Origin: Candidatus Zixiibacteriota bacterium | GTDB taxonomy: Bacteria; Zixibacteria; MSB-5A5; WJJR01 | DNA length: 35,829 nt | NCBI GenBank assembly: GCA_036397555.1 | Contig: DASWIS010000030.1 | Location: forward strand, 1-35,829 | Direction: 5' to 3' | In this document: piece by piece, positions 1 through 35,829 of the stretch | Layout of the letters: every line of letters starts with the position of its first letter | How positions within the stretch are numbered: the stretch's first letter is position 1 | Notes under the pieces: generated by a model | Seen by the model: only the letters and a program-made list of their open reading frames with translations | Told to the model about the DNA's origin: nothing | Database searches by the model: none | Program-made: the position numbers and the translations under genes

Positions 1-797
1 AACAACGGCAGCAGATACGGCGGGCCGAAACCCCAAATCCGCACATACTCCAGCCCGCGTCGCATCTTCATCCACACGTAAGACGATTTGGCATAGTATG
101 GGTTCGGCAACAGGTCGCCGTAGTACAAAACCCTCCAGACAGTGTATGTCCCGTACAAGACGGCAAAGATCGCGATGAAGGCGAGAATGTCCTTCCCGTT
201 TGGGCGCCCCTGACGCCTCCAGGCAATCCCTGCGGCGGCCAGACTGGCGACGAAGAATCCGATGCCGTCGTGACGTGTCATCGCGATCAGCACAAACAGC
301 GGCGCGAGTGTGGCGATGCCCCGGTGGCCGTCGAGCGCATCGGCGAATCGCCACACAGCGACCGCGACCAGCGCCGCCATGATCGTCGCTTCCAGACCGC
401 CGAGCGTCCAGATGACGACCGGCAACGAGGCGGTGACGAAGATCAGCGGAAGCGTGTCGGCAACATGGTGTGGATCGCGTTGTGCGCGTACCAGCAGGAA
501 TACGACCAGCCCCGCATAGGCGGCTATCGGGACCAGCCGCGCGGCCAAAGTCAGATCCAAGCCGAACCCGCCGAGCGCCGACATCAGGATCACTTGCAGG
601 AAGTTGGAATACCCCTCGACGCGCTCGCCCGGATTCCAGACCAGCCCATCGCCATTGAGGAAGTTGTAGCAGTATCGCAGCGAGATATAGGCGTCGTCGA
701 CAAAGTAGTACCGGCTCCACCACATGCCGACGGCGGCAATGGCCAGCGATGCCGCCGCCCAGAGCCAGATGGCGCGGTCACGCCAGACAAGTGTCAT
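1..797 (-). CDS. GT-C-type membrane glycosyltransferase, partial (C-terminus beyond window)
   Basis: The minus-strand frame is open from an ATG at 797 to the window edge, giving about 265 residues and no stop, so the gene is cut by the boundary. After a first hydrophobic helix the protein has the acidic motif [10 protein letters not shown], then [20 protein letters not shown] and several more hydrophobic helices. This DDAY...NPGE.VEGYSN pattern is typical of polytopic GT-C glycosyltransferases (AftB/mannosyltransferase-like), which use polyprenyl-phosphate sugars on the outer face of the inner membrane; the paired Asp is the expected catalytic/metal site. Sugar and acceptor cannot be told. 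The start lies 34 bases after the stop of the DUF262 gene on the same strand, and no strong ribosome site is seen before it. Family assignment fairly sure, exact activity unknown. Confidence 0.8.
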
Positions 798-831
798 GCG
801 AGCAGCACAATGGGAGGAACTCGACTGAGCC

Positions 832-2313
832 TTACACAGGCAGCGCGTTTAGAGCATTACAGAGGGCGGACAAGATGTTAGACTGCACGACGATGAATCG
901 CTCCGGATCAATTCCGAGAGGCGAACTCGCTCCGGAATACTTTTCAAATGCAGATGCAATCTTCTTCTTTTTGCCTCTGATCTTGGATGGCTTCCCATGC
1001 TCAACATCGTGATCCAGATCCGTCCTGAGATCCCGTATGTCGGCAAAGACTGGCGGCCTGCTTTCATCCTGTCGCGTACCGGTGCTCTCCCAGACCAAGA
1101 AATAGAGATGCTTAACGAAGTTGTCATAGGACGCGAGATCATGAATAGGGGTCCGAATCACTTCCTGCGCCTTCGCAGTACGGTTCGTGGGCTGGAATAG
1201 GTTTTCGCCGTGCTTTGATGCGTACAGCTCGTTGATCCTCGCCACACTATCCACAATCTCCGATGCAAGCTGATTTACTGCGCCTTTAAGTCCAGCTTCT
1301 GCGACAGCGGTCGGATCAAGATCGTCAATAAAAGTGGGATCATGCGTAAGAAGTTTTCTGAGCAGTATCTGCTGACGGACTTTCGCGCCGGATCTCACGT
1401 TTGCAGTAATCGTACGCTGAAACTCAAGCGTCAGTGTGTCTGTTGCGCGTTGCCCTAGCTGCACTTGCTTGGCGACGTCGTCAAGGAATGTAAGGTAGAA
1501 GTTGGCAACATCCTTTTCGCGGCCTACTATCCCTGGCGATTGAATCAACCTACAGACAAGAGTCAACAGTGATTGAACTACGGTTCTGTTACGTAACGAT
1601 GAAGCCCTGTCGCCGAATCCGCTGTCCGCGAAATCCAGTGCTCGTCGGATGCGTCCCGCTATATTAGATTTTGTGGAGAATCCGGATTGGCCTTCGAACA
1701 CGGCGAGAAGATCGTCATATCTCAGTCCGACCTCGAGTCCGTCAATCTCCACAGCTGTGACCTTCGCGAGAATGTCGAAGTGCCCATACCGCCTGTTGGA
1801 GGCCCCTATCCTTCCAAAGATAGGATGTTTCAATGCTTTGACGATAAACTCCCTCAGCTTGCTGTGGACGGAATTAAGCTTCTCGCTCCCGGTCAATTGT
1901 AGTCCGCCTTGCAGACGCTGAAAGTATTCCTTCACTTCCTCGTCTGTTGCATCCTCTATTTCGTCAAAGTCGATCTTAAAATCATCGATCGCGTCTACAT
2001 AAACATCCGGGAGATCGCGATAGAGTCGTCCGCCGAATCTTTTCGCGCTCTCATCTGCAAGCTCAAGCTCATTGTCAATAAACTCGAAAATGGCCGTCAA
2101 GCGCTGCTGCCCATCCACGACATGATATGCCGGTTCGTCGGAAACTTTCTGAAAATAGAACTTGGGTAGCTTCCAACCCCGCAAGATCGTATCAATCAGG
2201 CGCTGCTTCTTTGAAGTGCCCCATACTTCTTGCCTTTGCCAATCGGGAATCTCGTAGCGGTCCCTGCGCTTGTAAATCTTATCGAGCTCCCTATGATCCG
2301 ATAACACTTTCAT
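832..2313 (-). CDS. DUF262 (GmrS/ParB-like) domain protein
   Basis: A 493-residue protein starting at ATG 2313, with AAGAGAA just upstream; an upstream in-frame TTG at 2391 would add 26 residues with poor context. The N-terminal domain shows [11 protein letters not shown] (about residues 22-32) and DGQQRL (67-72), the hallmark of DUF262, the ParB/Srx-like nucleotide-hydrolysing half of GmrSD-type and SspE-type defence nucleases. The C-terminal half is charged and helical, and I see no HNH (DUF1524) motif, so the usual nuclease half is missing or replaced. The gene is visibly AT-richer than its neighbours and stands between unrelated genes, which suggests horizontal acquisition. A role in phage or modified-DNA restriction is inference from the family; many solitary DUF262 proteins have no known function. 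Confidence 0.8.
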
Positions 2314-2397
2314 CAAGTTCTCTTTGCCTGCGGCTTTCCTTGAGCCACAAAAGAAAGTAAACTTCTCCCACGGCCCAACAGCAACAGGCAAATTCAG

Positions 2398-4254
2398 CTA
2401 AAGACTATCGCACGGATCACAAAACGCGGACGCCGGATCGGCCGCGCGGAAGGCGACGTCGACGAACTTGACGACGTCGAAGACGTTGGTCACGCCGCTG
2501 CAGTCGGCGTCGGTCTGCTCGTTGGGACAGTTCACATCAAACACGGGCGTGCCGCTGCGGAACGCGACATCGACCGCCGCCACAACATCAAACACGTTGG
2601 TGGTGCCGTCGCAGGCAGGGTCCGTATGGCACGGGCAGTCGCAGTCGCAGGCGTCGCCCAACCCGTCGAAGTCCGAGTCCTCCTGGCCCGGATTGAACAC
2701 ATCCGGACAGTTGTCGGCGCTGTTGATGACGCCATCGCCGTCGTCATCGGCATACAGCGGGTTGGTCACCGTGGCGTACAGTCGCGTGCCGACAATGGAA
2801 TCGACCTGCACCGAGATGCCCGACGCCCCTGAGTGGCCGTCGCTGCCGGGGAATGTGCCCGGCCCAAACAGTTCCTGCCCGGGGACATCATCGGAAAACA
2901 GGGCGCCGCGGCGTGTCTCATACGGATACCACCACTGCGCGCTGTCGGTGACATGCCCTTCGGGATTGCTGGTGTGGTCCATCGATGGATTGTAACCGGC
3001 GTCTTCGACCTGCACGACATAGAACGGGTTTCCGGTATTCGAGAACCAGTCGCCGAACGGTCCCTGGTGGATGTGCATGATGAGCAGGCCGCGATCGAGC
3101 GGATCATTGCCGAATGCCAGGTCGGGCCACAGCATGCAGGAAAAGTCTGAATCGAAACGATCATACGGCGCGCCCGATTCGGGATTGCGGTACTCCAGCA
3201 GGAAATACTCGTCATCGGCCATGTCGATCGGCACCAGATACAGCGCGCTGTCGCTTTCGGTCTGGATGTTGTTGAGCACGATGCTCGCGGGTGAATGCTC
3301 GATGATGATCGGATCGAGCCAGCCGAGCTGCTTCTTGCTCCAGCCGGAGAAGTGCGTCGGCACTTTGGCCGCGCCGATCGCCAGAATACCGTAACCATAG
3401 TATGCCATGATGTCCCAGTCGACGACCGGGTGATCGTTGGCATCATTCGGAGTCCAGCAGTTGACGACATCGAGACGGTTGTTCGGGTCGTAGAGATCGG
3501 GCAGGCCGATGTTGTGGCCCAGCTCATGGCAGTAGACGCGGATGCCGTTGAGCGTCCGCTCGCCGGTGAATTGGGTCGGATTCAGCGGATCGCGCAGCGG
3601 CATCATCTCCGGCGAAGTATTCCAGCGCGAGACGCGCTTGCCATCGAACGGCCCGGGGCCGTCGCCGGGAGCGTACACCGCGGCGAACGACCAGACTTCG
3701 GTGGGATCGTGCGTGTCCTCCTGGCCGGTGCCCGCGCGAACAAACACGACCGCATCGACATTGCCGTCATTGTCGCCGTCGTATTGCGAATAATCGATAA
3801 ACGGGTCCAGCGATTCCAACAAGTCCTCAAACCGTCCAAACATGACGCCGGGATTGTTCGGATAGGTGCCGTCGTTCCACCACCCCGAGACATCGCCCGC
3901 GATGATCATCTGGTCGTACGACACTTCGGCATAGTAATCGGCGACCGAACCGCCGGGAAACACGCCGCGCGAGAACATGAGACTGTCGAATGTGCCCGGC
4001 AGAAAATACGTCGCGGGCTTGTTCTCCCACTCCACCAGAATCGCCAGCACTTTGAGCGTATCGGCATCGAATTGGTACGCGGCGATCTTCTGCATCTCGT
4101 CGGCGGTCGGTTCCGGCGGCAGACGGTCGGCGTACTTTTGACGTTCCGACTCCGGCAGATGGAGAATCAGCGCGCCGCCGGATGCGGCGACTGCAGCTTG
4201 AGCGAACATCAGGACACCCACAAGGGTCAAAGCCAGTCGCACGTCGGTTCTCAT
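2398..4254 (-). CDS. Secreted M6-family metalloprotease with TSP3-like and dockerin-like C-terminus
   Basis: A 618-residue preproprotein. The start ATG at 4254 follows GAGGAG at good spacing and opens a signal peptide (about residues 1-24, ending AVAA). The peptidase domain carries [13 protein letters not shown] (calcium-site-like, about 158-170) and the zinc motif [11 protein letters not shown] (His243, Glu244, His247, Asp253), the HExxHxxGxxD pattern of M6 immune-inhibitor-A-like proteases. Residues about 499-535 form a thrombospondin type 3-like stretch ([19 protein letters not shown]). Residues 536-618 hold two 12-residue EF-hand-like loops, [12 protein letters not shown] and [12 protein letters not shown], each followed by VVxxVDVAFR: a dockerin-like module with added cysteines. 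Expected to digest protein outside the cell. It is the last of four adjacent minus-strand genes with the same C-terminal module. Confidence 0.88.
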
Positions 4255-4307
4255 GTTTGCTCCTCAAGTCAAGGTCGCGCGCGTAGGGCGCACAAAGTTT
4301 TGTTGTT

Positions 4308-4359
4308 GCGTCACCCGACCCAGGTGACGCTCCTACCGCCACGCGAGGACGCGTGGCGG
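4308..4359. repeat. Double-hairpin intergenic repeat
   Basis: Two adjacent palindromes lie between the M6 gene and the next gene upstream. GCGTCACC (4308-4315) pairs with GGTGACGC (4323-4330), and CCGCCACGCG (4336-4345) pairs with CGCGTGGCGG (4350-4359) around a four-base loop. The first hairpin recurs near 8237-8262, so this looks like a dispersed REP-type repeat. It could also act as a transcript-processing or stabilising hairpin between the two genes. Confidence 0.65.
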
Positions 4360-4393
4360 GCACATTTCCATCCACACTCATTAAACTCTTCAA

Positions 4394-6583
4394 TCAAAGA
4401 CACACCGTGCAAAACACCGTCGCCGGGTTGCCGTTGCGGAAGGCGACGTCGACTAAGGCGACGACGTCGAAGACATTGGTCACATTGTCGCAGGTGACAT
4501 CGGTCGTGGCGCGCGGACACAGCGGGTTCGGATCGGGAATCGGTGCGCCGTTGCGGAAGGCGACATCGACCGCCGCCACGACGTCGAATACATTGGTGAT
4601 GCCATCGCACTGGGGATCGCCGAAGCAATCGCACGCACAGGGCCCGCCCGACAGATACAGCCGCCCGCCGTCCCAGACGGGATTGTAAGTCGCGGTCCGC
4701 GCCTCCGCCGTCAGCGCGAATCCCTCCAGCGGGTCGAACGACAAGCCGACGGTGTCGCCGGGCTCGGCGGCGGCCTTGATGGTCATGTAGATTTTGGCGA
4801 TCGGCCCGGTGCCCGGCTCCAGCGGCGGCGACCCGCCCCCGAAATCGGCGGTCAGTTTAACCGCCCGCTGCCCGAAGAAGCCATTGTTGAACACCGCGAC
4901 TTGCTGCTCGAAATACTCCGTGCGGCAGCCGTGGGTTTTCAGTGAATCGAAGGTGGCAATGGCGGGCACATTGGTCAGCGAGACCGGAATCGTGATCGCC
5001 TCCAGCGGCAGCGCGTTGGTCGCGATGACTTCCCAGACCAGTTTGCCGGTGTCCTGCGGCGCGGAGAAATTGGGGCCATCAACCGTGTCGGCCCACACCG
5101 TGATAAAGTCGCGTTTGATCGTGTAGCGCTGCCCGTCGTTGGTGAAGGCGCGCAGCTCGACATCGTAGACTCCGGGATCGTAGGCGTGCACGGGGTTTTC
5201 GACGTCGGCGGAGTCGCCGTCGCCGAAGTACCACTTCCATCCGGTCGTCGTAAACGGGGCGTCATAGGTGTAGCTGACGTCCAACGGCGCCTGGCCCTGC
5301 TGCACGTCGGCTTCGAAGTTGCCGCGCGCGATCGAATTGTCGAGCGTGCCGCGTCCGAGCGTGCTGTTGACCCAGTCGAGCTCCTGCTGGGTCATGATGC
5401 CCAGCGCCCAGTCCAGCTCGCCCGGTATCGGCGGATCGCCCGGGGCGTGGAACATGATCCACGCCGCTTTGAAGTGCTTTTGCGCCGTCTCCGAGCTGGG
5501 AATGCGCGGGCCGTTGGCCGCGATTATTTCCGCCGATCCGAAATCGAAGATGGCGCCGTTGTAGGGGGAGACGCACCCGGTTTCCATGAAACGCAACTCG
5601 GAATTCCCGGCGTCCATCTCGGCCGGTGAGACATACCCCATCAGGTACAAGTCGCAGTAGCTCCAGACACCGTCGGGAATGTCGGTATTGAAACTGAGCG
5701 TCGGGGCGATGCGCGTCGCCGGCGACGATCCCGACCAGTTGGCGATTTCCATACCCGACCCCTGGCCATCGACGCGGAAACTCCAGTGCGCCGAGCGTCC
5801 GCAGGAGGCATCGTCGCCCTGCAGGTCGCGTCCGCCGACAATCGGACTGAGAAACATCCCAAAACGGTGCTCGAATTCCTGCGCCAGCACCAGCCGCGTG
5901 AAGTTGCCGAACATGCCGGTTCCGGGCGCCCAGTCGTATTGATTCCACATCATGACGAACCCCTCGACGTTATTCCCGGCCAGGCCGAAGCCGGCGCGCT
6001 CCTGGTAGAGCGAGCTGCCGATGCCGCTGACGTTGTTTTCGATCCCCTGATAAAATGCCGCGCCAAACTGGTGGCTCGGAACCTGCAGCAGCCAAAAGCA
6101 GATGTAATCCCACTGATCGCCGTGCTCGGCCATCAGCGCATTGGCGGAGTTGACCATCAGCGCGGTCAGTTGCGGATCGGTGTAGTCGCTGCGCAGGATG
6201 TCGTCGGTGTCCTCGTAGACGAACACGTCGTCGTAGGTGAGCGGCGTGCCCGGCATTCGTCCGAACTCGACCCGGGGCCCAACTTTGGGAATGCCCTTGA
6301 CCGCCGGATCGGGGACTTCGCCCTTGGCGATCCCCTCCTGATAGATGCTCAGCCACTCCTCGGGGCTGCGCCAGCCGCATTCGGGAATGGCCGGCACCGG
6401 GTCGGGCACAGCCGCCGTCTGACCGGCGGGGGCGACCGTGACAAGGACGGGCTTCGAGGATGCGCGAGCGGATACGGATGCGATCTGCTCCTCCCCCATG
6501 GCCCCGATCGCAATCACGGCGATCGCGACCAAGACGCACAGACCAAGGCCGGTGCGGAGAACACTCTTCTTCGATGTCATCAT
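4394..6583 (-). CDS. Secreted gluzincin-like protein (degenerate zinc motif) with PKD, cohesin-like and dockerin-like domains
   Basis: A 729-residue protein; ATG 6583 follows GGAG. A signal peptide or anchor spans about residues 10-30. Residues 230-330 resemble a family of secreted metalloproteases (later motif DLYLMGYVSPAEM), but where HExxH is expected the sequence reads QEFEH (235-239, codon CAG for the first His), so zinc binding is probably lost or changed. A PKD domain follows (about 424-498, with WYFGDGD), then a cohesin-like beta-sandwich (about 513-645, with PLEPGTGPIAKI and GDTVGLSF), then a dockerin-like pair of loops (649-729: DPQCDGITNVFD and DVTCDNVTNVFD). It may be a non-catalytic binding or scaffold protein derived from a protease. 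It sits between other genes with the same module. Confidence 0.8.
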   Translation of the reverse strand: MMTSKKSVLRTGLGLCVLVAIAVIAIGAMGEEQIASVSARASSKPVLVTVAPAGQTAAVPDPVPAIPECGWRSPEEWLSIYQEGIAKGEVPDPAVKGIPKVGPRVEFGRMPGTPLTYDDVFVYEDTDDILRSDYTDPQLTALMVNSANALMAEHGDQWDYICFWLLQVPSHQFGAAFYQGIENNVSGIGSSLYQERAGFGLAGNNVEGFVMMWNQYDWAPGTGMFGNFTRLVLAQEFEHRFGMFLSPIVGGRDLQGDDASCGRSAHWSFRVDGQGSGMEIANWSGSSPATRIAPTLSFNTDIPDGVWSYCDLYLMGYVSPAEMDAGNSELRFMETGCVSPYNGAIFDFGSAEIIAANGPRIPSSETAQKHFKAAWIMFHAPGDPPIPGELDWALGIMTQQELDWVNSTLGRGTLDNSIARGNFEADVQQGQAPLDVSYTYDAPFTTTGWKWYFGDGDSADVENPVHAYDPGVYDVELRAFTNDGQRYTIKRDFITVWADTVDGPNFSAPQDTGKLVWEVIATNALPLEAITIPVSLTNVPAIATFDSLKTHGCRTEYFEQQVAVFNNGFFGQRAVKLTADFGGGSPPLEPGTGPIAKIYMTIKAAAEPGDTVGLSFDPLEGFALTAEARTATYNPVWDGGRLYLSGGPCACDCFGDPQCDGITNVFDVVAAVDVAFRNGAPIPDPNPLCPRATTDVTCDNVTNVFDVVALVDVAFRNGNPATVFCTVCL

Positions 6584-6757
6584 TCACTCCGGGGCGACTG
6601 ACGTTACGACGTTTTGATGTAAGTCACGGACTCCCCGGCATGTGAGGGCACGCAGGGGTCGATTCCGGGGTAAGATAAGGCCAATCTGGGGTTTTGGGGA
6701 TGGGGAAAAGGGGGGCTATACCGCTGGGCCGTCACGCGCCATGGCGCGGCCGCCCGC

Positions 6758-8203
6758 TCAATCCGGATTACAAAATGACTGCGCCGCGTCGGCTCCACGG
6801 AATGCTACATCGACGAAGCGAACCACATCGAAGACATTGGTGGTGCCGTTGCAGTCGACGTCGGTCCGTGTCCAGGAACATCCAGCCGACTGCTCGATCG
6901 GAGCCGTCACGGCACGGAAGGCCACATTCACCGCCTGCACCACATCGAGCACATTGATAACGCCGTCGCACACAGGATCAGTGTGGCAAGTACAAGGTGA
7001 CTCGGCTTCTGAGTCCGCCACCAGCCCGACAATCACAATCCCTTTGTGGAACTCGGGTACGATGGTCGACATGTCATCGGCGCTGATGAACGACAGATGG
7101 TTACCCGGCGCCAGACAGCAGGTGTCAATTTCGAAGCGACCCGGTGCGTCTTTGACGTCAAAACAGATCACGAGCGACGGGTCGCCGTTGCCGGGGTAGC
7201 CGTCATACCCCGGTGCCAAGACCGGACCGTCAATCCGATACCCGCTCCACAGCAATCCATCCGGACTGACAAAGAGCGGCTCCCCGACACCGCCCCCTGA
7301 TGAGTCAAAACCAAAATCCTCGCAGTCATCCACAGACGGGGCCCCATAGTAATCCGGCCCGATGACCGACTCGACTAACCCACTCGCCGACAACCGTCCC
7401 CCTATCTGAACATCCGCAAAGTCGCGGACAAAAGCAGCTCCGTTGACGCTGCGAAACTCCAATGGAAATGCGATCCCCGCCAAGTCGACCAGATTCTCGA
7501 TGTAAACACCGACTTTCACCGAATCGGCTCCGGCGTCCACGGAGACAGAGTCCAAATAGACAGCGTTTGCCGGAAGCGGTCTCCCAGTGCAGATGTATCC
7601 CTTTTCGAAACTGAATGCCACCGGTTCACCATACTCATTTACGCCACCAAGATGCTCGGAGGGAATAACGCAACACGTGTCAATCTCAAAGCACCCACTC
7701 AAACCATTGGTTCTAAGGAGAATCTGCAATGACGGGACACCTGAACCCGGTACACCGTCCGTGCCAATCGGGACAACTTGATCGACCCAAATCCTCGAAA
7801 GGAATACCGCATCGGGTGCCACGCGGTCCCAAAACTGCTGAAATATGGCATATGCATGCGAAACTGGTCCGGTGCAATCGTGGGAAAGAGGTGTATATCC
7901 TTCACCAATCGTTTCAAATGCATTACCGAAGGCAAGCCTACCTGAAACGTTCTTACGCATGAATGGGTCCTTCGACAGATAGGCGTCGCCCCTAAGTTGC
8001 CGCAGCTCCAATGGGCAGACAAACGAGGAGATCGGTACATCGTTGGTCACGTACACTCCAACTGATATCTCAACCTGACCCATTCCTGTGATTTCTTTCG
8101 ATTCGACCTGCACGTGATTGAGGGCATGCGCAGTCGATGCCGCGAACATCGTAACCCACACCGACGCAAAGAGACTCGAGCGTCTGACAGTAATCCCAGG
8201 CAT
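6758..8203 (-). CDS. Secreted protein with two cohesin-like domains and a dockerin-like C-terminus
   Basis: A 481-residue protein with a signal peptide (about residues 1-27, ending TAHA); ATG 8203 follows AAGGA. No enzyme motif is visible. It is built from two similar beta-rich domains, about 30-205 and 215-395. Each opens with a run such as VEISVGVYVTND or VKVGVYIENL, has a PLE(L/F)R segment, and closes with FEIDTCC followed by P..HL. I read these as cohesin-like beta-sandwiches; the same template occurs in the 29672-32017 gene. The last ~80 residues hold two dockerin-like loops, DPVCDGVINVLD and DVDCNGTTNVFD. A protein with two cohesin-like modules and one dockerin-like module has the layout of an adaptor scaffold. 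Cohesin assignment is by eye and moderate; the dockerin-like part is clear. Confidence 0.75.
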   Translation of the reverse strand: MPGITVRRSSLFASVWVTMFAASTAHALNHVQVESKEITGMGQVEISVGVYVTNDVPISSFVCPLELRQLRGDAYLSKDPFMRKNVSGRLAFGNAFETIGEGYTPLSHDCTGPVSHAYAIFQQFWDRVAPDAVFLSRIWVDQVVPIGTDGVPGSGVPSLQILLRTNGLSGCFEIDTCCVIPSEHLGGVNEYGEPVAFSFEKGYICTGRPLPANAVYLDSVSVDAGADSVKVGVYIENLVDLAGIAFPLEFRSVNGAAFVRDFADVQIGGRLSASGLVESVIGPDYYGAPSVDDCEDFGFDSSGGGVGEPLFVSPDGLLWSGYRIDGPVLAPGYDGYPGNGDPSLVICFDVKDAPGRFEIDTCCLAPGNHLSFISADDMSTIVPEFHKGIVIVGLVADSEAESPCTCHTDPVCDGVINVLDVVQAVNVAFRAVTAPIEQSAGCSWTRTDVDCNGTTNVFDVVRFVDVAFRGADAAQSFCNPD

Positions 8204-8236
8204 TTCGGTCCTTCGATGTGATCCCGATGTCGCTTA

Positions 8237-8262
8237 GGCGTCACCAGAGGGCGGGTGACGCC
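8237..8262. repeat. REP-like hairpin
   Basis: GGCGTCACC (8237-8245) pairs with GGTGACGCC (8254-8262) in the gap between two dockerin-like genes. It shares its stem with the hairpin at 4308-4330, so it is probably a dispersed repeat. It has no T-run and is not a convincing terminator. Confidence 0.6.
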
Positions 8263-8302
8263 ACGAGGTGTCGTTAATCGGAATATACAGTGTCAGCGTG
8301 TG

Positions 8303-10465
8303 CTACAACCCGCACGACTGACAAAATGTAGTCCCCGCGTCCGCCGCGCGGAAGGCGACGTCGACGAGCTTGACGACGTCGAAGACATTGACCGTGCCGT
8401 CGCAATTGACGTCTGAGCGCGCCCAGGGGCATTGCAAAAGCGGGTCGGGCGTGATCGCGCCGTTGCGGAAGGCGATCTCGACGGTCGCGACGATGTCGAG
8501 GACTTCGGTGGTGCCGTCGCAGACCGGATCGGTGTGGCACTGGCACTCGCACGGCGGCGTCAGGATGGTCAGCGCGCCATCGTCGCCGAAGATGCCGATG
8601 TCGGTCGCGTCGATTTTGGCCGACGGCGCATACCCCTCCAGCGGCGTGTTGATGCTTAAGACGAGCGAATCGCCAAAGACGGCGCCCGGCTTGATTGTCA
8701 GATGGACACGCGCGATCGGACCCGATCCCGGCGGCAACGGCGGCAAGCTGCCGTCGAAGCTGGAGATTAATCGGATCACCATCTGGCCGAAGAGCTTGTT
8801 ATTGAACAGCGTCTGTGATCCGAGGAACAACTGTGTCCGCGTGCCCGCCATCGTGATCGAATCAAGCGTGGCATAGGCCGGAATCTGCGAGATCGAGATC
8901 GGCAGCGTAATCTGCGAGAGGGGCACGTGATTGTTGATGTTGATATCCCATGTCACCTCCGCCCCGGGCAGGGCGCTGTCGGCATTCACCACCAATGATT
9001 CGGCCAACGCAGTGATGAATGCAGTCTTGGTGCGCATCGCGCCGCCGGTCGGCGAGGCCGCAGTGAGCGTGACCGTGTGCTGTCCGGCGTTATAAATGTG
9101 CTGGGGATTGGGCGCGTCGGATGTGTCGCCGTCGCCGAAGTCCCAGTGCCAGCCGGTCGGGTAGTTGCGCGCATCTTCGGTGAAGTTTACGGTCCATGGT
9201 GCATCGCCGAAGGCCGTGTCGGCGTCAAAATCGGCCACTTCCCAGCCAATGATCGTGAAGTTCGGCCCCTGGTTCTCATTGATCAATCCCGGTATCGAGA
9301 CCGGCGACGGCCAGAAGTTGTCCGATGGGCCGCCGACCTCCGGCGTGAACGAATAGATTTTTTCGTGATCGTCGGTGTCGCCATACATCCAGTCGTCGGA
9401 GTCGCCATTGGTGCGATACAGTTCCCAACCCACCTGCGGCGTGTACCCATTGAAGCTCGCCAGCGAGTCGCCGATGTACTGGAAGAAATCATGCTCCGGC
9501 GTATAGACAAAATCATACCCCCACGGCCAGAGATACAGGTCGGAATACGAATGGTAGTTGAGCGCGAAAACGAATTGACGGCTGTTGACGAAATCGCGCA
9601 TCGCCTGCGTCTCCGGCTCGCTGAAGGCCGAGGGGCCGCGATAGACCTCGCTGCCGGTGTTCGACGAGGAGCCGTTGTTGTCGTACCCCCAGTTGTGTCC
9701 GTAGTTGCGGTTCAGATCGACACCGATGTTCGACCCATTCGAGTTGTTGCGGTTTTTGCGCCACATGCCGCCGCCGAACGGCGCAATGGTACGGTTGTAT
9801 TCGTACCCGTCGGGATTGACCACCGGGATTAAGAAGACTTCGCGGTTGTCGACCAGGAGGGTGGTCAAGGGATCGGTGCCGTAGTCGCGTGTGAGTCGGC
9901 GCAGAGTCTCGAGCACGACTTCCACCGTGATCGGTTCGCGCGCGTGGTGCAAGCCGTTGATCAGCACTTCGATTTCGTCTTCGTCGACTTCGGGATTGTC
10001 GGAGACCTTGATCGCCCAGATCTCGCGCCCTTCAAAACTCTGCCCGATGGAGAATTTGGCCGTCGTGATCGACGGAAAGGCCGCGTGGACCGAATCCAAA
10101 ACCGTTATCGCCTCGGCGTAGGTTTTGAATCCCCCCATCGTCTTTTGCGGATACAGCTTGGCGTAATGATCGTACCAGTCGGCGATTTCGACGCTGATGT
10201 CAAAGCCGTCAGCCCGCAACGAAGCCAACTGGGCCGCGTCGACCAGAATCCGGAACACCCCCGCGCGCGGGTCGGGGTGGTGATCGAGGATGTCGATGTC
10301 GCGGCTGTAGGCGATGGCAATTTCGCCGGGGTCTTTGAATTCCCAACGGGCAATGATCTTCTTTTCGAGAAACGCCCTGTCGGCGGCCGTCAATTCGGCG
10401 CTCAGCGCCGGCGTCCACGCCAACAGCCCGATCGCCATCCCCGTTGCGAGGATCACCTTGCGCAT
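8303..10465 (-). CDS. Secreted M14 zinc carboxypeptidase with PKD, cohesin-like and dockerin-like domains
   Basis: A 720-residue preproprotein; ATG 10465 sits five bases after AAGGAG, and the signal peptide is about residues 1-23 (ending LSA). The M14 catalytic domain (about 105-400) keeps all key residues: the HxxE zinc pair in HHAREP (His174, Glu177), DLNRNYGHNW with the substrate-binding Asn-Arg (252-253), NYHSY with the third zinc ligand His305, and FTPEVGG with catalytic Glu376. It should remove C-terminal amino acids from peptides outside the cell, like carboxypeptidase T. A PKD domain (about 420-485, DFGDGD), a cohesin-like domain (about 488-625, with PPGSGPIARV) and two dockerin-like loops (DPVCDGTTEVLD, DVNCDGTVNVFD) follow. 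Its C-terminal half has the same domain order as the 4394-6583 protein, so the two share ancestry there. Confidence 0.9.
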   Translation of the reverse strand: MRKVILATGMAIGLLAWTPALSAELTAADRAFLEKKIIARWEFKDPGEIAIAYSRDIDILDHHPDPRAGVFRILVDAAQLASLRADGFDISVEIADWYDHYAKLYPQKTMGGFKTYAEAITVLDSVHAAFPSITTAKFSIGQSFEGREIWAIKVSDNPEVDEDEIEVLINGLHHAREPITVEVVLETLRRLTRDYGTDPLTTLLVDNREVFLIPVVNPDGYEYNRTIAPFGGGMWRKNRNNSNGSNIGVDLNRNYGHNWGYDNNGSSSNTGSEVYRGPSAFSEPETQAMRDFVNSRQFVFALNYHSYSDLYLWPWGYDFVYTPEHDFFQYIGDSLASFNGYTPQVGWELYRTNGDSDDWMYGDTDDHEKIYSFTPEVGGPSDNFWPSPVSIPGLINENQGPNFTIIGWEVADFDADTAFGDAPWTVNFTEDARNYPTGWHWDFGDGDTSDAPNPQHIYNAGQHTVTLTAASPTGGAMRTKTAFITALAESLVVNADSALPGAEVTWDININNHVPLSQITLPISISQIPAYATLDSITMAGTRTQLFLGSQTLFNNKLFGQMVIRLISSFDGSLPPLPPGSGPIARVHLTIKPGAVFGDSLVLSINTPLEGYAPSAKIDATDIGIFGDDGALTILTPPCECQCHTDPVCDGTTEVLDIVATVEIAFRNGAITPDPLLQCPWARSDVNCDGTVNVFDVVKLVDVAFRAADAGTTFCQSCGL

Positions 10466-10576
10466 GCAAACTCCTTAAGTCTTTCCGATGGATTACGGCT
10501 CGGCATTGCCCGGCCTTCTCTGGGTAAGATACCCGCGGTCCTTGTTCTGACAAGGGATTTGGACCGCGGAAAGCGA

Positions 10577-10655
10577 ACCGCTGTGTTGCGAGACCACAGC
10601 GGTCGGGTCAACTGGTTTGTTCCCATTACCCAATTCATTACCCATTTCAATGGGT
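10577..10655. repeat. Two short palindromes between the Fic gene and the M14 gene
   Basis: ACCGCTGTG (10577-10585) pairs with CACAGCGGT (10595-10603), and ACCCATT (10640-10646) pairs with AATGGGT (10649-10655) across the Fic stop codon. The region also repeats the words TTACCCA and TACCCAATT. The first hairpin could end the Fic transcript, but no T-run follows on the minus strand, so I do not call it a terminator. Confidence 0.4.
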
Positions 10656-11714
10656 ACTACCCAATTGCCACTTTCCCGTCCGTTTCCACTCGGCATTCTG
10701 GCCACGCCCAAGGCATGCGACTCTGCCCTCGCCACTGAGACCTTTGAGAACGCGACGGATCAGATCGATGCTGACGCCGGGGCAAGCCTGCAGGAGATCG
10801 GAGACCCGGAACGATTTCCCGGCGTGAGCGATGGCCGCAATGACCAGTTCGGTCTTTGAGCCCCGAGGCGATTTGACCTGACCGAGGCGGGATTCAAACT
10901 CTCGGTATGCGGTCTTGAGCGTATAGAGGACGAAATTCACATACGGCCAGGGGTCGTGCTTGCCATCGTGCCAGCGATGTGAGCTTTCCTCGAGGGTTTC
11001 GTAGTAGCGTTCCTTGTTTTCCTCGATCAGGCGTTCCATGCTGATGTAGCGGCCAACTTCCATCCCGAGACGGTAACACTGAAGGAGCAAAAGAAGACGT
11101 GAGACGCGCCCATTGCCATCGCGGAAAGGATGAATACAGAGAAAATCGAGATTGAACGCCGCCAGCGCCACCGGCGAAGGTACGGAGCGCTCTCGGAGGG
11201 ATTCGCGCCAGAGGCTGACCAGGTCGCTCATGTACTGCGGCGTCTGGGCCGCTGGGACGGTGCGAAATCGCACACGCTGGGCGCCATCGGGGTAGCGTTC
11301 GATGATGTCGCCGTCTTTCACTTTGTACTTGCCCGCATCCCAAATCTCGCCGCGCGTGATTCGGTGTAACCGGTGAATCGTCTTTTCAGAGACCGGCAGA
11401 TCCGGACCGCCCTCGTGGATGAGTTTGAGTGCGTCTCGATAGCCACGGACTTCTTCTTCGTTGCGATCGCGGAGCGCCGCTTTGCCGAGCACGACAGTGG
11501 CGGCGCGGGCCCGATCTATGGTGACACCTTCGATTCGGTTGGAGGAAACGGCGCTTTCGATCAGAGCGTGCTCCCTCAACACCTTGAGTTTTTGGGGCGA
11601 CTGCCGGGTGAACAACTCCTGCCGTCCCCGCGCCTCTCCAAGTTCGGAGAGATACATCGCGGTTACAGTCGGAAGTGTCGCCGGAGCGTTCGCGAGAAAC
11701 TGAAGTGTCTTCAT
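10647..11714 (-). CDS. Fic-domain protein (probable AMPylating enzyme, N-terminal inhibitory helix)
   Basis: A 355-residue protein from ATG 11714. The Fic core motif is complete, HPFRDGNGRVSR (His195 to Arg206), as needed for transfer of AMP or a related group to a hydroxyl side chain of a target protein. Near the N-terminus SSNRIEG (57-63) matches the (S/T)xxxE(G/N) inhibitory helix, which makes this a self-inhibited class II Fic protein with Glu62 as the blocking residue. Residues 280-355 look like a winged-helix domain. Such Fic-wHTH proteins are common stand-alone regulators and are not necessarily toxins; no antitoxin gene is adjacent. No strong ribosome site precedes the start. Target unknown. 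Confidence 0.88.
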   Translation of the reverse strand: MKTLQFLANAPATLPTVTAMYLSELGEARGRQELFTRQSPQKLKVLREHALIESAVSSNRIEGVTIDRARAATVVLGKAALRDRNEEEVRGYRDALKLIHEGGPDLPVSEKTIHRLHRITRGEIWDAGKYKVKDGDIIERYPDGAQRVRFRTVPAAQTPQYMSDLVSLWRESLRERSVPSPVALAAFNLDFLCIHPFRDGNGRVSRLLLLLQCYRLGMEVGRYISMERLIEENKERYYETLEESSHRWHDGKHDPWPYVNFVLYTLKTAYREFESRLGQVKSPRGSKTELVIAAIAHAGKSFRVSDLLQACPGVSIDLIRRVLKGLSGEGRVACLGRGQNAEWKRTGKWQLGSTH

Positions 11715-11762
11715 TGGGTTTAAATCTCGAATTCAGCCGGAGGCAGTAATCTACTGGTTGCG

Positions 11763-11783
11763 CATTAGCGCATCCATTAGCGC
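11763..11783. promoter_or_regulatory. Direct repeat upstream of Fic, possible operator
   Basis: CATTAGCGC occurs at 11763-11771 and again at 11775-11783, a 12-base period, about 50-70 bases upstream of the Fic start. Because the Fic protein has a C-terminal winged helix, self-binding is conceivable, but this is speculation from position alone. Confidence 0.3.
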
Positions 11784-11860
11784 TACGTAATGAAGTATGA
11801 TGTTACACAACGCCTTAGTCCACCCATATCACTTTCTGATCCCCTGAAATCCAATCCCTC

Positions 11861-11889
11861 TTGACAACTGAACATTTGTTCAGTATCGT
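11861..11889 (+). promoter_or_regulatory. Sigma-70-type promoter with an SOS-box-like operator
   Basis: TTGACA (11861-11866) is a perfect -35 box. After 17 bases comes TATCGT (11884-11889), a four-of-six -10 box. The spacer holds the palindrome CTGAACATTTGTTCAG (11868-11883; 7-base arms), whose core GAAC-N4-GTTC is the known LexA box of Gram-positive and several other phyla. A repressor bound here would block polymerase. It points at the zinc-ribbon, DUF559 and helicase run; the first start codon (11977) is about 80 bases past the expected transcript start. LexA control is inference from the motif. Confidence 0.6.
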
Positions 11890-11976
11890 CCGTATAGCTT
11901 ATCTGGACGGGGTGCCGTCTTCGCAGAATACGTCAGGCATCAGATGGAATCGAATCGCACCCAAAAGGAGTCAGCT

Positions 11977-12198
11977 ATGGCCCCCATTGCCATTGGCGCT
12001 GTCCAATTTTCCGCCCCGCCGCCTGTCCGGACGATCACGCGTCCGTTGTGTCCGTGCGGCACCCTGCTGCTGTCGACGTCGGCCCAGTGGCTGTGTTCGC
12101 ATTGCGGACGCGCCTTTTGCCGCGAGTGCGGCGGGACCATTGCGCGCAGCGGCGGCTGCGATGTCTGCACCGTCTGCGGCGCCGGAAGCTGCGGGTGA
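11977..12198 (+). CDS. Small cysteine-rich zinc-ribbon protein
   Basis: A 73-residue protein. I chose ATG 11977 because AAAGGAG lies eight bases upstream; an ATG at 11944 in the same frame has no ribosome site. Ten cysteines fall in the last 50 residues: CPC (25-27), CSHC (40-43), CREC (48-51), CDVC (61-64), then Cys67 and Cys72. This suggests two zinc-binding knuckles of rubredoxin/zinc-ribbon type. It is the first gene after the SOS-box-like promoter, upstream of the DUF559 and helicase genes, and may be a nucleic-acid or protein adaptor. I do not recognise a named family. Confidence 0.65.
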   Translation: MAPIAIGAVQFSAPPPVRTITRPLCPCGTLLLSTSAQWLCSHCGRAFCRECGGTIARSGGCDVCTVCGAGSCG

Positions 12199-12239
12199 GG
12201 TTCAGGAGAAAATCAATGTCTGCCCGCCAATCACACTTT

Positions 12240-12347
12240 CCCTCACCCCTAAACCCCTCTCCCACAGGGAGAGGGGAAAAAAATCCACACCTCTCCCTGT
12301 GGGAGAGGTCGATTCGTTCCGCGTCAGCGGAACGAAGCGAGTGAGGG
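12240..12347. repeat. Compound palindromic repeat (three hairpins)
   Basis: This 108-base unit is bounded by CCCTCAC and GTGAGGG. Inside are CCCCTCTCCC/GGGAGAGGGG (12254-12263 with 12267-12276), ACCTCTCCC/GGGAGAGGT (12289-12297 with 12301-12309) and CGTTCCGC/GCGGAACG (12315-12322 with 12327-12334). Pieces of the same unit occur at the end of the DUF559 gene (about 12749-12768) and, inverted, inside the helicase gene (14169-14203). It is a mobile REP-type repeat rather than a terminator. Confidence 0.75.
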
Positions 12348-12378
12348 AAACCCCCGGGGCAGGAAGACCATCCACATC

Positions 12379-12789
12379 ATGAATAACAAACCACCAATCC
12401 ATTCGACGATCCTGGCTCGCGCACGCCGCCTGCGCCGCGAACAAACGGCGCCCGAACGCGCACTGTGGGCACGGCTGCGAGGCCATCGTCTCGGCAGTTT
12501 GAAATTCCGCCGTCAACACCCAATCGGACTGTTCATCGCCGACTTTGCATGCATCAAACACCGGCTGGTGGTTGAAATCGACGGCTCCACTCATTTGGCC
12601 AATACCGAATACGACACCTTGCGCACACGATGGCTCTCCGGCCGCAGGTGGCGCGTTCTGCGTTTCACCAATCGCCAGGTCATCCGCAACATGGATGGGG
12701 TGCTGGAGGTCATTCGTGCGGCATGCGGCCGATCACCGGTTGGCGTTCCCTCACCCCAACCCCTCTCCACACACGAGGCCGCGCCGTGA
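12379..12789 (+). CDS. DUF559 endonuclease-like protein (Vsr/PD-(D/E)XK fold)
   Basis: A 136-residue protein with the DUF559 signature: PERALWARLRG (about 31-41), then LKFRRQHPIGLFIADFAC, then LVVEIDGSTH and WRVLRFTN. The Asp in IADF and the Glu in VEIDG are the expected metal-binding residues of this Vsr-like nuclease fold. DUF559 proteins are thought to cut or nick DNA, but few have been tested. Its stop overlaps the helicase GTG start (GTGA), so the two are probably translationally coupled. The last ~15 residues (VPSPQPLSTHEAAP) are encoded by a copy of the CCCTCACCCC repeat, so the natural C-terminus has probably been replaced by repeat sequence. Confidence 0.82.
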   Translation: MNNKPPIHSTILARARRLRREQTAPERALWARLRGHRLGSLKFRRQHPIGLFIADFACIKHRLVVEIDGSTHLANTEYDTLRTRWLSGRRWRVLRFTNRQVIRNMDGVLEVIRAACGRSPVGVPSPQPLSTHEAAP

Positions 12790-15700
12790 AAATCGCGCGG
12801 CTGACCGAGTTCGGGATTCCCGAGGCATTCGTCGCCCGTTGGGCCGACACCATCGGTCCGGAGCTGCTCGACTGGCAGGCCGATGCGATTCGCCACTTCA
12901 ATCTGTTGGGCGACGGCAACCTCATCGCCATCGCGCCGACCTCATCGGGGAAAACGTTTTTGGCCGAGCTGGCCGCGACATCGGCGTTGATGCGTCGCCG
13001 CAAGGTCGTCTATATCGCGCCGCTGAAGGCGCTGGTGATGCAGAAATACGAGCGGCTGCGCACGGTCTTTGGGCCGTTGGGATTCCGCGTCGTCGTCTCC
13101 ACGCGCGACTGGCGCGGCGCCGATGCGCGTCTGCGGCGCGGCGATTTCGATATCGCGGTCACGGTGTATGAAAAATGGCACAATCTGCTGTTGACCCATC
13201 TGGATTTGCTGACCACGGTCGATCTTTTGATTCTCGATGAGCCGCAGTTGCTGATCGATCCCAAGCGCGGCCCGACGGTCGCGGCGATTCTCGATGCGGT
13301 CGCGGCGGTCCGTCACGATCAACACCGGATCGCATCGGAACGCCGGGCCGCGTTGCGCGTCATCCTGCTGGCGGCGCGTCTCCCCTATGCGGCGCAGTTG
13401 TCGTCGTATTTGAACGCGCCGATCCAGACCGTGCACCGCCGTCCGGTCGAGCTGCGGTTGGGCGTGCTCACCAACGGACGGTTTCAATTCCGCGAATACA
13501 ACACCGCCGACGTCGGTGAGGAAACGCTGCCGTGGGACGATCAACTCCCTGAATCCGAGCGTCCGTTGGCGCTGTTGGCTGCATTGGCCGCGCGCGGCGA
13601 ACGCATCCTGGTTTTTTGCCCCTCGAAAAACAGTTGCCACCGGCGCGCGCAGGCGCTGGTGGCGCGCCTTCCCTCGACGGTGCGTGTGCTCTCCGAAGAA
13701 GAACGCTGGCGGCTGCGCAGCGGACCATCGCTGGCCGCGCCGCTGACCGAGTGGCTCCGCCACGGTGTCGCGGTGCATCACGCCGATCTGACGCCGCATC
13801 AGCGCGCAGTCGTGGAAACGCGATTCGCCGCCGGTGATGTGCCGGTGCTCTTCTGTACCGGGACGCTCGCCTGGGGCGTCAATCTCCCGGCAACCACCGT
13901 GTTTGTCGACGCGGAGAAATACTCAGGCGGTCCCTATGGCGGACGGCTGATCCCGGTGCCGATCGACCGTCTCGAATTCGAGGGCATGGCGGGACGCGCC
14001 GGACGTTTGGGTTTGGCGCATGATACGGCGTCTTGTGGTGAGCGAAGTCGAACCGCCCCGGTCGGGCGCGGCATCCTCTGGAGCAAGACCCCCTGCGAAG
14101 CCGACCTGCTGTGGAATGCCTACATCACACCGCACGACTTCTCAACACCCCTCAACACACCGATTGGCTCCCTCTCTCATGGGGAGAGGGTTGGGGTGAG
14201 GGAAAGCGATACCGCTGGTGACAGATTCGCTCCGCTCACCACAAGCGAACTCAGTCGAACCACTTGTGGTGAGCGCGGCCGAACTACGTGCGCAAACGGA
14301 CCCCGCCGGCGGCGGGGCCACCCCCCTTGCGGTGAGCATAGCCGAACCGCCTTGCCTGCTTTCGGTCCCGCACGTCGGCTGCTGGACTGGATCGTCACCG
14401 GGCTGGCATCCACTGTCGCCGATGCGCAAGCGCGCGCGCAGCAATCCCCCTTCGGTCCGGCCGATCCCGCCGAAGGTCCTCCCTTGAGGACGGTCTGGGA
14501 ACCGGCGGCGCAGCGTCTGATCGATGCCCGACTGGTGCAGTGCGACGCCGACCGCAGGTCCTCTTTTGCCGAAGGCCCCCTCTTGGGGGAGGACGGACGT
14601 CTGTATGCCACACCGTGCGGCTCGGTGGTCGCCGCCTCCGGCATCGGCATCGAAACCGCTGTCGCGATCACGCGTGCGCTGGAGGGATGCCGCCGCAGGT
14701 CCTCTCTTGAGGGCCACAGGTCCTCTCTTGAGAACAGCGACTGCGATCCCGCATCGTGGATCGCGCTGTTGACCACATTACCGGAAGCATCCGATGCGCA
14801 TCTGCTCTCCGGTGCGCTCCATGCCGAACATCGCCGCGCCATTGCCGCGCTGTGGCGCGATCGTTTCGGCGGTGAGTTTCTCGAAACACTCGCGGAACAT
14901 TTCGCCGCCGATCCCGCCGCGGTCACGGTGCATTTTCCCAACGAGGCGCCGCAGACGCGCGCGATGCTGACGGCGCTGGCGCTCGATGATTGGGCGGCGG
15001 GCATATCGACCGATGAGTTGGAGCATCGTTACCGTCTGCCGATCGGCCGCCTGGCGCCGACCGCGGATTTGATCTCATGGCTGTTGGAAACGACCGCGCT
15101 GTTGGCCAAAAACATCGCGTCATCTCGTGGCATTGTCCCCGCGTTGGAACGCGCCGCTTTTGAAGTGCGCCACGGCATCAGTTGGGGCGCCCAGTCGCTG
15201 GTGCAGGCGCTCGAAGGCGTGCTGCCCCGTCAGACGCTGTTGGAATTGATCGCCGACGGCTGGAACGATCCGGTCGCGCTCGCCACACGCCGTCCCGACG
15301 AACTGATCGGCTATGCGCCGTTGTCGGTGGTCGAGCAGATTCTCAAACGCTGCCGCCAATGGAGTCAACGTGCGGCGAGGGACACCAAGCCAGGTCAATC
15401 GGAGTCAAACACACTCTCCATAGAAAACCCAACCACTTGTCCCGAGGGAAGCCGAGGGAAAGGAGAACCCGTCATGTCACCCATCCTCCATCTCGACGGC
15501 GCGGCGCATCGCGCGCGCCTCACGGTACAGTTGGCCGGACGGACTGTCTTGCTCCGCGCCAAGAGCTTCAAATACCTGCTGGCCTTGGCGGCGGCGCGTC
15601 TGCTCTCGCGCGACGGCTGGATCGCCAAGACCGACATCGAACCCGGCGAAAACCAGATCAAGTATCTCTACCAGTTGCGCCGTGAATTGCGCATCGCTGG

Positions 15701-15914
15701 TGGTGCGCACAGTCGAATCGCGCGGACCGACACCGATGCCCTGATCGAAAACGACGGACACGGGCATTACCGTCTCGGGCTGCCGCCGCAGGCGATTCAG
15801 TTCGATCTGGAACGGTTGCTGACACATCCCGACTGGGACATTCGTGTCCGCGCGGAGCAACTATCCGCGCACGCGCAGTCCGAACGGGCAACAACCACCG
15901 CGCACGCGGCGTGA
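12786..15914 (+). CDS. Ski2-like superfamily 2 helicase with C-terminal winged helix, carrying in-frame repeats
   Basis: About 1042 residues from GTG 12786, which overlaps the DUF559 stop. Motif I is APTSSGKT (50-57) and motif II is LILDEPQ (with DEPQ at 151-154 in place of DExH). The second RecA domain has FCPSKNS, VAVHHADLTPHQR, GVNLPATTVF and the motif VI-like GMAGRAGR, as in Ski2/Hel308-type DNA or RNA helicases. Residues about 416-524 and 562-650 contain stretches encoded by palindromic repeats (for example SLSHGERVGVRES), which are absent from normal helicases. The last ~145 residues look like an OmpR/PhoB-type winged helix. Just before it, at 15474, an ATG preceded by AAAGGAG could start a separate protein. 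With the SOS-like promoter and nuclease partner, a DNA-repair role is likely but inferred. Confidence 0.82.
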   Translation: MKIARLTEFGIPEAFVARWADTIGPELLDWQADAIRHFNLLGDGNLIAIAPTSSGKTFLAELAATSALMRRRKVVYIAPLKALVMQKYERLRTVFGPLGFRVVVSTRDWRGADARLRRGDFDIAVTVYEKWHNLLLTHLDLLTTVDLLILDEPQLLIDPKRGPTVAAILDAVAAVRHDQHRIASERRAALRVILLAARLPYAAQLSSYLNAPIQTVHRRPVELRLGVLTNGRFQFREYNTADVGEETLPWDDQLPESERPLALLAALAARGERILVFCPSKNSCHRRAQALVARLPSTVRVLSEEERWRLRSGPSLAAPLTEWLRHGVAVHHADLTPHQRAVVETRFAAGDVPVLFCTGTLAWGVNLPATTVFVDAEKYSGGPYGGRLIPVPIDRLEFEGMAGRAGRLGLAHDTASCGERSRTAPVGRGILWSKTPCEADLLWNAYITPHDFSTPLNTPIGSLSHGERVGVRESDTAGDRFAPLTTSELSRTTCGERGRTTCANGPRRRRGHPPCGEHSRTALPAFGPARRLLDWIVTGLASTVADAQARAQQSPFGPADPAEGPPLRTVWEPAAQRLIDARLVQCDADRRSSFAEGPLLGEDGRLYATPCGSVVAASGIGIETAVAITRALEGCRRRSSLEGHRSSLENSDCDPASWIALLTTLPEASDAHLLSGALHAEHRRAIAALWRDRFGGEFLETLAEHFAADPAAVTVHFPNEAPQTRAMLTALALDDWAAGISTDELEHRYRLPIGRLAPTADLISWLLETTALLAKNIASSRGIVPALERAAFEVRHGISWGAQSLVQALEGVLPRQTLLELIADGWNDPVALATRRPDELIGYAPLSVVEQILKRCRQWSQRAARDTKPGQSESNTLSIENPTTCPEGSRGKGEPVMSPILHLDGAAHRARLTVQLAGRTVLLRAKSFKYLLALAAARLLSRDGWIAKTDIEPGENQIKYLYQLRRELRIAGGAHSRIARTDTDALIENDGHGHYRLGLPPQAIQFDLERLLTHPDWDIRVRAEQLSAHAQSERATTTAHAA
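14032..14356. repeat. Cluster of palindromic repeats inside the helicase gene
   Basis: Four related insertions sit in frame. CTTGTGGTGAGC occurs at 14032-14043. An inverted copy of the CCCTCACCCC/CTCTCCC unit occupies 14169-14203. CGCTCACCACAAG (14233-14245) pairs perfectly with CTTGTGGTGAGCG (14263-14275). CTTGCGGTGAGC with GAACCGCC lies around 14330-14352. The reading frame stays open through all of them. Confidence 0.75.
14474..14732. repeat. AGGTCCTC repeat family inside the helicase gene
   Basis: AGGTCCTC with a nearby partner (GAGGAC or TTGAG) occurs at 14474-14491, about 14556-14594, 14697-14711 and 14718-14732. The last two are identical 15-base copies 21 bases apart. These are a second palindromic family, distinct from the CCCTCACCCC and CTTGTGGTGAGC families in the same gene. 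Confidence 0.65.
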
Positions 15915-15940
15915 GAAGCAATCGGGGCCCGTCACAAGTC

Positions 15941-16087
15941 GTAGGGACACCCATCGCTTCGCTCCCCTCGCGTCCGCTTCCCTCGGCTACGCTCGGGACA
16001 AGCGGGACAAGCGACGTGTCGTGTCCTCGTTTGAGCACGGGGCACGGCACGCCGCTTGTCCTGAGCGAAGCGAACGGGTGCCCCTAC
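15941..16087. repeat. Nested palindromic element between convergent genes
   Basis: GTAGGGACACCC (15941-15952) matches the reverse complement of GGGTGCCCCTAC (16076-16087) at 11 of 12 bases. Inside are GCTTCGCTCCCCTCGC, CCCTCGGCTACGCTCGGG and CTTGTCCTGAGCGAAGCG, all familiar words of dispersed REP-type repeats. The helicase and the TPR gene converge on it, so it may also limit read-through. Confidence 0.65.
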
Positions 16088-16106
16088 AAGAGGGTATGCG
16101 AAAAAA

Positions 16107-16769
16107 TCACCCGCCCAGTTCTGCTTCGAGGCGTTCGATCTCACGCAGGACCGGTTCGGAATGTTCAGACTGGGGATTCAACTGGATGAATCGTTTCCAC
16201 GCGGCGATGGCATTGCGGGAATCGTTGAGATCGAAACTGTAAATCACGCCGAGGTTAAACCACGCCTGCTGCGCGGTCGAGTCGGCGGCGACGACTTCGT
16301 TGAGCAGTGAAATCGCCCGTTCGGGATGACCGGCGGCGCGTTCCATCGTCGCCAGATCGGTTTTGACGTTGAGATTGTCGGGCTGCAACGCCAGCGCGGC
16401 GGTGTAGTGTGCGATTGCGCCTGCCGCATCATCGATATCGAAGTAGAGATTCCCCAGCGCCACCCACGCATCGAAGTTGCTCGAATCCTGCGCGAGGATG
16501 TCGCTGATGTGCGCGATCTGATGCTGCGCGTTCTCGATAAACTCCGCCTGCATCTGCTCCGGATCGAATGGCTGTTGGCCGGTCGCGTTCGATGACGCGG
16601 CGGGCTGCTCGATGTTCGTCTTGACGATGTAAATCGTCACAACAATGACCAGCGCCAGCACCGCGATCATAAACGGGCGGTTGTGCCGTGGAGCGTGGCT
16701 TTCGGTCGTTGCGGCGGGGCTGATTGCCTGCCCGCCGGTATCGGCCGTGGACCTGGTATCGTCGCTCAT
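16107..16769 (-). CDS. Membrane-anchored TPR protein
   Basis: A 220-residue protein from ATG 16769. A single hydrophobic helix at about residues 34-50 (MIAVLALVIVVTIYIV) follows a short polar N-terminus. Residues about 75-210 hold three to four tetratricopeptide repeats (NFDAWVALGNLYFDIDDAAGAIAHY, then QAWFNLGVIYSF). The layout resembles NrfG/CcmH-like proteins: an inner-membrane anchor with a periplasmic TPR domain for protein-protein contacts. No haem-lyase genes are nearby, so cytochrome maturation is not supported. It is divergent from the 16940 gene, with 170 bases between them. Confidence 0.75.
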   Translation of the reverse strand: MSDDTRSTADTGGQAISPAATTESHAPRHNRPFMIAVLALVIVVTIYIVKTNIEQPAASSNATGQQPFDPEQMQAEFIENAQHQIAHISDILAQDSSNFDAWVALGNLYFDIDDAAGAIAHYTAALALQPDNLNVKTDLATMERAAGHPERAISLLNEVVAADSTAQQAWFNLGVIYSFDLNDSRNAIAAWKRFIQLNPQSEHSEPVLREIERLEAELGG

Positions 16770-16939
16770 CGTCTCAATATGTCCCAGGACAGACGGTCCG
16801 GCAACCGATCTCGCCGACCATACGTAGCAACGCCAACAGGTTGCGTGCCCCGGTCACCCTATAGTGGGACCCCTAATCCGCCGATATAAGGAAATGGCAG
16901 CGCTGTAGCAAAGCACAATCACGCAAACGGGGGAACACA

Positions 16940-18658
16940 GTGGGTTCAGCCGCATCCACCAGCCGACGCTCCGAGAAGCAGAGCAACGCGGGGCCGCAAT
17001 CCGACACGCGCACGCAAAACAGTTCGCGCGACTTGCACATGCAAAACCTGCCGCGCCCGAACGCCGTCCCGCCGACCGCCAACGAGCGGCTCAAGCCGGT
17101 CGACTTCAACGGCAATCACGACGCCGGCGGCGGCGACAAAAGTACGATGACGACCGAGAGCCGGATCCCCACAGAGCCGCACGATGTCTCGCAAGTGCCG
17201 AAGGTGCAGTTGCCCAGCGGCGTGGCCTGGCTGAATGGCCGCGCGTTGAGCTTCCCGTCCAGTGTGCGGCTGATTCCCGGCGAGCGGGTCGCGGTGGAAG
17301 GACGTCCCTATGAAATCAAACGCGCCCGCATCCTGACTCCGAAGAGCATCACCAGATGGGCCGCGTATGCCGTTTTGGGAATCCTCGCGGCCATCGGCCT
17401 GGCGCACATCATCGTCGGCCCGCCGGGCGGCACCATCTCCGGCGTCGTCATCGACGGAGTCAGCGGACGTATTATTCCCGACGCGCGCATCAGCATCATC
17501 AATGGCCCGATGGTGCGCACGAATTCCGCGGGGCTGTTTGCCGCCGGCGGATTGCCGACGGGACAATTTACGCTCACGGCGACCGCAATCGGCTATCAGT
17601 CGCAAAGCGGCACGGTGATGCGCACGGGCGGCCTCGATGCGCAAATGGCCTTTGTGCTGGCCCCGTTGTCGATCGATACGGCGTTGATGCTGATCGCCGA
17701 GGGCACACCGGCGGAACCCGCGCCGGTCGAAGAAACCCCGGCGGAGGAAACCCGGACCTCGGGGCTCGCGTTCGGCCATGTGAAGATCGATGCCGATTTC
17801 TCGGACTTTCTGGTCTTCGTGGACAACGTTCTCTACGGCAAGAATACCCCCGAAGTGAAACGTCTGTCGGCGGGCAATCACGCGATCGTTCTGCAAGTCG
17901 ATGGATTCGAAGATTTCGCATCGAGCGTCACGGTAAAGGCGCGCGCGACGGAGACGCTGAAAGTCCGAAAAGCCGATCTGACGCCGCAAATCAATCCGCT
18001 CAAGCGCGCCCGCGGCCACTTTGCCGAGGCCAAGGCGTTTCTGGAGCAGGGCCAGTGGCCCGCGGCGATCGACGAGTACACGAAAGGACTCGAGTACGAG
18101 CCGGAGAATGCCGACGCGCTGCAGTATCGCGGCTGGGCGTTTTTGAAATCGGGCAATGCCGTCAAGGCCAAATCCGACTTCGTCCGCGCGGCGCAATTGC
18201 ACCATGCCGCCAACCGCAATCTGGATGCGGTCACCTGCGCGGGATACTTAATCGAGCTGGAACCGGGTGAGAGCGACCACTGCCGGCGCCGCGCCGAGTA
18301 TTACATCGCCCTGTCGGAATTCGACAAAGCGATCGATGACTACAAGTCCGCCATCAAGCGCGACAAGAATGCCATCGCGCCGCGCCTCGGTTTGGCGGAA
18401 GCACACTTTGCCACCGGAGATTTCCGGGAAGCCGCCAAAGAGTTCGATCGCGCGCGCAAACTCACCGACAAGCCATCGAGCATTTACGTGCGCATGCTCA
18501 TCGCGCTGACCAATGCAGGACTGGACAAGGACGTTCGCAAAAAGTACGAGGAGCTGACTCAGATCGCCGACCCCGCGTGGCTGGAGTCGCTGCGACAGGA
18601 TCCGGAGTGGTTGCGCGTTCTGCAGATCGTCGACCCGAGTGAACGGTCATCGGGATAG
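16940..18658 (+). CDS. Membrane protein with carboxypeptidase-regulatory-like, PEGA and TPR domains
   Basis: A 572-residue protein in this reading from GTG 16940, which follows a GGGGGA stretch; an ATG at residue 70 is a possible shorter start, so the N-terminus is uncertain. A polar 130-residue N-terminal region leads to one membrane helix (about 138-158). After it come a carboxypeptidase-regulatory-like beta domain (about 164-240, with SGVVIDGVSG and GLPTGQFTL), a PEGA-like domain (about 277-345, with GNHAIVLQVDGF) and at least four TPR units (358-545, with DALQYRGWAFLKSG). Such proteins act as envelope scaffolds or adaptors. No enzyme motif is seen. It converges with the substrate-binding protein gene across a strong terminator. 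Confidence 0.78.
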   Translation: MGSAASTSRRSEKQSNAGPQSDTRTQNSSRDLHMQNLPRPNAVPPTANERLKPVDFNGNHDAGGGDKSTMTTESRIPTEPHDVSQVPKVQLPSGVAWLNGRALSFPSSVRLIPGERVAVEGRPYEIKRARILTPKSITRWAAYAVLGILAAIGLAHIIVGPPGGTISGVVIDGVSGRIIPDARISIINGPMVRTNSAGLFAAGGLPTGQFTLTATAIGYQSQSGTVMRTGGLDAQMAFVLAPLSIDTALMLIAEGTPAEPAPVEETPAEETRTSGLAFGHVKIDADFSDFLVFVDNVLYGKNTPEVKRLSAGNHAIVLQVDGFEDFASSVTVKARATETLKVRKADLTPQINPLKRARGHFAEAKAFLEQGQWPAAIDEYTKGLEYEPENADALQYRGWAFLKSGNAVKAKSDFVRAAQLHHAANRNLDAVTCAGYLIELEPGESDHCRRRAEYYIALSEFDKAIDDYKSAIKRDKNAIAPRLGLAEAHFATGDFREAAKEFDRARKLTDKPSSIYVRMLIALTNAGLDKDVRKKYEELTQIADPAWLESLRQDPEWLRVLQIVDPSERSSG

Positions 18659-18681
18659 GTTTCCGACGACACCACGCATCA

Positions 18682-18714
18682 AAAGGCCCGGACTCGTCAC
18701 GAGTCCGGGCCTTT
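18682..18714. terminator. Bidirectional rho-independent terminator
   Basis: AAAGGCCCGGACTCG (18682-18696) pairs perfectly with CGAGTCCGGGCCTTT (18700-18714) around a three-base loop. The stem is GC-rich and ends in T on both strands, between two convergent genes, so it can serve both. Confidence 0.93.
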
Positions 18715-18738
18715 CGTCATTGTGGATTCCACTCGGCG

Positions 18739-19956
18739 TTACGGCTGGACACCGCCGCCAGCAGTCGTGGCCTTGGTGTCCGGCAACTTGCCCGACACCG
18801 CGCTGACAAACGCAAATGTCTGATCGGGACGTGCCTGCATGATGATGACTTTCTTGCGGGCGTTGCGGGTCGAATCCATCACGATCTGCCCGGTGACGCC
18901 CTCGTGACGGACATTCGACAGCGCCGCCTTCAGGCCCGCATGCGTCAACTCCGGCGCCATTTCCAGGGCGTCGACAACCGCGCCGCCCGCATCGAAACCG
19001 AGCGCGGACGATGTGATCGGGGCGTGACCCTCCTGCTCGGTGAACGCGTCAACGAATCCGCGCACCTTCGAGCGGGTCACATCGGCGGAAAAATGGGACG
19101 CTATGAAGACGCGGGAATCGTGGTCGAGCGCGTCTCCCGACATCGCAAAAAACTCCGGCGACTCCCAACCGTCGCCGCCCAGGAAGGTGACGGTGAGCTT
19201 CGCATTTTTCGCGGCGCGCATGACCGCCGCCGCCTCCGGATAGAATCCGGAAACGAAGATCGCATCCGCCTTGCGCAGTTTGATCTGTTCGATGACATCG
19301 CTGAAGTCTGCGCGTCCCGCCGGATACCCGACATGCAACACGATCTCGCCGCCGAGCGCCCGGAACTGGCGGTCGAAGTGCCGCGCCAGCGACTGGGTGT
19401 AATCGTGCCGTTCCTCCTGCATGATGGCCACCTTGCGCAGCTTGCGATCGGTATACGCGAACGTGGCCAGTGCCTCCGCCATATCGGGGTCGACGAAGCA
19501 CACGCGATAGACCCAATCGCCGATGGAGGTGATCGCCGGATTGGTCGCCTCCGGCACCACGAGGGGAATGCCGACATCCTGCGCCGCCACGGCGGCCGCC
19601 TGCGTCACCATCGACGTGCTGGAGCCGACGATTGCGATGGGGTTGTACTCACGTGCCAGGACACGCACGCCTTCGGCGGCGAAGATCGGGTCGGAGCGAT
19701 CATCGTATGACTGAATACGGATCATCGCCCCCTTGATACCCCCCTGCCCATTGGCTTCGGCCACGGCCATCGTCAGACCGGCCAGACACTCGCGCCCGAA
19801 CGCGGCATCGCGTCCTGTCAGCGACACCACAGCGCCGATGGTAATCGTGGGTTTGTCCTGGGCCGTACTTGTGCCCACGACCAGCAATGGGATGACCAGA
19901 GCGAGACAGAGGATACTGACCCCGTGTATGTTCAGTCGTCGCGACGTCCGACTCAT
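18739..19956 (-). CDS. LivJ-type ABC transporter substrate-binding protein
   Basis: A 405-residue protein; ATG 19956 follows GGAGGTG. A signal peptide covers about residues 1-32 (ending STAQ). The mature part begins ITIGAVVSLTGRDAAFG and shows the type 1 periplasmic-binding fold (Peripla_BP_6): VGSSTSMVTQAAAVAAQD, IPLVVPEATNP and RADFSDVIEQIK are typical. The family binds branched-chain amino acids, amides or other small polar ligands in the periplasm and hands them to an ABC permease. No permease or ATPase genes lie nearby, so this may be an orphan receptor or may serve a transporter elsewhere; the ligand cannot be read from sequence. Confidence 0.9.
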   Translation of the reverse strand: MSRTSRRLNIHGVSILCLALVIPLLVVGTSTAQDKPTITIGAVVSLTGRDAAFGRECLAGLTMAVAEANGQGGIKGAMIRIQSYDDRSDPIFAAEGVRVLAREYNPIAIVGSSTSMVTQAAAVAAQDVGIPLVVPEATNPAITSIGDWVYRVCFVDPDMAEALATFAYTDRKLRKVAIMQEERHDYTQSLARHFDRQFRALGGEIVLHVGYPAGRADFSDVIEQIKLRKADAIFVSGFYPEAAAVMRAAKNAKLTVTFLGGDGWESPEFFAMSGDALDHDSRVFIASHFSADVTRSKVRGFVDAFTEQEGHAPITSSALGFDAGGAVVDALEMAPELTHAGLKAALSNVRHEGVTGQIVMDSTRNARKKVIIMQARPDQTFAFVSAVSGKLPDTKATTAGGGVQP

Positions 19957-20066
19957 GGAAGCACCTCCGGTTCTATCTGCAAGATTAAGGCAGAAAACAC
20001 GTTCGGCAAGTGCATTCTGCTAACACAAGGAGACCGCGGCACTTGCGGGCGATGTTGCAGCGACCC

Positions 20067-20095
20067 ATTTTGACGCGCGCGAGTGACATTGTCAA
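20067..20095 (-). promoter_or_regulatory. Predicted promoter of the substrate-binding protein gene
   Basis: On the minus strand TTGACA (20095-20090) is followed after exactly 17 bases by CAAAAT (20072-20067). It lies about 110 bases upstream of the start codon at 19956, in a gap that is clearly AT-rich on its upstream side (20096-20160). Confidence 0.55.
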
Positions 20096-20162
20096 TACAA
20101 ACGGCTGTACGCCATATGATTAACTTGATAAATTAAAGTAATAGATCACACAATGATTCCGG

Positions 20163-21398
20163 TCAGAACCACTCCGGCATGAAGCACACCTGCCGTGGAA
20201 ATGCACGCTCCAAAATCTCAACAGCTCCGGCGTTGGCTGTCAGCCGCTTTTGCTGTACCAGCTCGGCTGTTACCAGGTGTCCGGAGTAGAGCACACTCCA
20301 CGCCGCGATCTCGCCGCTCGCCCGCGGCACTCCGCGTTTCGTCGTCCGACTGCGCGTGACACGGGCGCGTCCGCCGCTCCAGCGGATGAGCCAACGGCCG
20401 TCGTTCCACTCGCTGGTCGGATCCCCTTGCACATCGGCGCTTACCGCGCCGTCGAGGTCAGCCGGATACCGTCGTTCTTCGATGGCGCGTTTAAAGTCAA
20501 TGAGCTTAAACTGTATCTTGCTGACCAGCCGCACGTCGGCGATGGGATTAGACAGAAAATCGAGAATCGGGAAGTCGACGGGCAAAAACCACGTAATCTG
20601 TCCCGCGTGATCGCGGTAGCTGCGCAGCAATTGCAAAATCGCCGATAAGGCGTAGTCATCGGCCCAGACCGCTTCCTTGACCGCGAGCTTGCGTCCGACC
20701 GGGGAAAGCTCGTCCCGCGTTGGCCATCGCGCCGGCGGCGGTTCGATGTCCATCTCGCTGATGACATAGCCGATCGGCTGTGATGCCCGTAAGACCAGAT
20801 GGACGCGTCGGAGCCCCTGCCGTGCCAACAGCCAGCGAAAACTCCAATACCGCCGATCCCGGGTCACCGGACCCAGGTATCGCCGCCCGAACGCACGCTG
20901 CAGCATGTCCAATGTCTTCCATTCGGCCGTCCCATCGACCTCGCGCACCCGGATGCCGCGCAACGTTACCGGCGCGATCTGTGCGGGGGCGAACACGGCA
21001 TCCCAGTGATGAAACACGTCGGCGTACCCCATGCGCGCGTAAAAATCGTGACGGAAAGGCATGAGTGCCGACAGGGCATATCCCGCCTTGCGCAACTCGG
21101 CGTGCGCGCGCGTCATCATCTCCCGCGCCAGTCCGCTGTTGCGATACTCCGGAGCCGTCGCCACCGCTGCGACACCCGACATCGGTACAAACTGTTCACC
21201 CACGCGCATCCGGAAGGGGTAGCACCACATCCCCGCCGCCAGTGTGTCGCCGTCCGACGCGCACCAGGCGGTGTCCAGATGCTTCGACATAAAGTCGATG
21301 TATTTGTGCCTGTAATCTTCGCTGAGTCCGAAACAGTAGTGAACCAGCCGGCCATAGGCGGGCAGGTCGCGTCGCTGCATGGAACGGATGCGGATCAT
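20163..21398 (-). CDS. Eis-like GNAT N-acetyltransferase
   Basis: A 411-residue protein from ATG 21398. The N-terminal GNAT domain has VATAPEYRNSGL (79-90), the acetyl-CoA pyrophosphate-binding loop. DFYARMGYADV (118-128) corresponds to the segment of mycobacterial Eis that carries the catalytic Tyr126, here Tyr120. A second, degenerate GNAT-like domain (about 150-290) and an SCP2-like C-terminal domain complete the three-domain Eis layout of about 400 residues. The chain ends in EWF; in Eis the carboxylate of the terminal Phe is part of the catalytic centre, so Phe411 at the very end is telling. It should acetylate amines such as aminoglycosides, polyamines or lysines. The substrate is not known. 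Confidence 0.85.
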   Translation of the reverse strand: MIRIRSMQRRDLPAYGRLVHYCFGLSEDYRHKYIDFMSKHLDTAWCASDGDTLAAGMWCYPFRMRVGEQFVPMSGVAAVATAPEYRNSGLAREMMTRAHAELRKAGYALSALMPFRHDFYARMGYADVFHHWDAVFAPAQIAPVTLRGIRVREVDGTAEWKTLDMLQRAFGRRYLGPVTRDRRYWSFRWLLARQGLRRVHLVLRASQPIGYVISEMDIEPPPARWPTRDELSPVGRKLAVKEAVWADDYALSAILQLLRSYRDHAGQITWFLPVDFPILDFLSNPIADVRLVSKIQFKLIDFKRAIEERRYPADLDGAVSADVQGDPTSEWNDGRWLIRWSGGRARVTRSRTTKRGVPRASGEIAAWSVLYSGHLVTAELVQQKRLTANAGAVEILERAFPRQVCFMPEWF

Positions 21399-21467
21399 GC
21401 AAAAGGTGATCGATTGCAGGTCACGAACACCGTACCCCCGCTCGGCTGTGACTACTCAGAGGAGATC

Positions 21468-21784
21468 GTGCGCCGGGTTCCCGGCAATCCGTGCAGGTCA
21501 GCCCAAGGGCTGACCCGCACGGAACATGGTATCGATAACCGTCAATCACAGCTCAAAAACACGGCACGTCCTGTGGACGGCGAATTCACGCAGAACATTG
21601 TGCGCCGGGTTCCCGGCAATCCGTGCAGGTCAGCCCAAGGGCTGACCCGCACGGAATATGGTATCGATAACCGTCAATCACAGGTCAAAAGCACGGCACG
21701 TCCTGTGGATGGCGAATTCACGCAGAACATTGTGCGCCAAGTTCCTGACACTCTGTGCCGGTCAGCCCTTGGGCTGACCCGCAC
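21468..21784. repeat. 132-base tandem repeat carrying a REP palindrome
   Basis: A unit beginning GTGCGCC starts at 21468, 21600 and 21732, an exact period of 132 bases; two copies are full and the third is partial and diverged. Each contains a palindrome of the form GGTCAGCCC-NN-GGGCTGACC (21491-21520, 21623-21652, 21755-21784), extended by GTGC and GCAC. The rest of the 400-base gap (21399-21802) holds no gene that I can support. The repeats lie between the lipoprotein stop and the acetyltransferase start. Confidence 0.85.
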
Positions 21785-21802
21785 GCGGTGCCGATCGCAC
21801 GT

Positions 21803-22426
21803 TTACGGTTTCGGCTTGCGCGACGCATTCAGAATCCGTGTCTGCAAGTCGGTCGCATCGCGGCTGATCACAGCCGAGAGCGAATCGGCCGTGCCGAAGT
21901 CGCCGCGGTCGATCAACGGCTGGATCGCCGGGATGCGTCCGCTCAGTTCGGCGATGTCCTCCCGGAACATCGCGATGTCGACCTTCGTGCCCTTTCCGGT
22001 CGGGGCACCGGCCAGCGTGTCGGAACACGCCTCGACCGAGCGGACGGCCAGATCGAGCATGCGCTGCGACTGCGCGCCGCGTTCGCCGCGTCCGCGCACG
22101 GCGGCGTCACGCGCCGCCACTGCGAGGTTGCGTGTCTCGATGTACATCTCTTTGGCGGTGCCGTATGAGCGGAACAGACGGAATCGCTTGTCTTGTTTGG
22201 CCTTTTCCTCGTTGGCGCGATCCAGCGATTCGGTGGCGCGGCCGAGCTCGGCCGGGGCGAATCGCTCGGCCTCCGCATCGCGCGCCGCATTGACCGCGGC
22301 GATGGCGTCGGATTCTTCCTGATCGGGCGGTGCGCTGCATCCGACCAGCATCAGCGCCACGAATGCAACGACCAGCCACTGCCCCAGTGCTCGGTACGAC
22401 AGCGGATATGCATGTGTCCGATTCAT
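21803..22426 (-). CDS. Lipoprotein, DUF4398-like
   Basis: A 207-residue protein. I chose ATG 22426 because GGGGAGG lies at ideal spacing and it opens a lipoprotein signal peptide ending in the lipobox LVGC (Cys30). The mature part is almost wholly helical and rich in Ala, Glu and Arg (DAIAAVNAARDAEAERFAP, then LDRANEEKAKQDKRF), resembling DUF4398-type coiled-coil lipoproteins often found near OmpA-like proteins. A structural or envelope role is likely. It begins 32 bases after the stop of the large M14 gene on the same strand, so the two probably form one transcript. Confidence 0.8.
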   Translation of the reverse strand: MNRTHAYPLSYRALGQWLVVAFVALMLVGCSAPPDQEESDAIAAVNAARDAEAERFAPAELGRATESLDRANEEKAKQDKRFRLFRSYGTAKEMYIETRNLAVAARDAAVRGRGERGAQSQRMLDLAVRSVEACSDTLAGAPTGKGTKVDIAMFREDIAELSGRIPAIQPLIDRGDFGTADSLSAVISRDATDLQTRILNASRKPKP

Positions 22427-22458
22427 CGGTCCTCCCCGGCGGATTGACTGTGTCGTTT

Positions 22459-25293
22459 TCACCACGGCGGCGGTGCAGAAGTTCCCAGCCCCGGACCCAA
22501 AAGACAGGCATTCAGGAACAGACGTTTGGTGCCGTGGAAGTATGAGCGGAAATATGGGCTGTCGGCAAACAGAATCACCTGGCCTTTGCCCTTCGATTCG
22601 CGCGTGGCGTAGGCGGTGTTGGCCCAGCGTTCGCGCGATTCGGGCCAGAGCAGTCCGGCCATGCGCATCGATCCGGCGTCGGCGATCCGTGCCGCCGCCT
22701 GTACCGGCGGCTTGACCATGAGCGCATCCTTGGTGTACACGATTGCGCTGGCCCGTCCGGCGGCGCCGAAAGTCAGCCAATGTTCCGAATTCAGCTCCAG
22801 TTGCATGATGACGCCGCGTGGCTGGAACAGACGCGCGCGGTCATCGCGATGTCGCAACGCGTCCGCGTCTTTAGTGTCGGCTTCTTTATCCTCGCGCTTG
22901 TCGCCGGGCTGTTTACCGGCGGACCAATTCCACACCGCGTTGGAGTCGACGGTGGCGGTCCGGGCCGCCCGCTCTTCGGCGACCGCGCGCTCGTACGCGC
23001 TCAAGTCTTCCAGGACGTCGCCGCGCTCACGGGCCGCCGACAGGCCGCTGGACGAGTCGGCACAGAAAAACGCCGATGATCCTTCGGCGATGAGCGTCCC
23101 GCCCTGCTCGACCCATGTGGAGAGCTTCTTGGCTCCCTCGTCGCCGATGCGGGATGACGGATCGCCCCAGTACGACGGCAGGATCAGGACATTGAACGCA
23201 GAGAGGTCGTAGTCGGAAAGCTGTCCGACATCCAGCAGCGACATCCGTGACCGCAACTCGAAGTCGAGCAGGTACCACAAGACGCCCACCGACGTGAAAT
23301 CATGATCGGACCCGATGAACATCCCGATGCGCGGCGCCCGCAAGACTTCAAACAGGTCCGAACCGAGATCCGGGTCTCCGGACGAATAGTTTGTCGAGGA
23401 ACCGATGATGGTGACGCCGGTCTCCCCGGCAATCGCGCGCAGCGCCTCTTCCAGATCGGGGCCGTTCTCGTGCTTTCGCAACAGCAATGTCCCCGCCGCG
23501 AACTTCTGTTCCTGATGGACAAAGGGACGCAGGGACGCCCGTACCGACAGTCCTGCATCGAAGATGCGCACCAGCGCATTCATGCTGCGGTCATCGATCG
23601 TGGGAATCAGAAAGCCGTAGGTGGGCTCGGGATTTAACACTTTTCCCCGGCCCGGTGACGGCGGCTCAAGGACCGCTTCGGATGCGGCGGCGGGGATGGA
23701 CGCCGCGTACGTGATGTCCAGATCATACGCGAGCGCCAGCGACCAACTGGTGACCTCATACAGCCGCGTGTCGTTGCCCTTCTCCACCTCGCGCCGTTCC
23801 TCCTGCAGGAATTGGGGCGACAGATGCGGATCGAACTCGAGCATGGCCTTCGCCAGCAGCCCGCGCGGTTGCTGCAGAGGGATCAGGTATGTTCCGGCGG
23901 GAAAAGTCCGGCGGGCCTTCTTGCTGTACCCGTCGACGACGTCCGCCGCAAACGACGACGTGGCGCGTATCAGTTGCAATCCGTGACGCAGTATCGTGGA
24001 GACGAAGCGATGCTCGCGTCCGGTGTTCTCTCCGGGCGCCAGGATGAATGCCCCACGCAATCCCTCATGACGACCGGTGATGCCGTCGCGGTGGAAATCG
24101 GCATAGTCCGACAACAGGCGTGCCCGGTTTTGGGCGGCGGTCTGCAAGTTGGCCAGCGAACTGACAGTCTGCTGCGCGACGCACTGGCTGTAGTGAAGCA
24201 CGTCGCCGGAGTACTTCCTGACCGGTGAGCCGCCGGTGCCCGCCTGTTCGTAGAGGATGCCGATCGCGCCGGTGAACAGGGTCCAGGCGGAGCCGTACCC
24301 CGGATACCACTCTTCATGCCAGTCGCCGGTGTAGTAGCTCCAGCCGCGTTGATCGAATGCGCGTCCCTGATCGGCGGCGAAGACATCCCACCAGCGACGG
24401 ATAGTTTTGGTGATGTTGGCGTTGAGGGGCTCGCGCCCCGGCGAGAACAAGTAGGTGCTGTAGGCGCCCATTTCGTGCGCGTCGACAGCGATTTGCGGAC
24501 TCCACGCATTGATGACGCTCACGCGCGCGTTGGTTTCGGGATGCACCAATGGCAGCCAGTCGCGATTCAGATCGAAGAGATAGTGATTGGCCCTCCCCCA
24601 CGGCCAGAATCCCTCATGCTGCAAATCGCGCGCGTAGCTGCTGGGGACTGCACCAGTGTAGGCATACACCTGCGCGAGGTAGCGTTCGCGACCATCGGGA
24701 TTCTGCGACGGATCGATGAGCGTGACGACATTCTCCCGGATCCGGCGCGTGTCCTCATCGGTGGCGGCGGCCAGATGGTACGCCGTCCACAGCGCCGCAT
24801 CGACGCCGGAAATTTCATCGCCGTGAATCGAGTACCCCATCCACGCGACCGCCGGAGTGCCCGAGACGATGTCCTGCTCGCCGGGGATCGTCCCATCCAG
24901 GTTTGGGCGTGTCAATCGCGCGAGGTCCGCGCGGATGCTCTCGCGTTGGGCGATGTTGTCCTCATGGCTGACAATAAACGTGTACAGCGTGCGGCCCTCG
25001 TAAGTGCGTCCGATTTCGATCATCTCCACACGCGGCGACATGTCCGAGAGGACGCGCAGGTAGTTGATCGCTTCATTATAACGCGTCGGACGCGACCCGA
25101 GCGGGTATCCGAGAACGCTGTCCGGCGACGGGACCGCCGGGTCATACGTCGTCTCCGTGAAGTAATCGGCGACTGCGCCTTCGGAGAGCAGCGGCCACTG
25201 GCCGGCGTTGGCATCGGTTGCCACCAACAGCAGCAGTCCCACCGCGATCGTGGTCCAACGGCATCCCGCCGGAGTGCCCAATCCGAACATCAT
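22459..25293 (-). CDS. Secreted M14-family peptidase with C-terminal amidotransferase-like domain
   Basis: About 944 residues. ATG at 25293 or 25290 follows AGGTGAT; upstream in-frame starts lack such a site. A signal peptide (about residues 10-29, ending DANA) leads to an M14 domain with the zinc pair HGDE (about 157-160), LIDPSQNPDG, FDLNRDW with the Asn-Arg pair, and DAHEMG with the probable third ligand. Length and domain order match the large secreted M14 peptidases of about 900 residues found in Bacteroidetes and related groups. The C-terminal third (from FNVLILPSYWGD to WVEQGGTLIAEG) looks like a class I glutamine amidotransferase/ThuA fold of unclear role. It differs from the 8303-10465 carboxypeptidase and has no dockerin-like tail. 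Confidence 0.87.
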   Translation of the reverse strand: MMFGLGTPAGCRWTTIAVGLLLLVATDANAGQWPLLSEGAVADYFTETTYDPAVPSPDSVLGYPLGSRPTRYNEAINYLRVLSDMSPRVEMIEIGRTYEGRTLYTFIVSHEDNIAQRESIRADLARLTRPNLDGTIPGEQDIVSGTPAVAWMGYSIHGDEISGVDAALWTAYHLAAATDEDTRRIRENVVTLIDPSQNPDGRERYLAQVYAYTGAVPSSYARDLQHEGFWPWGRANHYLFDLNRDWLPLVHPETNARVSVINAWSPQIAVDAHEMGAYSTYLFSPGREPLNANITKTIRRWWDVFAADQGRAFDQRGWSYYTGDWHEEWYPGYGSAWTLFTGAIGILYEQAGTGGSPVRKYSGDVLHYSQCVAQQTVSSLANLQTAAQNRARLLSDYADFHRDGITGRHEGLRGAFILAPGENTGREHRFVSTILRHGLQLIRATSSFAADVVDGYSKKARRTFPAGTYLIPLQQPRGLLAKAMLEFDPHLSPQFLQEERREVEKGNDTRLYEVTSWSLALAYDLDITYAASIPAAASEAVLEPPSPGRGKVLNPEPTYGFLIPTIDDRSMNALVRIFDAGLSVRASLRPFVHQEQKFAAGTLLLRKHENGPDLEEALRAIAGETGVTIIGSSTNYSSGDPDLGSDLFEVLRAPRIGMFIGSDHDFTSVGVLWYLLDFELRSRMSLLDVGQLSDYDLSAFNVLILPSYWGDPSSRIGDEGAKKLSTWVEQGGTLIAEGSSAFFCADSSSGLSAARERGDVLEDLSAYERAVAEERAARTATVDSNAVWNWSAGKQPGDKREDKEADTKDADALRHRDDRARLFQPRGVIMQLELNSEHWLTFGAAGRASAIVYTKDALMVKPPVQAAARIADAGSMRMAGLLWPESRERWANTAYATRESKGKGQVILFADSPYFRSYFHGTKRLFLNACLLGPGLGTSAPPPW

Positions 25294-25417
25294 GCGATCA
25301 CCTCGCCTCATTGCCTTCGCTCCGATTCCTTGTGCGTGACGACGACGCGACAATATCGATGCACGATGAGTCGGCGGCAACCATGATTAACGCCGCAGGG
25401 TGCCCCGGACCGTGCGG

Positions 25418-25588
25418 CGTGTTGGAAAAACCTACTTCAATGTCACCCCGAGCGAAGCGAGGGGTCTCGATGCGCGCGTGGCTGCCGACAACTCGTTGGA
25501 GATTCCTCGCCCGAAGGGCTCGGAATGACTCCGGAGAGAGGATCGTCCCGATCAAACGCGAATCACCGAGGGGAGGTTTTTCAACACG
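25418..25588. mobile_element. MITE-like element with terminal inverted repeats
   Basis: CGTGTTGGAAAAACCT (25418-25433) is mirrored by AGGTTTTTCAACACG (25574-25588), one base shorter but otherwise matching. The ~170-base interior has no gene and contains TGTCACCCCGAGCGAAGC and CTCGCCCGAAGGGCTCGG, words of a common dispersed repeat. It fits a small non-autonomous element in the 399-base gap between the M16 and M14 genes. I see no clear target-site duplication. The rest of the gap holds only the M16 terminator. Confidence 0.6.
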
Positions 25589-25642
25589 CCCCTTGGTCCG
25601 GATTTCAAGGAATCGCCGAAAAGCAACTCCAGGCAAAAGAAA

Positions 25643-25669
25643 ACGGGGACCGCATCACACGGTCCCCGT
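25643..25669 (-). terminator. Rho-independent terminator of the M16 gene
   Basis: ACGGGGACCG (25643-25652) pairs with CGGTCCCCGT (25660-25669). On the minus strand the hairpin is followed by TTTTCTTTTGCC, a good T-run, about 25 bases after the M16 stop. Confidence 0.9.
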
Positions 25670-25692
25670 CGGAACAGAAGACTCAACGGCTT

Positions 25693-28422
25693 CTACAGCT
25701 CGCCCGCGTCGACCAGCATGACATCGCCCATATTCAGTTCGCGGATGCCGGCTTCGATGGTCTTGCGGTCGCCGACGACCACCACGACCATGTTGTCGGG
25801 CGCCAAATACTTCTTGGCGGCCGCGGTGGCGGCTTCACTCGAGACGGCGTTGATGCGGCTTTCATAGGTCTTCCAGTCGTCCATCGGCAGCTCATACTGG
25901 AAGATCGATCCAAGCTGTCCGGCGATGCCCGAGAAGTTCTCGAAGTCCTGCGGGAACCCCTTGATGAGGTTGTTCTTGCTGTCCTGCAGCTCGGTGGTCG
26001 TCAACGGACGTGTCGTGGCGATGTCGCGGATTTCCTTGAGCATTTCGACGATCGCGGGCTTGGTCGCATCGGTCTGCACCGACGCATACGAAACGAACGG
26101 ACCCGTGCCGCTGCGCGACCAGACGAATGAGAACGCGCCGTAGGCATATCCCTTGTCTTCGCGCAGATTCAGATTGATGCGGCTGGTGAATTGCCCGCCG
26201 AGCACATTGTTCATCACGTTCATCGGCGTCCAGTCGGCATGATTGCGCGGCATGCAGGGATGGCCGCAGACGATCACGCTCTGGGCGGCGCCGGGCTTGT
26301 CGACGATATACACCTTGGTGCTGGCCGGACGCGCGACATCGGGGACGGTTGCCGTCGCAACGGTGCCCGGCTTCCAGGAGCCGAATGCCTTCTCCATTTT
26401 GGTCTTGGCCTCGTCGAGCGTTATGTCGCCGACGACCACGATCGCCGCGTTGTTCGGGTAGTAGTTGGCCTGGTAGAAACCGACCAGATCCTCGCGCGTG
26501 ATCGCATTGATCGAGGCCTCGGTGCCCGATCCCGTGTACGGCTGTGCGTACGGGTGCCCCTCCGGATACAGCATTTTCTGGAATGCCTTGATCGCGGTCT
26601 GCACCGGCTGCTTGGACTCCTGCTGAATCCGTCCAAGGTAGAGCGTGCGCTGACGCTCCAGTTCCTCGGCGGGGAACGTCGGATTCAACGTGACGTCGGC
26701 CATGAGCGCCAAAGCCCCGTCGAGGTTTTTCTTCAAAACGTTCAGACTGACCGTCGAACCGTCAAAAGAACTGCTGGTACCGAGACTGGCGCCCAGGCGC
26801 TTTTCTTCATCGGAAATCTGGAGCGCGTCGCGCGTCCTGGTGCCTTCATTGAGCAGTTCGGCGCACATGGCACCGGCGCCCGGACGATCGGCGGGATCGG
26901 ACGCCCAGCCGCTCTTGAGCACGAGATTGGCCTGCACGAGCGGGAGCTTGTGGTTTTCGACGAGAAACACTTCGAGGCCATTGGAGAGCTTTGCGCTCTT
27001 GATCTCCGGCGGCGTGAAAGTGGGCTCGTCGCCGGGACCGGGCTGCGCCGTCCAATCGGGTGCGGTTTCGCTCTCCGCCAGTGTGCCCTGCGGGACGATC
27101 GTGAAAATGACGCGGCGATTCATGTCGAGATATTGCCGCGCATAGGCCATGACGTCGTTGACGGTCGGCTTGGTGTACCGCTCGGCATCCCATTGCAGCT
27201 TGCCGGGATCGCCGAGCATGGTGTTGTACTCATTGAGCTTGTCGGCACGACCGCCGAACCCGCCGACCGCCTGCAGGCGGCGGATGAAACCGGCCTCCCA
27301 GGTCGTTTTCGCCTGCGCCAACTCATCGGCTGTGACGCCCGACGACATCACGTTCCTGAGGATGCCGTCGACCGCCTCTTCCATCTCGGCCAGGGTGTGG
27401 CCGGGCTTGGCGGTCACGACGATGTTGAACGTGCTGGACAGTTCACCGGACGACTGGTAGGCCTGCACGTCCTGGGCGATCTGACGGTCATAGACGAGCG
27501 ACTTGTACAGCCGCGAGTTTTTGCCGTCGGCCAGAATGTTGGCCAACAGATCAAACTCGGCATCGCCGGGCTTGTAGTAGCCGGGCGTGTGCCACGCCAT
27601 GTACAGACGCGGCAGCTCGACATTGTCCTGGGCCGTGCCGCGCTTGACGCCATCCAACTGCGGAATCCAGTTGGTCAGACGGTCGACCGCCGGACCCGGA
27701 GGCAGCGGCGCGAAATACTTTTCGACCAGACGCTTCGCCTCGGCCGGATCGAAGTCGCCCGCGATGCACAGCGACGCATTCGCCGTATGATAGTATTGCT
27801 TGAAGAAATTGCCGACGTCCTCCAGCGACGCCGCGCTCAGATCGTCCATACTCCCGATCACGGTCCACGAATAGGGGTGATCATCGGGATAGAGCATCGG
27901 CAACATCAGCTCGTAGGACTTCGCATACGGCTGGTTGTCCAAACCCTGCCGGCGCTCGTTTTTGACGACGTCGCGCTGGTTATCGAGCTTTTCCTGGGTC
28001 ATCGCCGGCAGCAGGAACCCCATGCGGTCGGCTTCGAGCCAGAGCGCCAGCTCCAGGTAGTTGCTCGGGACGTTTTCCCAATAGTTGGTGCGGTCTTCCG
28101 AGGTGGAACCGTTGATGGCGCCGCCGACTTTCTCCAGCGGCTCGAAGTACTCCGAATCGTGATGCTCCGATCCCTGGAACATCATGTGCTCGAAGAGATG
28201 CGCGAAGCCGGTGCGCCCGATCTCCTCGTTCTTCGAGCCGACATGGTACCACACATTGACCGCAACCATCGGGATCGCAGGATCCTGATGCAGGATCACA
28301 TCCATGCCGTTGGGCAACGTGTACTTCTCGAATTCCAGTTTCGGCAGATCGGCCGACAACACCGGCGCGGCGAACAGCAGCGCCAATGCAACGACAACCA
28401 GCCCGATACGCGAGGCATTCAT
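25693..28422 (-). CDS. Secreted M16 zinc peptidase (tandem domains)
   Basis: A 909-residue preproprotein; ATG 28422 follows AAGGAG and opens a signal peptide (about residues 1-23, ending VLSA). The first M16 half has the inverted zinc motif HLFEH (His75, Glu78, His79) with the distal ligand Glu156 in VVKNERRQ, so it should be active. The second half (from about residue 485, LSNGLEVFLVENHKLP) is homologous but lacks HxxEH at the matching place (GAMCAELLNEG), as expected for the non-catalytic half of pitrilysin-type enzymes. These peptidases cut short peptides inside a clamshell; here the site is periplasmic or outside. The gene has its own terminator and stands alone. Confidence 0.92.
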   Translation of the reverse strand: MNASRIGLVVVALALLFAAPVLSADLPKLEFEKYTLPNGMDVILHQDPAIPMVAVNVWYHVGSKNEEIGRTGFAHLFEHMMFQGSEHHDSEYFEPLEKVGGAINGSTSEDRTNYWENVPSNYLELALWLEADRMGFLLPAMTQEKLDNQRDVVKNERRQGLDNQPYAKSYELMLPMLYPDDHPYSWTVIGSMDDLSAASLEDVGNFFKQYYHTANASLCIAGDFDPAEAKRLVEKYFAPLPPGPAVDRLTNWIPQLDGVKRGTAQDNVELPRLYMAWHTPGYYKPGDAEFDLLANILADGKNSRLYKSLVYDRQIAQDVQAYQSSGELSSTFNIVVTAKPGHTLAEMEEAVDGILRNVMSSGVTADELAQAKTTWEAGFIRRLQAVGGFGGRADKLNEYNTMLGDPGKLQWDAERYTKPTVNDVMAYARQYLDMNRRVIFTIVPQGTLAESETAPDWTAQPGPGDEPTFTPPEIKSAKLSNGLEVFLVENHKLPLVQANLVLKSGWASDPADRPGAGAMCAELLNEGTRTRDALQISDEEKRLGASLGTSSSFDGSTVSLNVLKKNLDGALALMADVTLNPTFPAEELERQRTLYLGRIQQESKQPVQTAIKAFQKMLYPEGHPYAQPYTGSGTEASINAITREDLVGFYQANYYPNNAAIVVVGDITLDEAKTKMEKAFGSWKPGTVATATVPDVARPASTKVYIVDKPGAAQSVIVCGHPCMPRNHADWTPMNVMNNVLGGQFTSRINLNLREDKGYAYGAFSFVWSRSGTGPFVSYASVQTDATKPAIVEMLKEIRDIATTRPLTTTELQDSKNNLIKGFPQDFENFSGIAGQLGSIFQYELPMDDWKTYESRINAVSSEAATAAAKKYLAPDNMVVVVVGDRKTIEAGIRELNMGDVMLVDAGEL

Positions 28423-28698
28423 CCTCGACTCCTTGGTGGAAGGTTTTAAGTTTCTTCTATGCCTAAATCTGAAGGTATCCCCAACGAACGCCGTAATCGT
28501 GGCGCGGAAACATACAACATGCAGTAACGGGGGCCAAGAATCAAGTGCTCCGTGGGATGTCAAAACATTGTAAGCCGCCGTGGCTCAGGCCATTGGCACG
28601 ACGGAGTAATGCGACACTCTAAGCACGGGGACGGCCAGAACCATATCGTGGTCCCCTGCGGCTTAGACGGTCCAGTCGGGGAAATGTTGCGCACGGTC

Positions 28699-29544
28699 TC
28701 ACGAATCGTGCTCGTCCCAGAAAGTGCGAATGTGATCCCACGCCTCGTTGGCGGTCTCGGCGAATTTGAAGAGATGGATGTCATCGGGGTCGATGACGCC
28801 CTCCAGCACGAACTCCTCGAAGTTGACGATCCGGTCCCAGAACTCCCGTCCCATCAGCACGATCGGCAGTTCGGGGACTTTACGGGTTTGCACCAGCGTC
28901 AGGGCCTCGAACAACTCGTCCATGGTCCCATAGCCGCCGGGGAATGCGACGAGTGCCTTGGCCCTCAGCATGAAGTGCATCTTGCGGATGGCGAAGTAGC
29001 GAAACTGAAAGCACAACTCCGGCGTGATGTACGGATTCGGTTCCTGCTCATGCGGCAGCGTGATATTCAGCCCGATGCTCTCCGCGCCGATTTCCCACGC
29101 GCCGCGATTGGCCGCTTCCATGATGCCCGGCCCGCCACCGGTGACGATCACGAAGTCCTGATCGCCATTGCCGCGTTTATCGGTCGAGACGATCTTGGCG
29201 AACGAGCGTGCTTCGTCGTAGAAACGCGACTTCGCCAGAATGCGTCGTGCCGCCTCTACGCGCATTGCCAGACGCGGCTCGCCTGGGTTCGCCGCGACGG
29301 CGGATTCGGCCTTGCCCAAGCGGCGCTTGGCCTCCTCGGGATGAACGATGCGCGTGCCGCCGAAGACGACGATCGTCGAACGGATCCGCCGCTTGCGCAG
29401 CGCCAATTCCGGCTTGAGCAGTTCCAGTTGCAGGCGCACCGGGCGCAGCTCATCGAGATTGAGAAACTCGATGTCCTCGTATGCCTTGATGTACGCCTGT
29501 GAGTCGTCCCACCAACGATCATGCGGCTTGTGGTTTTCTGTCAT
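28699..29544 (-). CDS. LOG-family Rossmann nucleotide-binding protein
   Basis: A 281-residue protein starting at ATG 29544; longer in-frame starts have no better ribosome site. It shows VTGGGPGIMEAANRG (134-148) and the LOG signature PGGYGTMDE (202-210), with an Arg-rich helix before it. LOG proteins hydrolyse the N-glycosidic bond of cytokinin-type or other nucleoside 5'-monophosphates, releasing ribose 5-phosphate; many bacterial members were once mis-named lysine decarboxylases. This copy has an N-terminal extension of about 55 residues before the Rossmann core (TIVVFGGTRI), as in the longer bacterial type. Substrate in this organism unknown; probably a cytosolic nucleotide salvage or clean-up enzyme. 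Confidence 0.88.
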   Translation of the reverse strand: MTENHKPHDRWWDDSQAYIKAYEDIEFLNLDELRPVRLQLELLKPELALRKRRIRSTIVVFGGTRIVHPEEAKRRLGKAESAVAANPGEPRLAMRVEAARRILAKSRFYDEARSFAKIVSTDKRGNGDQDFVIVTGGGPGIMEAANRGAWEIGAESIGLNITLPHEQEPNPYITPELCFQFRYFAIRKMHFMLRAKALVAFPGGYGTMDELFEALTLVQTRKVPELPIVLMGREFWDRIVNFEEFVLEGVIDPDDIHLFKFAETANEAWDHIRTFWDEHDS

Positions 29545-29610
29545 ACTCGTTCGTGCTCCCTGGCGGTGTCTGTTCCAAAACGAAGTCTGATACAAAGCCC
29601 TGTCAGGCAC

Positions 29611-29650
29611 AGAAACAAGAAAACCGGCGGGGCGGTCGCGCCTCACCGGT
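29611..29650 (-). terminator. Probable terminator after the type IX-tailed protein gene
   Basis: On the minus strand ACCGG (29650-29646 side) pairs with CCGGT (29627-29623 side), with an inner GGCG/CGCC pairing, followed by TTTTCTTGTTTC. It lies just after the stop at 29672. The stem is imperfect. Confidence 0.5.
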
Positions 29651-29671
29651 CGGATAGGTACGGCAGTAATC

Positions 29672-32017
29672 TTACCGCAGCAACGTCATCTTCCGCGTCA
29701 TGACCTGCTCGCCCGCCTGCAAGCGATAGAAGTACACGCCGGAGGCGGCACGTCTGCCCCGGTCATCCTCGCCGCTCCAGTAAACCGAGTGACGCCCCGG
29801 ATCGCAGGGCTTGTCCATCAGCCGCGTGACATGCCGTCCGAGGATATCATAGACATCCACGCGCGCGTCGCACGCCACCGGCAGCGAGAAGCGGATGACG
29901 GTGGAGGCGTTGAAGGGGTTGGGGTAGTTTGGGGAAAGCTGCCAATCGGTCGGAGCGTGCTCGACACGTGCCAATTCGCCATACCGGACGCAATCGTACC
30001 CCGTAACGACGTCCCCATGGGATGTCAAACCGCTAAACCCAATCGGCAGAGTCAAACCGACGTTCGGCGTGCCGAGGGTTGAAAGCATCGCCTCGCGCGC
30101 GAAATACAATATTAGATCTGTGTGGCCATCGGCCTCAGGCGGATGGCACGGGCACCGGTCGGCATCGATCGTGGATGCGTTCGTCGCCACATCGTCGTAC
30201 TCCCAATGCAGCGCGGCGATATCGCCTTGTCTGAAAGATTCCGGCCGAAACTGCGCCACGTCGATGCTTGGCGAGCCAAGAACCGCAACCCTGACTTCGC
30301 CAGTGTCCGACTTGGCATTGAGCGCTCCAGGGCATTGGCCCGGTTCAATGTCGAACTGTACAATGAGCAGCGGGCGATTCACATCGGGAGAAAACCCGTC
30401 GGATCGCAGGCGCACAACCTTTGGCAACGGCACGACACACTCGCCGACGACCCCGAACTCATCATGAACCGTAATGCGCACCGTGGTGTCTGCGGGGGTC
30501 AGGAATGATCCGGCGGGCGGATCCTGCTCCTTGCGGAGTATGCCATCGACGGCGCATGCCGTAACCTCACGCGCATAATCCGGCACGACCGGCGCGTCGC
30601 CGTAGCGGACGAAGAGATACATCGGGGACGGGCAATCGATATGCAGCGGTGTGCGTTGAACGATGCGAACATGGGCTGTGCAGGTGTCCTCGAGCGGACG
30701 GTCGCTGACCACGAGCTGAACATCATACTCGCCGGGTCCGCGCCAGCGCCGGTCGATAACTCGGAGTGAGAGATTGTCTCCGTCGGGATCGTAACTGCCC
30801 CCGTCGACAAGTTTCGGCTCCATGAACACAGTACAGGCGGAATCCAATTCGATGGTCGTGTCCCGACAGACGGCAACGGGCCGTGTGTTGTCCCGGACAT
30901 CGACAGTCGCCGGACACGTGTCGGACAATTCCCCATCGGACACGATTAGCACGACATCGTGAATTCCCTCCGCCAACCATCCGTCGGGCACGACGGCCAG
31001 GCTCACTCGGTCTCCGTCGGGATCATACGAGCCGTCGTTCACTCTCGAAGCAAATACTCGCGTACCGCCGGATGTGTCACTGCGAATGATCACATCGTGG
31101 CATTGCGCGACAGGGCGACGGTTATCCAGGACCGTCAACTGAGATTGACAACTGTCATTGAGCACACCATCTGAGACAACAAGAGTGACTTGGTGTTCAC
31201 CCGGTTCCCAAGCCCCGTGAGGAATCAACCAATAGCCGATCGGATCGCCATCGGGATCAAACGATCGACTGCCAATCACCGCGGCGCTGACTTGCACCGT
31301 CGGCATGGCCCCCGTCCCTATGGTGGTATCATGACAGACGGCAATAGGAGGCAGATTCGGGCGCATCGCACCGACGGTGACCATGCCGGGCTGAAACCGC
31401 GGGAAAAGCAGGCCCCGAATATTCGCCGGGGCGAGCGGAACAAATGAGAATTTATTCGCGGGCGCAACACAGCACGTGTCGATCTTGAAGCGGCCAGTGA
31501 CCTCGGTGACATCAAAGTGCAACAGAATCGACGGCTCACCCGACTGATCGTTGCCCTCCGGCAGCGGATTGCCGCTTGCCACGATCCCGACCCACATGAA
31601 GGCATCAGGGCTCTCGAAGAACCCCGGCTGACTTGTTGATCCTGATTGCTCTGACCAAGCGTAAGACTCCGGGCAGATTCCCTGACCTGTGTATCCGACT
31701 GGTCCACGCGGCTCCCCATAGTAGTAAAGCCCCCCAAACTCCATCAGTCCGGACAGTATCACACGCCCCTGAGAGACGACTTCGAACCGCTCGCGGATGA
31801 ACGATCCTTCTTCAATCGATCGGATCTCAAGCGGCACCACGACTCCCAAAAGCGGTTCATCATTACTCAGATACACCCCGACCCTGACATCCGTGGCCCC
31901 CGGCTCGACGTGCTTCGATTCGACGATGACGGAGTTCTCCGCCCCGGCGGGACCGGCGATCAACAGCAGCAGGGCTGCGGCCATTCGGACGACCTGTCGA
32001 TTCGGGTCCGCTTTCAT
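29672..32017 (-). CDS. Secreted cohesin-like/PKD-like protein with FlgD/type IX C-terminal tail
   Basis: A 781-residue protein. ATG 32017 follows GGGGAGGGG and opens a signal peptide (about residues 10-27, ending AGAE). The first domain (about 30-215) matches the cohesin-like domains of the 6758-8203 protein: VRVGVYLSND, VPLEIRS, and FKIDTCCVAPANKF. Three PKD/cadherin-like repeats follow, each starting near PxAVC(H/R)D and containing the calcium-type motif YDPDGD. After a cysteine-bearing linker the last ~80 residues read NYPNPFNAST ... VYDILGR ... GVYFYRLQAGE ... RKMTLLR, the FlgD-like/Por sorting tail used by type IX secretion. It is the only protein here that pairs a cohesin-like domain with such a tail, so it could anchor dockerin-bearing proteins at the surface. 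No enzyme motif. Confidence 0.8.
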   Translation of the reverse strand: MKADPNRQVVRMAAALLLLIAGPAGAENSVIVESKHVEPGATDVRVGVYLSNDEPLLGVVVPLEIRSIEEGSFIRERFEVVSQGRVILSGLMEFGGLYYYGEPRGPVGYTGQGICPESYAWSEQSGSTSQPGFFESPDAFMWVGIVASGNPLPEGNDQSGEPSILLHFDVTEVTGRFKIDTCCVAPANKFSFVPLAPANIRGLLFPRFQPGMVTVGAMRPNLPPIAVCHDTTIGTGAMPTVQVSAAVIGSRSFDPDGDPIGYWLIPHGAWEPGEHQVTLVVSDGVLNDSCQSQLTVLDNRRPVAQCHDVIIRSDTSGGTRVFASRVNDGSYDPDGDRVSLAVVPDGWLAEGIHDVVLIVSDGELSDTCPATVDVRDNTRPVAVCRDTTIELDSACTVFMEPKLVDGGSYDPDGDNLSLRVIDRRWRGPGEYDVQLVVSDRPLEDTCTAHVRIVQRTPLHIDCPSPMYLFVRYGDAPVVPDYAREVTACAVDGILRKEQDPPAGSFLTPADTTVRITVHDEFGVVGECVVPLPKVVRLRSDGFSPDVNRPLLIVQFDIEPGQCPGALNAKSDTGEVRVAVLGSPSIDVAQFRPESFRQGDIAALHWEYDDVATNASTIDADRCPCHPPEADGHTDLILYFAREAMLSTLGTPNVGLTLPIGFSGLTSHGDVVTGYDCVRYGELARVEHAPTDWQLSPNYPNPFNASTVIRFSLPVACDARVDVYDILGRHVTRLMDKPCDPGRHSVYWSGEDDRGRRAASGVYFYRLQAGEQVMTRKMTLLR

Positions 32018-32158
32018 CTCGATACCCCTCCCCCGGTTCTTGTCCCTATCCAGGAACACATACAAATAAGGCGCCCCGCTATTCCCGGAAAGGATATTCA
32101 AAGTAAAACGCCGGCGGCACGCAGCGGCTGTCAAAACGTTGGGCGCGGCCGCATAAAG

Positions 32159-32194
32159 AAACCGGGGTGGGATCGCTTGATCCCACCCCGGTTT
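32159..32194 (-). terminator. Rho-independent terminator of the cysteine-repeat gene
   Basis: AAACCGGGGTGGGATC (32159-32174) pairs perfectly with GATCCCACCCCGGTTT (32179-32194) around a four-base loop. On the minus strand it is followed by CTTTATG, and it lies 22 bases after the stop at 32216. Confidence 0.9.
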
Positions 32195-32215
32195 GGTATG
32201 GCTTGGTTCCACCGA

Positions 32216-35200
32216 CTACGGACAACTGGTCGGGTACGGCGTACACAGACACGGATCGCAGATCCGATTCGGGTCGCCGTTGCGGAACGCGATGTCGACG
32301 AGCAGCACGACGTCGAAGACGTTCACCGTTCCGTCACAGTTCGCATCTTCGCACGGCACCGCCACTGACGGCACGCAGTTCGGGAAGAATGCGGATGCGC
32401 CGGCACGGAACGCCACATCGACCGCCTTGACGACATCGAAGACGTTGATGACGCCGTTGCAATCGGCACAGTCACCGTGGCACGAGCAGTCGCATGCGAT
32501 GAAGCAGATCGGCAGCCCGTTGCAGGTCTGGTACCCGCCGCAGGTCGGGATACCGGCGCACGTCGTGATCGGCGCGCAAGTATTGGTCCCCGGACACGTG
32601 ACCGCACCCTGGCAAGTGAGCTTCGCCCAGCAGGTGAGCGTCCGATTACAAGTCGGATTGCCGGGGCAGGTGCCCGCGCCCACGCAGGTGATCATGCCCG
32701 CCGCGCAGGTTTGGAATCCGCCGCAGGTGTTGGTACCCGGACAGCTCGCGGCTCCGGTGCAACTGGCCGTATTGGAGCACGTCGGCGTGTTCGGGCACGT
32801 GTGCGCCCCATCACATGTCGCCGTGAAGTGGCACGTCGTGAACCCTTCGCACGTGATGTTGTTGAAGCAGGTCACGTGTTCCGGACACGTCGGGCCGCCC
32901 GGACAGGTCGTGTTCCAGCAGGTCTCCATGTCAACGCATGTCGGCGTCCACTGGCACGTGTTCATCCAGCAGCAAGTCGGCTGAATGTCGCAGGTGACTC
33001 CCGCCGGATCGCACGTGAGGTACCCAACGCAACTGGCCATGCCTACGCATGTCTCGAAGCCGACACAGGTGATTTGCGTCTGTCCGCAGGTCGGCGCCGG
33101 ACGGCACGTCTGCGTGCCGTCGCAGGTCGGAACACCCGGTGAAGTCGCCGATTTGCAGGTCGGACCGCTGCCGCAGGTCGCGGACCCCTCGCAGGTATTG
33201 AAGCCCGGACAGGTATAGAAGTCCCGACACGTCGGCTGACCCGGACAGGTCTGCGTTTGACACGTCTGCGTTCCCGCGCATGTCAGACCACCATGGCAGG
33301 AGCTGAATCCGCCGCATGTCGGCCCGTCGGTGCTGCAGGAAATCGAATTGATGCAGGTGACCGAACCGTCGCAGGTGATAAAGTACGGACACGTCGATTC
33401 ACCGAAACACGTGGGACCGAACGTGCCGCACGTTACAAGACCCTCACAGGTCACCAGCCCGAAGCAACTCGGCGTGCCCTGGCATGAGGCGGTATGGACA
33501 CAGGACGGCTGATCCGGACAGGTGATCGTACCCGGACAGGTCGTCGTGCCGTTACAGGTGAAAGTGCCCGGACAGGTCGAAATGCCGAAACAGGTAAACG
33601 ACGACCCGCACGAGATCGTGCCGAAGCATGTCCCGGTTCCCGGACACGTGTTCCAGTCGCTGCACGTGATATAGATCGGGCAGGTACTGGCGCCCACGCA
33701 ACTGGCGAAGGTCCCGCATGTGGATTGTCCGACAGCGCACGAGGACATCGAGCCGCAGGTGTGATGCGGGTCGCACGTCGGCGTTCCATAACACGACGCG
33801 TCCCCGCGACAGGTAAACTGGCCCGGACAAGTGTTGGCGCCCGGACAGGTTCTGGAGCCCTGACATGTTTGGCCCCAGCCCGCGCAGGTGTTCACGTCGG
33901 CGCAGGAGAAGCTTCCCGGGCACGTGGTTGTGCCGTCGCAGGTGAGCGCGCCGCCCGGACACGTCTGCTGATCGCAAGTGAACTGGAAGACGCATGTCGG
34001 CGCGTTCGGACAGGTGTTCGCCCACGCGCAGGTCAGAGTTCCCTGACAGGTCGGCCCCGTCGCACCATCGCATGTGAGCGTGTTGCACGTCGGGTTGCCG
34101 ATGCAGGTGGTAAAACCGGTGCAACTGGCCATACCCATGCATGTCGGCAGGGCTTCGTTGCACGTCGTTGTTCCCGGACAGGTCGGCTGACCCGGACAGG
34201 TACCGACGGAGGCACAGGTCAATTGCTCGCTGCCGCAGGTGGCCGATCCGATACACGTTGATGTTCCCGGACAACTCTGGTGCCCATCGCACGTCGGCGT
34301 GCCGTCGCAACTCTGGAACGTGTGGCATGTCGGCGCCTGATCGCATGTCGGTGCAGCGGGATCGCAGGTCGGCTGGCCCGGACAGGTCGCGGCCGCACCG
34401 CAACTGATGTAATGCCCGCATGTCGCCAGGCCGTCGCATGATGGCGTTCCCTGGCAGGTGATGTCACTGGCGAGGCAGGAGACCTGACCGTCGCATGTCA
34501 TCCAGCCCGGACAAGTCGCGACACCCGCGCAGGAACTCCACTGCTGACACGTCGGCTGGCCGCCGCATGTCGGGTAATCCTGACAGGTGTGCGTGTTCCA
34601 ACATGTCGAAGCGCCATCGCATGAGGGCGTGTTGTTGCATGTCGGGTAATGGAGACACGTGGGCTGATCATCGCAGGTCTGCGAGCCGCATGTCGATGAA
34701 CCCGGACAGGTGATCGTCCCGTCGCAGGAGTCTCCGCCGGGACAGGTGAATTGACCCTGGCAGGTGTTGGTCGCGTCGCACGAGGCGGTGCCGGAACATG
34801 ACGGCGATCCCGGACAGGAATTCTGACTCTCGCACGTGAAGGTCTCGCAAGTCGGGAATCCCGGGAAAGTCGGCGGCAGACAGTTGGGATCGTCTGCGCT
34901 ACAGGTAAACTCGCCTTCGCATGTGGCGAATCCCGGGCAGGTCATCACGCCGAAACAGGTTTGTCCGCCGTCACAAGTCGGGGTGCCGTCACAGGTGGCG
35001 CCGCCGGTAAAGCACGATGGCGTCCCTTCGCAGGTCACCCACCCGACACAGGTCGGCTTGCCATCGCAGGTCGCCGTCGCACCTTCGCACGTCGGCGTGC
35101 CCTGATTGGTCACCAGCAGCGACGGGTCGCTGGGCTGATCGATGGCGGGCTGTTCGTCATCGGCAGCCGCCACCTCAACGGGCGCCTGCGAGCGGTCCCG

Positions 35201-35395
35201 TTCGTCAAGTTTGTCGACTGAGGTTTTGAGACTGTGTTCGAAAAGTGGAGACGGTTGTGGATCTTCCGCAGCCAGCGCCAGCGTGGGCGCCAGTGCCAAG
35301 CTCAAAGCGATGACGGCGATTATGGCGCCGCCACATGTACAAATGCACGCCCGAGCCCAGCGACTGCTACATCGCTCGATTACCCAAGTTACCAT
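32216..35395 (-). CDS. Giant secreted cysteine-hexapeptide repeat protein with dockerin-like C-terminus
   Basis: A 1059-residue protein; ATG 35395 follows GGAGGTGG. A signal peptide (hydrophobic core about residues 23-42, ending LALA) is followed by a polar linker to about residue 100. Residues 101-964 are an unbroken array of hexapeptides of consensus (T/S)-C-x-G-x-x, for example TCPGQPTCPGTT. I count 142 cysteines there, a mean spacing of 6.1, with occasional 5-, 7- or 8-residue steps; nearly every Cys follows Thr or Ser. Residues about 965-1059 hold two dockerin-like loops (DCADCNGVINVFD and DANCDGTVNVFD) and a Cys-rich end. The Cys spacing equals that of the 12-residue Tenebrio antifreeze beta-helix (two Cys per turn), so a long disulfide-braced solenoid is plausible. 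Function unknown; no enzyme motif. Confidence 0.88.
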   Translation of the reverse strand: MVTWVIERCSSRWARACICTCGGAIIAVIALSLALAPTLALAAEDPQPSPLFEHSLKTSVDKLDERDRSQAPVEVAAADDEQPAIDQPSDPSLLVTNQGTPTCEGATATCDGKPTCVGWVTCEGTPSCFTGGATCDGTPTCDGGQTCFGVMTCPGFATCEGEFTCSADDPNCLPPTFPGFPTCETFTCESQNSCPGSPSCSGTASCDATNTCQGQFTCPGGDSCDGTITCPGSSTCGSQTCDDQPTCLHYPTCNNTPSCDGASTCWNTHTCQDYPTCGGQPTCQQWSSCAGVATCPGWMTCDGQVSCLASDITCQGTPSCDGLATCGHYISCGAAATCPGQPTCDPAAPTCDQAPTCHTFQSCDGTPTCDGHQSCPGTSTCIGSATCGSEQLTCASVGTCPGQPTCPGTTTCNEALPTCMGMASCTGFTTCIGNPTCNTLTCDGATGPTCQGTLTCAWANTCPNAPTCVFQFTCDQQTCPGGALTCDGTTTCPGSFSCADVNTCAGWGQTCQGSRTCPGANTCPGQFTCRGDASCYGTPTCDPHHTCGSMSSCAVGQSTCGTFASCVGASTCPIYITCSDWNTCPGTGTCFGTISCGSSFTCFGISTCPGTFTCNGTTTCPGTITCPDQPSCVHTASCQGTPSCFGLVTCEGLVTCGTFGPTCFGESTCPYFITCDGSVTCINSISCSTDGPTCGGFSSCHGGLTCAGTQTCQTQTCPGQPTCRDFYTCPGFNTCEGSATCGSGPTCKSATSPGVPTCDGTQTCRPAPTCGQTQITCVGFETCVGMASCVGYLTCDPAGVTCDIQPTCCWMNTCQWTPTCVDMETCWNTTCPGGPTCPEHVTCFNNITCEGFTTCHFTATCDGAHTCPNTPTCSNTASCTGAASCPGTNTCGGFQTCAAGMITCVGAGTCPGNPTCNRTLTCWAKLTCQGAVTCPGTNTCAPITTCAGIPTCGGYQTCNGLPICFIACDCSCHGDCADCNGVINVFDVVKAVDVAFRAGASAFFPNCVPSVAVPCEDANCDGTVNVFDVVLLVDIAFRNGDPNRICDPCLCTPYPTSCP

Positions 35396-35507
35396 ATACC
35401 ACCTCCGGGATTCGCGTCCGAATCCACACTTGTAGAACCTTAGGGCTGTTAAATTCTGTAAAGAGTTCCGTAAAGACTGGACCCACCTCCAGTCGATTTT
35501 CCGGCTA

Positions 35508-35537
35508 TCAATATGAGCAAAGAATTTGTCATGTCAA
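35508..35537 (-). promoter_or_regulatory. Possible promoter of the cysteine-repeat gene
   Basis: On the minus strand TTGACA (35537-35532) is followed after 18 bases by TATTGA (35513-35508). It would give a 5' leader of about 105 bases before the start at 35395. The -35 box is perfect but the -10 box is weak. The 434-base gap 35396-35829 holds no gene I can support; besides this promoter it carries only REP palindromes. Confidence 0.4.
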
Positions 35538-35712
35538 GCGCTAACTGCCCATTCTGCAACGGAATCAATCTGACAAAGCGACGTCGCCCAGCGCCCGGCC
35601 CGCCATCGAGAGACGGCCGGATGGTGGCCACCTGTAACACGTTAGTATATAGTGCCTTAATCGACCCTGTTGAACTTTTGGTATAGGAGCCCGGCGCGTT
35701 GCCTCCCCCCGT

Positions 35713-35829
35713 CCGGTCAGCCCACGGGCTGACCGGCACACGACAACAGGTAGGGTTTCAATGTGCGGGTCAGCCCTTGGGCTGACACCAGGCAGGATTG
35801 GGATCGGTACTGTGCGGGTCAGCCCTTGG
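35713..35829. repeat. REP palindrome cluster (same family as 21491-21784)
   Basis: Three copies of the GGTCAGCCC/GGGCTGACC palindrome occur: CCGGTCAGCCC (35713-35723) with GGGCTGACCGG (35726-35736), a copy at 35763-35786 with a broken right arm, and one cut by the window edge at 35812-35829. They match the palindromes in the 132-base tandem repeat 14 kb away, so the family is dispersed in this genome. Confidence 0.8.

Follow-up and report, generated by a model that had tools for sequence, protein, structure and literature searches.

A cysteine-hexad array defines a clade-restricted family of probably exported proteins in Zixibacteria

The window, by which we mean the whole stretch of 35,829 nucleotides analyzed here from a Candidatus Zixiibacteriota bacterium, contains an open reading frame on the minus strand running from an ATG at 35395 down to 32216, stop codon included. 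Its translation has 1059 amino acids, and orthologues support the coding sequence. The preliminary description, which named no strand, had read it as a secreted protein built of cysteine hexapeptides, and that reading holds. All features of the gene lie on the minus strand. Residues 1-43 (MVTWV...LALAA; 35267..35395) are a probable Sec signal peptide, judged from their sequence and from a layout shared with relatives. They are followed by the motif EDPQPSPLFEHSLKTSVDKL (residues 44-63; 35207..35266), which is conserved in relatives and is predicted by AF2 to be a helix with low to moderate confidence, and by a linker that is variable in the orthologue alignment (residues 64-101; 35093..35206). 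The array of TCxGxx units occupies residues 102-965 (32501..35092), as delimited by unit count and orthologues. Profile comparisons place a cysteine cluster and a dockerin-like pair of F-hand repeats (DCNGVINVFDVV...NCDGTVNVFDVV) at 32246..32494, and the protein ends in a Cys tail, CDPCLCTPYPTSCP (32219..32260), that is near-identical in several relatives. The order of modules in the family is Sec signal, SDPQPSPLFQQSLKTSV motif, array and dockerin-like pair. No catalytic domain was found in the protein by Pfam search.

The gene is probably its own transcription unit, given a terminator-like stem after the stop and a promoter-like site upstream. The former is a perfect stem of 15 bp with an AAGC loop and a T-rich tail directly 3' of the stop codon (32155..32193), and is likely an intrinsic terminator. 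The latter consists of the hexamers TTGACA-16-CATATT upstream of the start (35510..35537), identified by consensus match only.

The whole protein has 158 cysteine residues, of which 142 fall within the (T/S)C-x-G-x-x array, running from Cys103 to Cys964 with a mean spacing of 6.11. The unit length is six residues in 116 of the 142 units, seven in 15 and five in 7. Units of four, five, seven and eight residues break the register, and it is held by two units that lack Cys, TFPGFP and TSPGVP, where Phe or Ser replaces it. Position 1 of the 116 hexads is T in 93, S in 22 and I in one, while Gly at position 4 (74 of 116, or 64%) is common, not strict. Cys-Cys spacings of exactly six occur 115 times, compared with a mean of 10.1 and a maximum of 22 in 2000 shuffles of the mature protein. 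The Cys-every-six array is real. It is acidic, with 50 Asp and Glu residues against 8 Lys and Arg. As 114 of the 116 hexads are distinct the array is not a DNA repeat, and tandem-repeat finding within the gene gave only short scattered arrays of 15-36 bp in 2-4 copies.

Three full orthologues share 48-52% overall identity with this protein. Cys is kept at 94-97% between it and the three, and at 94-98% across all six pairs among the four proteins. Conserved Cys codons have switched synonymously (TGC/TGT) in 32-44% of cases with the three orthologues, and over the same range in the six pairs. The array coding is real, since relatives are present in eight other genomes and Cys is conserved despite codon switching. 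The alignments indicate that Cys, Thr and Gly of the array are under selection, with their codons free to switch. At the variable hexad positions, matches between orthologues exceed those of random unit pairing by 2.2-10 SD; the individual units are therefore orthologous, not the framework alone. Orthologues carry unit-specific conserved W, H, F and P at fixed units, and many units, including those of aberrant length, align in both position and length.

The eight further genomes belong to the same family and order as that of the window; two marginal matches elsewhere, 28-29% identical and interrupted by stops (E about 3e-4), were left uncounted. In a phylum-wide search the array was found in all nine genomes of this one Zixibacteria order and in none of 123 others. 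When GTDB contigs were scanned with the alignment, six loci came up in MAGs labeled Candidatus Zixiibacteriota (one labeled only 'bacterium'); a scan with the single protein gave no match because variable units had supplied its patterns. The array is fixed throughout this uncultured order. No Pfam or NCBIfam model covers it, either for the whole protein or for 29 segments, and our literature searches found no description of such a family, in agreement with the earlier view that it was undescribed in bacteria. By these comparisons the protein belongs to a new, clade-restricted family. It would rank among the most cysteine-dense long proteins known in bacteria. The multigene, order-wide family was not part of the preliminary description, nor were the N-terminal motif, the dockerin-like pair and the CcmH-like neighbors discussed below.

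Viral contigs contained no array. Searches of phage and plasmid proteins gave three matches, all rejected as composition: two of them fall in stretches whose annotated gene runs in the other direction, while the remaining one has 19.7% identity and lies in a long repeat-rich protein.

Family members differ widely in array length between paralogues, with 34 to about 229 Cys in the mature protein. The genome of the window carries two more array proteins, on contigs C3 and C7, and four tandem copies occur at locus L035. The longest member, L038 (8866-15407), is a giant array split into two open reading frames by a frame change, which could be an assembly error or real, so that its true length is uncertain. 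Some relatives have an extra N-terminal domain. From its sequence, L040 ends in a tail of the type IX secretion (T9SS) type that replaces the dockerin-like pair. Large relatives at L035 (18420-21275), L051 (3185-7105) and L054 carry the family N-terminal motif, but their arrays have only about 28 units and long domains of other kinds come after them.

The Cys-rich, dockerin-like tail is common to about 60 proteins of the 2.63-Mb genome. Within the window it is found on several other proteins (e.g. 2398-10465), including an M6-type metalloprotease. A profile of the tail family matches cellulosomal dockerins of known structure in the PDB (E = 1e-4), and Pfam Dockerin_1 matches four of nine aligned tails, the best at 1.9e-9; the copy on the array protein has no match and, unlike known dockerins, falls below Pfam detection. 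Its second repeat, DANCDGTVNVFD, fits the F-hand calcium loop DxNxDGxxNxxD, and the first is degenerate. Five cohesin domains above the Pfam cut-off are encoded in the same genome, as is SprA, the type IX secretion translocon. The protein thus resembles cohesin-dockerin proteins in its C-terminal pair of DxNxDGxxNxxD-type repeats and in the presence of cohesins in the same genome, but the tail is a Cys-rich variant and is attached to a Cys array, not to an enzyme. The sugar degradation of cohesin-dockerin systems is not indicated as a role for the array protein. The 60 or so tails and five cohesins possibly constitute a non-cellulosomal cohesin-dockerin surface system. Separately, a domain of ~185 residues with an invariant IDTCC motif is repeated at 6758-8203 and 29672-32212 of the window. 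It is cohesin-like by eye, and we do not claim cohesin identity for it at 6758-8203 or in the downstream gene as neither Pfam nor PDB gives support.

When the array profile is compared with the PDB, its best and only strong match is the antifreeze protein of Tenebrio (TmAFP; 1EZG), with E = 2.7e-5. This search recovers independently a resemblance proposed in the preliminary description. The composition bias of 51 bits exceeds the score of 27 bits, however, so the match is a lead and not proof. The only match to the whole protein in a phmmer search of the PDB, a tektin at 0.052, was judged meaningless. TmAFP has the repeat consensus TCTxSxNCxxAx, in which residues 2, 5, 8 and 11 of each 12 face inward and Cys2 is bonded to Cys8 (PMC8038014). 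The two proteins share a six-residue Cys spacing, a Thr preceding the Cys, an abundance of small residues and secretion. In contrast to TmAFP, which alternates T-C and N-C, the array hexads are all T/S-C and lack T-x-T, and the bacterial protein is roughly ten times longer, with a dockerin-like end. The small inward residues are only partly kept; over 2148 hexads the position equivalent to S5 and A11 of TmAFP is A, G, S, T or C in 58%, aromatic in 12% and V, I, L or M in 12%.

The preliminary description went further, suggesting a giant beta-solenoid, and this part has so far not been supported. AF2 gave a mean pLDDT of 33 and no solenoid for the full-length mature protein (8 sequences), and a mean pLDDT of 35 with neither strands nor solenoid for a 102-residue segment of 17 units (29 rows). 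Since AF2 reportedly produces confident but spurious solenoids when given perfect repeats (PMC11795689), its silence here counts mildly against one; the low pLDDT may be due to shallow alignments. The residue-avoidance signals are clearest at lags of one and two units. In same-position counts, D/E/N residues at position 3 recur in the adjacent unit less often than expected (28 against 50), as do non-Gly residues at position 4 two units on (96 against 131). This hints weakly at a two-hexad period of 12 residues. By eye, super-repeats of three or five units occur in, for example, L039 and L038, where a strict two-unit coil is not respected. No Pfam match to the left-handed hexapeptide beta-helix (transferase hexapeptide) was obtained with the whole protein or the 29 segments. 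Taken together we regard a two-hexad beta-solenoid as a tentative fold for the array, with clearly less than an even chance of being correct.

The number of Cys residues in the mature protein is even in 15 of 19 members and odd in four (one-sided binomial about 0.01). The count took in members complete from the N-terminal motif through to a stop, one of them counted by hand, and is suggestive only since the 19 share parentage. It suggests that the array cysteines may pair with each other. DsbA gave no match in the genome of the window, and Thioredoxin_4 and VKOR gave none in any of the nine genomes of the order, while controls matched; the search set comprised these three. This raises a testable question, namely how such cells, in the absence of any standard disulfide catalyst among those searched, make or forgo more than 70 disulfides per chain.

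Small CcmH-like proteins encoded near the array in several genomes are no more than candidates for a dedicated thiol helper. At L035, L036 and L048 the array gene diverges from two genes whose products are large membrane proteins carrying DUF4350/ABC_transp_aux domains; next come one or two genes encoding small anchored CcmH-like proteins, and at L036 an HDOD gene sits between the array gene and the pair. The domains were tested in L048 and L035 and assigned elsewhere by sequence similarity. The small CcmH-like proteins lie at L064 5058-5913, L035 2962-3718, L036 1658-2014 and L048 1768-2262, and one member matches PF03918 (E = 3.4e-6). They resemble CcmH in being membrane-anchored and in having a GK-x-G-x-xIR...YG core that bears a Cys motif. 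The Cys motif of CcmH is of the RCxxC type, whereas here it is C-P and then, about ten residues on, C-H-C, both invariant in the alignment; unlike CcmH, the neighbor sits with DUF4350/ABC_transp_aux genes. The distribution of CcmH-like proteins coincides exactly with that of the arrays (nine of 132 genomes). As the nine are a single clade, the co-distribution amounts to about one evolutionary event and is weak statistically. Array genes of the order's second family do not have CcmH-like genes next to them. We consider it unlikely, although conceivable, that these order-specific CcmH-like and DUF4350/ABC_transp_aux proteins form a dedicated machinery that builds a new type of protein architecture, a two-hexad-per-coil disulfide ladder of up to about 110 bonds per chain outside the cytoplasm with no recognizable DsbA or VKOR.

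We favor a reading, to which we give about an even chance, in which the protein is a structural, disulfide-bonded extracellular element such as a rod, spacer or stalk. The signal peptide would export it, and the array would fold into a stiff, extended body with its evenly spaced cysteines paired together, probably as neighbors in successive hexads. The dockerin-like pair might then dock it to cohesin-type modules, or to the surface system of about 60 other proteins, a role that one relative would fill with its type IX sorting tail. Surface location and cohesin binding are both inferred. The conserved units would provide a protease-resistant scaffold rather than a catalyst. If there are two hexads per coil with a rise of about 0.47 nm, 142 units span about 33 nm, and arrays of this kind may supply very long, very stable protein rods. 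For the structural reading we count the selection on Cys, Thr and Gly, the unit-by-unit orthology, the even Cys counts, the signal peptide, the lack of a catalytic domain, the dockerin-like end with its roughly 60 counterparts in the genome, the five cohesins, SprA and the T9SS-type tail of L040, the best PDB match being the disulfide-braced 1EZG, and the avoidance at lags 1 and 2. Against it we count the failure of AF2 to find a fold, the lack of matches to DsbA, Thioredoxin_4 and VKOR, the four odd Cys counts and the super-repeats of three or five units.

Four other explanations were weighed. The array might be an adhesin or binding surface, presenting a face to a mineral, polysaccharide or cell, with any rod incidental. 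The conserved W, H, F and P at fixed units are in keeping with this, and several source MAGs are labeled groundwater. Large, exported, Cys-rich proteins of Peribacteria, weakly similar to Myxococcus Cys-rich repeats, have been proposed to confer rigidity or act as attachment factors (PMC4736985). Our protein is likewise large, exported and very Cys-rich, but the array has no NCBIfam match to the Myxococcus Cys-rich repeats. No known binding domain was found in the array by Pfam and NCBIfam searches, and the wide variation in length among paralogues also argues against a ligand-binding face, which we consider unlikely.

Alternatively the cysteines could remain as free thiols, or take up soft metals (Cu, Zn, Hg, Fe), making the protein a metal- or thiol-reactive sponge, an extracellular buffer like metallothionein. 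Its acidic character and the missing DsbA-, Thioredoxin_4- and VKOR-type enzymes would fit, and five of the 29 segments weakly match the NCBIfam model of the copper-binding bufferin precursor (best 0.0037). That match is probably compositional, and we rejected identity as a bufferin copper RiPP because the MNIO modifying enzyme (PF05114) is absent from the genome. Moreover, metal thiolates usually have CxC or CxxC clusters, denser than Cys every six; the even Cys counts favor pairing, and the unit-specific conservation of residues other than Cys suggests a defined fold. A sponge is accordingly quite unlikely in our estimation.

We likewise consider quite unlikely a mostly disordered matrix polymer having no regular coil, in which intermolecular disulfides build an insoluble sheath or matrix. 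The pLDDT of about 34, the off-length units that interrupt the register and the weakness of the 12-residue signal speak for it, but under disorder one would not expect units, off-length ones included, to align in position and length between orthologues. Finally, ice binding as in beetle antifreeze, for which the profile match to 1EZG might be cited, has a negligible chance of being correct, because only 102 of 2148 hexads (4.7%) have Thr at position 3, a frequency that disfavors T-x-T ice ranks, as the preliminary description had recognized, bulky residues are common at that position and elsewhere, and no freezing habitat is indicated by the record titles.

In the genome of the window the DUF4350/CcmH-like operon is at the end of another contig, C15, and relatives place it head-to-head with the array gene. 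The last 68 bp of the window (35762..35829) are identical to the end of C15, a 49-bp tandem repeat. The same repeat also occurs elsewhere (L006, L010), so a join between the two contigs is likely but not proven. It is an interspersed repeat with the core TCAGCCCAAGGGCTGACCCGCAC, seen at 35762-35829 and 21468-21785 of the window and at L006, L010 and L064; it forms 49-bp tandem arrays at the C15 end and 132-bp arrays in the window, and marks contig breaks.
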